Below are positions 1 to 64,000 of a DNA stretch of 64,000 nt, piece after piece. The translations under genes were made by a program, and so were the position numbers. Below the pieces are notes generated by a model. It was not told where the DNA came from. It searched no databases and was given only the letters and a program-made list of their open reading frames with translations. The DNA comes from Allochromatium tepidum (GTDB lineage: Bacteria > Pseudomonadota > Gammaproteobacteria > Chromatiales > Chromatiaceae), in NCBI RefSeq assembly GCF_018409545.1, contig NZ_AP024563.1, forward strand, positions 602,501-666,500. The letters run 5' to 3'. Within the stretch, counting starts at the first letter, position 1. The number at the start of each line of letters is the position of its first letter.

Positions 1-1
1 G

Positions 2-208
2 CGCCTTTCAGAGGTCTTGACCACCACCCGCTTCGACTCCGCCGAGTCGCTAGCCCAGACCATCAAGCGCTATGTTCAAGTCTATAACCAACACCTTCCG
101 CAGAAAGCCCTCGGCCACATCGCCCCGATCCAGGCACTCAAGGACCGGCGCGAGAAACGCCCTGAACGCTTCAAAAAGCGTGTCACAATCTCCGGGGACT
201 TGACACTT
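2..208 (+). pseudogene. IS481-like transposase, 3' fragment
   Basis: The reading frame is open from the window edge and gives the C-terminal tail of an rve-type (IS481/IS3 group) transposase. The recognisable stretch includes 'YVQVYNQHLPQKALGH', 'PIQALKD' and 'RPERFKKRV'. Family members normally end a few residues after 'FKKRV'; here the homology stops near base 200 and the frame runs into unrelated IS982-like sequence, so this copy is broken at its 3' end. The catalytic residues would lie upstream of the window. The family call rests on remembered motifs. Confidence 0.6.
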
Positions 209-529
209 GGGTTATCTCAGCGCCGCGCTGCGCGCCGATCCGGCCGAGGTCCATGTCGCGTTGCAGACCCCATACCGCTCCAACATGAGCGATCCCCGCA
301 ATCCGGCGTTCGTAGCGCACTTACAACGCACCCGGCGCCGGATCGCAACCGTGATTGGGCAACTGACCGAGCGCTTCCACATCCAAACCGTCCGGGCGCT
401 TGATCTCCGCTCCGGCATTTGACCGCGCGGATGGCCCGTAAGGTGCTCGCGCATACGCCGGCCATCTGGATCAATCGCTCCCTGGGGCGCCCCGATCTAC
501 AGTTCGAGGGCTTGATTACAGTCGGATAG
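207..529 (+). pseudogene. IS982-like transposase, C-terminal fragment with a frameshift
   Basis: Two frames together give the C-terminal third of an IS982-type DDE transposase. The first frame carries the 'TVIGQLTERFHIQTVRA' segment, which contains the last catalytic Glu. Around base 410 the frame is lost, and a second frame continues with 'HLTARMARKVLAHT' and 'LGRPDLQFEGL' to a stop at 527-529. The intact family reads straight across this join, so one indel has occurred. The N-terminal part is replaced by the IS481-like remnant. A separate IS982 N-terminal piece lies at 4999-5435. Confidence 0.6.
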
Positions 530-574
530 AAAGTCGCGCATCGCGTTTAAATTGATCTCCGGAACACCTGCACC

Positions 575-2767
<2,193 letters not shown>

Positions 2768-2830
2768 GCTCATCAGGCTTGATGAGGTCGAGGCTGTTCT
2801 ATTTGACGTGGATTGAAGGAGAATCGTGCT

Positions 2831-3403
2831 GTGAATGAAACCGCAACAGAGGCTGACAGTCAGTCGCCGGCCCGACCGGATGCCGGTCTCCATAATCCGG
2901 ATCCTGCCTATCTGCGCACGCTAATCCAGCGATCCGGTCTGACTCAACGGGCGGCGGCAACGTCTATCGGTATCGGTGAACGACTTCTGAGCGCCTACCT
3001 GGCCGATCGCGAGGTGGCATCGGCCAAATCGGCACCCTATCCGGTTCAATATGCCCTGGAACAATTGGCGCTCTCGGCACCCCCGGTCGCCGATCCCGCA
3101 CCGGTCGCCGATCCCGAGAAATTGAAGAGACGCCGTGCCGCACGTCGGCGGAAAAAAAGCCTGAGTGAAATTTTTAGCGAAGGATGGCTATCGTGGTTGG
3201 ATAATGGGGCCAATCCTGCGCTCGATCCACTGGATATGGATGACACCTGTGCGTTGGTCTCCTGGCTCAAAGGATTTCACAATGGCTGGTGTCATTTTCC
3301 CGATAATCCATCGACTTCATTCCGAAGTGCGCTGCAAACCAAACTGGCGGATCGACCGGAACTGTTGAATCGGTTGCTGCAGTGCCTTGGGGAGGACGAG
3401 TAG
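2831..3403 (+). CDS. Hypothetical protein with XRE-like N-terminal helices
   Basis: I do not recognise this 190-residue protein. The GTG at 2831 is chosen because AAGGAG lies at 2816-2821, nine bases upstream; a TTG at 2813 would put that site inside the gene. Residues about 25-65 ('LIQRSGLTQRAAATSIGIGE') read like a helix-turn-helix of the kind found in Cro/XRE proteins. A proline/valine-rich linker and a very basic patch ('KLKRRRAARRRKKSL') follow, then an acidic C-terminal part rich in Trp. The composition suggests a small DNA-binding protein, but this is inference. Local GC content is lower than in the neighbours. Confidence 0.6.
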   Translation: MNETATEADSQSPARPDAGLHNPDPAYLRTLIQRSGLTQRAAATSIGIGERLLSAYLADREVASAKSAPYPVQYALEQLALSAPPVADPAPVADPEKLKRRRAARRRKKSLSEIFSEGWLSWLDNGANPALDPLDMDDTCALVSWLKGFHNGWCHFPDNPSTSFRSALQTKLADRPELLNRLLQCLGEDE

Positions 3404-3427
3404 CGAAAGCCGGATCGCGCCCGCACG

Positions 3428-3922
3428 ATGGAGCTACACGCCGCCGAAGTCCTAGCTCAGCGCGAACTGTGTCGCTTTCCCCAACTCGCCGACTGGTCAT
3501 TCGGCTGGAACCGTCGCCGCCGGGCGCATGGGTTGTGCCGTTACGATCGACGCCGGATCGAGCTCTCGGCGCTGCTGACCGCGCGTGAGCCGGATCCGGC
3601 GCTCATTCTCAACACCATTCGCCACGAGATCGCCCATGCGCTCGCCGGTCCCCGTGCCGGGCATGGTCCGCGCTGGCGAGCCTGGGCCGAGCGGGTCGGC
3701 TGCACGCACATCGCCGGCTCGCGCGCGGCCTCACCCGAGACCGAACCCCTGCCGGCGCGCTATGTGCTGGTGGCCCTCGTCGATGGCCGGGAGCAGGTGA
3801 TCCGGCACTATCACCGCCGCCCGGCGCGCGCCTTTCTCGACTCGCTGCCGCAGCGCCATCTGCGCGGACGGCCCGAGACACGCGGGACGTTGCGCCTGGA
3901 GCGGGTAAAGACGACGGGATAG
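3428..3922 (+). CDS. SprT-like zinc metalloprotease family protein
   Basis: The 164-residue protein carries the SprT/SprT-like signature: HEIAH at residues 66-70 and a third putative zinc ligand at His79 in 'AGHGPRW'. The catalytic Glu (E67) is present. SprT-like proteins are HExxH metallopeptidase-fold proteins, often encoded beside DNA-repair genes; the substrate is unknown here. No C-terminal zinc-ribbon cysteines are visible, so this is the short form. The gene begins 25 bases after the preceding hypothetical gene and may be cotranscribed with it. Confidence 0.75.
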   Translation: MELHAAEVLAQRELCRFPQLADWSFGWNRRRRAHGLCRYDRRRIELSALLTAREPDPALILNTIRHEIAHALAGPRAGHGPRWRAWAERVGCTHIAGSRAASPETEPLPARYVLVALVDGREQVIRHYHRRPARAFLDSLPQRHLRGRPETRGTLRLERVKTTG

Positions 3923-4192
3923 ACTCGGCTCCATCTTCAAACCACAGCGCAAGCGTTCGAGCATGTTCACGATGATTCAGTCTGTCCGTTGGCCGCCGGC
4001 CCTCTCGATCCTGATGCTTGGCGGGACTGGTAGCGCACTCGCCCAGACCGACTCGCCCGTCTGCGCTCAGGAGGCCCGCGAACAGGCCCAACGAGCCAAC
4101 TGCTCGGCCCGCTCAACCCGATCGAACGCCAGTACGCGCCCGAGCGGTTCTATGTTGCGGGCGATCCCGCCATCCTGGAGACGGGCGCGCGG

Positions 4193-4762
4193 GTGTCGAT
4201 CGTCGGCTCGCGGCAGGCGTCGCCCGAAGGTTTGGCCCGTGCCCGCAAGCTCGCGCGTCGTCTGGCCGGTGAGGGAATCGTCGTGGTCTCGGGGCTTGCG
4301 CTTGGGATCGACACGGCGGCTCACACCGCCACCATCGCGGCGGGTGGCCGGACCGTCGGCGTGATCGGCACACCGCTGGATCCTTCCTATCCGCGCGAGA
4401 ACGAATTGCTCCAGGCACGTATCGCCGCCGAGCATCTGCTGATCTCGCAGTTTGCGCCGGGCACCAAGACCCAGCGTTTTCACTTTCCCCAGCGCAACCG
4501 CACGATGGCCCTGATCTCGGATGCCACGATGATCGTCGAGGCCGGTGAGACCAGCGGCTCGCTGTCCCAGGGCTGGGAGGCGCTTCGTCTGGGGCGGCTG
4601 CTCTACATCACGCGCGCTCTGGCCGATGATCCGGCGCTCCGCCGGCCGTCGAAGATGCTCGATCATGGCGCTCAGATTCTGAGCGATGCGACGCTGCCCG
4701 ATTTCCTGGAAGCCTTGCCGTCTCGGCTGACGCCGGTACTCGATGCCGCCGTTCCCTTCTGA
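4193..4762 (+). CDS. DprA/Smf-like DNA-processing protein, start unclear
   Basis: The protein belongs to the short DprA-like (Rossmann-fold) group: 'SIVGSRQASPEGLARA', 'VVSGLALGIDTAAH', 'GVIGTPLDPSYP', 'NRTMALISDATMIVEAG' and 'QGWEALRLGR' are all family hallmarks. Homologous sequence clearly continues upstream in the same frame to about base 4100 ('LLGPLNPIERQYAPERFYVAGDPA'-like, about 31 more residues), but no ATG, GTG or TTG occurs in that frame between the stop at 4031-4033 and the GTG at 4193. Translation would need a CTG (4100) or a truncated start at 4193, or the original 5' end has been lost. Family members bind single-stranded DNA; the role here is inferred. Confidence 0.7.
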   Translation: MSIVGSRQASPEGLARARKLARRLAGEGIVVVSGLALGIDTAAHTATIAAGGRTVGVIGTPLDPSYPRENELLQARIAAEHLLISQFAPGTKTQRFHFPQRNRTMALISDATMIVEAGETSGSLSQGWEALRLGRLLYITRALADDPALRRPSKMLDHGAQILSDATLPDFLEALPSRLTPVLDAAVPF

Positions 4763-4998
4763 ACTCCCCTTCTGTTCGTTGCTCGCTACTTCGATCGCTT
4801 CATTTGTCACTGTGCTTTCTGTTTGATCCGCTACCGCCACCAAGGTCTGCTGCGTCGCGAGTCTTGAGGGCTACTTAACCCGATGTGCGACTTTTTAACG
4901 GCCTGTGTGGATGCTTGACGTCTGGTTGGAGCGACAAGGCCTTCTGAACTACGCTGAGAAGAGGATCCACTCACCTCAGAGGCGTTCGGGAGGCGGCC

Positions 4999-5435
4999 AT
5001 GTCGCTGGAAGACTTTATCATCGTGGTGTATGGCTGGGTAGACGATCAACTCAAGGAGTGGTTGGGACCGACAAGGTACCTGCGTCAGCGTGGGTTTGCC
5101 CCCCCAGCTCAGTGATAGCGAGGCGATCACGCCGGTGGTCGTCGGCGAGTTTCTCGGTTATGACACCGACGTGGGAATCTGGGCGTATTTCCGCCAACAC
5201 TGGGCGGCCGGGTTTCCGGGGCTGAGGTCGCGCAGCGGTTTTGCACGCCAAGCGGCCAACCTCCGGGTGGCCACGCAAGCGCTTCAGGAGCGTTTGAGCC
5301 GTGACTTGGGGGCCATGGACGATCCGGTGCATCTCGTTGACGGCTTTCCGGTGCCCGTCTGTGTGATCACCCGCGCGCGACGCTGTGTGCGGTTCTCGGC
5401 GGTGGCCGATTATGGTCACTGTGCGGCTAAACTGG
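4999..5435 (+). pseudogene. IS982-like transposase, N-terminal part, frameshifted and interrupted
   Basis: The frame starts 'MSLEDFIIVVYGWVDDQLK', an IS982-type beginning. At a run of seven C residues (5099-5105) the frame shifts by one: 'QRGFAPQLSDSEAIT' is only read through if one C is removed. The second frame continues with 'GEFLGYDTDVGIW' and 'HLVDGFPVPVC', which holds the first catalytic Asp region, to about 'YGHCAAK'. There the reading is cut by another insertion sequence whose terminal repeat begins at 5436. No C-terminal half follows on the far side, so this copy is dead. Confidence 0.65.
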
Positions 5436-6659
5436 ACTTTGGACAAAAACACGCTTCTCCCCGACGCCCAGCAGGCTTTCTTGAAACGTTTCGTGGTATA
5501 TATCTGATCAAGCCGTCGCGGTGAGCCTCGGTTGGCGCTTGAAGACGATCGGGGGCCGTGGCCGTCTCTGGCCTGGCGTGCCTTTGATCCGGGCTGGGGA
5601 GATACCCCGGCGTTTGGGAGGGCGGGCCGGTGTGCCGATCTGACGAATAAGGCGTGCGAAGTCGCGCTGCGCACGGGCCGGTGAGAGGCGGGTGTCGGCG
5701 AGCGGTTTGGGGAGGAAACGCTCCCACGGTCTGGGCCGATCGCCGGCCGGCGGGGCGGTGAGCCATAACTGGACGTAGGCCAGGCAGACGCGCGGCCACC
5801 CGTGCTCTTCGTGGGTGAGGTCGGGGGTTTGAAAGCGGTCGAGGAGCAGGTGATTTGTGCCGAAGCGGAAGAAGTGCTCCCGATCGAAGCGTTGGCGGTA
5901 GGCCGGTTCAATCTGTTGCCGGGACAGTTCGGCGCGGCGTTGGCCCATCACGCTCAGCCGGAGTGGGCGCTTGAAAAGCGCGCGCCCGGTCTGGGCGTCG
6001 AAGACACGGCAACGGACCCCATCGAAGGGGTGGTCCTGCATGGGGCTGTCGCGATGTCCGCGCATCAACCGGGCATTCCGGCGCTCCAGCGTAAGGCGAA
6101 TCGCCCGTCCGGAGGCGGTCTGATCAGACCATTCGGCGCTCTGGGAGGGACTGCCCCAGGTCTCGGGGGCGGCGAGGCGAAAGGTCTCACCATACCGGAT
6201 CGGATGCCCGCACGCGCCGTCGGTGGCGGGCGCGCCGGGCGATGACGACATGAGTGGAGCAGGCACGGAGCGCATGCCGATACGCCGCGTGGCTGTAGTG
6301 GGAGTCGGCCACCTGCACGCTCAACGCCGTTGCATAGGGTTGGGCGGGATCGGCCGGCACAGCGGCCATCTGTGAGGCCGCCACGGCCATGGCGGTGGTG
6401 TCGAAGGCCGGGTTCAAACTCCGCTCGACCACCGAACGGGCCTGGGTGTTGGTGCACAAGCTATCGAGTAGATTGAGGCAGGCGTCACGGCGTGCGCCAA
6501 GGTGCTCGTAGAGGCGTCGGCGGAAACGCGGGAGCGATTCCAGGCCATCTTTCAACAGGGAAGTGGTCATCGTTCGCTCTCCTCTGCAGAGGATCTGTCT
6601 ACTCCAACTGTACGTGAGCGAACGATTTTTGCCGGCTGGTAGGACACTTTGTCCAAAGT
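5436..6659 (-). mobile_element. Insertion sequence (~1.22 kb) with 12-bp terminal inverted repeats
   Basis: The ends are inverted copies of ACTTTGGACAAA at 5436-5447 and 6648-6659, and the enclosed minus-strand transposase fills most of the interval. The element lies inside the IS982-like transposase at 4999-5435. I could not identify a convincing target-site duplication by eye. The right flank at 6670-6678 contains another 'ACTTTGG', so the exact right boundary deserves checking. Confidence 0.6.
5508..6570 (-). pseudogene. IS transposase with one frameshift (NF041680-like family)
   Basis: Read from ATG at 6570, the first frame gives 'MTTSLLKDGLESLPRFRRRL' to 'CSTHVVIAR'. The second frame then continues with 'GHPIRYGETFRL', 'FFRFGTNHLLLDRFQTPD', 'RPWERFLP' and 'RDFARLIRQIGTPA' to a stop at 5508. 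These motifs match a transposase family often annotated as NF041680 putative transposase. The frame changes somewhere around 6200-6245, so a full-length product is unlikely unless frameshifting occurs. The family name is from memory; the transposase nature is supported by the flanking inverted repeats. Confidence 0.6.
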
Positions 6660-6799
6660 TCAATAACTCGACTTTGGCCATTTTTGCGCCCAAGCGGAGG
6701 GCTGAGCGGTGCCCGAGCCGATGGTGACAGAGTGCAGAGCGATAGCGGGACATAGACGGTATCGTTTGATGTCGACCAAAACACAAGCGATGTGTGCCG

Positions 6800-7480
6800 A
6801 TGAGTCCTCTGCCGGCCTCGATTGTAGCGGTTTTACAGCCGTTTGCCTGCCTGTTTACCAACCCGACGTGGGTGCATGTGCAAGTGTTGCCGGCCGGAAC
6901 GCTGTTGGCGCCAGGGCCGCGTACGGTGGTGGTCGACGAGACGCTGGAGCGGCGCAAAGGGGCGCAGATTTGGGCCAAGGGGATGTATCGCGACGCGGTG
7001 CGCTCCAGTCACAGCCGGGTAGTGACGTGCCTGGGGGTGCAGTGGATCTGTATGGCGCTGCTGGTACCGGTGCCCTGGAGCGATCGGCCGTGGGCGCTGC
7101 CGTTTCTCACGCGCCTGGCCCCCTCGCAGCGGGCCAACGAGGCCGCCGAGCGCCGGCATCGCACGACGGTGGAGCTGACCATTGGGATGGTGAGCCTGGT
7201 GGCCCGTTGGCTCCAGCATCGGCGCTGGGTGTTGGTCGGCGATGGGGCCTACGCCGGCGTGCAGCTGGGCTTGGAAGCGTTGCGGGTCAACGTCACCCTG
7301 GTCTCGCGCCTGCGTCTGGATGCCCGTCTTGTTTACCTTTCCCGCCGCCCCGGTCCCGGGGCGGCGTGGACCCAAGCCCAAGAAGGGCGCGGCGCTGGAG
7401 AAACTGAGCACGCGCCTGGAGGAGGCCCGGACCCAGGGCGCGCCGACAACCGTGCAATGGTACGGACAACCCAAGACTTT
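6800..7480 (+). pseudogene. IS701-like (DDE_5) transposase, internally deleted and truncated
   Basis: From ATG 6800 ('MSPLPASIVAVLQPFACLF') the frame reaches 'GPRTV' and then jumps directly to 'VVDETLERRKGAQIWAKG'. In intact relatives roughly 50-60 residues separate these two blocks, so an in-frame internal deletion near 6925-6930 is inferred. 'YRDAVRSS', 'PVPWSDRPWALPFLT' and 'LVGDGAYA' follow as in the family. Near 7330-7345 the frame shifts and the next frame carries 'GRRGPKPKKG'. Homology ends around 7480, only about 40 bases from the 3' end of the tRNA gene. Confidence 0.6.
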
Positions 7481-7519
7481 AGCGGGTCTCGGCGGGTTTA
7501 TGCACCAACGCCAAAGATA

Positions 7520-7813
7520 TGGCGTCCCCGACAGGATTCGAACCTGTGACCTTCCGCTTCATACCACTATAGCTTTCGCTACCAGTCAAAGGCTGTTTGT
7601 GGTCTGGACTTTCCCTTCACCCTAGGCAATGACCCTTAGGTGCTGCCCGTCAAGTCTCTGCACCGTCCCATCAATGGGCTTGGCTCAGGATTGCCACCAC
7701 CATGACGTGCTGAGGTTTCCCTGAATTTGAGCAGATTCACACAAGGGGTTTTCCGCCTTGGTGCCCATGCAAACTTAGGAGGCGGATGCTCTATCCTGCT
7801 GAGCTACGGGGAC
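7520..7813 (-). tRNA. tRNA-Arg(CCU) split by a group I intron
   Basis: The two exons are 7777-7813 (37 nt) and 7520-7559 (40 nt, with encoded CCA). Spliced together they form a normal cloverleaf: acceptor GTCCCCG/CGGGGAC, D-stem GCTC/GAGC, anticodon stem TCCGC/GCGGA around the loop CTCCTAA (anticodon CCT), and T-arm ACAGG-TTCGAAT-CCTGT. The break lies directly after anticodon position 36: exon 1 ends in T and exon 2 begins AAGCGGA. Standard tRNA finders could miss the gene or report only a half. The reading of the junction follows the group I rule of U before the 5' site and G at the intron end. Confidence 0.9.
7560..7776 (-). ncRNA. Group I self-splicing intron (217 nt) in the tRNA-Arg anticodon loop
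   Basis: On the minus strand all four conserved core elements appear in order: P (AAATTCAGGGAAACC, 7714-7728), Q (core CAATCCTGAGCCAAG, within 7677-7695), R with the guanosine-binding region (GTGCAGAGACT, within 7642-7663) and S (GGGAAAGTCCAGACC, 7601-7615). The intron starts AAGTTTGC and ends in G (...GGTATG). The small size, lack of an ORF and anticodon-loop location match the tRNA introns known from Azoarcus tRNA-Ile(CAU) and Agrobacterium tRNA-Arg(CCU). Splicing is inferred, not shown. Confidence 0.88.
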
Positions 7814-7877
7814 GTAGATGAGATTCTAGCTTAGACCGACCGACCGGTCACGTTCGCGTGTCGTAAGTGGCCGGAAT

Positions 7878-8165
7878 TCAGACGGACGGACGCCGCCCCG
7901 CCCGCCGCCAGCGCCAGGCCAAATCGGCCAGATGGGTGACGAGCGCCCCGGTCAGGGCCAGACTCACCCAGCCCCACCAAGCCCCCACCAACGCCGCCCG
8001 TAGCGCCAGCATCAGCAGGAACCCCGACAGCAGAAAGCCGATCAGATCCGAGGGCGGAAGCCCTCGCCCGGTGCGCCGGTGCACGAGGGCCAATACCAGA
8101 CCCTCGACCACGATCAGCACCAGGATCAGATCGATGATCCGACCGCTAGCAAACAGCTCGCTCAA
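7878..8165 (-). CDS. Small hydrophobic membrane protein next to bchP
   Basis: A 95-residue protein with about three hydrophobic segments ('IIDLILVLIVVEGLVLALV', 'LIGFLLSGFLLMLALRAALV', 'WWGWVSLALTGALVTHLA') and a basic tail. The likely start is TTG at 8165, which overlaps the bchP stop as TTGA, implying translational coupling with bchP. I do not recognise the family. Its position suggests cotranscription with the geranylgeranyl reductase gene, but no function can be assigned. Confidence 0.6.
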   Translation of the reverse strand: MSELFASGRIIDLILVLIVVEGLVLALVHRRTGRGLPPSDLIGFLLSGFLLMLALRAALVGAWWGWVSLALTGALVTHLADLAWRWRRAGRRPSV

Positions 8166-9355
8166 CGCGGAGACACCAGCCCCAGCAGATGGGCCATGTC
8201 CTTGAAGAAGATCCGCAGATGTGCACCCGGACGCGCCTTGACCAGACGCTTGTTCATGTAGGCCTCCCAGGTCAGATATTGGATGTCCGGGTCGGCGCAC
8301 AGACTGACGAACCGCTCACGACGCTTGTCGCTGGAGTACCAGAAGCGCTGCATGATGCCCAGCACCCAGAACACCTTGCCGTGGTCCTTCATGAAGCGCT
8401 TGCGCGCCTGCTTGAGCGCCTTGGGGTCGCCGGTGCGACAGAACTCGTCGACCGCCTGCGCCGCCAGCCGTCCGCCCATCATGGCGTAATAGATGCCCTC
8501 GCCCGAGGCCGGAGCGACCACGCCCGCCGCATCGCCCGCCAGTAGGATGTCGCGCCCGTTGTCCCAGCACTTGAGCGGTTCGAGCGGAATCGGCGCACCC
8601 TCGCGACGCAGGATCTCGGCATCGGCCAGACCGGCGCGACGGCTCAACTCAGTGCAGGCCGCGCGCAGCGAGAAGCCCGGAACGGCCGTGCCCACGCCGA
8701 CGCTGATCGTATCGCCATGCGGGAAGACCCAGCCGTAGAAGTCCGGCGAGATGTCGCCCTGGTAGTAGACGTCGCAACGGCTGTTGCCGTCGAAACCGGG
8801 CGGGGTGCGCAGGATTTCGTGATAGGCCGAGACATACTTGACCGTCTCATAGCCCGGAACATAGTGCTTGCCGACGAATGAATTGGCCCCGTCGGCGCCG
8901 ATGACGGCACGCGCCCGGATCTGCTCGCTCGGCGAATCGTTGCGCCCCTGGCCGGGACGGTAGACGACGATCGCCGTCCCGTCCGTATCGCGCTCGATCT
9001 TCTCGAAGGTGCCGGTACGACGGGTCGCGCCGGACTCGGCGGCACGCGCCCGCAGCCACTCATCGAAGTGCTCCCGGTCGACCAGACCCACGTAACCGTT
9101 CTGGATCGGCATATCCACCTTGCGGTCCGAAGGCGAGATCATGCGCGCCGAATTGACGCGGTTGGCCAGGACCGATTCGGGCAGATCGAAGTCGCGCATG
9201 GCCTGGGGCGGAATGGCGCCGCCGCAGGGCTTGATGCGCCCGGCGCGGTCGAGCAGGCACACCGAGCGGCCCGCCTTGGCCAGATCATTGGCGGCGGTCG
9301 CGCCGGCCGGTCCGCCGCCGATCACGACGACGTCGAAGGTTTCGAGGTTGGACAT
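8162..9355 (-). CDS. bchP: Geranylgeranyl reductase (bacteriochlorophyll side-chain reduction)
   Basis: The 397-residue flavoprotein begins 'MSNLETFDVVVIGGGPAGA', a Rossmann FAD-binding GxGxxG start, and shows 'KPCGGAIPPQAM' and 'LLAGDAAGVVAPASGEGI', both typical of BchP/ChlP. It reduces geranylgeranyl groups to phytyl groups on bacteriochlorophyll or the diphosphate. The ATG at 9355 is preferred over in-frame starts further upstream because the flavin motif then sits at the very N-terminus as in the family. It lies downstream of bchG in the same direction and overlaps the small membrane protein gene by 4 bases. Confidence 0.92.
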   Translation of the reverse strand: MSNLETFDVVVIGGGPAGATAANDLAKAGRSVCLLDRAGRIKPCGGAIPPQAMRDFDLPESVLANRVNSARMISPSDRKVDMPIQNGYVGLVDREHFDEWLRARAAESGATRRTGTFEKIERDTDGTAIVVYRPGQGRNDSPSEQIRARAVIGADGANSFVGKHYVPGYETVKYVSAYHEILRTPPGFDGNSRCDVYYQGDISPDFYGWVFPHGDTISVGVGTAVPGFSLRAACTELSRRAGLADAEILRREGAPIPLEPLKCWDNGRDILLAGDAAGVVAPASGEGIYYAMMGGRLAAQAVDEFCRTGDPKALKQARKRFMKDHGKVFWVLGIMQRFWYSSDKRRERFVSLCADPDIQYLTWEAYMNKRLVKARPGAHLRIFFKDMAHLLGLVSPR

Positions 9356-9394
9356 GGGGAATCTCGTTGCTGGAGCGTTTGATATGAAGAAATG

Positions 9395-9469
9395 GACAGG
9401 ATTTACAGGAATCAAAACAATGGATTAGAAAATCCTGTCCATCCTGAGAAATCCTGTGAATCCTGTCTA
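9395..9469. repeat. Imperfect inverted repeat between bchG and bchP
   Basis: GGACAGGATTTACAGGA at 9395-9411 is answered by TCCTGTGAATCCTGTCT at 9453-9469, with further AATCCTGTCC and ATCCTGA copies in between. The unit resembles dispersed 'atcctgt' intergenic repeats seen in many proteobacteria. It could form a stem-loop in the bchG-bchP transcript and act as an mRNA processing or attenuation site; that role is inference. Confidence 0.6.
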
Positions 9470-9477
9470 TTCAAGGG

Positions 9478-10392
9478 TCAGCCGGCCGCCGTCATCAGCC
9501 CGCGCACGGCGAAGGCGCTGATCATCATGCCGGTGACATAGACGGTCACGCCCAGTCCGCTGAACCAGACGGCGCGTTCGACCGGCTTGGCGAGGAAACG
9601 GACCATCAGGGCGACCTGGATCAGCAGCACCACGCCGACGGCGCCGGCATGGGCCGGCTTGTCCCAGGAGAGCAGCAGCGCGACCACGACCGCCTGCGGC
9701 AGACCCATAACGATACAGGCCCACCAGGCCGCCTTTTCGACGCCGAGCTGGACCGGCAGCGAGCGCACGCCCATTTCGATGTCGCCCTCGATGGCCTTGA
9801 AGTCGTTGAGCGTCATGATGCCGTGGGCGCCGAGACTGTAGAGCAGCGCCAGCACCAGGATCTCCCAGCCGGGCAGGGCGCCGCCGATCATGACCGCCGC
9901 GCCCGTGACCCAGGCCAGGCCCTCATAGGAGATGCCGGCGGCCAGATTGCCCCACCAGCCGTTGCCCTTGAAGCGGAAGGGCGGGGCGCTGTAGCCCCAT
10001 GCGATGGCCATGCCGATCAGCGCCATGCCGAACACCCAGGGGCCGAGCACATAGGCCAGCGCCAGCGAGACTGCCGTCCAGATCAGCGACAGATAGAAGC
10101 CCCAGCGACCGGGGATGCGCCCGGACGGAATCGGACGATCCGGCTCATTGATGGCGTCGACATCACGGTCGTACCAGTCGTTGACGACCTGACTGGTGGC
10201 GCACATCAGCGGCCCGGCCAGGATGATGCCGGCGATCAGCAGCCGCCACTGCTCCAGGATCGGCGCGCCCGAGGAGACCACACCGCAGGTGAAGGCCCAC
10301 ATCGGCGGGAACCAGGTGATGGGATGCAGGACTTCGAGAATGGCCTTGGGCTCGGGATAGGTCCGGGTCGCGATGACCGTGGTCTGATTCAT
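9478..10392 (-). CDS. bchG: Bacteriochlorophyll synthase (UbiA family prenyltransferase)
   Basis: A 304-residue integral membrane prenyltransferase. The UbiA-type first motif 'NDWYDRDVDAINEPDRPIPSG' is present and the second Asp-rich site appears as 'NDFKAIEGDIEMG'. Eight or so hydrophobic segments are visible. It esterifies bacteriochlorophyllide a with geranylgeranyl or phytyl diphosphate. The ATG at 10392 gives the normal length ('MNQTTVIATRTYPEPKAILE'). It is the first of a leftward bchG-bchP pair and lies downstream of ppsR. Confidence 0.92.
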   Translation of the reverse strand: MNQTTVIATRTYPEPKAILEVLHPITWFPPMWAFTCGVVSSGAPILEQWRLLIAGIILAGPLMCATSQVVNDWYDRDVDAINEPDRPIPSGRIPGRWGFYLSLIWTAVSLALAYVLGPWVFGMALIGMAIAWGYSAPPFRFKGNGWWGNLAAGISYEGLAWVTGAAVMIGGALPGWEILVLALLYSLGAHGIMTLNDFKAIEGDIEMGVRSLPVQLGVEKAAWWACIVMGLPQAVVVALLLSWDKPAHAGAVGVVLLIQVALMVRFLAKPVERAVWFSGLGVTVYVTGMMISAFAVRGLMTAAG

Positions 10393-10544
10393 GCGGGGGA
10401 AACCTGTCTTGGGTGCGGTTTGATCCGTGCATCGCCCGATTCCGAGACCCCCGGACATCGCGAGACATGAACTCCCGAGCCGGAGTGCAGGCCGTCGAGT
10501 TCGGAAGCGATGGAAGGTCGTATCGGGCGCGGCAAAACGGTTGT

Positions 10545-11987
10545 TTAGGGTTCTTCGGCGGACGCCGGCGCGGCATGATGATCCGCGACGATGCCGTAGC
10601 GGTCGATTTTGACGTACAGACTTTGCCGACTCAAGCCCAGCAGTTCGGCGGCCGAGGCGCGGTTGTCGCCGGTGAGCTTGAGTGCGGCCTCGATGCACAG
10701 CCGCTCGATCGTGTCGGTCGACTCGCGCACCAGTTCCTTGAGCGGCACGCGCCCGACGCGCTCGGTGAGCTGATCCAGCCAGCGTGTCTGCTCGGGGTTG
10801 ACCTGCGGCTCGCTGTGCAGCCGCCGCCCGACGTCGCGGATGAAGAAGCCGAAATAGGGCCGTTCGCTGTTGCGCACCGCCGCCGCCGAGATCTCGACGT
10901 CCGTGGTGGTGCCGTACTCGCCGCGCAGCAGGGTCGCGAACAGCCGCACCGTGGTGTACTGACGCAGATTGGCCATGAGCACATTGAGATCGACCCCCGG
11001 ACGTCCGAGCCAGCGGTCGAGCGACTCGCCGCGCGCCTGCTGCTCGGTAGGGATCTCGGCCAGGCTCAGGAAGGTGGCGTTGGCGCTCAGGATGCGTCCG
11101 TCGGCGTCGGTGATGACCACGCCGTCCGGCGCCTCTTCGAGCACGCGCAGATAGCGCGCCTTGGCGTCCGGCGGCGCGTTGGAGGCCGACTCGGCCAGGA
11201 TCGGCGACAGCCGCACCAGCAGGAAGGAGGCGTTCTCCTGACGCAGCAGCGAGGCCGCGACCAGGAACTCTTCGGCGCCGTCGATCAGACGCGCCCGCAC
11301 GTCGTCGGCCCGGCCCGCCGCGCGCACGCCCGCCAGCAGACCATTGATGGCCTGCGTACCCTCGGTGTCGAAGCCCTCGGGGAAGGGGCGACCGATGATA
11401 CGCGCCGGCGCCTCGCCCAGGAGCTGGCCGGCGGCCGGATTGGCCTCGACCACGCGCTGAGTCGGCGCGTCGATGATGAGGATGGCCTCCGAGACCATGC
11501 GGAACAGCAGCCGGTAGCGGGTCTCGACCTGACGGAAACGCCAGTAGTCACGCTCCAGGGCCTGCTGGGCGTCGATGAGCTGCTGCTGGAGCGCCGCCAT
11601 GCCCTGGAGACTGCGCCCGACCGCGACGATGGGGCCGTCGTCGCCCTTGAGACGCAGGGCGCGATACTGGATCGGGATCTCGTTGCCGCGCGCGCCGCGA
11701 TGCGTGACCTGACGCCAGCGCGTGACCGGAACCTGCCGGACCTCGTCGAGCAGGGCTTCGAGATTGGGGCGGGTGTCGAGCGAGACGCTCGTCAGCCAGG
11801 GCTCGCCGACCCAGTCGGCATCGACATCGGAGCGCAGATCGGCGTTGCCGAAGGAGACGTCCCGGACCGTCCCCGCCGCGTCGAGCACGACGGCGACATC
11901 GGCCAGCCCCTCGATCAGGGCGGCCGCCGTCGCGGCATCGAGGGTGCCGAGATGCTCATTCGGGGCGCTGAACGCAGTCACGGCCAC
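10545..11987 (-). CDS. ppsR: PpsR-type PAS-HTH transcriptional regulator of photosynthesis genes
   Basis: About 480 residues: tandem PAS domains in the N-terminal and central parts ('ADVAVVLDAAGTVRDVSFGN', 'ILIIDAPTQRVVEANPAA', 'GVVITDADGRILSANATF'), then a Fis-type HTH at the C-terminus ('NRASAAELLGLSRQSLYVKI'). This is the layout of PpsR/CrtJ, a repressor of bch, crt and puc genes that binds TGT-N12-ACA palindromes under oxidising conditions. The start is uncertain: GTG 11987 follows GGAGGG (11992-11997), GTG 11981 is equally possible. Only one Cys is visible, in the HTH region ('ERLCIEAALKL'); the inter-PAS Cys of some homologues is missing. Confidence 0.85.
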   Translation of the reverse strand: MAVTAFSAPNEHLGTLDAATAAALIEGLADVAVVLDAAGTVRDVSFGNADLRSDVDADWVGEPWLTSVSLDTRPNLEALLDEVRQVPVTRWRQVTHRGARGNEIPIQYRALRLKGDDGPIVAVGRSLQGMAALQQQLIDAQQALERDYWRFRQVETRYRLLFRMVSEAILIIDAPTQRVVEANPAAGQLLGEAPARIIGRPFPEGFDTEGTQAINGLLAGVRAAGRADDVRARLIDGAEEFLVAASLLRQENASFLLVRLSPILAESASNAPPDAKARYLRVLEEAPDGVVITDADGRILSANATFLSLAEIPTEQQARGESLDRWLGRPGVDLNVLMANLRQYTTVRLFATLLRGEYGTTTDVEISAAAVRNSERPYFGFFIRDVGRRLHSEPQVNPEQTRWLDQLTERVGRVPLKELVRESTDTIERLCIEAALKLTGDNRASAAELLGLSRQSLYVKIDRYGIVADHHAAPASAEEP

Positions 11988-12303
11988 CGGACCCTCCACG
12001 GCCACATGGGCACATCCTCGACGCTCCAGGCACGCGGAGTCTCCACGGCCAGGGACTCGGTGGATTCCACGGCGACCATCGGACGCAGCACCGGCCGCGA
12101 TGGACATTCACCTCCGGTTTTGGTCTTCATTCAGCTTGGCTCGGCTCGATACCCAGGCGCGTCTAAGGCACTCATCCGCGGTTCGGGCCGACTCACTGGA
12201 GCAGATCGTTATTCCCTATGAGAAGTGAGGGATCGGGCAAACGCCAGAATGGAGCGGCTCCCAATCCGGGGCTTGACCCCTATTGTGGTGGCTTGTTTCG
12301 GGT

Positions 12304-12360
12304 TGTCAAGTCAGGTTTACGTAAAGTTTGGTTGACGCATCAAGGAAAGCGGACTAGATT
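12304..12360 (+). promoter_or_regulatory. Putative bchF operon promoter with PpsR-like half site
   Basis: A sigma70-like promoter is visible: TTGACG at 12332-12337, a 17-bp spacer and TAGATT at 12355-12360, 65 bases before the bchF ATG. Just upstream, 12304-12321 reads TGT-N12-ACG, one base off the TGT-N12-ACA consensus recognised by PpsR/CrtJ. The promoter would drive the long bchFNBHLM-puh transcript, and the site overlies the region upstream of -35. Both assignments are pattern matches only. Confidence 0.5.
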
Positions 12361-12425
12361 TCCACTGACGATTCGGTAAAGATCTAGGGGATCTTTCAAT
12401 CGCATTTCGGCCTCAAGCACAGCAG

Positions 12426-14185
<1,760 letters not shown>

Positions 14186-14189
14186 CGAC

Positions 14190-15741
14190 ATGCAGTTGAC
14201 ACTCTGGTCCTATGAAGGGCCTCCTCATGTGGGCGCCATGCGCATCGCCGCCTCGATGAAGGGTGTGCACCTGATCCTGCATGCCCCGCAGGGCGACACC
14301 TATGCCGATCTGCTGTTCACCATGATCGAGCGCCGTGCCTCGCGTCCGCCCGTGAGCTATACCAGCTTCCAGGCGCGCGATCTGGGACGCGACACCGCCG
14401 AGCTGTTCAAGACCACGGTCGAGGCCGCCTATGAGCGCTTCAAGCCGGAGCTGATCCTGATCGGCGAGTCCTGCACCGCCGAGCTGATCCAGGATCAGCC
14501 GGGTGCGCTGGCCCAGGGCATGGGGCTGCCGGTGCCCGTGCTGCCGCTGGAGCTGCCGGCCTATACGCGCAAAGAGAACTGGGGCGCGAACGAGACCTTC
14601 TATCAGATGGTCCGTGGCCTGCTCAAGAGCCGCGTTCCGGCGCCCGGCGCCGAGCGTGAGCTACGTGCTCAGGGCGCGCGGCCCAAGGCCAATCTGCTCG
14701 GTCCGACCGCGCTCGGCTATCGCTGCCGTGACGATATTCTGGAAGTGACGCGCCTGCTCGACTCGATCGGCATCGACGTCAATCTGGTCGCCCCGCTCGG
14801 CGCCTCGCCCGCCGATTTGCTGCGCATCCCCGAGGCCGACTTCAACGTCTGTCTCTATCCCGAGGTCGCGGATCAGGCCTGCGACTGGCTGCGTCGCAGC
14901 TTCGGTCAGCCGGTGGTCAGGACCGTCCCGATCGGCATCGGCGCCACCCGCGAGTTCCTTCAGGAAGCCGCGCGCACCGCCGGCATCGAAGTCGACACGA
15001 CGCGCGAGCCAATCTCGTCTAGAATGCCCTGGTACTCGCGGTCCGTCGACTCGACCTATCTGACGGGCAAGCGGGTCTTCATCTTCGGCGATGCGACGCA
15101 CGCGGTTGCGGCGGCGCGGATTGCGACCGAAGAGCTCGGTTTCACGGTCGTGGGCCTGGGCACCTATGCCCGCGAGTTCGCTCGCGAGGTCCGCGAGGCG
15201 GCCAAGCGCTACGGCGTCGAGCCGCTGATCACGGACGACTACCTCGAGGTGGAGGCCAAGGTCGCCGAACTGCACCCGGAGCTGGTGCTCGGCACGCAGA
15301 TGGAGCGTCACATCGCCAAGCGTTTGGGGGTTCCCTGCGCGGTGATCTCGGCGCCGGTGCACATCCAGGACTTCCCGTCCCGATATGCGCCGCAGATGGG
15401 CTTCGAGGGCGCCAACGTCATCTTCGACACCTGGGTCCACCCGCTGATGATGGGACTCGAGGAACACCTCGTAACCATGTTCCGGGAGGATTTCGAGTTT
15501 CACGATGGCGCGACACCCTCGCACCTGGGGCCGACGACCGCGCGCATGAGCCAGACGCCGGACAGTCCGCCGGAGTCGACGGAAACGACCGTCGTCGCCG
15601 CCGGAGCCATGGTGTGGGCACCGGAAGCCGAGCAGGAACTGAAAAAGATCCCGTTCTTCGTGCGCGGCAAAGCCAAGCGCAACACCGAGCGTTTCGCCGA
15701 AGAATGTGGGATCCGGACCATCACTGTGGAGACGCTCTACG

Positions 15742-15767
<26 letters not shown>
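14190..15767 (+). CDS. bchB: Light-independent protochlorophyllide reductase subunit B
   Basis: The 525-residue BchB protein begins '[20 protein letters not shown]', diagnostic of the family, with '[15 protein letters not shown]' and the C-terminal domain ('[19 protein letters not shown]') that closes over the substrate. It binds protochlorophyllide with BchN and contributes an Asp ligand to the shared iron-sulfur cluster. The end overlaps the probable bchH start (15742) by 26 bases. Confidence 0.93.
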
Positions 15768-20383
<4,616 letters not shown>

Positions 20384-20384
<1 letters not shown>

Positions 20385-21085
20385 TGTCGGATGCCTCCTA
20401 TCAAGAACGACGCGGCAAGATCGAAACCTATTTCGATCGCACCGCCGCCGACGCCTGGTCCAAGCTGACCTCGGACGCCAAGGTCAGCCGCATCCGCGAG
20501 ACGGTGCGCGCCGGGCGCGACGACATGCGGCAGACGCTCCTGAGCTGGCTGCCTGAAGACCTGACCGGCAAGCGGCTGCTCGACGCCGGTTGCGGCACCG
20601 GGATGCTGGCGGTCGAGGCGGCGCGGCGCGGGGCCGAGGTAGTTGCCATCGACGTCGCCCCGACCCTGATCGAGATCGCCCGCGAGCGGTTGCCGTCCGA
20701 TCTGGGGCCGGGTTCGGTCGATTTTCAGGCCGGCGACATGCTCGACCCGGCCCATGGTCGGTTCGATCATGTGGTCGCCATGGACTCGCTCATCCACTAT
20801 CGTCCCGAGGACGTGGTGAAAGTCCTGGCGGGGCTGGCCGCGCGCACCAGCGGTTCGATCGTCTTCACCTTCGCGCCGAGGACGATTCCGCTGACCATCA
20901 TGCACGCGGTCGGTCAGCTCTTCCCGCGCAGTGATCGCTCGCCGGCCATCGAGCCGGTGAGCGAGGCGAAACTGCGCGGGTTGATCGGCGCGGAATCCGG
21001 GCTGAGCGGTTGGCGGCCCGAGAGGACACGGCGCATCGCCGTCGGGTTCTATATGTCTCAGGGGCTGGAGCTGCTCCCGTCCTGA
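20384..21085 (+). CDS. bchM: Magnesium-protoporphyrin O-methyltransferase
   Basis: A 233-residue SAM-dependent methyltransferase acting after magnesium chelatase. Motif I 'LLDAGCGTGMLAVEAARRG' and 'FDHVVAMDSLIHY' are present; the N-terminus 'RRGKIETYFDRTAADAWSKL' is typical of BchM. The ATG at 20384 shares a base with the bchL stop (TGATG). In many purple bacteria lhaA follows; here 235 non-coding bases lead to puhA. Confidence 0.93.
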
Positions 21086-21320
21086 GATGCTGAAGTACGA
21101 CGCTCGCGATGACGGCTGTCCATCGCAGCGGTTGGGTGTGGGGGCCTTGGAGTGCTGCTTCGGCAGACCCAAGGCGGTTGGAATCGAGATCTGTGTTTCG
21201 CTACGCTGGTCGTCCTGGGTCCGTCCGTGCGCCCGGCGAATGGATTCGGTCCACGGCGGTCGCCACGCATCGGTCTAGCTGTTGTCCCGGCTAGCTATTT
21301 ACTCCTACGGAGGTTAACTC

Positions 21321-22100
21321 ATGTCTGCTGCCATCACTGAATATATGGACGTCGCCCAGCTCACCATCTGGGCTTTCTGGTTCTTCTTCGCCGGTCTCAT
21401 CATCTATCTGCGTCGCGAAGACAAGCGCGAAGGCTATCCGCTCGACTCCGACCGTACCGAGCGCTCCGGCGGTCGCGTCAAGGTCGTCGGCTTCCCCGAT
21501 CTGGCCGATCCCAAGACCTTCGTCCTGCCGCACAATGCCGGTACCGTCATGGCACCGCGCGTCGAGGCTCCGACCTCGATCAACGCCACGCCGGTCGCTC
21601 CCTTCCCGGGCGCGCCCTTCGAGCCGAACGGCGATCCCATGCTCTCCGGCTTCGGTCCGGCCGCTTCGCCCGATCGCGCCAAGCACTGCGATCTGACCTT
21701 CGAGGGTCTGCCGAAGATCGTGCCGATGCGCGTCGCCACTGACTTCTCCATCGCCGACAAGGATCCGGATCCGCGCGGTATGACCGTCGTCGGTCTCGAC
21801 GGCGAAGTCGCCGGCACCATCTCCGACATCTGGGTCGACCGTTCCGAGCCGCAGATCCGTTATCTGGAAGTCGATGTCTCCGCCACCAAGAAGAAGGTGC
21901 TGCTGCCGATCGGCTTCAGCCGCTTCGACAAGAAGGCAGGTAAGGTCAAGGTCGCCGCGATCAAGGCCGCGCACTTCGCCAACGTCCCGGCGCTGTCCAA
22001 GCCGGACCAGATCACCCTCTACGAGGAAGACAAGGTCTGCGCCTACTACGCGGGCGGCAAGCTCTACGCCACCGCTGAGCGTGCCGGTCCTCTGTTGTGA
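21321..22100 (+). CDS. puhA: Photosynthetic reaction centre H subunit
   Basis: The 259-residue H subunit has one N-terminal transmembrane helix ('[21 protein letters not shown]') and a large cytoplasmic PRC-barrel part ('[29 protein letters not shown]'). It caps the L/M core and assists proton delivery to QB. A perfect-looking ribosome binding site (ACGGAGGT, 21307-21314) precedes the ATG, in line with high expression. The stop overlaps the GTG start of puhB. Confidence 0.95.
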
Positions 22101-22756
22101 GGGAGTACGACTTCGAGCCCATTCCGGGCTTGCCCGAGCGCCTGCCTCCTGGGGAGGAGGTGCTCTGGCAGGGTTCGCCGAGCTGGAAATCCCTGGCTCG
22201 GCGAGCCTTTCATGTCCGTAAGGTGGCGATCTATTTCGGCGTGCTGGCGGTCCTGGCCGTGCTGGTGGATGCCTCGGACGGTCTGACCCTGGCCAGCCTG
22301 ATCCAGGGACTGACCTGGATCCTGCTGCTGGCGGCCGTGTCCGTCGGCGCCCTGACCTGGTTGGGGTGGTCGATGGCGCGCTCCAGTATTTACACCATCA
22401 CCAACAGGCGCCTGGTCATGCGCATCGGCGCGGCCCTGCCGATGATGATGAACCTGCCGTTCAAGCAGGTGCGCTCGGCGGATCTGCGTGTCTATGAAGA
22501 CGGCACCGGGGACATCCCGCTGCTCCTGGATCAGTCCGCCAAGCCGTCCTACATGATCTTCTGGCCGCATGTCCGGCCCTGGCACTTCGCCCCGGTGCAG
22601 CCGATGCTGCGTACCATTCCGGATGCCGCCAAGGTCGCGGGAATCCTGGCCGAGGCGCTCCAGGGCTATCTGGAGTCGGAAGCGACGGCGCGGGCGTCCG
22701 GCAACGAGGCGATGGACGACGCGGTCCCGGCATCCGCGACCGAAACCCTATCCTGA
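22097..22756 (+). CDS. puhB: Photosynthetic complex assembly protein PuhB
   Basis: A 219-residue membrane protein with a bPH-like domain. The start '[24 protein letters not shown]' is characteristic of PuhB, followed by hydrophobic segments ('[13 protein letters not shown]', '[17 protein letters not shown]') and '[13 protein letters not shown]'. PuhB helps assemble the RC/LH1 core. It starts with GTG at 22097, four bases inside puhA. Confidence 0.9.
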
Positions 22757-22769
22757 TGAGGTCAGTGAG

Positions 22770-23228
22770 TTGAGTGATGCATTCGAGGGGCGCACCTTTC
22801 CCAAGGGCGTCCTGATCGCTGTCGGCGCCCTGTTGGGCTTCACCATCGTCATGATCGCCGTGGCGCGTCTGACCGGCTTCATGATGCCGCAGGCGCCGTT
22901 CCTGGCCGAGGTCGAATCGCGCGACATCCGCTTCGTCGAGCAGACCGACGGCTCCATGGCCGTGCGTGATGCGGCCACGGACGAGCTCATCCAGACCCTG
23001 CCGCCCGGCGGGGAAGGCTTCGTGCGCGGCATGTTGCGCAGCCTGGAACGCCAGCGCAAGGGCTATGAGGCCGACATCAGCGAACCCTTCCATCTGGCAC
23101 GGCGCGAGGATGGCATGTTGACGCTCGAAGACCCGATCACGGGGATTCGGCTCGATCTGCGTGCCTATGGCGTCGACAACGAGGGGTCGTTTGCGGTGTT
23201 CCTGCCCTCGACGCCCGTGCAGCGCTGA
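22770..23228 (+). CDS. puhC: Photosynthetic complex assembly protein PuhC
   Basis: A roughly 152-residue protein with one N-terminal membrane anchor ('FPKGVLIAVGALLGFTIVMIAVA') and a soluble domain ('RDIRFVEQTDGSMAVRDAATDE', 'GFVRGMLRSLERQR', 'LTLEDPITGIRLDLRAYG') matching PuhC, needed for RC/LH1 organisation. I choose TTG 22770; GAGG at 22757-22760 lies about nine bases upstream and the longer frame runs back inside puhB without membrane-protein character. It ends about 60 bases before a terminator. Confidence 0.85.
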   Translation: MSDAFEGRTFPKGVLIAVGALLGFTIVMIAVARLTGFMMPQAPFLAEVESRDIRFVEQTDGSMAVRDAATDELIQTLPPGGEGFVRGMLRSLERQRKGYEADISEPFHLARREDGMLTLEDPITGIRLDLRAYGVDNEGSFAVFLPSTPVQR

Positions 23229-23290
23229 GGCGGATCGCCGGACACGGGCGCGTCCGAGAGCGGGCGTGCGCGCGTCGGCGCTGATCACAA

Positions 23291-23313
23291 ACGGCCCGTC
23301 ATCGGGCCGTTTT
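23291..23313 (+). terminator. Rho-independent terminator after puhC
   Basis: ACGGCCCG (23291-23298), a four-base loop TCAT and CGGGCCGT (23303-23310) form a perfect 8-bp GC-rich stem followed by TTT. It closes the bchF...puhC transcript, so puhE probably has its own promoter or relies on read-through. Confidence 0.75.
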
Positions 23314-23365
23314 CCGCTATCCTAAACGCCTCCACGCCGACTACCTCCGAGACGCAGTTCAACGC

Positions 23366-24256
23366 ATGGCTGATTACGGTTTCCCACTCCTGTTCGCGCT
23401 CGGACTCTGGTGGTTCAGTACGGGGGTCGTGCTCTATCTCGACAATCTGCCCGGACGCACCTTCCGCTGGACGCTGATGGGCGGTTCGGTCGTTCTGGCC
23501 ATCGCCATCTTCGTCCTGATCGTCAGCAGCGCCTCGACCAGCGTGGCCGGCGCCTATGTCGCCTTCACGGCCGGCGTGGTGATCTGGGGCGTGATCGAGA
23601 TGAGCTACTTCACCGGCCTGATCACGGGGCCGCGCAAGACGGCCTGCCCGCCGGGCTGCTCGAAGTGGAAGCGCTTCGGACTGGCGATCCTCACCAGTCT
23701 CTATCACGAACTCCTGATCCTCGGCGCCGTGCTGTTCATGGTGCTGGCCACTTGGAGCGAACCGAACAAGGTCGGCGCTTGGACCTTCATCGTGCTCTGG
23801 ATCATGCGCTGGAGCGCCAAGCTGAACCTCTTCCTCGGCGTGCCGAATCTGAACGAGGACTGGCTGCCCGAGCCGCTGCGCTATCTCAAGACCTACATGG
23901 TGAAGCGCGCGATGAATCTGCTGTTTCCGGTCTCCGTCACCCTGGCCACCATCGTCGATGTGCTCATCGTGCTGGAGGCGCTCTCGCCCGAGGTCACGGG
24001 CGCTGCGGCCGTGGGGCTGATCCTGGTGGCCAGTCTGCTGGGACTGGCGATCCTGGAGCACTGGTTGCTGGTGTTGCCATTGCCCGACGAGGCGCTCTGG
24101 GCCTGGGCGTTGCCGGCGCACGAGCCGCACGACGACCAGGATGGAGAGGGACGCGCGCCGGACGACGCGATGGCCAACCTGTGCGTCTTCCAGCCCAGGA
24201 CGCCGCCGCAACCCGACACCTCCATGCCGCTCCTGGCCAAGACGGGTCGTCTCTGA
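23366..24256 (+). CDS. puhE: PuhE-like integral membrane protein (DUF3623)
   Basis: A 296-residue polytopic protein with about seven hydrophobic segments, starting 'MADYGFPLLFALGLWWFSTGVVLYLD' and containing 'GVIEMSYFTGLITGPRK' and 'LYHELLILGAVLFMVL', as in the PuhE/DUF3623 family. Loss of PuhE in Rhodobacter changes bacteriochlorophyll and RC/LH1 assembly. The hydrophilic tail after residue 245 is variable. It follows puhC after a terminator. Confidence 0.85.
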   Translation: MADYGFPLLFALGLWWFSTGVVLYLDNLPGRTFRWTLMGGSVVLAIAIFVLIVSSASTSVAGAYVAFTAGVVIWGVIEMSYFTGLITGPRKTACPPGCSKWKRFGLAILTSLYHELLILGAVLFMVLATWSEPNKVGAWTFIVLWIMRWSAKLNLFLGVPNLNEDWLPEPLRYLKTYMVKRAMNLLFPVSVTLATIVDVLIVLEALSPEVTGAAAVGLILVASLLGLAILEHWLLVLPLPDEALWAWALPAHEPHDDQDGEGRAPDDAMANLCVFQPRTPPQPDTSMPLLAKTGRL

Positions 24257-24652
24257 ACCGCGTCCAATTCGAGAAACGACTTTTGCAACAGCCAAATGAC
24301 GCCTTTCATCCTTGACGTTGTTTGACGGGTCGGAAACCGGGAACTTTCAGCGTACACGTCTATACGCGCTGGAGCTTGGAGACGAGTCCCGATATACTTC
24401 GCGCTCGACCTATTGGGAACCGCCGCACTCCAGCGCTTGCGGATCATCCCGAGTCCTTCCATCCTGGACATCGATGGCCGATGATGCGCGCATCGTATCG
24501 GTCTTCATCCATTGCTCGAACGGTCGATGAGACCGTCGCGTGGATCATCATCGAGAGGCTCCGGGGTCGTCGGTCGGGTTGGAGCATCAGGCGGGCTTCC
24601 GCTGTGAGAAGTACAATGACAATGACTCAAACCGACTAGGTGGGTGACAGAC
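24257..24652 (+). other. Intergenic region upstream of hemN, no gene seen
   Basis: No credible coding region or structured RNA is visible in these ~390 bases. The length suggests a regulated promoter for the hemN-bchJ-menE set. I looked for an FNR-type TTGAT-N4-ATCAA box and found none that was convincing. Confidence 0.4.
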
Positions 24653-26011
24653 ATGGCGCCTCCTCTCCCTACGAGCCTCCCATTGGAATTCCTCGAACGG
24701 CACGACCTCGCGGCGCCCGGTTGTCCGATGTCTTCCCTGAGATCGCCTGGAGACACTCCCTTCAGCCAGATGCAATATCTGGACGTCCTGGACACACTGC
24801 GCCAAGCGCCTGACGGCAATCTCGCCGTCTATATCCATGTTCCCTTCTGCCATGTGCGCTGTCTCTACTGCGCCTGCGACACCACGGTGACGCATAGCCT
24901 GGAGAAGGTCGACCAGTATCTCGACGCGCTCGAACGCGAGATGGACATGGTCACGGAGCGCATCGGTCGGCGTCGTCCGATCCAGCAGCTCCATATCGGC
25001 GGCGGCACCCCGAACCATCTCAACGAGCCGCAACTGGCGCGGTTGATGGAGATCGTCGAGAACCATTTCACCCTGACCCCCGAGTCCTGCGCCTCCATCG
25101 AGTGCAACCCGCGCCGCGCTTCGGTCGGTCAGCTCGAACTCATCCACGGACTTGGCTTCGAGCGTGTCAGCTTCGGCGTCCAGGATCTCAATACCGACGT
25201 GCAGCGCGCCATCGGACGGGTGCAGTCGCTCAACATGGTGCGCGATGTGTTCCTGACCTCGCGCCAGACCGGATTCGAGAGCATCAATCTGGATCTGGTC
25301 TATGGGTTGCCGTTCCAGACCCCTCGCGGTTTCCAGGCGACCCTGGATCAGGTGCTGGATCTGGGGCCGGATCGGGTCGCCTGTTTCAGCTATGCCCATG
25401 ATCCCGCCCGCCGCCCCCATCAGCACGCCATCAACACCGCCCATCTCCCGACTCCAGCCGAAAAACTCGCACTCTTCCATCGTGCCGTGCGCACCTTCAC
25501 CGAGGCCGGTTATCGCTGGGTCGGGCTGGATCTGTTCGTGCTCGAGGACGATGAACTCTATGAGGCGCAGACCGCTGGGCGGCTCTATCGAAACTCGCTC
25601 GGCTACACCACCAGTGCGGACCGGCAGGTGCTGGCATTCGGGCCGAGCGGCACGGCTGAGGTGGCCGATGCGCTGATCCGCAACGAAAGCGATCTGCGCG
25701 TCTGGCAAATGCGTCTGAACAATGGTCAGTTCCCCGTGGCCTGGGGGCGGCGTCTCGATGAAGCCGATCGGCGTCGGCGTCAGGCCATGCTCCATCTCAT
25801 GTGCAATCTTCAGCTTCCGGCCAGTTCGGCCGCCGATCTCGATCACGAGTACGAACAGCTCTGCCGCAAGGCCGAGCAGGGGTTGGTCGAGATCTCGGAT
25901 GAGGGCATTCGGGTCACGCCCCAGGGGCGTTATATCCTGCATGGTCTCTGTTCCGAGCAGGACGATCTGATCGATAGCAGTAGTCAATGGCGTTTCAGGA
26001 TGTCCTCGTGA
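24653..26011 (+). CDS. hemN: Oxygen-independent coproporphyrinogen III oxidase
   Basis: A radical-SAM enzyme of about 452 residues that converts coproporphyrinogen III to protoporphyrinogen IX without oxygen. The HemN cluster motif is present as 'CHVRCLYCAC' (CX3CX2CXC) after 'VYIHVPFC', followed by 'HIGGGTPNHL', 'ECNPRR', 'RVSFGVQDLN' and 'INLDLVYGLPFQT'. Start: ATG 24653; GTG 24644 is an alternative. The end overlaps bchJ (GTGA), placing haem/bacteriochlorophyll precursor supply and a bch gene under one translation unit. Confidence 0.92.
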   Translation: MAPPLPTSLPLEFLERHDLAAPGCPMSSLRSPGDTPFSQMQYLDVLDTLRQAPDGNLAVYIHVPFCHVRCLYCACDTTVTHSLEKVDQYLDALEREMDMVTERIGRRRPIQQLHIGGGTPNHLNEPQLARLMEIVENHFTLTPESCASIECNPRRASVGQLELIHGLGFERVSFGVQDLNTDVQRAIGRVQSLNMVRDVFLTSRQTGFESINLDLVYGLPFQTPRGFQATLDQVLDLGPDRVACFSYAHDPARRPHQHAINTAHLPTPAEKLALFHRAVRTFTEAGYRWVGLDLFVLEDDELYEAQTAGRLYRNSLGYTTSADRQVLAFGPSGTAEVADALIRNESDLRVWQMRLNNGQFPVAWGRRLDEADRRRRQAMLHLMCNLQLPASSAADLDHEYEQLCRKAEQGLVEISDEGIRVTPQGRYILHGLCSEQDDLIDSSSQWRFRMSS

Positions 26012-26604
26012 GTCAACAAGAGAATCATGGCCGTATCGGCCCCAATGCCGTCATCCGCGTCTTCGAGGCGCTGAACGAACAGCGCGGTCGCACGGTCGCC
26101 GAGGCCGTGTTCAATCGAGCCGGTCTGGAAGCGTATCTCGATGCGCTCCCCGAGGCCATGGTGCCGGAGGCGGAGGTCATCGCACTGCAACAGGCGTTGC
26201 GCGATGAACTCGGGATCGCGGAGGCGCGTGAGATCGCGCGCGATGCCGGGCGGCGGACCGGCGACTATCTGCTCGCGCGGCGGATTCCGCGTCCGGCGCA
26301 GGCGCTGCTCAAGATCCTGCCGGCGAAGTTGGCCGCCCGTACCCTGCTCAAGGCGATCTCGGGCAATGCCTGGACCTTCGTCGGGACCGGGCATTTCGCG
26401 GTCAAGTCCGAGAGTCCGCCGCTGATCGAGATCACGCATTCGCCGCTCTGTCGCGGGACCATGGCCGATGAGCCGCTGTGCGACTTCTATGCCGGTACCT
26501 TCGAGCGGTTGTTCCGGGTGCTGGTGCATCCGGATTCGGTCGTCACTGAGACGGCCTGTCAGGCGACGGGCGATCCGAGCTGCCTGTTCGAGGGGCGCTG
26601 GTGA
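26008..26604 (+). CDS. bchJ: BchJ, 4-vinyl reductase-type V4R domain protein
   Basis: About 198 residues with a C-terminal V4R domain ('TGHFAVKSESPPLIEITHSPLC', 'CDFYAGTFERLFRVLV', 'CQATGDPSCLFEGRW'). BchJ was named as a bacteriochlorophyll 4-vinyl (8-vinyl) reductase, though later work favours a porphyrin-binding accessory role, with BciA/BciB as the reductase. Start GTG 26008 overlaps the hemN stop; ATG 25987 would add seven residues within hemN. The stop overlaps menE. Confidence 0.85.
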   Translation: MSQQENHGRIGPNAVIRVFEALNEQRGRTVAEAVFNRAGLEAYLDALPEAMVPEAEVIALQQALRDELGIAEAREIARDAGRRTGDYLLARRIPRPAQALLKILPAKLAARTLLKAISGNAWTFVGTGHFAVKSESPPLIEITHSPLCRGTMADEPLCDFYAGTFERLFRVLVHPDSVVTETACQATGDPSCLFEGRW

Positions 26605-28004
26605 TAGCGCGTCGCTCGCTTCCGCACGATTCCTACTGGTTGAATGATCCGGGGCCGGTTCTCATCACCGATGGGGGCCGACTCGGGGCGGATGCGTTCG
26701 CGCCTCAGGTCGCTGAGCGCGCGGCGGCGTTCATGGAGTGCGGCCTGAGACCCGGACAGGTCGTGATGGCGCCCGATTCGCCTGCTCTTGATCTGACCCT
26801 GACGATACTGGCGCTCGGGCGCATCGGGGCTGGAGTCTTTCCCTATCGTTCCGGCCTCGATCCGGCTGAGCGTCTGGCGTTAGCGGAGCTGGCCGGGGTC
26901 GAATGGCTGTGGAATCCTGATTCGACGGGCTTGGTTCCGCTCTTGGACGCGACCCAAACAACGGACGTCTCACCTGAAGCACGCGCCGCGCTCCTGATCA
27001 AGACCAGCGGCAGCAGCGGTCATCCCCAGATCGTCATGCACGGCTACGCCGGACTGCGGGCCTCGGCCAGTCGCGTCAATGCGCGGCTCGGCGTCACGGC
27101 GGAGTCGACCTGGCTCTGTTGTCTCCGGCTCAGTCATATCGGCGGCGCGGCCATTCTCTATCGCGCGGCGCTCGCGGGCGCGCGTCTGCGGCTGCATGAT
27201 GGCTTCGATGCGCCGACCGTGCGGCGCGAGCTGGAGACGCATGGCGTGACCCATGTCTCGCTCGTTCCGCCCATGCTCGCACGTCTGTTGGATCTGGGGG
27301 GGCGGGCGCCGCTGAGTCTGCGCGTGGTCCAGGTCGGTGGACAGGCTCTGAGCCGTCCGCTGGCCGAACGCGCGCTGGCGGCCGGCTGGCCGATCCAGAT
27401 CACCTATGGCATGACCGAGACCGGGTCGCAGATCGCTACCACTGGGGCGCTCGCGGCGGAGGATGGCGGCGAGCTGGACACCAGTCTCGTCGGCACGCTC
27501 CTGCCCGATGTCGACGTCGCGGCACCGGGGTGTGGCGCATTGCCCGAACGTCTGCGCATCCGTGGACCCATGCTGATGCTCGGCTATTCCAATTCTGAAC
27601 GTCGGCCGGGGCAGGGACTGGAGGAGGGGGGCTGGTTCGAGCCGGCCGATCTCGGCTGTCTGACTGATACGGGGCAGTTGCGGATATTGGGACGCGCCGA
27701 CGATAGGCGGGTGATCGGCGGAACGAATGTGTCACTGACCAAGGTCGCCCAAGTCGTGCAGGAAGCGCCGGGCGTGAGCGAGGTGCAGATCGTCGCCGAC
27801 CCGGACCCCGTTTGGGGGCATCGATTGACGGCGGTCTATGCCGGCACACGTGATGAGACCGAATTGGCCGACTGGTGCCAAACCCATCTGAGCGGCTCCG
27901 AGTGTCCGCGCGCTTTTCTCAGGCTGGAAGGGCTACCATTGCTCGACTCGGGCAAATACGACCGCGCCCGAATTGCGGCCTTGGTTCAGTCGTCTGGTTG
28001 TTGA
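26601..28004 (+). CDS. menE: o-Succinylbenzoate-CoA ligase-like AMP-binding enzyme
   Basis: A 467-residue adenylate-forming ligase. The phosphate loop appears as 'LLIKTSGSSGHPQIVMHG', then 'QITYGMTETGSQIA' and 'ADLGCLTDTGQLRILGRADD' and a C-terminal 'LPLLDSGKYDR' with the catalytic Lys region. Length and motifs fit MenE, which makes OSB-CoA in menaquinone synthesis. The GTG start overlaps bchJ, tying it to the hemN-bchJ unit. Another short acyl-CoA ligase specificity cannot be excluded. Confidence 0.75.
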   Translation: MIARRSLPHDSYWLNDPGPVLITDGGRLGADAFAPQVAERAAAFMECGLRPGQVVMAPDSPALDLTLTILALGRIGAGVFPYRSGLDPAERLALAELAGVEWLWNPDSTGLVPLLDATQTTDVSPEARAALLIKTSGSSGHPQIVMHGYAGLRASASRVNARLGVTAESTWLCCLRLSHIGGAAILYRAALAGARLRLHDGFDAPTVRRELETHGVTHVSLVPPMLARLLDLGGRAPLSLRVVQVGGQALSRPLAERALAAGWPIQITYGMTETGSQIATTGALAAEDGGELDTSLVGTLLPDVDVAAPGCGALPERLRIRGPMLMLGYSNSERRPGQGLEEGGWFEPADLGCLTDTGQLRILGRADDRRVIGGTNVSLTKVAQVVQEAPGVSEVQIVADPDPVWGHRLTAVYAGTRDETELADWCQTHLSGSECPRAFLRLEGLPLLDSGKYDRARIAALVQSSGC

Positions 28005-28113
28005 GACGGAAGGACAGGGCTTGTTCAGACGGATCTCGATTTGATCGGTGTGTGTTCAAGTACGCTTGTAGCTACAATCATCCTGTCATGGTTCGAGGTT
28101 GAGGGATGAGATC

Positions 28114-28368
28114 ATGGGGCTGGAGTTGCAACAGGGGGCCAATGCGCCGCTGGTTCACAACCGTATCCTCGTTGGTATCGAATGGGATGCTGGGCTGTCC
28201 TGGGACATCGACGCCTGCGCGTTTCTGATCGGTTCGACAGGCCAGGTCCGACACGATCAGGACTTTGTCTTCTACAACTAGGCCGAAACACCGTGCGGCT
28301 TGCTCATTTTGGAGAGCGATCCAGACGACCAGCGCCGTTTCCGTGCCTTTCTCGATCGCGTCCCGTAA
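28114..28368 (+). pseudogene. TerD-family gene remnant with an in-frame amber stop
   Basis: From ATG 28114 the frame reads 'MGLELQQGANAPL', then 'GIEWDAGLSWDIDACAFLIG' and 'GQVRHDQDFVFYN', the TerD calcium-binding stress-protein fold. A TAG at 28279-28281 interrupts where family members have Gln ('FVFYNQ'), yet the same frame continues with family-like 'DPDDQRRFRAFLDRVP' until TAA at 28366-28368. About half of the domain is missing. No other ter genes are near. Confidence 0.6.
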
Positions 28369-28619
28369 CTACTCAGCCCCTAGATGCAGACATCTGACTG
28401 CATGAAAGCACTAGATGTTGTGCTTTGGCGTAAATTGGAGCGGTCAGTCTTATGGTAATCCATGGAAAAATCCGGCTGCTTTGCTTATCGCTGAGACGTA
28501 ACGTGCGCGCAGCAGGGCCTCCTGACGCTGCGCCGATTCCTGTTGACAGTCCGCCAGTGCCGCTTCGCCGCTCTGCGCCGCGGGTTCCGGCAGCGGCTGC
28601 TCTGATTCCTGATCCGATA
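28369..28619. other. Short gap with a possible gene scrap on the minus strand
   Basis: No full gene is seen. On the minus strand, directly after the stop of the PsiE-like gene, about 46 codons read without a stop ('EPAAQSGEAALADC', 'QRQEALLRAR'), a coiled-coil-like stretch that vaguely resembles a GrpE N-terminus. There is no good start codon and the resemblance is weak. Confidence 0.25.
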
Positions 28620-29147
28620 TCAGTATACCTCCTCTTTGTTCGGTGTCTTTTCGGCATCCGGTGATTTTTTCTCATACAGCTCTTCGGTAAGATCACGCTC
28701 GCGCATCAGCCAATGCGCGACGGCGAGCACCAACACGGAGAAACCCAGGGCAAAGATCTCCATCGCCTCGGTGCTTTTCAGGTCCAGAATGATGAACTTG
28801 CGCGCCAGGGCGAGCTGGGCGATCAGGATTACCGTCTTGACCTGAATGATATGCGCCTTGCGGTAAACTACCTTAATGATGGAGTACTTGAACTCCATGG
28901 CGATCAACAAGGTCATGATCATCCCGAATACACCCTGGAATACCGTATGGTCCAGCGGGTCCAGTGATCCCATAACCAGCATCACAAATACCTCGCGCAC
29001 CAGCCGCCACAGGGCGATTGTGATAATCACGGCGATCACCACGCCGAGCATCATGGCGATCACTTGCTCGAAACGTTCATAAAAGTTCATCACCCCCCAG
29101 AACTCCTGGGTTTCGGAAAGGGGTTTATGTTTACGTTTGCCGATCAT
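28620..29147 (-). CDS. PsiE-like membrane protein (phosphate-starvation-inducible family)
   Basis: About 175 residues with four hydrophobic stretches ('VIAMMLGVVIAVIITIALW', 'TVFQGVFGMIMTLLIAMEF', 'TVILIAQLALARKFIIL', 'IFALGFSVLVLAVAHWLM'), matching the PsiE family whose function is unclear. Start choice is open: ATG 29147 gives 'MIGKRKHKPLSETQEF' but touches the inverted repeat of a MITE; ATG 29090 ('MNFYERFEQVIAMM') follows a G-rich Shine-Dalgarno-like run. AT content is above that of the photosynthesis region, fitting acquisition. Confidence 0.75.
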   Translation of the reverse strand: MIGKRKHKPLSETQEFWGVMNFYERFEQVIAMMLGVVIAVIITIALWRLVREVFVMLVMGSLDPLDHTVFQGVFGMIMTLLIAMEFKYSIIKVVYRKAHIIQVKTVILIAQLALARKFIILDLKSTEAMEIFALGFSVLVLAVAHWLMRERDLTEELYEKKSPDAEKTPNKEEVY

Positions 29148-29444
29148 ACTTGTACCGACCGAAACATGATCACATATTTTTACTAAAGTCGAGTAAACTT
29201 TAGTTTTGAGGTCATATTTTTCTGAAAAATTTAAAAATCTAAATAATGATCGCATGATTAAAGCCACAATTGGCATGAGTCGGGCGAAGTTCGATGAAGT
29301 GGTAACGGATTTTACAGCCGCTTTTCAAGCGCATCAAGTCGAGCGATTACAGAGAAAAGAAATGAATGGACCATCGCCTAAAGGCGATGGTCCATTCATT
29401 CGACTTTGGCAATAATATGGGGTCATTTTTCGGTCGGTACAAGT
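29148..29444. mobile_element. 297-bp MITE with 33-bp inverted ends
   Basis: The left end (29148-29180) and the reverse complement of the right end (29411-29444) share ACTTGTACCGACCGAAA and match at about 29 of 33 positions. Inside lies a 5' scrap of a transposase-like frame from 29254 ('MIKATIGMSRAKFDEVV', 'TDFTAAFQAHQVERLQRKEM') that ends abruptly, and a long perfect hairpin. This is what an internally deleted insertion sequence would leave. It cannot move without a full-length relative. It sits exactly between the PsiE-like start codon and the PglZ scrap. Confidence 0.7.
29361..29400. repeat. 19-bp perfect palindrome inside the MITE
   Basis: AATGAATGGACCATCGCCT (29361-29379) is followed by two bases (AA) and its exact reverse complement to 29400. 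The hairpin may mark the junction of the internal deletion or act as a transcription stop; it lacks a T tract on the plus strand. Confidence 0.75.
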
Positions 29445-29455
29445 CTATTAAACAG

Positions 29456-29542
29456 CTATAACTCCTGCTTGGCGTCGTACCAGAAGACGATCCGGTGCCG
29501 GTCGAAGAGTTTGGTCAGGGCCTGGGCGATGCGGTTTTCCAA
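29456..29542 (-). pseudogene. Possible pglZ (BREX) 5' fragment
   Basis: Reading the minus strand from TTG 29542, 28 codons give 'ENRIAQALTKLF' followed by 'DRHRIVFWYDAKQEL', then a TAG at 29456-29458. This closely resembles the N-terminus of PglZ, the alkaline-phosphatase-superfamily core protein of BREX phage-defence systems. Only this scrap remains, cut about 12 bases before the MITE. It follows the DUF262 gene by two bases, as in a former operon. The match is from memory of the family. Confidence 0.5.
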
Positions 29543-29544
29543 GA

Positions 29545-31266
29545 TCAGACTCCGAAGTCGATTTTCCAAATTCCGGATGCGATGGTCGCTAACTGCTTTT
29601 GTCGTGCCTCGATTTTGGCTTCGTCCCAGATATCGTAATGCTCGGCAATCGCCTTGGTGATCTGGAAGACGCTCTGTTCATAGACGCGGCGTTTGGCTGC
29701 ATAGTCGCCATTGCCCAGGTCGCGATTGCGGCTGGTTTCAAGCAGTGTCATATTGCCGATTCGATAGATCAGGCGATCCTGTTTTGTCTCTTCGATATGA
29801 TTCCAGGCGTCCGATGGGCTTTCTGGAAGGATGTGTTCCAGATTGTAGGTCGCGCTCTCGAAATCAAAGTCCTGGCCCGATCTCTGGCGTTCGATTTCAA
29901 ACAGGATGTAGCGAACCACCTTTTTGTTGCGACTATTGGTGGTTCGAAATTCCTTGTCGCCGAAAGCGCCCTTGAACTGGGAGTCGTCAGGATAGACTTC
30001 TTTTAATTTGGTTAATATTTCAGCGGGTCTGGTCAGACTTTCGGCGGCAACATTCCATGCAATTTCGTTGTAGAGGCGCTCTTGTTCGTGTGTCTGTAAG
30101 TTGCAAATGACATTGTAGCGAAACGACACGACGGCGACGGCTCTGAGGATGCGGGTAAAGGAAGCTCGGTCCCGCTCGAAGAAATGGGTGTGGCAGGCCA
30201 TGAGCATGGCCAGCGGCTGGCGTACGTTGAACATCAGCAGTTGTTCCAGTGCCGCTCTTTCCTCCCGATTCCAAATGGAGTCATGAGGATCTCGCAAGGC
30301 GGCGTAGACGGCGGCGGACTGGTCCAAATCCCGTAACAGTTCAAATGCCTGATCGCGTGCGGTAATCCGCTTGCGTATGGTTTTGAATAGATCGGATCTA
30401 CGGACGAGTTTGTTTCGGCTGTTCCAGAACACGCGCAAGAATTCGGGGAAGCTCTCACTGCTCAACAAACCGACGATGCGCTCCCATCGCTCTTCGAGCG
30501 CCTTCAGTTCCGTTTCGTGCGTTTGCTGAGTGCTGATGACCGAGAACAGATAGTTTTTGAGCAGATCTGTGGCCGATAATCTCACTCCGCGTGCATTCAG
30601 CGTTTCGAACACCTTGAAGGCGTTGAGTTCATCGGTGACTGTGATGACGGTGAAGAAGAGTTTATCGACAAGAGTGTCGATGAAGGCGGCGAGTTTTTTT
30701 CCGCTTTCGGCCGTGACTCCTGCCTGCACTTTCATCCGTTCCTTGAACCAGTTGAATGATTTGCGAAGCTGATGTTCTGAGGCGTTCAGGCCGCGCTGTG
30801 GTATTCGCTCCAAAGGGACGAGATAGGTTTGGTAAAAGCGGTTGTTGTGGCGGTTGAGTTCGAGCTTCGATCGGGGGACCAGACTGACGGGGTCTACATA
30901 GCCGATGTAGCTGTTCTGAAATTGTTCTTTGCGCTTGGCATTGTTGTCGGAATCGAGTTTGGCTGCTATCAAGTCATTGAAGTGAGCGAGTGCGGCCAGG
31001 ATCATGATGCTGATGGTTGTGAGACGTTGCTGACCGTCAATGATGTCAAACTGTTTGCTGTCCGATGACTGAAGCACCAGGTAGCCCATATAGTGGGAGG
31101 GTTCTCCTCCTTCTTCAAACAGGCCGAGAATATCCTGCCAGAGATCATCCCATTCGTCCTCGCTCCAGGAATAATCACGCTGAAAGGGTGGCACGCGATA
31201 GCGCAAGCCGTTCCCCATGAGTTGGCGAAAGGTCGCGTTGGTGGTATTAAAGTTCAGCGTGGCCAT
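29545..31266 (-). CDS. DUF262/DUF1524 protein, GmrSD-like type IV restriction candidate
   Basis: A 573-residue single-chain protein. The N-terminal DUF262 (ParB/GmrS-like) domain shows '[12 protein letters not shown]' and the DGQQR motif at residues 77-81. The C-terminal DUF1524 (GmrD-like, HNH-type) domain shows 'YNLEHILPE' with His478 and 'GNMTLLE' about 30 residues on. In GmrSD the first domain hydrolyses NTP and the second cuts modified DNA. Here both are joined in one chain and both motif sets look intact. ATG 31266 overlaps the stop of a small upstream gene (TGATG). Confidence 0.8.
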
Positions 31267-31424
31267 CAGCTTTTAACCCCAAGCAAATCTTTGCCAGATA
31301 GATCGCGAATCGTCGTCCAAAATTTACCGAGCCACCCATCTTCGTCGGGTTGCAAATAGCCGATCACGAAGGCATCGAGTTCTTCGCGTGTCAGGGTGTC
31401 GTCGAGAAAGGGATCGATCAGCAT
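31266..31424 (-). CDS. Small protein (52 aa) coupled to the DUF262 gene
   Basis: From ATG 31424, '[19 protein letters not shown]' and '[18 protein letters not shown]' lead to a stop sharing bases with the DUF262 start. The frame is open for a further 13 codons upstream without a start, so it could be the last piece of a larger truncated gene rather than a gene of its own. No family recognised. Stop/start overlap argues it was translated with the DUF262 protein. Confidence 0.4.
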
Positions 31425-31716
31425 GGCTTTGAAGGTCAAGATTCGTAACCGGACGAAGACTTTTTATTTGTAAACAAAGCCCTGAGTGTACAGGGCGGAC
31501 CGCGGCGGCGGCAGTCCGGAACGCTTCGGTTTTAGGTCGGCCCCAGACAATCCAGGGCATGGGCTAGGTCACTTTTTGTGACCTTCAAAGGCATGGCCAA
31601 GGCTGAGTGAAGCCGCGCAACGACTGGCCGCCGGCGATCGTGGCCGACTCGCGTTCCGCTATCGGAACCTCAAACGACCCGATCGGGCACGCGGCCCGAG
31701 CAAGCCTCAATCAGAC

Positions 31717-32514
31717 TCAGGGATGCCCTGCAGGCGCACCATTCGCGCTCGGTGCGCCCGGCATGTTCATCTCACGCTCCTTGTAATCGGCCGGCACCTC
31801 GAACAGGCTGGCCGCCATCGGCTCGCGACGGATGACCCGCACCTCGGTCTCGCTCTCCATGTTGGCGCCCATGAGCTGCATCTTGGACTTGGTCAGGATC
31901 GGATAGCCCTTGATCTTCTTCATCTCGGCGCGTTGTGCGCGTCCGGCCTCGGAATCACCCAGCAGACCCTCGGGGCCGGACAGACTCATCAGATCGGTGT
32001 AGCGGTCCAGGTCCAGATCCACGTCTTCGGTGGCCCAGATCTCCTGCTCGATCTCCATCATGCCGGTCTTGGCCACCCGGTACTTGCGGCAGTTCCAGCC
32101 GTTGATCTCGCGCGTTTCATCGGTCGCTTCGACCGTGACTTTGGTCTGCTCCATCATGGCGCGCATCTGGTCCATACCCGGCTTGGACATGCCCTCCGTC
32201 ATGCTCTTGGCGTTGATGCGGTAGTACTCCTTGACGGTATTGTTCATGAAGGTCATGTCACCGGTCGCGGGGTCGATGATCATGTCGGTTCCATTCGGAT
32301 CCATACTCGCGACCTTCATCTTGCCGTGGGCGACAAAGGTTTGACTGACTTCTTCGGTCGGTGCCTCGCCGGTCAGTCCCGAGCTGCGGTTGACCGTTTC
32401 GATGAAGACACCCTCCTCCTCGGCCAGGGCGATGGATGAACACAGAGCACTCGTCAAGAGCGCCGCCAGGCCGAGCGAAACGAATCGGGCAGAACGCCGT
32501 ACAGGATGCTTCAT
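31717..32514 (-). CDS. Exported DUF4412-like protein
   Basis: A 265-residue protein starting 'MKHPVRRSARFVSLGLAALL' with a clear signal peptide ending near 'SSIALA-EEE'. The mature part has 'DMIIDPATGDMTFMNNTVKEYYRI', 'CRKYRVAKTG' and a Met-rich C-terminus, resembling DUF4412 proteins thought to be periplasmic. ATG 32514 is chosen over an in-frame upstream start because it begins the signal peptide. It lies 38 bases after the paaK stop on the same strand. Confidence 0.7.
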   Translation of the reverse strand: MKHPVRRSARFVSLGLAALLTSALCSSIALAEEEGVFIETVNRSSGLTGEAPTEEVSQTFVAHGKMKVASMDPNGTDMIIDPATGDMTFMNNTVKEYYRINAKSMTEGMSKPGMDQMRAMMEQTKVTVEATDETREINGWNCRKYRVAKTGMMEIEQEIWATEDVDLDLDRYTDLMSLSGPEGLLGDSEAGRAQRAEMKKIKGYPILTKSKMQLMGANMESETEVRVIRREPMAASLFEVPADYKEREMNMPGAPSANGAPAGHP

Positions 32515-32552
32515 CAGTGATTTCTCATGGTGGATTGAAAAGGGAAGTCGGC

Positions 32553-33893
32553 TCAATCCGCGAGCCCGCGTGTGTCGAGCACCCGCTTGGCCTTGCCGAC
32601 GAAGCGCTCGATGCTGCGCGGCTCGACCAGATCGACATGGGCGCGGATGCCGGCGACGGTCTGGATCTCACGGCTGATGCGCTCGCACAACGCCTGCATC
32701 CGGTCCATGCGATCGGAGAAGATCTCGGGATGGATCTCGACCTTGACGTGCACCTCGTCGAGCGTCCCCGGACGGCTGACCTCGATCAGATAGTGCGGCG
32801 TGGTGCCCTCGACGCGCAACAGCGCTTCCTCGATCTGCGACGGGAAGACGTTGACGCCGCGGATGATGAGCATGTCGTCGGTGCGGCCCGTGACCCGGCT
32901 CATGCGCATGGTGGTGCGCCCGCAGGGGCAGGGATCGCGATAGAGCCGGGCGATGTCGCGGGTGCGATAGCGGATCATCGGCATGGCCTCGCGGGTGAGC
33001 GCGGTGATGACCAGCTCGCCCGGCTCGCCCTCCGGCACCGGCTCCAGGGTCTCGGGGTCGAGACACTCGACCAGGAAGTGATCCTCCTGGATGTGCATCC
33101 CGGTGCGCGCCATGCACTCGCCGCTGACGCCCGGTCCGATGATCTCGGACAGGCCATAGTTGTTGAACGCCTGGATGTCGAGCTGCTCCTCGATCTCACG
33201 GCGCATGTCCTCGGTCCAGGGCTCGCCGCCGAAGTGGCCGATGCGGATCGGCAGGGCGCGCGGTTCCAACCCCATCTCGCGCGCGGTGTCGGCGATGGTC
33301 AGGGCATAGCTCGGGGTGCAGATGAGCACCTCGGGATCGAGATCGCGCATGATCTCGAGCTGACGGCGGGTGTTGCCGGCGGCCACCGGGATCACGGCGG
33401 CGCCGACCTTCTCGATGCCGTAGTGCAGACCGAAGCCGCCGGTGAAGAGCCCGTAGCCGAAGGCGACCTGAGCGGTGTGCTCGGGCTTGAGTCCGCCGGC
33501 GACCAGGAAGCGCGCGCACAGATCCGACCAGGTCTGGAGATCGCCGGCGGTGTAGCCGACGAAGGTCGGCCGGCCCGTGGTGCCGGACGAGCCGTGGATG
33601 CGCGCCAGCTCCTTGCGCGGCACGGCGAGCAGTCCCAGCGGATGCTGGCGGCGCATGTCGTCCTTGGTCGTGAAGGGCAGACGCCGCACGTCGTCGAGCG
33701 AGCGGAGGCTGTGCGGACCGATGTCGCGATGGTTGAAGATGTCGCGATAGAAGGGCACGCGCCGCGCGCGCTCGACCTGGGCGCGCAGCCGTTCGAGTTG
33801 CAGCGCCTCGCGCTCGGCGCGCGGCAGGGTTTCGGCCGCCCGATCCCACATCGGATGGGGCCGGCCGGCAGGGCTGGTATTGACTGGCATCAT
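32553..33893 (-). CDS. paaK: Phenylacetate-CoA ligase family protein (copy 1)
   Basis: A 446-residue adenylate-forming arylacetate-CoA ligase: 'RIHGSSGTTGRPTFVGYT' is the phosphate loop, followed by 'YGLSEIIGPGVSGEC', 'RYRTRDI' and 'IIRGVNVFPSQIEE', all PaaK hallmarks. It converts phenylacetate (or indole-/hydroxyphenylacetate), ATP and CoA to the CoA thioester. Start overlaps the end of the ACT-domain gene. Copy 2 lies at 34350-35687; the two are paralogues, perhaps with different aryl preferences. Confidence 0.88.
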   Translation of the reverse strand: MMPVNTSPAGRPHPMWDRAAETLPRAEREALQLERLRAQVERARRVPFYRDIFNHRDIGPHSLRSLDDVRRLPFTTKDDMRRQHPLGLLAVPRKELARIHGSSGTTGRPTFVGYTAGDLQTWSDLCARFLVAGGLKPEHTAQVAFGYGLFTGGFGLHYGIEKVGAAVIPVAAGNTRRQLEIMRDLDPEVLICTPSYALTIADTAREMGLEPRALPIRIGHFGGEPWTEDMRREIEEQLDIQAFNNYGLSEIIGPGVSGECMARTGMHIQEDHFLVECLDPETLEPVPEGEPGELVITALTREAMPMIRYRTRDIARLYRDPCPCGRTTMRMSRVTGRTDDMLIIRGVNVFPSQIEEALLRVEGTTPHYLIEVSRPGTLDEVHVKVEIHPEIFSDRMDRMQALCERISREIQTVAGIRAHVDLVEPRSIERFVGKAKRVLDTRGLAD

Positions 33894-34327
33894 GGGACGA
33901 ACGACATCAACTCCTCGCCGTCGACCACGTGCAGCCCCTTGTCGGTCAGCACCTGGATCGCGCGATCCGGATCCTCGAAGCGGAAGATGAGAATGGCCTT
34001 GTCGCCGCGACGCAGCGAGAAGGCGTACATGTATTCGATGTTGAGGTCGGCGTCTTCCAGGATGCGCAGCGCCTCGGCCAGACCGCCCGGACGGTCGAGC
34101 ACGTCGACGGCGACCACCTCGGTCAGGTTCACCACCCAGCCGGCCTGTTCCAGCACGCGCTTGGCCTTCTCCCAGTCGCGCACGATCAGACGCAGGATGC
34201 CGAATTGTGCCGTATCGGCCAGCGACAGGGTGAGGATGTTGATGCCCTCGGCGGCGATGGCCGACAGCGGGGCCTCCAGCCGTCCGGGGCGGTTTTCCAG
34301 AAAGAGCGAGAGTTGTTGCAGTTTCAT
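33890..34327 (-). CDS. ACT-domain regulatory protein between two paaK genes
   Basis: A 145-residue protein with two ACT-like modules: 'QLSLFLENRPGRLEAPLSAI' and 'VVAVDVLDRPGGLAEALRIL'. ACT pairs of this kind commonly sit beside paaK/ior genes and probably sense an amino acid such as phenylalanine or tryptophan; that ligand is inference. The stop overlaps the next paaK start by four bases. Confidence 0.8.
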   Translation of the reverse strand: MKLQQLSLFLENRPGRLEAPLSAIAAEGINILTLSLADTAQFGILRLIVRDWEKAKRVLEQAGWVVNLTEVVAVDVLDRPGGLAEALRILEDADLNIEYMYAFSLRRGDKAILIFRFEDPDRAIQVLTDKGLHVVDGEELMSFVP

Positions 34328-34349
34328 AGGCGTGTGCTCGCTTGAGAAA

Positions 34350-35687
34350 TCAACCTTCGTTGCGCCGATCGATCACGCGCTTGGCCTTGCCCTCACTGCG
34401 CGCGATGGTGTGCGGCTCGACCAGGCGCAGTTCGACCCGGATGCCGAGAATCCGCTCGATCGACTGGGCCAGACGGGCGCGGATGTCTTCCAGACCGCGG
34501 ATGCTGTCGCTGAAGACCTCCGGTGTCACCTCGACCTCGACGGCCATGCGATCCATGCCGCCCTTGCGGGTGAGGATGATCTGATAGTGCGGCAGCGTGC
34601 CCTCGACGGCCATGAGCGCGGCCTCGACCTGGGACGGGAAGACGTTGACGCCGCGGATGATGAACATGTCGTCGGAACGCCGGCCGATGCGTCGCATCCG
34701 GCGGATGGTGCGCCCGCAGGAGCAGGGTTCGGTGATGAGCGAGGTGATGTCGCGCGTGCGATAGCGGATCATCGGCATCGCTTTTTTGCTCAGGGTGGTG
34801 ATGACCAGCTCGCCTTCCGCGCCGCCGGGTAGCGGCTCGCCGGTGTCGGGATCGATGATCTCGGGATAGAAGTGATCCTCGAAGATGTGCAGTCCGTCCT
34901 GGGCCGAGCATTCGGCGGCCACGCCGGGGCCGATGATCTCGGACAGACCATAGATGTCATACGCCTTGATGCCGGCCTCGGCCTCGATGTGCCGGCGTAC
35001 CCCGTCGGTCCAGGGTTCGGCGCCGAAGATCCCGACGCGCAGCGGCAGCTCGCGCAGATCGATATCGAGTTCGCGCGCGCGCTCGACCATGTGGGTGAAA
35101 TAACTCGGGGTACAGCAGAGCGCGGTGACGTTGAAGTCGCGGATGAGCATGATCTGACGGTCGGTGTTGCCGCCCGAGATCGGGATCACGGTCGCGCCCA
35201 GCGCCTCGCCGCCATAGTGCGCACCCAGTCCGCCGGTGAAGAGCCCATAGCCGAAGGCATTCTGAAGAATATCGCCGCGATGCAGACCGCAGGAGGCGAA
35301 GGTGCGCGCCATGACCTCGGACCAGACCTCGACGTCCTCGCGCGTGTAGGCGACCACGATCGGCTTGCCGGTGGTGCCGGACGAGGCATGGAGCCGCACC
35401 ACGTCGCTCATGGGACTGGCGAAGAGTCCGAAGGGGTAGGTGTCGCGCAGGTCGGTCTTGACCGTGAACGGCAGATGACGGATGTCCTGGAGCGACCGGA
35501 TCGACTCGGGCGTCAGTCCGCGCTCGTCCATGCGCTCGCGAAAGAGCCGGACGTTGGCATAGGCGCGCGCGACCACGGCGCGCAACCGGCGTAACTGGAC
35601 TTCCTGGAGCGCCGTCTGGGGCAGGAAATCGGGGGCGCTCGCGGGATGGAAGCCGCCCTCGGCGTCGTTCCAAAGCTCTTTCAGCAT
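34350..35687 (-). CDS. paaK: Phenylacetate-CoA ligase family protein (copy 2)
   Basis: A 445-residue paralogue of copy 1 with the same core motifs: 'RLHASSGTTGKPIVVAYT', 'YGLSEIIGPGVAAEC', 'RYRTRDI' and 'IIRGVNVFPSQVEA'. ATG 35687. It precedes the ACT gene by 22 bases and follows iorB on the same strand, which supports one arylacetate metabolism operon. Confidence 0.88.
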   Translation of the reverse strand: MLKELWNDAEGGFHPASAPDFLPQTALQEVQLRRLRAVVARAYANVRLFRERMDERGLTPESIRSLQDIRHLPFTVKTDLRDTYPFGLFASPMSDVVRLHASSGTTGKPIVVAYTREDVEVWSEVMARTFASCGLHRGDILQNAFGYGLFTGGLGAHYGGEALGATVIPISGGNTDRQIMLIRDFNVTALCCTPSYFTHMVERARELDIDLRELPLRVGIFGAEPWTDGVRRHIEAEAGIKAYDIYGLSEIIGPGVAAECSAQDGLHIFEDHFYPEIIDPDTGEPLPGGAEGELVITTLSKKAMPMIRYRTRDITSLITEPCSCGRTIRRMRRIGRRSDDMFIIRGVNVFPSQVEAALMAVEGTLPHYQIILTRKGGMDRMAVEVEVTPEVFSDSIRGLEDIRARLAQSIERILGIRVELRLVEPHTIARSEGKAKRVIDRRNEG

Positions 35688-35768
35688 GAGGGCCTCGGTA
35701 AAGCGTTGTCGGTTGTAGAAGGGGGAGGCGTGGGATGGGCCGCGCGAACGCGATGCCCATCCGGCCTC

Positions 35769-36257
35769 TCAGCTCAGGCCGCGCGCGCGTGCCGCCTCGC
35801 GTCCGATCTCGAACGCCTGCTCGTTGAGCGTGTGCAGCTTCTCGGCCAGATTGGCGTGCATGGCGGCGATCCAGTGCTCGTCGGCGATGTCGAGCACGGT
35901 CGAGGCCGCGCCGAGCAGGGCGACGTTGAGGCTCTTCTTGTTCTTGAGCGCCTCGGGGGCGAGCACGTCCGGAGCGATCAGGACACCACCGGCCCGCAGC
36001 GTCGGACGGTTGATCTCGACCTGAGTCTCTTCCAGCACCACCAGCACATCGGCCTCGCCCGGCGGGACCATGGGACTCAGGATCCCCTCGCCATAGCGCA
36101 CATCACTGCTCACCGAGCCGCCGCGCTGGCTCATGCCGTGCAACTCACTCTTCTTGACGTCGAAGCCGGCGCGAAAGGCCGCATCCGCCAGGATATCGGA
36201 CGCCTTGAGCACGCCCTGACCGCCGAGTCCGGCGATGACTACGTTCTTGACTTTCAT
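35769..36257 (-). CDS. iorB: Indolepyruvate oxidoreductase subunit beta
   Basis: About 162 residues beginning 'MKVKNVVIAGLGGQGVLKAS', the gamma-type domain of 2-oxoacid:ferredoxin oxidoreductases, with 'ELHGMSQRGGSV' further on. ATG 36257 is preferred over an upstream start that overlaps iorA because it begins the Rossmann-like motif directly. Partner of IorA; together they interconvert aryl pyruvates and aryl acetyl-CoA. Confidence 0.88.
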   Translation of the reverse strand: MKVKNVVIAGLGGQGVLKASDILADAAFRAGFDVKKSELHGMSQRGGSVSSDVRYGEGILSPMVPPGEADVLVVLEETQVEINRPTLRAGGVLIAPDVLAPEALKNKKSLNVALLGAASTVLDIADEHWIAAMHANLAEKLHTLNEQAFEIGREAARARGLS

Positions 36258-36270
36258 GTATCTCGATTCC

Positions 36271-37899
36271 TCAATCGACCAGATCCGCCGCACAGGTCGC
36301 GGCACGCTGTTCGGCGTTGGCCTTCTCGTAGAGCCGGATCTTGGGCGCGGCGAGCACGCAGGGCTGACGGGTGACGATCAGCGAGGTCTCGTTACACGCC
36401 AGCAGGTTCGTGATGAGATCGCGCAGCGAGTCGTCCTTGAGCGAGGTGGTGTCGATGACATGGACGTTCTGTACGCCCATGGCGCGCGCCGTCTCCTCGA
36501 AGTTGAGCAGATTGGTGGCCGAATGGTCGAGCAGACGCCCGGTGCCCGGATGCTCCTGCTGGCCGGTCATGGCCGTGGTGCCGTTGTCGAGGATGAGCAC
36601 CAGATGCCCGGTCGGCGGCGGGTTGTAGACCATCTCGGCGAGGCCGGTGAGACCGGAGTGCACGAAGGTCGAGTCGCCGATGACGCTGACCACGCGCCGC
36701 GCCTGCTCCTCGGGCAGCACATGACGCAGACCCAAACCGACGCCGATGCTCGCGCCCATGCAGACACAGGTGTCCATGGCCGAGAAGGGGGGCAGAACGC
36801 CGAGGGTGTAGCAGCCGATGTCGCCGGAGACGATACAGTCGAGATCGCGCAGGGTCTCGAAGACGCCGCGATGCGAGCAGCCGGGGCAGAGTTCGGGCGG
36901 CTTGCCCTTGGGCGGCACCGCCTCGGGGCTGGTGTCGTTGGCGAGGATGCGACGCACGCGCTCGACGTTGAGTTCGCCGAAACGGTACATCTCGGGCTTG
37001 CCCTCGGCAGGCAGACCGACGGCACGCAGGGAGTCGACCAGCACCGGGTCGCCTTCCTCGATCACGACCAGACGCTCGACCCGGTCGGCGAAGGCGCGGA
37101 GGCGCTCGATCGGCAGCGGATAGGTCAGACCGAAGCTCAGATGCGTGGCGTCGGGCGCAGCCTCGCGCGCATGCATGGCGCCGATGCCGGTGGCGACGAT
37201 GCCGAGTTTGGGATCGCCCTCGTGGAGCTCGAACGGCCCCTCGGCCTCGTTCCAGGCCGCGATCTCGGCGAGCTTTCGGCGCAGACGCAGATGCGCCGGC
37301 TTGGCGTAGGCCGGGATCATGACCCGCGCCGGCACGTCGCGCTTGAAGTGCGGCTCGGGCAGGGTCTGGAGCGCCGGGCGCGGACGCACCACGGTCTTGG
37401 CGTGACAGATGCGCGTGGTCAGACGCAGGATGACCGGGATCTTCCAGCGCTCCGAGATCTCGAACGCCAGCCAGGTGAAGTCATAGGCCTGCTGCGAATC
37501 GCTCGGCTCCAGCATCGGCAGGGCGGCGGCGCGCGCATAGTGGCGGTTGTCCTGCTCGTTCTGGCTGGAGGCCATGCCGGGATCGTCGGCCGAGACCACC
37601 ACCAGACCGCCCTCGACATCCGTATAGGCGGCGGTGAACAGCGCATCGGCGGCCACGTTCAGCCCGACGTGCTTCATGGTGACCAGGGTGCGCGCACCGG
37701 CGAAGGCGCTGCCGATGCCGACCTCGAGCGCCACCTTTTCGTTCGGCGACCATTGCGCACGACCGCCGAGCTGGTCGAAGGTCTCCAGGATCTCGGTCGA
37801 GGGTGTGCCGGGGTATCCCGTCCCCAGCCGGACTCCGGCGTGCAGCGCCGCCAGCGCGACGGCATCGTCGCCACTCAATAGAAGTCGTTCTACAGTCAT
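36271..37899 (-). CDS. iorA: Indolepyruvate ferredoxin oxidoreductase subunit alpha, lacking ferredoxin domain
   Basis: A 542-residue thiamine-diphosphate enzyme: N-terminal pyrimidine-binding part ('GTGYPGTPSTEILETFDQL') and C-terminal TPP-binding part ('CPGCSHRGVFE', 'SVIGDSTFVHSGL', 'LDNGTTAMTG'). Typical IorA is over 600 residues with a C-terminal 2x[4Fe-4S] ferredoxin domain; this one ends after 'RQPCVLAAPKIRLYEK' with no CxxCxxC motifs. Electrons must then be carried by a separate protein. ATG 37899 starts 'MTVERLLLSGDDAVALA'. Confidence 0.88.
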   Translation of the reverse strand: MTVERLLLSGDDAVALAALHAGVRLGTGYPGTPSTEILETFDQLGGRAQWSPNEKVALEVGIGSAFAGARTLVTMKHVGLNVAADALFTAAYTDVEGGLVVVSADDPGMASSQNEQDNRHYARAAALPMLEPSDSQQAYDFTWLAFEISERWKIPVILRLTTRICHAKTVVRPRPALQTLPEPHFKRDVPARVMIPAYAKPAHLRLRRKLAEIAAWNEAEGPFELHEGDPKLGIVATGIGAMHAREAAPDATHLSFGLTYPLPIERLRAFADRVERLVVIEEGDPVLVDSLRAVGLPAEGKPEMYRFGELNVERVRRILANDTSPEAVPPKGKPPELCPGCSHRGVFETLRDLDCIVSGDIGCYTLGVLPPFSAMDTCVCMGASIGVGLGLRHVLPEEQARRVVSVIGDSTFVHSGLTGLAEMVYNPPPTGHLVLILDNGTTAMTGQQEHPGTGRLLDHSATNLLNFEETARAMGVQNVHVIDTTSLKDDSLRDLITNLLACNETSLIVTRQPCVLAAPKIRLYEKANAEQRAATCAADLVD

Positions 37900-38024
37900 G
37901 TTCTTCTGGTCGCTCTCGTTCTCGGGATAGGACGGAGGCATTATCCGCCGTGCGGCTTGGCGGCAGCAACCCGAAGCGCTCTTGTTCTAAACTAGCGTTC
38001 ATTCGTCGCGTTCAGGATCAGGCC

Positions 38025-41990
<3,966 letters not shown>

Positions 41991-42047
41991 AGCCGTATCC
42001 GTTTCGATGCACGACCGGAATCAACATAGATCATCGGGAACAACGAC

Positions 42048-44285
42048 ATGGGCAATCTGAAGGTTTCGACGCGACTGGGGCTGGGGTTCGGCGTGGTCTT
42101 GCTGCTGCTGGGCGTGGTGGCCCTGATCGGCATCCTCAGGATCAACCGGATCAACAACGACATCCATGCCCTCGTCGACGATTATTTTCCCAAGACGGTC
42201 CAGGCCAACGCCATCATCGACAACATCAACGTCATTGCGCGTGCGATGCGCAACACGCTCATTCTCGATGAGGCCGGCGCCATTCGGGGTGAAGTCGAGA
42301 GAATCGAGCAGGCGCGAGCCAAGATTCTGGAAAATCTCGAGCAGTTGAAGCGGACCATCACCTCGCCCGAGGGCGTCGAGCGCCTGTCGGCTGTCGCGTC
42401 GGCTCGTGAACAGTATGTCGGTTTGCAGACGAGCTTCCTGAATCTGGTGCGCGAGGGCCGTCAGGTCGAGGCGAAAAATCTGTTGCTCGGCTCCATTCGT
42501 GATCGTCAGAATACCTATATTGCGGCCATCAACGAGCTCATCGACTACCAGACCCGGCTGATGACTGATCGCGGGGCCGCGGCCGGGCAGGCGGCGGCAT
42601 CGGCGACCTGGCAACTGATCGTCCTGGCCGTAGTGGCGCTGCTGGTCGGAGCCGGGATCGGCATCGGGATCGCCCGCGGTCTGCTGCGCCGGCTCGGCGG
42701 CGAACCCGACTATGCCGCGACCATGGTGCTGGCGGTCGCCAACGGCGATCTCTCGCACAGCATCCAGACCAAGGCCGGCGACACCACCAGTCTGCTCGCC
42801 TCGCTCAAGGTGATGCAGGAGAACCTCAAGCAGCTGGTCGGCGAGATCGACGGCATCGTGCGCGGCGCCGTCCAGGGCGATTTCAGTCGCCGTCTGGACA
42901 TGGCCGGCAAGCAGGGCTTCGGCAAGCAGATCAGCGAAGGACTCAACCAACTGGCCGAGACCACGGACGTCGGACTCAAGGACGTCACCCGCGTGGCCAA
43001 CGCCCTGGCCGCCGGCGATCTGTCGCAGACCATCACCCGCGACTATCCCGGACTCTTCGGCGAGACCAAGAACGGCGTCAACGGCACCGTCAAGGCCCTG
43101 ACCGCCGTGGTCGACGAAATCCGCAACATCGTCGACGCCGCCAACCGGGGCGACTTCAGCATCAAGCTGGAACTGGCCGGCAAACAGGGCTTCGCGCGTG
43201 AAATCGCGCAGTTGCTCAACCAGCTCTCCGACACCACGGAAGTCGGCCTCAAAGACGTGATGCGCGTCGCCCAGGCGCTGGCCGACGGCGACCTGACCCA
43301 GACCATCACCAAGGACTACCCGGGACTCTTCGGCGAGACCAAGGCCGGCGTCAACACCACGGTCAGCAACCTCAAGGACGTGGTGTTCCGCATCCGCGAG
43401 GCGGTCGACACCATCAACACCGCCTCCAGCGAGATCGCCACCGGCAACCAGGATCTCAGCCAGCGTACCGAGGAGCAGGCCAGCTCGCTGGAAGAGACCG
43501 CCAGCTCCATGGAAGAGCTGACCAGCACCGTCAAGCAGAACGCCGACAACGCCCGTCAGGCCAATCAACTGGCCATCTCGGCGGCCGATGTCGCGGTCAA
43601 GGGCGGCATGGTGGTCGATGCCTCGGTGCAGACCATGGCCGCCATCTCCGAGTCGAGCAAGAAGATCGCCGACATCATCGGCGTCATCGACGGCATCGCC
43701 TTCCAGACCAACATCCTGGCGCTCAACGCCGCCGTGGAAGCGGCGCGTGCCGGCGAACAGGGCCGCGGCTTCGCCGTGGTCGCCGCCGAGGTGCGCAGTC
43801 TCGCCCAGCGCTCGGCCAACGCCGCCAAGGAGATCAAGACCCTGATCACCGACAGCGTCTCCAAGGTCGACTCGGGCACCGCGCAGGTCAACGAGGCCGG
43901 CACGCGCATGACCGAGATCGTCGAGTCGATCAACCGCGTCACCAGCATCATGTCCGAGATCTCGGCCGCCTCGGTCGAGCAGTCCACCGGCATCGAGCAG
44001 GTCAACCAGGCCATCACCCAGATGGACGAGGTCACGCAGCAGAACGCCGCACTGGTCGAGGAGGCCGCCGCCGCCGCCGAGGCGCTGGAGGATCAGGCCC
44101 GCACCCTGGCCGAGGTGGTCTCGGTGTTCAAGGTCGGCCAGGAGCATGGTCAGGCGCGGACGCCCGTCCGGCCTGTCGCGCACAGTAAGTCGACCGCCGT
44201 CGCCAAGCCCGGCAAGGCGGCGCCCAAGGCCGGCCACGCGCGCCCGCCGTCGAAGCCCGATGAAGACGAATGGGCGGAATTCTGA
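42048..44285 (+). CDS. Methyl-accepting chemotaxis protein with tandem HAMP-like repeats
   Basis: A 745-residue chemoreceptor: TM1 ('[20 protein letters not shown]'), a four-helix-bundle periplasmic domain, TM2 ('[22 protein letters not shown]'), a stretch of repeated HAMP-like units and the signalling hairpin ('[27 protein letters not shown]'). It ends in EWAEF, which fits the CheR/CheB-docking pentapeptide pattern (aromatic-x-x-aromatic). It follows the hybrid kinase by 57 bases, with an REC-PP2C protein next. Confidence 0.88.
42906..43378 (+). repeat. Tandem 273-bp repeat inside the chemoreceptor gene
   Basis: The block beginning GGCAAGCAGGGCTTC at 42906 recurs at 43179 (GGCAAACAGGGCTTC), 273 bases or 91 codons later. 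Both copies encode 'AGKQGF', '...DVGLKDV' or '...EVGLKDV', 'DLSQTI'/'DLTQTI' and 'PGLFGETK'. The shift is in frame and repeats a HAMP-like unit, so the number of units could vary between strains. Confidence 0.7.
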
Positions 44286-44340
44286 GTCCGGTGCAGCGGT
44301 TGCGCACGATCATGGTTAACGCGACATTGGCGGTGCATCC

Positions 44341-45576
44341 ATGAGTCTGCCGCTTCCGGTTCCGGCGCGCGCCCCCGTGTCACCGGATCCGATCGGCGCC
44401 GATGCCGGTGAGCGCGGCCTCGCCCTGATCGTCGACGACGAGGCGTCCAATCGTCGTCTGCTCGGCTCGATGCTGGTCAAGGAAGGCTTTCGCACGCTCG
44501 AAGCCTCCAACGGTCGGGAGGCCCTGGAGATCTTCGAGCGCGAGCGTCCCGACATCGTCTTCATGGATGTCCTGATGCCCGAGATGGATGGCCTGGAGAG
44601 CACCTGCCATATCAAGCGTCTGGCCGGAGACGACTTCGTGCCCGTGATCTTCCTGACGGCGGTCAAGGACGAGCAGTGTCTGCTGCGCTGCATCGAGGCC
44701 GGAGGCGACGACTTCCTCGCCAAGCCCTTCACCCTCACGCGGCTGCGGGCGCGCGTCCTGGCCATGGAGCGCGTGCGCGATCTGCAGCGCGCACTCGCCG
44801 CCAAGCAGCGTCTGCTCACGACCCTGCTGGAGCGCGATCAGGAGGAGAAACAGCTCGCCGAGCGTGTCTGGAGTCAGGCCGTCAAGCATTACAATGCGCA
44901 CGTCCCCGGCATCGAACTCGTCGAGCGACCGGCCACCCTCTTCAATGGCGATCTGGTGCTGATGCACTATCTGCCGGATGGCGGCCTGCGGATTCTCCTG
45001 GGGGATTTCACCGGTCATGGACTGGCGGCGACCGTCGGCGCCCTGCCCGTGGCCGATACCTTCCATGCCATGACGACCAAGGGCTTCGACGATGTGGCCT
45101 TGCTCACCGAGATCAACCACAAGCTCTATCGTCTCCTGCCGACGGAGCGCTTCATGGCCGCCTATCTGATCTCGATTTCCGGACGCGGCGACACCCTGTC
45201 CTGGTGGAACGGCGGTATGCCGGCGGCCCATCTGCGCACCGCCACGGATCTGGTCGAGCTGTCCTCGCACGGACTGCCGCTCGGCATCCTGCCCGATCTG
45301 CACGACCCCGTCATGCGGCGCGTGGATCTCTCAGCGGGCGATCGTCTGCTGCTCATGAGCGACGGCTTGTTCGAGGCGCTCGATCGGCAGGGCCGGATGT
45401 TCGTCGATACGGGTCTGCGCGGGCTGCTGGAAGGCTGGCAGCCCGGAACGCCCATCCTTCCGAGCCTGATGGAGGCCTTCGATGCCCATTGTGCCGGAAC
45501 CGAGCAGACCGATGACGTGGCCGTGATGGAGATTCCGCTCGATATCACTGTGCTGCACGACCCGTCCGGAACCTGA
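44341..45576 (+). CDS. Response regulator with PP2C/SpoIIE-type phosphatase domain
   Basis: A 411-residue REC-PP2C protein. The receiver (residues ~20-145) has 'LIVDDEASNRRLL', the phospho-Asp in 'IVFMDVLMPEMDGLE' and 'FLAKPFTLTRL'. A coiled coil leads into a SpoIIE/RsbU-type phosphatase ('GDLVLMHYLPDGGLRILLGDFTGHGLAA', 'LLLMSDGLFEALD', 'TDDVAVMEI'). Such proteins act on anti-sigma or STAS partners; none is encoded nearby. Confidence 0.85.
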   Translation: MSLPLPVPARAPVSPDPIGADAGERGLALIVDDEASNRRLLGSMLVKEGFRTLEASNGREALEIFERERPDIVFMDVLMPEMDGLESTCHIKRLAGDDFVPVIFLTAVKDEQCLLRCIEAGGDDFLAKPFTLTRLRARVLAMERVRDLQRALAAKQRLLTTLLERDQEEKQLAERVWSQAVKHYNAHVPGIELVERPATLFNGDLVLMHYLPDGGLRILLGDFTGHGLAATVGALPVADTFHAMTTKGFDDVALLTEINHKLYRLLPTERFMAAYLISISGRGDTLSWWNGGMPAAHLRTATDLVELSSHGLPLGILPDLHDPVMRRVDLSAGDRLLLMSDGLFEALDRQGRMFVDTGLRGLLEGWQPGTPILPSLMEAFDAHCAGTEQTDDVAVMEIPLDITVLHDPSGT

Positions 45577-45587
45577 GCATCCGTTCC

Positions 45588-46703
45588 GTGTCAACGATCC
45601 TGTCCTCCATCAGCGAGACCACAAAGTCTATGGCTAGAGTCGATACACTGTGCCGCAAGGCCGCCAGGATCCTGGTCGTCGACGACGAGCGCGTCAGTCT
45701 CATCCTGATGGAGCGTCTGCTCCAGGCGGCGGGTTATTCGAACATCGTGCTCGTTCAAGATCCCTATGAATTCATGGCGGTCTACCGGCAGGCGCCGACC
45801 GATCTCGTCCTGCTCGACATCGAGATGCCGGGCCTGAGCGGATTCGATCTCATCGAGCAGCTGGCCGCGCTCGCCGATCCGCTCACGCCGCCGATCCTGG
45901 TGCTCACCTCGCTGCGCTCGCGCGACTACCGGCTTCGCGCGCTGGAGGCGGGCGCCAGCGATTTCATCGGCAAGCCCTTCGATCAGGCTGAGGTCGCCGC
46001 CCGTGTGCGCAACATGCTCGATGTGCAACTGGCGCATCGCATGGCCCACGATCAGAAGGACATGCTCGAACGCATCGTCTACGAGCGCACCCGCCAGATC
46101 CGCGAGACCCGGTTGCAGGTGGTCCAGCGTCTGGGCCGGGCCGCCGAGTATCGCGACAACGAGACCGGACAGCACATCCTGCGCATGAGCCACACCTCGA
46201 CCCTGCTGGCCCGGCATCTGGGCTGGGACGAGGAGCGCTGTGAGATCATGCTGCACGCCAGTCCCATGCACGACGTCGGCAAGATCGGCATCCCCGACAG
46301 CATCCTGCTCAAGCCCGGCGCGCTCACGCCCGAGGAATGGCGGATCATGCAGACCCACAGCACCATCGGCGGCGATATCCTCGGCGGCGACGATTCCGAA
46401 CTGATGCAACTGGCGCGCGAGATCGCCCTGAGTCATCACGAGAAATGGGATGGGGGCGGGTATCCGCTCGGGCTGGCGGGCGAAGACATTCCGGAGTCTG
46501 GACGCATCGTGGCGCTGGCCGACGTCTTCGACGCCCTGACCTCGGTGCGTCCCTACAAGCCGGCCTGGGAGGTGGAGGCGGCGCTGGAGTGGATGCGCGG
46601 GCAGTCGGGCAAACATTTCGACCCGCGCATCATGGAGGTCTTCCTCAGTCTCGTCCCCGAGATCCTGGAGATCCGCGAACGCTTCGCCGATCCTGTGTCC
46701 TGA
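45588..46703 (+). CDS. Response regulator with HD-GYP domain (c-di-GMP phosphodiesterase)
   Basis: A 371-residue REC-HD-GYP protein. The receiver shows 'ILVVDDERVSLI', phospho-Asp in 'LVLLDIEMPGLSGFD' and 'IGKPFDQAEV'. The output domain has 'HDVGKIGIPDSILLKPG' and 'HHEKWDGGGYPLGL', including the HD dyad and the metal-binding histidines; the GYP triplet is present as GYP. Start GTG 45588; ATG 45630 is an alternative closer to the receiver. It closes the four-gene signalling set. Confidence 0.87.
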   Translation: MSTILSSISETTKSMARVDTLCRKAARILVVDDERVSLILMERLLQAAGYSNIVLVQDPYEFMAVYRQAPTDLVLLDIEMPGLSGFDLIEQLAALADPLTPPILVLTSLRSRDYRLRALEAGASDFIGKPFDQAEVAARVRNMLDVQLAHRMAHDQKDMLERIVYERTRQIRETRLQVVQRLGRAAEYRDNETGQHILRMSHTSTLLARHLGWDEERCEIMLHASPMHDVGKIGIPDSILLKPGALTPEEWRIMQTHSTIGGDILGGDDSELMQLAREIALSHHEKWDGGGYPLGLAGEDIPESGRIVALADVFDALTSVRPYKPAWEVEAALEWMRGQSGKHFDPRIMEVFLSLVPEILEIRERFADPVS

Positions 46704-46712
46704 ACGGCGCGT

Positions 46713-47867
46713 TCAGCGTTTGTTCCTGGGGTCTTCGTCCCGGACCAGACTCATGGCGTCGATGCTCTGATCCGTCGCGCTGCTCGGCGTCACGCCGCTC
46801 TGGAGCTTGATCATCAGCCGTACCTCGTTGGCCGAGTCGGCGTACTTCAGGGCATCCTCGTAGCTGATCTCGCCTTCCTGATAGAGATTGAACAGCGCCT
46901 GATCGAAGGTGATCATGCCCTGTTCGCCCGAACGCTTCATCAGATCCTTGAGCTTGTGCACCTCGCCCATGCGGATGAGGTCGGCGGCCAGCGGCGTGTT
47001 GAGCAGGATCTCGATCACCGCGCGCCGGCCCTGGCCGTTCTTGCGCGGCGCCAGCTGCTGGGCGACGATGCCCTTGAGGTTGAGCGAGAGGTCCATGAGC
47101 ATCTGCTTGCGCGATTCCTCGGGGAAGAAGTTGATGATGCGATCCATCGCCTGATTGGCGTTGTTGGCGTGCAGGGTGGCGAGCACCAGATGGCCGGTCT
47201 CAGCGAAGGTGATGGCGTATTCCATGGTCTGGCGGGTGCGGATCTCGCCGATCAGGATGACGTCCGGGGCCTGCCGCAATGTGTTGCGCAGGGCGACCTC
47301 GAAGGACTCGGTGTCCACCCCGACCTCGCGCTGAGTGATGATGCAGCCGTCGTGTTCGTGGACGTACTCGATCGGATCCTCGACCGTGATGATGTGTCCC
47401 GAGCTATGATGGTTGCGATAGCCGATCAGGGCCGCGAGCGAGGTCGACTTACCCGTGCCGGTGGCGCCGACGAAGATCACCAGACCGCGCTTGGTCATGG
47501 CCAGATCGCGCAGCACCGAGGGGAGCTTGAGTTCCTCCAGGGTCGGGATGCGGGTCTCGATGCGCCGCAGCACCATGCCGACCGCGTCGCGCTGGACGAA
47601 GGCACTGACACGGAAGCGTCCGAGCGGGGCGCGGTCGAGCGCGAACTGACACTCCTTGGTGTCCTCGAACTCGGCGCGCTGGCGCTCGTTCATGATGTCG
47701 TAGACCATGCTGCGCGCCTGCTCGGCCGTGAGCGGTTGCTTGGTGGCGGGGTAGAGGGTGCCGTCGATCTTGACGGTCGGCGGCCGGCCGGCGGTGATGA
47801 AGAGGTCCGAGCCCTTTTTCTCGACCAGGGCGTTCAAGAGTTGTTCCAGCGCGCGCTTCAGATCCAT
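46713..47867 (-). CDS. pilU: Type IV pilus retraction ATPase PilU
   Basis: A 384-residue PilT/PilU-type secretion ATPase with Walker A 'VGATGTGKSTSLAALI', Asp box 'IITVEDPIEYVHEHDGC', Walker B 'DVILIGEIRTRQTM' and His box 'GHLVLATLHANNANQA'. The N-terminal 'LLNALVEKKGSDLFITAG' and longer C-terminal tail point to PilU. Follows pilT in the usual order by 31 bases. Confidence 0.9.
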   Translation of the reverse strand: MDLKRALEQLLNALVEKKGSDLFITAGRPPTVKIDGTLYPATKQPLTAEQARSMVYDIMNERQRAEFEDTKECQFALDRAPLGRFRVSAFVQRDAVGMVLRRIETRIPTLEELKLPSVLRDLAMTKRGLVIFVGATGTGKSTSLAALIGYRNHHSSGHIITVEDPIEYVHEHDGCIITQREVGVDTESFEVALRNTLRQAPDVILIGEIRTRQTMEYAITFAETGHLVLATLHANNANQAMDRIINFFPEESRKQMLMDLSLNLKGIVAQQLAPRKNGQGRRAVIEILLNTPLAADLIRMGEVHKLKDLMKRSGEQGMITFDQALFNLYQEGEISYEDALKYADSANEVRLMIKLQSGVTPSSATDQSIDAMSLVRDEDPRNKR

Positions 47868-47898
47868 GGTTCGACCTCACTCGGTCAGATGGGGGAGC

Positions 47899-48936
47899 TC
47901 AATTGAAATCCTCTTTGTTCTGCGCCTTGGATCGAGCGTCCTGGCGGGCGATGAGGCCCTTGCCCAGCAGCTCCTTGAGATTCTGATCCAGGGTTTGCAT
48001 CCCGTGCGCCTGGCCGGTCTGGATCGACGAGTACATCTGGGCGATCTTGGCCTCGCGGATGAGGTTGCGGATGGCCGGGGTGCCGATCATGATCTCGTGC
48101 GCGGCGATACGGCCGCCGCCGGTCTTCTTCAGCAGCGTCTGCGAGATGACCGCGCGCAGCGACTCCGAGAGCATGGCGCGCACCATGTCCTTCTCGGCCG
48201 CCGGGAAGACGTCGATGATGCGGTCGATGGTCTTGGCCGCCGAGGTGGTGTGCAGGGTGCCGAACACCAGATGGCCGGTCTCGGCGGCGGTCAGGGCCAG
48301 CCGGATGGTCTCCAGGTCGCGCATCTCGCCGACCAGGATGATGTCCGGATCCTGGCGCAGGGCCGAGCGCAGGGCCTCGCTGAAACCGAGGGTGTCCTTG
48401 TGCACCTCGCGCTGGTTGACCAGACACTTCTTGCTGACGTGCACGAACTCGATCGGATCCTCGATGGTGAGGATGTGTTCGTACTTGTTGTCGTTGATGT
48501 GGTCGATCATGGCCGCGAGCGTGGTCGACTTGCCCGAGCCGGTCGGCCCCGTGACCAGGATCAGTCCGCGCGGGACGTCGATGATGTCCTTGAAGCTCTT
48601 GGGGGCCTTGATGTCCTCGAGCGTCAGTACCTTGGAAGGAATGGTCCGGAAGACGGCGGCCGCGCCGCGCTTCTGGTTGAAGGCGTTGACGCGAAAACGC
48701 GCCACGCCGGGGATCTCGAACGAGAAGTCGGTCTCCAGGAACTCCTCGTAGTCCTCGCGCTGCTTGTCGTTCATGATGTCGTAGACGAGCGAATGGACCG
48801 CGCGATGTTCCAGGGGCGGAACATTGATGCGGCGCATGTCGCCGTCGACCCGGATCATGGGCGGCAGCCCGGACGACAGATGCAAGTCAGAGGCGTTGTT
48901 CTTGACGCTGAAGGCAAGCAGTTCGGCGATGTCCAC
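47899..48936 (-). CDS. pilT: Type IV pilus twitching motility ATPase PilT
   Basis: A 345-residue hexameric retraction ATPase: 'DIAELLAFSVKNNASDLHLSSG', Walker A 'VTGPTGSGKSTTLAAMID', 'EDPIEFVHVSKKCLVNQRE', Walker B 'DIILVGEMRDLETI', and the C-terminal 'AIRNLIREAKIAQMYSSIQTG' retraction motif (AIRNLIRE). With PilU it powers twitching motility. Start ATG 48936 is normal for the family. No other pil genes lie in the window. Confidence 0.94.
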   Translation of the reverse strand: MDIAELLAFSVKNNASDLHLSSGLPPMIRVDGDMRRINVPPLEHRAVHSLVYDIMNDKQREDYEEFLETDFSFEIPGVARFRVNAFNQKRGAAAVFRTIPSKVLTLEDIKAPKSFKDIIDVPRGLILVTGPTGSGKSTTLAAMIDHINDNKYEHILTIEDPIEFVHVSKKCLVNQREVHKDTLGFSEALRSALRQDPDIILVGEMRDLETIRLALTAAETGHLVFGTLHTTSAAKTIDRIIDVFPAAEKDMVRAMLSESLRAVISQTLLKKTGGGRIAAHEIMIGTPAIRNLIREAKIAQMYSSIQTGQAHGMQTLDQNLKELLGKGLIARQDARSKAQNKEDFN

Positions 48937-49013
48937 GAGTCCTCCTGTTACGCCACCGTTGGCGGGCCGCGTTCGCGTCGCGGACGCGGCTCAGAACCTG
49001 TTACGAATGCGCT

Positions 49014-49529
49014 TCAAAGCGCGCCACCGTCCAGGAGCGCGACCTTGTCCATCACCATCGACTCCAGATCGCGCTTGTACTGGGCGACCCGCTCCAGCAG
49101 CGCGGCATCGGCGCTGCCCAGGATCTGCGCGGCCAGGATGCCGGCGTTCTTGGCGCCGTCGATGGCGACCGTGGCCACCGGCACGCCGGCCGGCATCTGC
49201 ACGATCGACAGCAGCGAATCCTGACCCGAGAGCGCCGAGGTCTTGATCGGCACGCCGATGACCGGCAGCGGCGTGATGGCCGCCGCCATGCCCGGCAGAT
49301 GGGCCGCACCGCCGGCACCGGCGACGATGACCCGCAGACCGCGCTCGACGGCCGTTTGAGCATAGTCGTAGAGGCGCTGCGGCGTGCGATGGGCCGAGAC
49401 GATGGTCATCTCGTAGGCCACGCCCAGCTCGTCGAGGATGGCGGAGGCCTCGCGCATGACCGGCAGATCCGAGTCGCTGCCCATGATGATGCCCACCAGC
49501 GGGCCGGCTGGATGTTTGGATTGGCTCAT
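49014..49529 (-). CDS. purE: N5-carboxyaminoimidazole ribonucleotide mutase
   Basis: A 171-residue class I PurE: '[17 protein letters not shown]', '[11 protein letters not shown]', '[17 protein letters not shown]' and '[12 protein letters not shown]'. It rearranges N5-CAIR to CAIR in purine synthesis. ATG 49529 overlaps the end of purK (ATGA), so the two steps are made together. Confidence 0.94.
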
Positions 49530-50680
49530 GGGTGGTCCTCCCCCGAGATCTCGATGAGTGCGCGCACCTGGAGCGCCTTGTGTTCGGCCATGGCGATGTC
49601 CGGGTCGAGCACGGTGACATGGCCCATCTTGCGATAGGGCGCGGTGGCCGCCTTGCCGTAGAGGTGCAGACAGACACCGGAGATGGCCAGTGCCTCGGCC
49701 ATGCCCTTGATGACCGGACGGCCACGATGCTCGGGGGCGCCGAGCAGATTGATCATGGCGGCGGGCGAGAGCTGATCGGTCGATCCGAGCGGCAGTCCGA
49801 CCACGGCGCGCAGATGCTGCTCGAACTGGTCGGTGACATTGGCCTCGATGGTGTGGTGGCCCGAGTTGTGGGTGCGGGGCGCGACCTCGTTGACCAGGAG
49901 TTCGCCCGACTCGGTCAGGAACAGCTCGACGCCGAAGATGCCCACGCCGCCCAGGGTCTCGACCGTGCGCACGGCCAGGGCCACGGCGGCCTCGGCGGTC
50001 TCGGGGGCGATGCGCGCGGGTGCCAGCAGCAGGTCGAGCACGTTCTCGCCGGGGCGAAAGACCATCTCGACCACCGGATAGCAGCGGCAGTCGCCGTCGT
50101 GTCCGCGCGCGACGACCACGGCCAGCTCCTTGGCGGCCGGCACGAAGCGTTCGAGCAGCGCGGGCACGGGCAGATGGCGCGGATAGTCTTCGGCCGACTT
50201 GAGGATGGAGACGCCGCGCCCGTCGTAGCCGCCGCGTCGGGCCTTCTGCACCAGCGGATAACCGAAGGCGGCGAAGGCCTCGGGCGTCGGTTCGGGCATG
50301 GGCACGAACTCGGCCGTCGGGATGCCGGCGGCGGCGAGCGCCTGCTTCTGGGTCAGCTTGTCCTGGATGAGCGCCAGCACGCGGGGCGAGGGATGGATGC
50401 GGTGTCCCTCGCGTTCGAGTTGGATGAGCGTCTCGGTGTCGATGTCCTCGATGTCGAAGGTGATGACGTCGCAGGAGTCGGCCAGCTCGCGCAGCCTGGC
50501 CGGGTCGTGATAGTGGCCGACGATCTGATGACCGGCGACCTGACCGGCCGGTGAGCCGGGTGTCGGATCGAGCACCACGCAGGTGCAGCCGAGGCGCTTG
50601 GCGGCCTTGGCCAGCATGCGGCCGAGCTGGCCGCCGCCGATGATACCGATCCGAGCAAGGGGTAGGGGAAATACGTCCAT
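49526..50680 (-). CDS. purK: 5-(carboxyamino)imidazole ribonucleotide synthase
   Basis: A 384-residue ATP-grasp enzyme that carboxylates AIR to N5-CAIR. Motifs: '[18 protein letters not shown]', '[16 protein letters not shown]', '[29 protein letters not shown]'. ATG 50680 ('[18 protein letters not shown]') is used; the open frame extends upstream but overlaps the divergent hemF promoter. Confidence 0.94.
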
Positions 50681-50837
50681 GGAGCAATGATCAGGGTTAT
50701 TCGGGAAATTGGGAAGCCCCGCCGCTCGGATTGGAGCGGCGAGGGCGCCTGTCAGCCATTCGGGCAGGATTTGCGCGGGCACGAGGCGTCGTGGATCGGT
50801 TATGGTTGCAGTGCCCCATACTTTACCGCGAGGACTC

Positions 50838-51764
50838 ATGGTCATGTCGAACCAACCCGATCTCCAGGCCGTCAAGACCTATCTGCTCGATCTCCAGGAT
50901 CGCCTCACCGAGGCGCTGCGCGCCGCCGACGGTGGGGCCGAGTTGCGTCAGGATACCTGGGAGCGGCCCGGCGGCGGGGGCGGGCGCACGCGCCTGATCC
51001 GCGAGGGGCTGGTGTTCGAGCAGTGCGGCATCAATTTCTCGCACGTCCACGGCGAGCGGCTGCCGCCCTCGGCCAGCGCCCATCGGCCCGATCTGGCCGG
51101 ACGACGCTTCGAGGCGCTGGGTGTGTCGCTGGTCGCCCATCCCCTGAATCCCTATGTGCCCTCATCGCATCTGAACGTGCGCTTCTTCCTCGCCGAGAAG
51201 GAGGGCGCCGAGCCGGTCTGGTGGTTCGGCGGCGGCTTCGATCTCACGCCCTATTATGGCTTCGAGGAGGATGTCATCCACTGGCACCGGAACGCGCGCG
51301 CGGCCTGCGAGCCGTTCGACGCCGAACTCTATCCGCGTTTCAAGGCGTGGTGCGACGAGTATTTCTTCATCAAGCACCGCCAGGAGCCGCGCGGTATCGG
51401 CGGGATCTTCTTCGATGACTTCGACCAGGGCGGTTTCGAGCACGCCTTCGCCTTCTGGCGTCGTGTCGGCGATCACTATCTGACCGGCTATCTGCCGATC
51501 GTCGAGCGCCGCTGGGCCATGACCTATGGCGACCGCGAGCGCGAGTTCCAGAAGATTCGGCGCGGGCGCTATGTCGAGTTCAATCTGGTCCAGGACAGGG
51601 GCACGCTGTTCGGGTTGCAGTCGGGCGGGCGGACCGAATCCATCCTGGTCTCCATGCCGCCCGAGGTGAGCTGGCGCTACGACCATCGGCCCGAGCCGGG
51701 GACGCCGGAGGCCGAACTGCTGGAGCGCTTTCTGGTGGTGCGCGATTGGTTGGGTGAGGACTGA
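50838..51764 (+). CDS. hemF: Oxygen-dependent coproporphyrinogen III oxidase
   Basis: A 308-residue HemF. Family motifs: '[25 protein letters not shown]', '[18 protein letters not shown]', '[10 protein letters not shown]' and '[25 protein letters not shown]'. It performs with oxygen the step that HemN does without it. ATG 50838 follows CGAGG; ATG 50844 is equally possible. It is divergent from purK. Confidence 0.94.
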
Positions 51765-51772
51765 GGTCTGAC

Positions 51773-52849
51773 TCAACCGCCCGCGACCCGGCGATAGAGT
51801 TCCAGATAACGATCCAGGATGGCGCGGCGGCTGAATTCATGCTCCACCCGCTCCAGGCCGCGCGCGACCAGCGCCGCCGGCAGCGCCGGATCGGACAGCG
51901 TCCGGCGGATGCCCTCGGCCAGAGTGGCTGCATCGGCACAGGGCACGCACCAGGCATCCTCGCCATGACGGGCCAGCTCGCGCGCGCCGCGGAAACTGGC
52001 CGTCACCAGCGGTTTGCCCCAGGCCCAGGCTTCGAGGATGACATTGCCCAGGGTCTCCTCCTCCAGCGAGGGGAAGACGACCAGATCCGCCATCTGGAGA
52101 TAGGGCGCCGGATCGCGCTGCCAGCCGGCCCAGACGATCCGGTGTGACTGGCCGCCCTGTTCGGCCTGACGCCGCAACTCGGGACCGAGCGGACCCTCGC
52201 CGACCATCACCAGTCGAACCGGACGCCCGGCAATGGTCTCGGGCAGACGGGCGAGCGCGTCGATCAGGTAGCGCTGGCCCTTGACCGGGACGAAGCGTCC
52301 GAGCGTGACCAGCACCCAGGCGTCGCCCGGCAGGCCATGCGCGGCACGGCGTTCGGCGACGAGTTCGGGCGCGACCGGACGGGCCGGATCGGCGAAGTTA
52401 TAGATGTGATAAACGCGCTCGGCCGGCAGTCCCTGGCGCACCATCCAGTCGCACAAGCCTTTGGTATTGCCGATCCAGCCGTGGGCGTGACGATAGGGAC
52501 CGAGTGCGTAATAGCCGCCGAGCCGGGCCAGATGGACCGGACCGCCCGCGCGCGGCAGGCGGGCGAGCCGGGTCGCGCGCCCCATGTAGGTCTGGACGAT
52601 GTCTGGCTTCAGATCCTGGATCAGACGCCCGACCGCGCCGCGCGACCAGGGATCCCAGGTGGTGCGATAGGGCAGGCGATGGATGGGCAGTCCGCCGAGA
52701 TCCGGGCCGTCGAGCGCGCTCCCCTGGCGGATCGCTACTTGAGCCGGCGCCCCGCGCTCGGCCAGCGCCGCGCTGAAGCGGATGAACCAGCGTTCGGCCC
52801 CGCCGAGTGCCTTGCTGGCGACCATTTGCAGTGTGGTCGGTTCAGCCAT
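51773..52849 (-). CDS. GT4-type glycosyltransferase
   Basis: A 358-residue GT-B fold glycosyltransferase, start 'MAEPTTLQMVASKALGGAE' (ATG 52849; ATG 52873 would add eight residues overlapping the PIN gene). The C-terminal domain has 'VLVTLGRFVPVKGQRYLIDAL', 'LVMVGEGPLGPEL' and the EX7E-like 'PSLEEETLGNVILEAWAWGKP'. Probable role in surface polysaccharide or LPS; the acceptor is unknown. Confidence 0.82.
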   Translation of the reverse strand: MAEPTTLQMVASKALGGAERWFIRFSAALAERGAPAQVAIRQGSALDGPDLGGLPIHRLPYRTTWDPWSRGAVGRLIQDLKPDIVQTYMGRATRLARLPRAGGPVHLARLGGYYALGPYRHAHGWIGNTKGLCDWMVRQGLPAERVYHIYNFADPARPVAPELVAERRAAHGLPGDAWVLVTLGRFVPVKGQRYLIDALARLPETIAGRPVRLVMVGEGPLGPELRRQAEQGGQSHRIVWAGWQRDPAPYLQMADLVVFPSLEEETLGNVILEAWAWGKPLVTASFRGARELARHGEDAWCVPCADAATLAEGIRRTLSDPALPAALVARGLERVEHEFSRRAILDRYLELYRRVAGG

Positions 52850-52863
52850 CGGAAGTCGCGGAC

Positions 52864-53247
52864 TCAATTCCATGGCGCTACGCCTGTCCGGTACACCTTC
52901 AGTCCAAGAAGACGCTCCATGGGGTCGAAATCTCGATCCGAGTGCAGGAGGGGCAAATCTTCGAGCAGGCAATAGGTGCCGATGATGACGTCAATGACCT
53001 TGCGAATCGTGATGCCGCGTGCTCGTAAAAATCGATAGTTGTTTGCAGCGGACAATGCGACCCGGCGACCCCCAAGCCAACGGCAATCGAGGCCATCGAG
53101 TAACTCGTGTGCTTGGCGATAATCCGAGTCCGATCGAAACCCCTGCAAGACTTCGGTCAGGATCAAGTCGCCGATGAGTACCGGAACCTCGCCGAGTAAC
53201 CTGTCGAGCGTATCGGTTTCAGGGTTCTGTACTGCTCCGAATTTCAT
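52864..53247 (-). pseudogene. VapC-like PIN toxin lacking its N-terminus
   Basis: The sequence from 'VQNPETDTLDRLL' on matches a VapC group ('GDLILTEVLQGFRSDSDYR', 'ITIRKVIDVIIGTYC', 'PLLHSDRDFDPM'), with the central Glu and the late Asp pair present. The first strand carrying the essential first Asp ('VDSSVWIDYF'-type) is missing: a TGA lies four codons upstream of ATG 53247 in the same frame. Without that residue RNase activity is not expected. No VapB gene was recognised. Confidence 0.6.
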
Positions 53248-53466
53248 ACTCGAAAGTGCTCATTCGGCAATTCGCTCTCCGTTGATAGCGCCCTGGTGGG
53301 CGAGCAACTGGAGTCCGGGTTGAGCAGTCCCAACCGAATGGCCGGTCAACACCGGCAACATGGGCCGTGTCGGCCGTCGAAACCCAGCTTGCGCCATAAA
53401 AATTGCCTCGGCGTTCATCCTGAACAGAGAACAACCTTGCGATTCGACGTTGACCCTGACCATGGA

Positions 53467-53503
53467 GCGTGAAACCTTCACGCTTGTAGATAACCTATCT
53501 ACA
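53467..53503. promoter_or_regulatory. Two adjacent palindromes with the same ACC spacer
   Basis: GCGTGAA-ACC-TTCACGC (53467-53483) is followed one base later by TGTAGATA-ACC-TATCTACA (53485-53503). Both are perfect inverted repeats with the identical three-base centre. They resemble operator sites or the ends of a mobile element. No adjacent regulator gene survives. Confidence 0.5.
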
Positions 53504-54263
53504 GTGAAAAATCCTGATGAAAAATGAAGAAAAAATCAAGAACTGTTTTTTGCTCCTTGCGTGCCGGATCCGTCTCCAGCCGTGTCCAGGTATAGAGCGG
53601 CATGAACCCGATGTTCAGTCCGAAATAGCCCGAGTCGCCGCGGTTGGTGTTGCGCCAGCGTGCCGCGATGTCGAGCCAGGTGTCGGCCTGGCGCGCATAG
53701 TGCTCGGCGATGACACGGCGGCGCTCGGCGTACTCGGGTAAGCCCTCGGTCGAATAGCCGAGCATGAGTCCCTGATACTGGTCGCGGCTGATGTTGCCGC
53801 GCCAGTGCCAGAGCCGGTTCTCGTAGAGGACGTCTCGATGCACTTCCGGGTCGTCGGCGCTCAACAGCGCCAAAACCGGCTCGGGGCTGTCGGCGGGCGC
53901 GGCATAACGGGCCAGATAGCCGCGATCGCCCGAGATGTCCCACCAGCGGTGCAGGGTCGCGACCGTCTCGCGCAGGGCGCGCTCGGCATCGGGCGCGCCC
54001 GTGGACATGAAGCGCAGCGCCTCGGCGGCCAGATAACTGCCGGTCCAGATCGGCGAATCGCGCCGCCCGCCATAGGAGCGGATCGTGCTCAGCGTCTCGT
54101 CGGTGAACTCGGCCGCCATGACCCCGCCGACCGGCCTCATCCAGTGGTTCAGCCAGGCGGTATGATGGCGCGCCCGGTTGTGCAGCCGGCCGGCGCCATC
54201 GTCCAGGTTCGAGATCCAGCCGCCGCCGGACGCCTCCCAGAGTCGGCAGCGCGACTCGGTCAC
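53499..54263 (-). pseudogene. Unidentified protein gene, damaged at both ends
   Basis: About 230 residues of normal GC-rich coding sequence ('HNRARHHTAWLNHWMRPVGG', 'SPIWTGSYLAAEALRFM', 'GDSGYFGLNIGFMPLYTW') that I cannot assign; it looks like an alpha-helical, Trp-rich exported-type domain. Downstream of 'LETDPARKEQ' (about 53560) the frame enters an AT-rich stretch ('VLDFFFIFHQDFSL') unlike the rest. Upstream of GTG 54263 the frame continues in coding style for about 19 codons and then meets a stop without an ATG. So the gene appears cut at both ends. Confidence 0.5.
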
Positions 54264-54390
54264 GCCGACCTCGAAGCGGCAGGCATCCGCGCAGGGCGCG
54301 ACGACCTCATCGAACTGCTATCATGTCCCGGCAACCACCGACGACGCTACCCCGCTGATCCGAATCCCTGCCGAGACACAGAACTCCACC

Positions 54391-55740
54391 ATGCCCATTC
54401 TGACCACAGAGGACACCGCCGAGCGTCTGGCCCGGCTGCAACAGATCATCGAAGACCTGCTGAAAGAGGCCAAACGTCAGGGCGCCAGTGCCGCCGAAGC
54501 CTCGGTCGGCGGCAGTGCCGGACTGGAGGTCGCGGTCCGGCTCGGCGAGGTCGAGACGGTCGAGCACACGCGCGACAATGGTCTGGGCGTCACGCTCTAT
54601 TTCGGCCGGCGCAAGGGTTCGGCCAGCACCTCGGATCTCAGCCCGGCCGCCGTGCGCGATGCCGTCAGCGCCGCGCGTGCCATCGCCCAGCACACCCAGG
54701 ACGACCCCTGCGCCCATCTGGCCCCGCCCGAGCTCATGGCCACCGAGATCCCGGACCTGGATCTCTGTCATCCCTGGGCGATCGAGGTCGAGCAGGCGAT
54801 CGAGCTGGCCATCGCCTGTGAGGACGCGGCGCGCGCTCATGATCCGCGCATCGTCAATTCCGAAGGCGCGAGCCTCTCGACCCATCTCGGCCTCCATGTC
54901 GCCGGCAACAGTCACGGCTTCCACGGCGGCTATCCGACCACGCGCCACAGTCTCAACTGTGCCGTGATCGGCCAGGATGGGGAACTGATGCAGCGCGATT
55001 ACTGGTGGACGACGGCGCGTGCCGCCGCTGATCTGGACTCGGCGCGCTCGGTCGGCGAGCGGGCGGCCGAACGGACCGTGGCGCGTCTTGGTGCGCGTCG
55101 GCTCGGCACGCGCGAGGCGCCGGTGCTGTTCCGCGCCGAGGTCGCGACCGGACTCCTGCGCAGTCTGGTCTCGGCCATCAACGGCACCAATCTCTACCGG
55201 CGCTCCAGCTTTCTGCTCGACCATCTCGGCAAGCGGATCTTCCCCGAATTCGTGCGCATCTATGAGCAGCCGCATCTGTTGCGCGGGCTCTCCAGCGCGC
55301 CCTACGACGGCGACGGCGTGGCCACGCGCGCCAAGGATCTGGTGCGCGACGGCGTGCTCCAGACCTATGTGCTCGACACCTATTCGGGCTGCCGGCTCGG
55401 GATGCCGACCACGGGCAATGCGGGCGGGGTGCGCAATCTCGCCATCGAGATGGGCGACCTGGATCGCGCCGCGCTCCTGCGCGAGATGGGCACCGGGCTG
55501 ATGGTGACCGAGCTCATGGGCCACGGCGTCAATCCGGTCACGGGCGACTACTCGCGCGGTGCGTCCGGCTTCTGGGTCGAGAACGGCGAGATCCGGTATC
55601 CGGTCGAGGAGATCACCATCGCCGGCAATCTCAAGCAGATGTTCGCCGGACTGGTCGCGGTCGGCAACGACTGCGACTTTTCGGGCAGCATCCGCACCGG
55701 CTCCTGGCTGATCGATCGAATGACGATCGCCGGGGAGTGA
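54391..55740 (+). CDS. pmbA: Metalloprotease PmbA/TldE
   Basis: A 449-residue PmbA (TldE), the non-catalytic partner of TldD in the heterodimeric zinc protease that matures microcin B17 and degrades CcdA. Motifs: 'ASVGGSAGLEVAVRLGEVETVEHTRDN', 'SFLLDHLGKRIFPEF', 'GVATRAKDLVRDGVLQTYVLD', 'LMVTELMGHGVNPVTGDYSRG'. ATG 54391 is chosen; the open frame upstream overlaps the damaged divergent gene. tldD is not in the window. Confidence 0.9.
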   Translation: MPILTTEDTAERLARLQQIIEDLLKEAKRQGASAAEASVGGSAGLEVAVRLGEVETVEHTRDNGLGVTLYFGRRKGSASTSDLSPAAVRDAVSAARAIAQHTQDDPCAHLAPPELMATEIPDLDLCHPWAIEVEQAIELAIACEDAARAHDPRIVNSEGASLSTHLGLHVAGNSHGFHGGYPTTRHSLNCAVIGQDGELMQRDYWWTTARAAADLDSARSVGERAAERTVARLGARRLGTREAPVLFRAEVATGLLRSLVSAINGTNLYRRSSFLLDHLGKRIFPEFVRIYEQPHLLRGLSSAPYDGDGVATRAKDLVRDGVLQTYVLDTYSGCRLGMPTTGNAGGVRNLAIEMGDLDRAALLREMGTGLMVTELMGHGVNPVTGDYSRGASGFWVENGEIRYPVEEITIAGNLKQMFAGLVAVGNDCDFSGSIRTGSWLIDRMTIAGE

Positions 55741-55747
55741 GCGCGCC

Positions 55748-56968
55748 ATGAGCGAAATCGTCCTGATCAACGTCACCGGCGAGGATCGTCCCGGCATCAC
55801 AGCGGCGCTGACCGCCATCCTTGCCCGCTATCGGGTGCCGATCCTGGATATCGGCCAGTCGACCATCCACAACGCCCTGGCGCTGGGGTTGATGGTCGAG
55901 CTGCCTCGGACGGGGAGTGATTGCGGGGTGTTCAAGGAACTGCTGTTCAGCGCCCATACGCTGGGGCTGGATATCCGCTTCACGCCCATCGCCGCCGATG
56001 ACTACGAAGGCTGGGTGCACGAGCAGGGCCGGCCGCGCCATATCCTGACCCTGGTCGGACGTGAGATCGAGGCCGAGCACATCGCGCGCGTGTCGGCGGT
56101 GGTCGCCGAACGCGGGTTGAACGTCGACCGCATCGCGCGTCTGACCGGGCGCATCTCGCGGCGCGAACGTCTGCCGGCGGCGCTGGCCTCGGTCGAGCTT
56201 TCGGTGCGCGGTGCCGTGCCCGACCTGACCGAGCTGCATGGTGCATTGCTGGCGCTCGGGCGGGTGCTGGACGTCGACATCTCGGTCCAGGAGGACGACA
56301 TCTTCCGCCGCAACCGGCGGCTGGTGTGCTTCGACATGGATTCGACGCTGATCCAGACCGAGGTCATCGACGAGCTGGCGGCGGCGGCTGGTGTCGGCGC
56401 CGAGGTCGCGGCCATCACCGAGGCGGCGATGCGCGGTGAGCTGGACTTCAAGGAGAGCTTCCGGCGTCGCATGGCGTTGCTCAAGGGGTTGGACGAATCC
56501 GTGCTGGCCGGGATCGCCGAGCGTCTGCCGATCACCGAGGGCGCCGACCGGCTCATCGCCACGCTCAAGCGGCTTGGCTACAGGGTGGCGATCCTCTCGG
56601 GCGGCTTCACCTATTTCGCCGAGCATCTGCAACGGCGTTTCGGCATCGACTATGTCTACGCCAACCGGCTCGAATTCAGGGACGGTAAGCTCACCGGCGA
56701 GGTCTCGGGCGAGATCGTCGATGGTGCGCGCAAGGCTGAACTGCTGCGCGAGATCGCCGCGCGCGAGGGCATTCGGCTGGAGCAGGTGATCGCGGTCGGC
56801 GACGGCGCCAATGATCTGCCGATGCTGGCCATCGCCGGACTCGGCATCGCTTTCCACGCCAAACCCATCGTTACCGAGCAGGCGCGTCATGCCATCGCGA
56901 CGGTCGGACTCGATGCCATCCTCTATCTGCTCGGGATGCGCGATCGGGATGTGGAGGCCTTGGCCTGA
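55748..56968 (+). CDS. serB: Phosphoserine phosphatase with N-terminal ACT domains
   Basis: A 406-residue SerB: two ACT-like modules ('LINVTGEDRPGITAALTAIL', 'LTLVGREIEAEHIARVSAVV') precede a HAD phosphatase with 'VCFDMDSTLIQTEVIDELA', 'ILSGGFTYFAEHL' and 'IAVGDGANDLPMLAIAGLG'. It performs the last step of serine synthesis, and the ACT part probably gives feedback control. Seven bases separate it from pmbA. Confidence 0.93.
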   Translation: MSEIVLINVTGEDRPGITAALTAILARYRVPILDIGQSTIHNALALGLMVELPRTGSDCGVFKELLFSAHTLGLDIRFTPIAADDYEGWVHEQGRPRHILTLVGREIEAEHIARVSAVVAERGLNVDRIARLTGRISRRERLPAALASVELSVRGAVPDLTELHGALLALGRVLDVDISVQEDDIFRRNRRLVCFDMDSTLIQTEVIDELAAAAGVGAEVAAITEAAMRGELDFKESFRRRMALLKGLDESVLAGIAERLPITEGADRLIATLKRLGYRVAILSGGFTYFAEHLQRRFGIDYVYANRLEFRDGKLTGEVSGEIVDGARKAELLREIAAREGIRLEQVIAVGDGANDLPMLAIAGLGIAFHAKPIVTEQARHAIATVGLDAILYLLGMRDRDVEALA

Positions 56969-56974
56969 AAGCGC

Positions 56975-58070
56975 TCAACCGATGACCACTTCGGTTTGGG
57001 GTAGGCGCTGCTGTAGGGCGTGTTGCAGGGCGTGCTTGGCGTCTGTGTCGCCATGGACGAGGATGACCGTCTTGGGCTTGACCCGCATACGGGTGACGAA
57101 GTTGATCAGGTCTTTTCGATCGGCGTGGGCGGACTAGCCGCCGAGAGTATGGACGGCGGCGCGGATGTCGAAGCGCGTGCCGTCGAGGTCGACATAGCCG
57201 CCGCGCGGTCCATAGCGCCGGATCGCCCAGCCGGGGGTGCCGGCGGCCTGGTAGCCGACGAAGAGGATGTCGTGGCGTGGGTCGCCGAGCATGGCTTTGA
57301 GGTAGTCGATGATGCGTCCGCCGGCGCACATGCCGCCTGCGGCGATGACGATGGCCGGGCGGGCGCTGCGGGTCTCAGGTAGTCGACGGTGCGCAGGTGG
57401 GTGGGTGGCGGCCTGAGTCGAGCCGGCGTTTGGCTTCGCGGTCCCAGTGGTCGCGCAGGCGGGTGTAGCCGGCGGTGAAGTCGGCGGCCAGGGGGGAGTC
57501 GAGGATGATTTCGAGGTCGTCCCAGGTGCGTCCTTGGGTGAGGCGTCGTTGGCGATGTTGGTGGATGATGGCTTCGAGTTCGTAGAGCAGTTCCTGGGTG
57601 CGGCCGATGCTGAAGGCGGGGATGAGCAGGGTGCCGCCGTTGTCGAAGGCGTGTTCGACGATGGCGCGCAGACGGTCGCGTCGTGCGCGGCGGTCTTCGT
57701 GGAGGCGGTCGCCGTAGGTGCTTTCGAGGACGACGATGTCGGCGGCGTAGGGGGGATTTGGGGGCGGGCAGCAAGGGGGTATGGGGGGCGCCGAGATCGC
57801 CGGAGACAGAGGATGCGGGTGGCGGTGCCGCCTTGGTGCAGGTCGCATTCGACGTAGGCGGAGCCGAGGATGTGGCCGGCGGGTTTGAGTCGGAGGCGCA
57901 GGCTGGGGTCGCCGGTGGTGAGGCTGTGCCACTGGCCGTAGGGGAGGGGGACGGTGAGTTGACGGACGCGGTCGAGCACGCGGGCGATGAGCTTGGCGTC
58001 GCGTGTGACGCCGACTTTGAGGGCATCTTCGATGACGAGTGGGAGCAGGTCGGCGGAGGCTTGACAACTT
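56975..58070 (-). pseudogene. MBL-fold RNA nuclease (CPSF/YSH1 type), multiply broken
   Basis: Three minus-strand frames must be joined to read the protein: 'KVGVTRDAKLIARVLDRV' to 'ECDLHQGG'; 'SSVSGDLGAPHTPLLPAPK'; 'DIVVLESTYGDRLHED' to 'LDSPLAADFTAGY'; then 'PAIVIAAGGMCAGGRIIDYL'. A TAG at 57134-57136 replaces the Tyr of 'GGYSAHADRKDLINF', after which the frame continues to a natural end at 56975. The N-terminal third with the HxHxDH metal site is absent. At least three indels and one nonsense change make this clearly dead. Confidence 0.75.
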
Positions 58071-58183
58071 AATCAGGAAGCCGTTTGCGCCCAGGTGGCG
58101 CTCCTGATCTTCGACCGGGTGTGTGAGACACCAACCATCGACCACCCGCCGGACGAAGAGCGTGCGTGACTTTTCACTCCAGA

Positions 58184-58286
58184 TCATGACGCCATCGACG
58201 TGATATCGCTCGATGGTGTCTGAGCGCTGAAGACTTGAGGATGTCATGACTCCACCGACCTGACGTCGCTCGACGGCGACTGAGCG
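58184..58286. repeat. Imperfect 43-bp direct repeat with 60-bp period
   Basis: The stretch at 58184-58226 (TCATGACGCCATCGACG...TCTGAGCG) recurs at 58244-58286 (TCATGACTCCACCGACC...ACTGAGCG) exactly 60 bases later with about eight or nine differences. Each copy holds an imperfect ATCGCTCGATGGTGTC-like core. It lies in the decayed zone between the MBL remnant and the GDP-fucose synthase remnant. Confidence 0.55.
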
Positions 58287-58316
58287 GCGCCGTATCTCAG
58301 CCTGGAGATCCGGTCG

Positions 58317-58886
58317 TCAAAGACGCAACCGCCCCTGGTTCTCCAAAAACCACCGATAGGTTTGCCGAATCCCATCGGCCAGCGCGATCCGCGCCGCCCA
58401 ACCCAGCCCGCGTAGACGCTCGACATCGAGCAATTTCTGCGGCATGCCGTCGGGCTTGCTCGCATCGAAGACGATCTCGCCCTCGAACCCCACCACCTCG
58501 GCCACCAGCCGCGCCAGCTCCGCGATGCTGACATCGACCCCGGTCCCGACGTTCAGATGCGAACAGCGCGGATCCGTGTGCGCCCGCCAGACCTCGGGCG
58601 CCAGCCCCATCACATGCACACAGGCCGCCGCCATGTCGTCGACATGCAGTAACTCACGTCGCGGCGTACCGCTGCCCCAGACCGTCACCGTCGACGCCCC
58701 CGCGACCCGCGCCTCATGGAGCTTACGCATCAGCGCCGGCAGCACATGACTGTCGTTCAGGTCGAAGTTGTCGCCCGGCCCATAGAGGTTGGTCGGCATC
58801 ACACTGCGAAAATCCGTCCCGTACTGACGGTTGTAGGACTCACACAGCTTGATCCCGGCGATCTTGGCGATGGCATACGGCTCGGT
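58317..58886 (-). pseudogene. GDP-L-fucose synthase, C-terminal remnant
   Basis: The frame from '[18 protein letters not shown]' (the YxxxK active-site segment) through '[14 protein letters not shown]', '[18 protein letters not shown]' and 'INVGTG'-like '[15 protein letters not shown]' to '[13 protein letters not shown]' matches Fcl/WcaG. The first ~135 residues, with the NADP-binding GxxGxxG motif, are missing: upstream of about 58886 the frame enters unrelated sequence without a start. It cannot make an active enzyme. Confidence 0.75.
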
Positions 58887-59074
58887 AGATACGGGGACAG
58901 GATCCGTTAGACATTGGGATGACTCATGAAACTGTTTTTTGCTCTTCAGTGCCACGATCAGCAGTGATACTAGGATGGACAGATGGATCCTGTCCAAGGC
59001 GCCCCTCGATTCCGCCAGGGCGCAACGATCGACACGCAACAGCAGACCATGCACCAGCCAGAGCAGGGCGAGCG

Positions 59075-59353
59075 ATCCGGCCGAAACGGCGAGAGACCGG
59101 CCCGGATGCGCCGGATCATGACCATAGCCGTGTCCAGAACCGGGATGCCCAGGATCAGCGCCGGGATCAGTTGGCCATAGACGGTGTCGAAACGCTGCGT
59201 GACCAGGATGATGAGTACGGCCGTGCCGAAACCCAGGAACTGACTGCCGGTGTCGCCCATGAAGATCTGGGCCGGATTGCTGTTGAAGCGCAGAAAACCG
59301 AAGGTCGCGCCGATCATGGCCAGCGCGATGCCGATTTCCGCCGCGTGATACCG
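59075..59353 (-). pseudogene. WecA/MraY-family glycosyl-1-phosphate transferase fragment
   Basis: About 93 codons read '[20 protein letters not shown]', '[17 protein letters not shown]' and '[14 protein letters not shown]', the central membrane core of the WecA-like transferases that start O-antigen or capsule synthesis. Both ends are missing: the stretch is bounded by unrelated reading frames close to the RND permease gene and by the fused sequence leading to the GDP-fucose synthase remnant. The usual 'HxHH' C-terminal motif is not found. Confidence 0.65.
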
Positions 59354-59411
59354 AACAAATCTCCGGTGGCAGACAGCCAGGGGGCACAAAGGCGAGGCGC
59401 GAGGCTCCGGA

Positions 59412-62400
59412 TCAGGACGTCTTGGCCATCTCTTGCTCCAGCCGCCGCTTGACCGCCCCCGGTGATCCGGTATGACGTGCCAGCCGGTCATAGGCCACGG
59501 GCACCACGAACAGGGTGAAGACCGTCGCCGCCAGCACTCCGGCCAGGATGACGATACCGATGACCGCGCGCGTCTCCGAGCCGGCACCGCTGGAGAGCAG
59601 CAGCGGAATGGCCCCGGCCGCCGTGGTCACGCCGGTCATGAGGATGGGCCTCAGCCGGGTCTCGCTCGCCTCGATCAGGGCCGCGCGGAACTCCTGCCCC
59701 TGATCGCGCAGTTGATTGGCGAATTCGACGATGAGGATGCCGTTCTTGGCCGCCAGTCCCACCAGCATCACCAGCCCGATCTGGCTGAAGATATTGAGAC
59801 TCTGACCGGTGATCCATAGCCCGAACAGCGCCCCGGCCATGGCCGGCGGCACCGTGAGCATGATGACCAGCGGATGGATCCAGCTCTCGAACTGCGCGGC
59901 CAGCACCAGATAGACCACCATCAGCCCCAGTACGAAGACGAACAGCACGCCCTCGGCGCTGCTTCGGAAGTCACGGCTCTGGCCCTTGTAGTCGATCTGG
60001 GCGTATTCGGGCAGATGTGTTCGGACCTTGGCTTCCAGATAGGCGAGCGCATCCCCGAGCGCCAGCCCCTCGGCGAGGCCGGCCTCGATGGTGATGGCGC
60101 GGATGCGGTTGAAGCGGTTGAGGCTCGGCGACTCGGCGGTCTCGGTCACGCGCGCCAGACTCGCCAGCGGGATCAGGGCCTCACTGCGGGCCGAGCGGAC
60201 ATAGATGTTCTCCAGACTGGTCGGGGTGCGCTGTTCATGGCGCTCGCCCTCCAGGATGACGTCGTATTCCTCACCCTGATCCAGATAGGTCGTCACCCGG
60301 CGCGAACCGAGCATGGTTTCGAGCGTGCGTCCGAGTGTGCCGACCGTCACCCCGAGATCGGCGGCGCGGTCGTAGTCGATCTCGACCCTGAGCTGAGGCT
60401 TGGTCTCCTTGTAGTCCCAGTCGAGTCCGACCAGTCCGGGGTTGTCCTTCTCGATCTCGGCGATCAGGATGTCGCGCCAGGCGGCCAGTTCCTCGTAGCT
60501 GCCGCCGCCGATGACGAACTGGACCGGCTTGCTGGTGCGCGCGCCGAAGCCCTGACGCATGACCGGGAAGGCGCGCACCCCCGGCAGGTCGGCGAGCTTG
60601 GCGCGGATCTCGTCCATGATCACCCAGGCCGAGCGGCGCTTGGCGTGACTGTCGAGCACCACGATCACCATGCCGGTGTTGAAGGTGGCCGTGTTGGAGA
60701 AGGCGCGCGGACTGCGCACCAGGAGCCGGATCGCCTCGCCGCTCTCGGTATAGGGCATGAGCCGGCGCTCGATCTCTTCCATGTAGGTCTTCATGTAACT
60801 GTGGGACGCGCCCTCGGGTCCGTTGACCAGGATGAAGAAGGCGCCGCGATCCTCGCGCGGGGTGTATTCCTGTGGGATCCGGTCGAAGAGCCAGACGGCG
60901 GCTCCGAGCGTGCCGATCAGCGCCAGCAGGATGATCCAGGGTTGACGCAGCAGGAATCCGAGCACGCGCCGATAGCGCCGACGGATCGTCAGGAAGACGC
61001 GGTCGATGCCCTCGGCGAGTCCGGGACGCTCGCCCTCGGGCCGATGCGCCGCCGGCAGCACCTTGGAGGCCAGCATCGACGACAGCGAGAGCGCGACGAA
61101 GGCGGAGAAGACCACGGCGGCGGCCATGGTCAGGGCGAACTCGGAGAACAGCCGTCCCAGATCCCCTTGCAGGAAGGCGATCGGGACGAAGACCGCGACC
61201 AGCACGATGGTGGTCGCGACCACGGCGAAACCGACCTGGCGCGTCCCCCGATAGGCGGCGACCAGCCGCGTCTCGCCGTATTCCTCCATGCGCCTGTGGA
61301 TGTTCTCCAGCACCACGATGGCATCGTCGACCACCAGCCCGATGGCCAGCACCAGGGCGAGCAGGGTCAGGATGTTGATCGAGAACCCGAGCGCGAGCAG
61401 CACCGTGAAGGTCGACACGATCGACACCGGCACCGTGACCGCCGGCACCAGGGTCGCGCGCCAGTTGCCGAGGAACAGGAAGATCACCAGCACCACCAGC
61501 ACGATGGCGATGGCGAGCGTCTTGTAGACCTCCTTGATCGCCTCCTCGACGAACACCGAGCTGTCGAAGCTCCGGCTCAGGCTCATCCCCTCGGGCAGTG
61601 AGGCATCGACACGCTCCATCTCGGCCTTGGCTGCCTGGGCGACGGCGATGGTGTTGGCGGTCGATTGCTTGATGATGCCGATGCCGACCATGGGCTTGCC
61701 GTTGCTGCGAAAGAAGGTGCGTTCCTCCTCGGTGCCGCGCTCGACCCGCGCCACGTCGCCCAGACGCACCAGATAGCCGTCCGTGCCGCGCTTGAGCACC
61801 AGCCGCGCGAAGTCGTCCGGGGTGTTGAAGGCGCGCTCGACCCGCACGCTGAACTGACGGTCGATCGATTCGACCTCGCCGGCGGGCAGCTCGATGTTCT
61901 CGGCCCGCAGCGCCTCCTCGACCTCGGCGACCGTCAGCCCGCGCGCGGCCAGGGCGCTGCGGTCGAGCCAGATGCGCATGGCATAGACCTGCTCGCCGCC
62001 GACCCGCACCCGCGCCACGCCGTCGAGCACGGAAAAACGATCGACCAGATAGCGGCGTGCATAGTCCGAGAGTTCGGGCACCGTCATCCGCTCGCTGGAG
62101 AGATTGAACCAGACGATGACGTCGTCGTTGCTGTCGACCTTCTGGATCTCGGGGGTGTCGGCCTCGCTCGGGAGCTGATCGAGGATGCCGGAGACGCGGT
62201 CGCGGATGTCGTTGGCGGCCCCGTCGACGTCGCGGTCGATGCTGAACTCGATGTTGATGCGCGAGCGCCCGTCTTCGCTGGTCGACTCGACGGTGCGGAT
62301 GCCCTCGACCCCGGCGATGCGTTCCTCGATGACCTGGGTGATGCGGGTCTCGACCACGGCCGCGGCCGCGCCGCGATAGGTGGTGCTGATGGAGACCACC

Positions 62401-62528
62401 GGCGGGTCGATGTTCGGAAACTGGCGCAGCGGCAGCCGGTCGAACGAGACCAGTCCGAAGGCGACCAGCAGCAATGACAGGACGCCGGCCAGGACCGGGC
62501 GGGTGATGGAGACGTCGGAGAGGATCAC
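59412..62528 (-). CDS. RND-family efflux permease (AcrB/MexB-like)
   Basis: A 1038-residue inner-membrane proton-driven pump with the standard twelve-helix layout. 'TRPVLAGVLSLLLVAFGLV' is TM1, 'RQFPNIDPPVVSISTTYRGA' follows, and the proton-relay region contains 'LALVLAIGLVVDDAIVVLENI'. The second half repeats the fold ('IGLVMLVGLAAKNGILIVEFAN'). It belongs to the HAE1 group, exporting hydrophobic compounds. Start overlaps the stop of the adaptor gene; no outer membrane channel gene is in the window. Confidence 0.92.
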   Translation of the reverse strand: MILSDVSITRPVLAGVLSLLLVAFGLVSFDRLPLRQFPNIDPPVVSISTTYRGAAAAVVETRITQVIEERIAGVEGIRTVESTSEDGRSRINIEFSIDRDVDGAANDIRDRVSGILDQLPSEADTPEIQKVDSNDDVIVWFNLSSERMTVPELSDYARRYLVDRFSVLDGVARVRVGGEQVYAMRIWLDRSALAARGLTVAEVEEALRAENIELPAGEVESIDRQFSVRVERAFNTPDDFARLVLKRGTDGYLVRLGDVARVERGTEEERTFFRSNGKPMVGIGIIKQSTANTIAVAQAAKAEMERVDASLPEGMSLSRSFDSSVFVEEAIKEVYKTLAIAIVLVVLVIFLFLGNWRATLVPAVTVPVSIVSTFTVLLALGFSINILTLLALVLAIGLVVDDAIVVLENIHRRMEEYGETRLVAAYRGTRQVGFAVVATTIVLVAVFVPIAFLQGDLGRLFSEFALTMAAAVVFSAFVALSLSSMLASKVLPAAHRPEGERPGLAEGIDRVFLTIRRRYRRVLGFLLRQPWIILLALIGTLGAAVWLFDRIPQEYTPREDRGAFFILVNGPEGASHSYMKTYMEEIERRLMPYTESGEAIRLLVRSPRAFSNTATFNTGMVIVVLDSHAKRRSAWVIMDEIRAKLADLPGVRAFPVMRQGFGARTSKPVQFVIGGGSYEELAAWRDILIAEIEKDNPGLVGLDWDYKETKPQLRVEIDYDRAADLGVTVGTLGRTLETMLGSRRVTTYLDQGEEYDVILEGERHEQRTPTSLENIYVRSARSEALIPLASLARVTETAESPSLNRFNRIRAITIEAGLAEGLALGDALAYLEAKVRTHLPEYAQIDYKGQSRDFRSSAEGVLFVFVLGLMVVYLVLAAQFESWIHPLVIMLTVPPAMAGALFGLWITGQSLNIFSQIGLVMLVGLAAKNGILIVEFANQLRDQGQEFRAALIEASETRLRPILMTGVTTAAGAIPLLLSSGAGSETRAVIGIVILAGVLAATVFTLFVVPVAYDRLARHTGSPGAVKRRLEQEMAKTS

Positions 62529-63628
62529 GGCATCCGGTTCTGTGTGGTGTCGGTCCGGTTCGCGGTCGAGTCGTCGGGGGCAGAGCCGGGGCCGGCAACG
62601 AGCCGGATCGGCTGGCCGGGGCGGATCTTCTCCTGCCCCTCGGTGACGACGCGATCCCCGGGTTCCAGCCCGTCACGGACCTCGACCCAGCCGGGAATCC
62701 GTGTGCCGATGCGGATCTGGAGCCGTTCGGTCGTCGGTCCCGACTCGCCCTCCGTCAGCCGCAGGACGAAATGCTCCTGTCCGCGATGCAGGATCGCCGC
62801 CTCGGGCACGGTGAGCGCCTCGCGCGGATCGAGCATCAGCACCACGCGCATCAGGAGTCCGGGTTTGAGCGTGAAGTCGGGATTGGGCAGGATGGCGCGC
62901 ACCCGCACCGAGCGCGTGACCGGATCGACCCGGCTGTCGATGCCGCGCACAACGCCCTTGAAGACGCGCGCGCCGAAGGCCGAACTGGTGGCCTCGATGC
63001 CCAGTCCGGGCTGGAGCGAGGCGAGATGGACGCTGGAGACGCTGAAGTCGAGTTTCATCAGACGGTCGTCGTCGAGCGTCGTGATCAGGTCGCCCGGCGT
63101 CACCAGCGCGCCCTGGCTGACGTTGCGCAGACCCAGCACGCCATCGAAGGGCGCCTTGATGAAGCGGTCGGCCACGCGCGATTCGATGGCGGCGAGCAGG
63201 GCGCGCGCGGTGTCGAGATCGCGCTGGCGCTCGTCGAGCAGGGATTCGGATGCCGAGCGCCGGGCCGCCAGCGAGCGGACGCGGTCGTACTGACGTTCGG
63301 CCTCGCGCAGACGCACGCCGGCCTCTTCGAGCAGGGCATGTTCCTCGGCGCTGGTCATCTCGACCAGCGGATCGCCGGCGCGCACCCGCTGATTGTCGTC
63401 GAAGTGCACCACCGAGATGGTTTCCGTCACCTTGGAGGTGATGGCGACCGACTCGTTGGCCTGGAGCGTGCCCAGGGCCTCGACCCGTTCGCTGAGCGGC
63501 TGGACGCGCGTCTCGGCCACCACCACAGGCGTGGCGGGCGGCGCTCCGCCGGGCTTGGCGGCCCAGACGTTCGACACGGCCGGCCAGACCAGCATGGCTA
63601 TCAGTATCGGCATCGACAAAACACGCAT
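62525..63628 (-). CDS. RND efflux periplasmic adaptor (membrane fusion protein)
   Basis: A 367-residue adaptor with an N-terminal signal peptide ('MRVLSMPILIAMLVWPAVSNVWA'), barrel-sandwich ('VAITSKVTETISVVHFDD', 'FIKAPFDGVLGLRNVSQG'), alpha-hairpin and beta-barrel parts ('DSRVDPVTRSVRVRAILPN'). ATG 63628 is used; a TTG immediately before it shares the codon phase. It precedes the permease with a 4-base overlap. Confidence 0.9.
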   Translation of the reverse strand: MRVLSMPILIAMLVWPAVSNVWAAKPGGAPPATPVVVAETRVQPLSERVEALGTLQANESVAITSKVTETISVVHFDDNQRVRAGDPLVEMTSAEEHALLEEAGVRLREAERQYDRVRSLAARRSASESLLDERQRDLDTARALLAAIESRVADRFIKAPFDGVLGLRNVSQGALVTPGDLITTLDDDRLMKLDFSVSSVHLASLQPGLGIEATSSAFGARVFKGVVRGIDSRVDPVTRSVRVRAILPNPDFTLKPGLLMRVVLMLDPREALTVPEAAILHRGQEHFVLRLTEGESGPTTERLQIRIGTRIPGWVEVRDGLEPGDRVVTEGQEKIRPGQPIRLVAGPGSAPDDSTANRTDTTQNRMP

Positions 63629-63802
63629 CAATCGGTACTCGCTCTATGAGGTCTCGCTGAACACTCGTCGCGATCGGCGCCTCTCCTCTTGCGGGAGAGG
63701 TGTTGGGAGAGGGGGAGAAGGAACCGCCATGGCCAAGTTGTTTTTGAAGCCCTACTTAGGTGCTCGGCTCCATCGAGAGTTCCTTCCGTCGCCGAAACGC
63801 AA

Positions 63803-63834
63803 ACGGCCCCGTCACCGAAATGACGGGGCCGTTC
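63803..63834 (-). terminator. Strong stem-loop terminator for the last minus-strand gene
   Basis: AACGGCCCCGTCA (63803-63815) pairs perfectly with TGACGGGGCCGTT (63822-63834) around a six-base loop. On the minus strand it lies about 50 bases after the stop of the partial gene and is followed by a short T run, so it should end that transcript. Confidence 0.75.
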
Positions 63835-63885
63835 GTTGTCTCAGACTGACGCCTTCGGGTCAATCGCTCGACCCGGCGAGCCGCT

Positions 63886-64000
63886 TCAACGGGTCTGGGC
63901 CGAAGACGCGGCCGGAGCCTGGGCCTGATGCTGGGGCATCATCGGATAGGGACGCTCGGGGAAGGCACGGCTCAGCGGCTCGCCGATATGGCGGGTCGGA
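63886..64000 (-). CDS. 3' end of an unidentified gene
   Basis: The minus strand is open from the window edge to TGA at 63886-63888, giving 37 residues that include 'TRHIGEPLSRAFPERPYP' and a Gln/Ala-rich tail. The downstream terminator supports a real gene end. I cannot assign a function from this fragment. Confidence 0.4.
   Translation of the reverse strand, partial: PTRHIGEPLSRAFPERPYPMMPQHQAQAPAASSAQTR

Follow-up and report, generated by a model that had tools for sequence, protein, structure and literature searches.

Here we describe an intron-split tRNA-Arg(CCU) gene in the purple sulfur bacterium Allochromatium tepidum, found within a 64,000-nt stretch of contig NZ_AP024563.1 (the window). 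Two statements make up our main reading, namely that a catalytic group I intron lies in the sole tRNA-Arg(CCU) gene found in this genome and that it arrived through replacement of the whole gene; taken jointly, we give them a probability of roughly 0.8. Introns of this kind are already established in tRNA-Arg(CCU), and what is new here is the history of the gene: it appears that the gene, intron included, has taken the place of the unsplit copy found in related species. The comparison with seven congeners offers a fairly clean before-and-after view of the way in which a tRNA group I intron without an endonuclease may enter a species. A tRNA search that is blind to introns leaves such a genome without its tRNA-Arg(CCU).

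Results

Allowing for introns, ARAGORN and the sequence itself place the following features on the minus strand.

7813-7520, minus strand: tRNA-Arg(CCU) gene, split by an intron (ARAGORN with introns allowed)
7777-7813, minus strand: 5' exon, 37 nt, its last base the anticodon U36 (ARAGORN with introns allowed, sequence)
7560-7776, minus strand: group I intron, 217 nt, terminal base G at 7560 (RF00028 at 53.6 bits, ARAGORN)
7520-7559, minus strand: 3' exon, 40 nt including the encoded CCA (ARAGORN)

The spliced product is a 77-nt tRNA with a full cloverleaf and an encoded CCA; the cut falls after U36, with the anticodon loop reading CUCCU/AA (insertion site 36/37). A sequence-only reading of this DNA had proposed that two tRNA halves join into a cloverleaf once 217 bases are removed, and it was right in coordinates, strand, length and anticodon. 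The splice-site bases it expected can likewise be read from the sequence, as exon CCU against guide GGG and a terminal G at 7560; this U and G are as in 82 collected tRNA-Arg(CCU) introns, for most of which the extraction script required them. It had also supposed that ordinary annotation would pass over the gene, and ARAGORN in default mode indeed reports no tRNA anywhere in the 64-kb window. The longest stop-to-stop frame of the intron is only 46 aa, so that a homing endonuclease gene has no room in it, and none was found there. A second intron-bearing call by ARAGORN, at 48345-48990 (tRNA-Ala with a 556-nt insert and a mispaired acceptor), was taken as false. Two long plus-strand ORFs, 7242-7625 and 6794-7549, run antisense into the tRNA; the former holds the peptide PDRIRTCDLPL, which we take to resemble a known tRNA-antisense artefact of false gene calls.

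An intact second tRNA-Arg(CCU), which would have spoken against the split gene, was found by none of three approaches. Searched with a tRNA covariance model, the genome gave 42 places above the cut-off and two under it, of which one falls in the 3' exon of this gene; ARAGORN gave no other CCU anticodon at the 42 places (30 run as loci, 12 as stretches); and blastn of the whole gene against the genome gave three matches, namely the gene itself and two confined to a single exon. The genome tally comes to 41 tRNA types, including the split tRNA-Arg(CCU), and is incomplete in that tRNA-Ile(GAU) and tRNA-Ala(UGC) are absent; these two often sit in rRNA operons, which may be masked here. A tRNA-Arg(UCU) is present.

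The group I identity proposed earlier is borne out by the Rfam covariance model. RF00028 matches 7781-7585 on the minus strand with 53.6 bits against a gathering threshold of 50 (E 8.5e-11 for the window), in an alignment spanning model positions 1-253 of 253; no other Rfam match in the window attains gathering level, and at E 0.001 this is the single RF00028 match in the genome (3.38 Mb on two contigs). We proposed 56 base pairs across P2, P3, P4, P5, P6, P6a, P7, P8, P9.0, P9a and P9b, all 56 of which are standard pairs in the window sequence, and followed them through 32 tRNA-Arg(CCU) introns (that of the window and 31 others, which we chose from 82 collected). Across these introns 93.2% of cells pair, compared with 79.7% in column shuffles and just 30-43% in structures with slid partners, two controls that both favour the proposed fold, because we had the alignment before us when tracing it on the window row and kinship inflates the scores. 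Changes on both sides are seen for 36 of the 56 pairs (shuffled mean 23.1), and in 500 shuffles not one of five measures reached its observed value. The helices needed for the argument are as follows.

7764-7779, minus strand: P1, exon CCU (7779-7777) with guide GGG (7766-7764), U.G at the 5' splice site (sequence)
7643-7734, minus strand: P3 (7734-7729 with 7648-7643), enclosing P4-P6, 100% of cells paired
7606-7658, minus strand: P7 (7658 and 7656-7653 with 7610-7606), pseudoknotted with P3 (32-intron alignment)
7569-7582, minus strand: P9b hairpin with GAAA loop, 7577-7574 (32-intron alignment)

The P3-P9 core with its P3/P7 pseudoknot is present in the window row and covaries in the 32 introns. 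Both sides have changed in four of the six P3 pairs and in four of the five P9b pairs, the outer pair of P9b being formed in 13 of the 32. P7, the helix that binds guanosine in group I introns, has all five pairs invariant and identical to the 32-intron consensus, an invariance that neither supports nor opposes the pairing. Weak spots lie in P8 (80.5% of cells paired, with one pair in 8 of 32 rows and another in 18) and in P4, whose outer pair forms in 19 of 32 rows. P1 stands outside the covariation count, as the exon end is absent from the alignment; a loose test is that each of the 82 collected introns has a GGG in its first 60 nt. The folding energy of the whole precursor is unremarkable (z -1.13; 25 of 200 shuffles fold equally well), in minimum-energy folding that is unable to represent the P3/P7 pseudoknot. 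On this sequence evidence the element is a real group I intron, one that would be catalytic and would splice in the cell. Its subgroup is presumed to be IC3, from the kind of host and from a resemblance, by recall, to the Azoarcus pre-tRNA-Ile group IC3 ribozyme, which is also a small tRNA intron without a reading frame, hosted by tRNA-Ile.

Around the gene, three further features bear on its history.

8162-9415, minus strand: bchP, the neighbour common to the seven congeners (TIGR02023, E 2.5e-150)
7823-7851, minus strand: promoter-like site GTGACC-17-TAGAAT upstream of the tRNA (consensus scan)
6794-7549, plus strand: ORF with a partial IS701-family transposase match, its frame entering the tRNA 3' exon (NCBIfam NF049999 at E 6.3e-31, below cut-off; Pfam PF13546)

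The genes bchP, bchG, ppsR, bchF and bchN adjoin the locus and fit a phototrophic purple bacterium, in agreement with the purple sulfur bacterial host that had been read from the letters. All eight genomes of the genus, that of the window included, have bchP, and in seven of seven congeners an intronless tRNA-Arg(CCU) lies less than about 0.5 kb from it, in the same place as the split gene. The bchP protein is 83-99% identical to those of the congeners (99% to G001), and the 3 kb of DNA upstream of the tRNA is 91% identical to G001. The exons, set against these flanks, show between 10 (G004) and 16 (G007) differences from the congeners in 77 positions, with 14 for G001; these are ungapped counts, which gapped distances understate. 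As a yardstick, 30 anticodon types were compared with G001 alone (30 of its 44 tRNA matches): tRNA-Arg(CCU) has the 14 differences, and the other 29 types have 0-5, 21 of them none. The changes relative to G001 fall in the acceptor, anticodon and T stems and leave the D stem unchanged. One comparison counts against a replacement, in that G004 is the nearest congener by upstream DNA (94%) and yet shows just 10 exon differences. The 5' limit of the exchanged segment would also be blurred: alignments with G004, G002 and G007 end 70-75 bases upstream of the gene, and that with G001 runs through at 91%.

The DNA 3' of the tRNA is unlike that of the congeners, with no blastn match at E 1e-10 between window positions 1-7519 and the congeners' 10-12 kb tRNA loci. 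No exact copy of at least 14 bases of the tRNA 3' end, as an att-like site might leave, was found elsewhere in the window. Further along on this side (4193-6300), a DprA-like ORF (above the Pfam cut-off, below that of NCBIfam) and transposase remnants (IS982-type, below cut-off) stand beside photosynthesis genes.

The nearest introns are those of three genomes (G138, G073 and G112) of genus g67 in the same family, which sit in the same tRNA and are 86-87% identical over 215-217 aligned bases (88-89% by blastn, over nearly the full length). Among the 38 aligned rows the next is that of a Candidatus Contendobacter draft at 82%, followed by others at 78% or less. Matches to the g67 loci stop within 3 bases of the ends of the gene, and the 5' flank matches the window's own genus. 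The exons differ from those of the intron-bearing g67 tRNA-Arg(CCU) at 6 of 74 positions and have the whole acceptor stem GTCCCCG/CGGGGAC in common with them; by exon count the G011 tRNA, which has no intron, is just as close (6 of 77), and the exons alone therefore name no donor. On sequence, the introns do point to g67 as the nearest relatives, the donor-like genomes being fragmented drafts of 340-810 contigs. The consensus scan found one promoter-like site against a mean of 0.2 in shuffles. Its GTGAC recurs upstream in the three g67 loci and in the Contendobacter locus, and also upstream of two of 28 distinct intronless genes, which weakens the argument for a shared promoter; co-transfer of a promoter with the tRNA gene is only suggested.

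Discussion

Guanosine-initiated splicing is the established chemistry of group I introns, and in the mechanism that we envisage the precursor RNA would fold into P1-P9, a guanosine bound in P7 would cut after U36, and the freed exon end would attack after the terminal G of the intron, leaving a joined tRNA that would then be processed normally. As to its origin, the most economical reading appears to be that a tRNA gene with an intron took the place of the resident one, because the exons diverge while the flank and bchP match the genus, and because the introns match g67 up to the ends of the gene. The intron would then have arrived together with its exons, and perhaps a promoter, as part of a split tRNA-Arg(CCU) gene whose donor was a different gammaproteobacterium, either a member of this family or close to it, and recombination would have displaced the native intronless copy beside bchP. 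This history is probably recent. We would give even odds to the idea that the same process is general and that whole-gene replacement carries an endonuclease-free intron through purple sulfur bacteria and related lineages, a short cassette (intron, exons, perhaps promoter) displacing the resident tRNA-Arg(CCU) and leaving the adjacent photosynthesis genes untouched.

Other histories would have to account for the same exons. The intron alone might have moved into the native gene, by reverse splicing or by homing in trans, with the exons drifting later. Reverse splicing requires no endonuclease, and the anticodon-loop site is identical in distant lineages; however, the exon changes relative to G001 are spread over three stems, the acceptor stem agrees in both arms with that of the intron-bearing genus, and the other tRNAs are almost unchanged, all of which makes this course unlikely. 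Somewhat less likely again is an intron ancestral in the genus or family, with loss in seven congeners and an old allele kept in the window genome. Its support is that a similar intron occupies the same tRNA in three genomes from a different genus of the family, but it would demand many losses, given that blastn finds intron-like sequence in just 30 of the 210 genomes searched in the order, and it leaves a bchP 99% identical to that of G001 beside exons whose divergence exceeds that of all 29 other tRNA types. The tRNA-Arg(CCU) host itself was seen in four genomes of the order, namely that of the window, G073, G112 and G138 (two further loci, L238 and L255, have no assigned tRNA).

The gene could also be a remnant whose intron no longer splices, with tRNA-Arg(UCU) reading AGG. 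Rearranged DNA with a transposase fragment adjoins its 3' end and the Rfam score is barely above the cut-off, but the cloverleaf is intact, as is every one of the 56 proposed core pairs, P7 equals the consensus of the 32 introns and a promoter-like site is present; we regard decay as the least probable of these alternatives.

Under whole-gene replacement, the source of the intron can be sought in its phylogeny. Our script took 194 loci, assigned 144 and left 50. ARAGORN mis-split several relatives (e.g., L191, L193 and L194, named Leu or His), and these were re-split by script. The large tree has 138 rows: ten duplicates were dropped (L008, L009, L226-L229, L155, L117, L005, L192), as were the mis-split L070 and L232; L091 and L189 were re-split with ARAGORN's cut, and L087, L100, L124, L134, L161 and L171 were added with it, the other 44 unassigned loci being left out. 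Both this tree and a 38-row tree place the window intron among gammaproteobacterial tRNA-Arg(CCU) introns; neither has a starred (supported) set containing it. In the 38-row tree one tRNA-Leu(UAA) intron from the family joins it in its eight-row fork (93/95, not starred), and the starred clade that unites six alphaproteobacterial rows (98/96) excludes it. A clade of the window intron and its four nearest rows is not rejected, though not preferred either (p-AU 0.43), and the same set with two tRNA-Leu introns is rejected (p-AU 0.008). The tRNA-Leu(UAA) and tRNA-Arg(CCU) introns interleave, a single clade of the 26 tRNA-Arg(CCU) rows being not quite rejected at p-AU 0.052.

The sequence-only reading had also suggested a shared lineage with the Agrobacterium-type introns, or a transfer. 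The part that stands is the site, which is common to Bartonella, Mesorhizobium and others and is compatible with common descent; identity with Agrobacterium itself, whose intron is absent from our loci, rests on its kin and on PMC7717549. What needs amending concerns the nearest kin: the closest introns are gammaproteobacterial, the supported alphaproteobacterial clade of the 38-row tree does not contain the window intron, and the proximate source was probably a gammaproteobacterium. The window intron thus shares with the alphaproteobacterial tRNA-Arg(CCU) introns (Agrobacterium family, Bartonella BbgpI) the tRNA, the 36/37 site and the helices, its 217 nt comparing with mostly 202-248 nt (one of 318) for those collected, and differs from them in its gammaproteobacterial host, its exons and its place outside their six-row clade. 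The tRNA-Leu(UAA) introns of cyanobacteria and gammaproteobacteria belong to the same intron family, the gammaproteobacterial ones being among the next blastn hits at 76-77%, but are inserted at 34/35 in another tRNA. Going by titles, horizontal movement of tRNA-Arg(CCU) introns was reportedly the subject of Paquin et al. in 1999, and Rudi et al. are said to have described in 2002 how an entire intron-bearing tRNA-Leu locus recombines in cyanobacteria, the same mode of spread as proposed here in another tRNA and phylum.

That tRNA-Arg(CCU) introns of this kind are established follows both from their number and from a relative with known activity. Named genomes were scanned with a pattern biased to TCCT ahead of the core, which gave at least 120 loci, and in at least 78 of the 120 loci listed an intron interrupts tRNA-Arg(CCU) at the 36/37 site (the union of separate counts of 75 and 76; scripts fix the site, and ARAGORN agrees independently in most rows). 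Group I introns have already been described in alphaproteobacterial tRNA-Arg(CCU), and that of Bartonella bacilliformis, in a gene likewise missed by annotation, splices in vivo and self-splices in vitro (PMC7717549). The hosts of the 78 loci counted among those listed are Alpha-, Beta- and Gammaproteobacteria, one cyanobacterium, and two drafts labelled Kiritimatiellia and Acidobacteria. Our set adds gammaproteobacterial examples to the tRNA group I introns in the table of a 2014 review, which has them only in cyanobacteria, alphaproteobacteria and betaproteobacteria (PMC4033280); a later paper notes putative group I introns in Beggiatoa and Thiomargarita, their hosts being tRNA-Arg(UCU) and tRNA-Leu(UAA) (PMC4853749). 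Our literature search, with most subscription papers beyond its scope, found no group I intron paper naming Chromatiaceae, and among the papers listed there was none that dealt with tRNA-Arg(CCU) introns of purple sulfur bacteria.

In the class, blastn found intron-like sequence in 53 of 369 genomes drawn; many of the matches here and in the order are introns of other tRNAs or the core alone. The Rfam model matched six of 194 family genomes at E 0.01, four of them above the cut-off, and such many-genome counts are lower bounds, as strict filters lose weak matches (G014 matched in one search and not in another).

Several introns in other tRNAs came to light along the way. Genus g8 of the same family holds tRNA-Arg(UCU) group I introns at 34/35 in 18 loci (L231, L233-L236, L240-L244, L246-L250, L252-L254), which form one clade (100/100) in the intron tree, and longer tRNA-Arg(UCU) introns at 34/35 occur in L237, L239, L245 and L251 (genera g17, g50, g21 and g57). 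A tRNA-Arg(UCU) intron of gammaproteobacterium G241 (L273:1265-1588) is placed by ARAGORN at 36/37, and the last 50 nt of the window intron match its 3' end at 90% identity. Group I introns in tRNA-Gln(CUG), and one in tRNA-Lys(CUU), were seen in L002, L003, L190, L272 and L004; those in tRNA-Gln(CUG) lack the usual splice-site U because they are placed after C34. The window gene has blastn matches in 1272 of 72,556 plasmid records, among the matches listed mostly to the intron core at 60-80% identity, and an IncL/M plasmid (L314:1111-1303; NC_004464.2 near 61938-62036) has a group I match of 36.8 bits, below the 50-bit cut-off, between listed genes.
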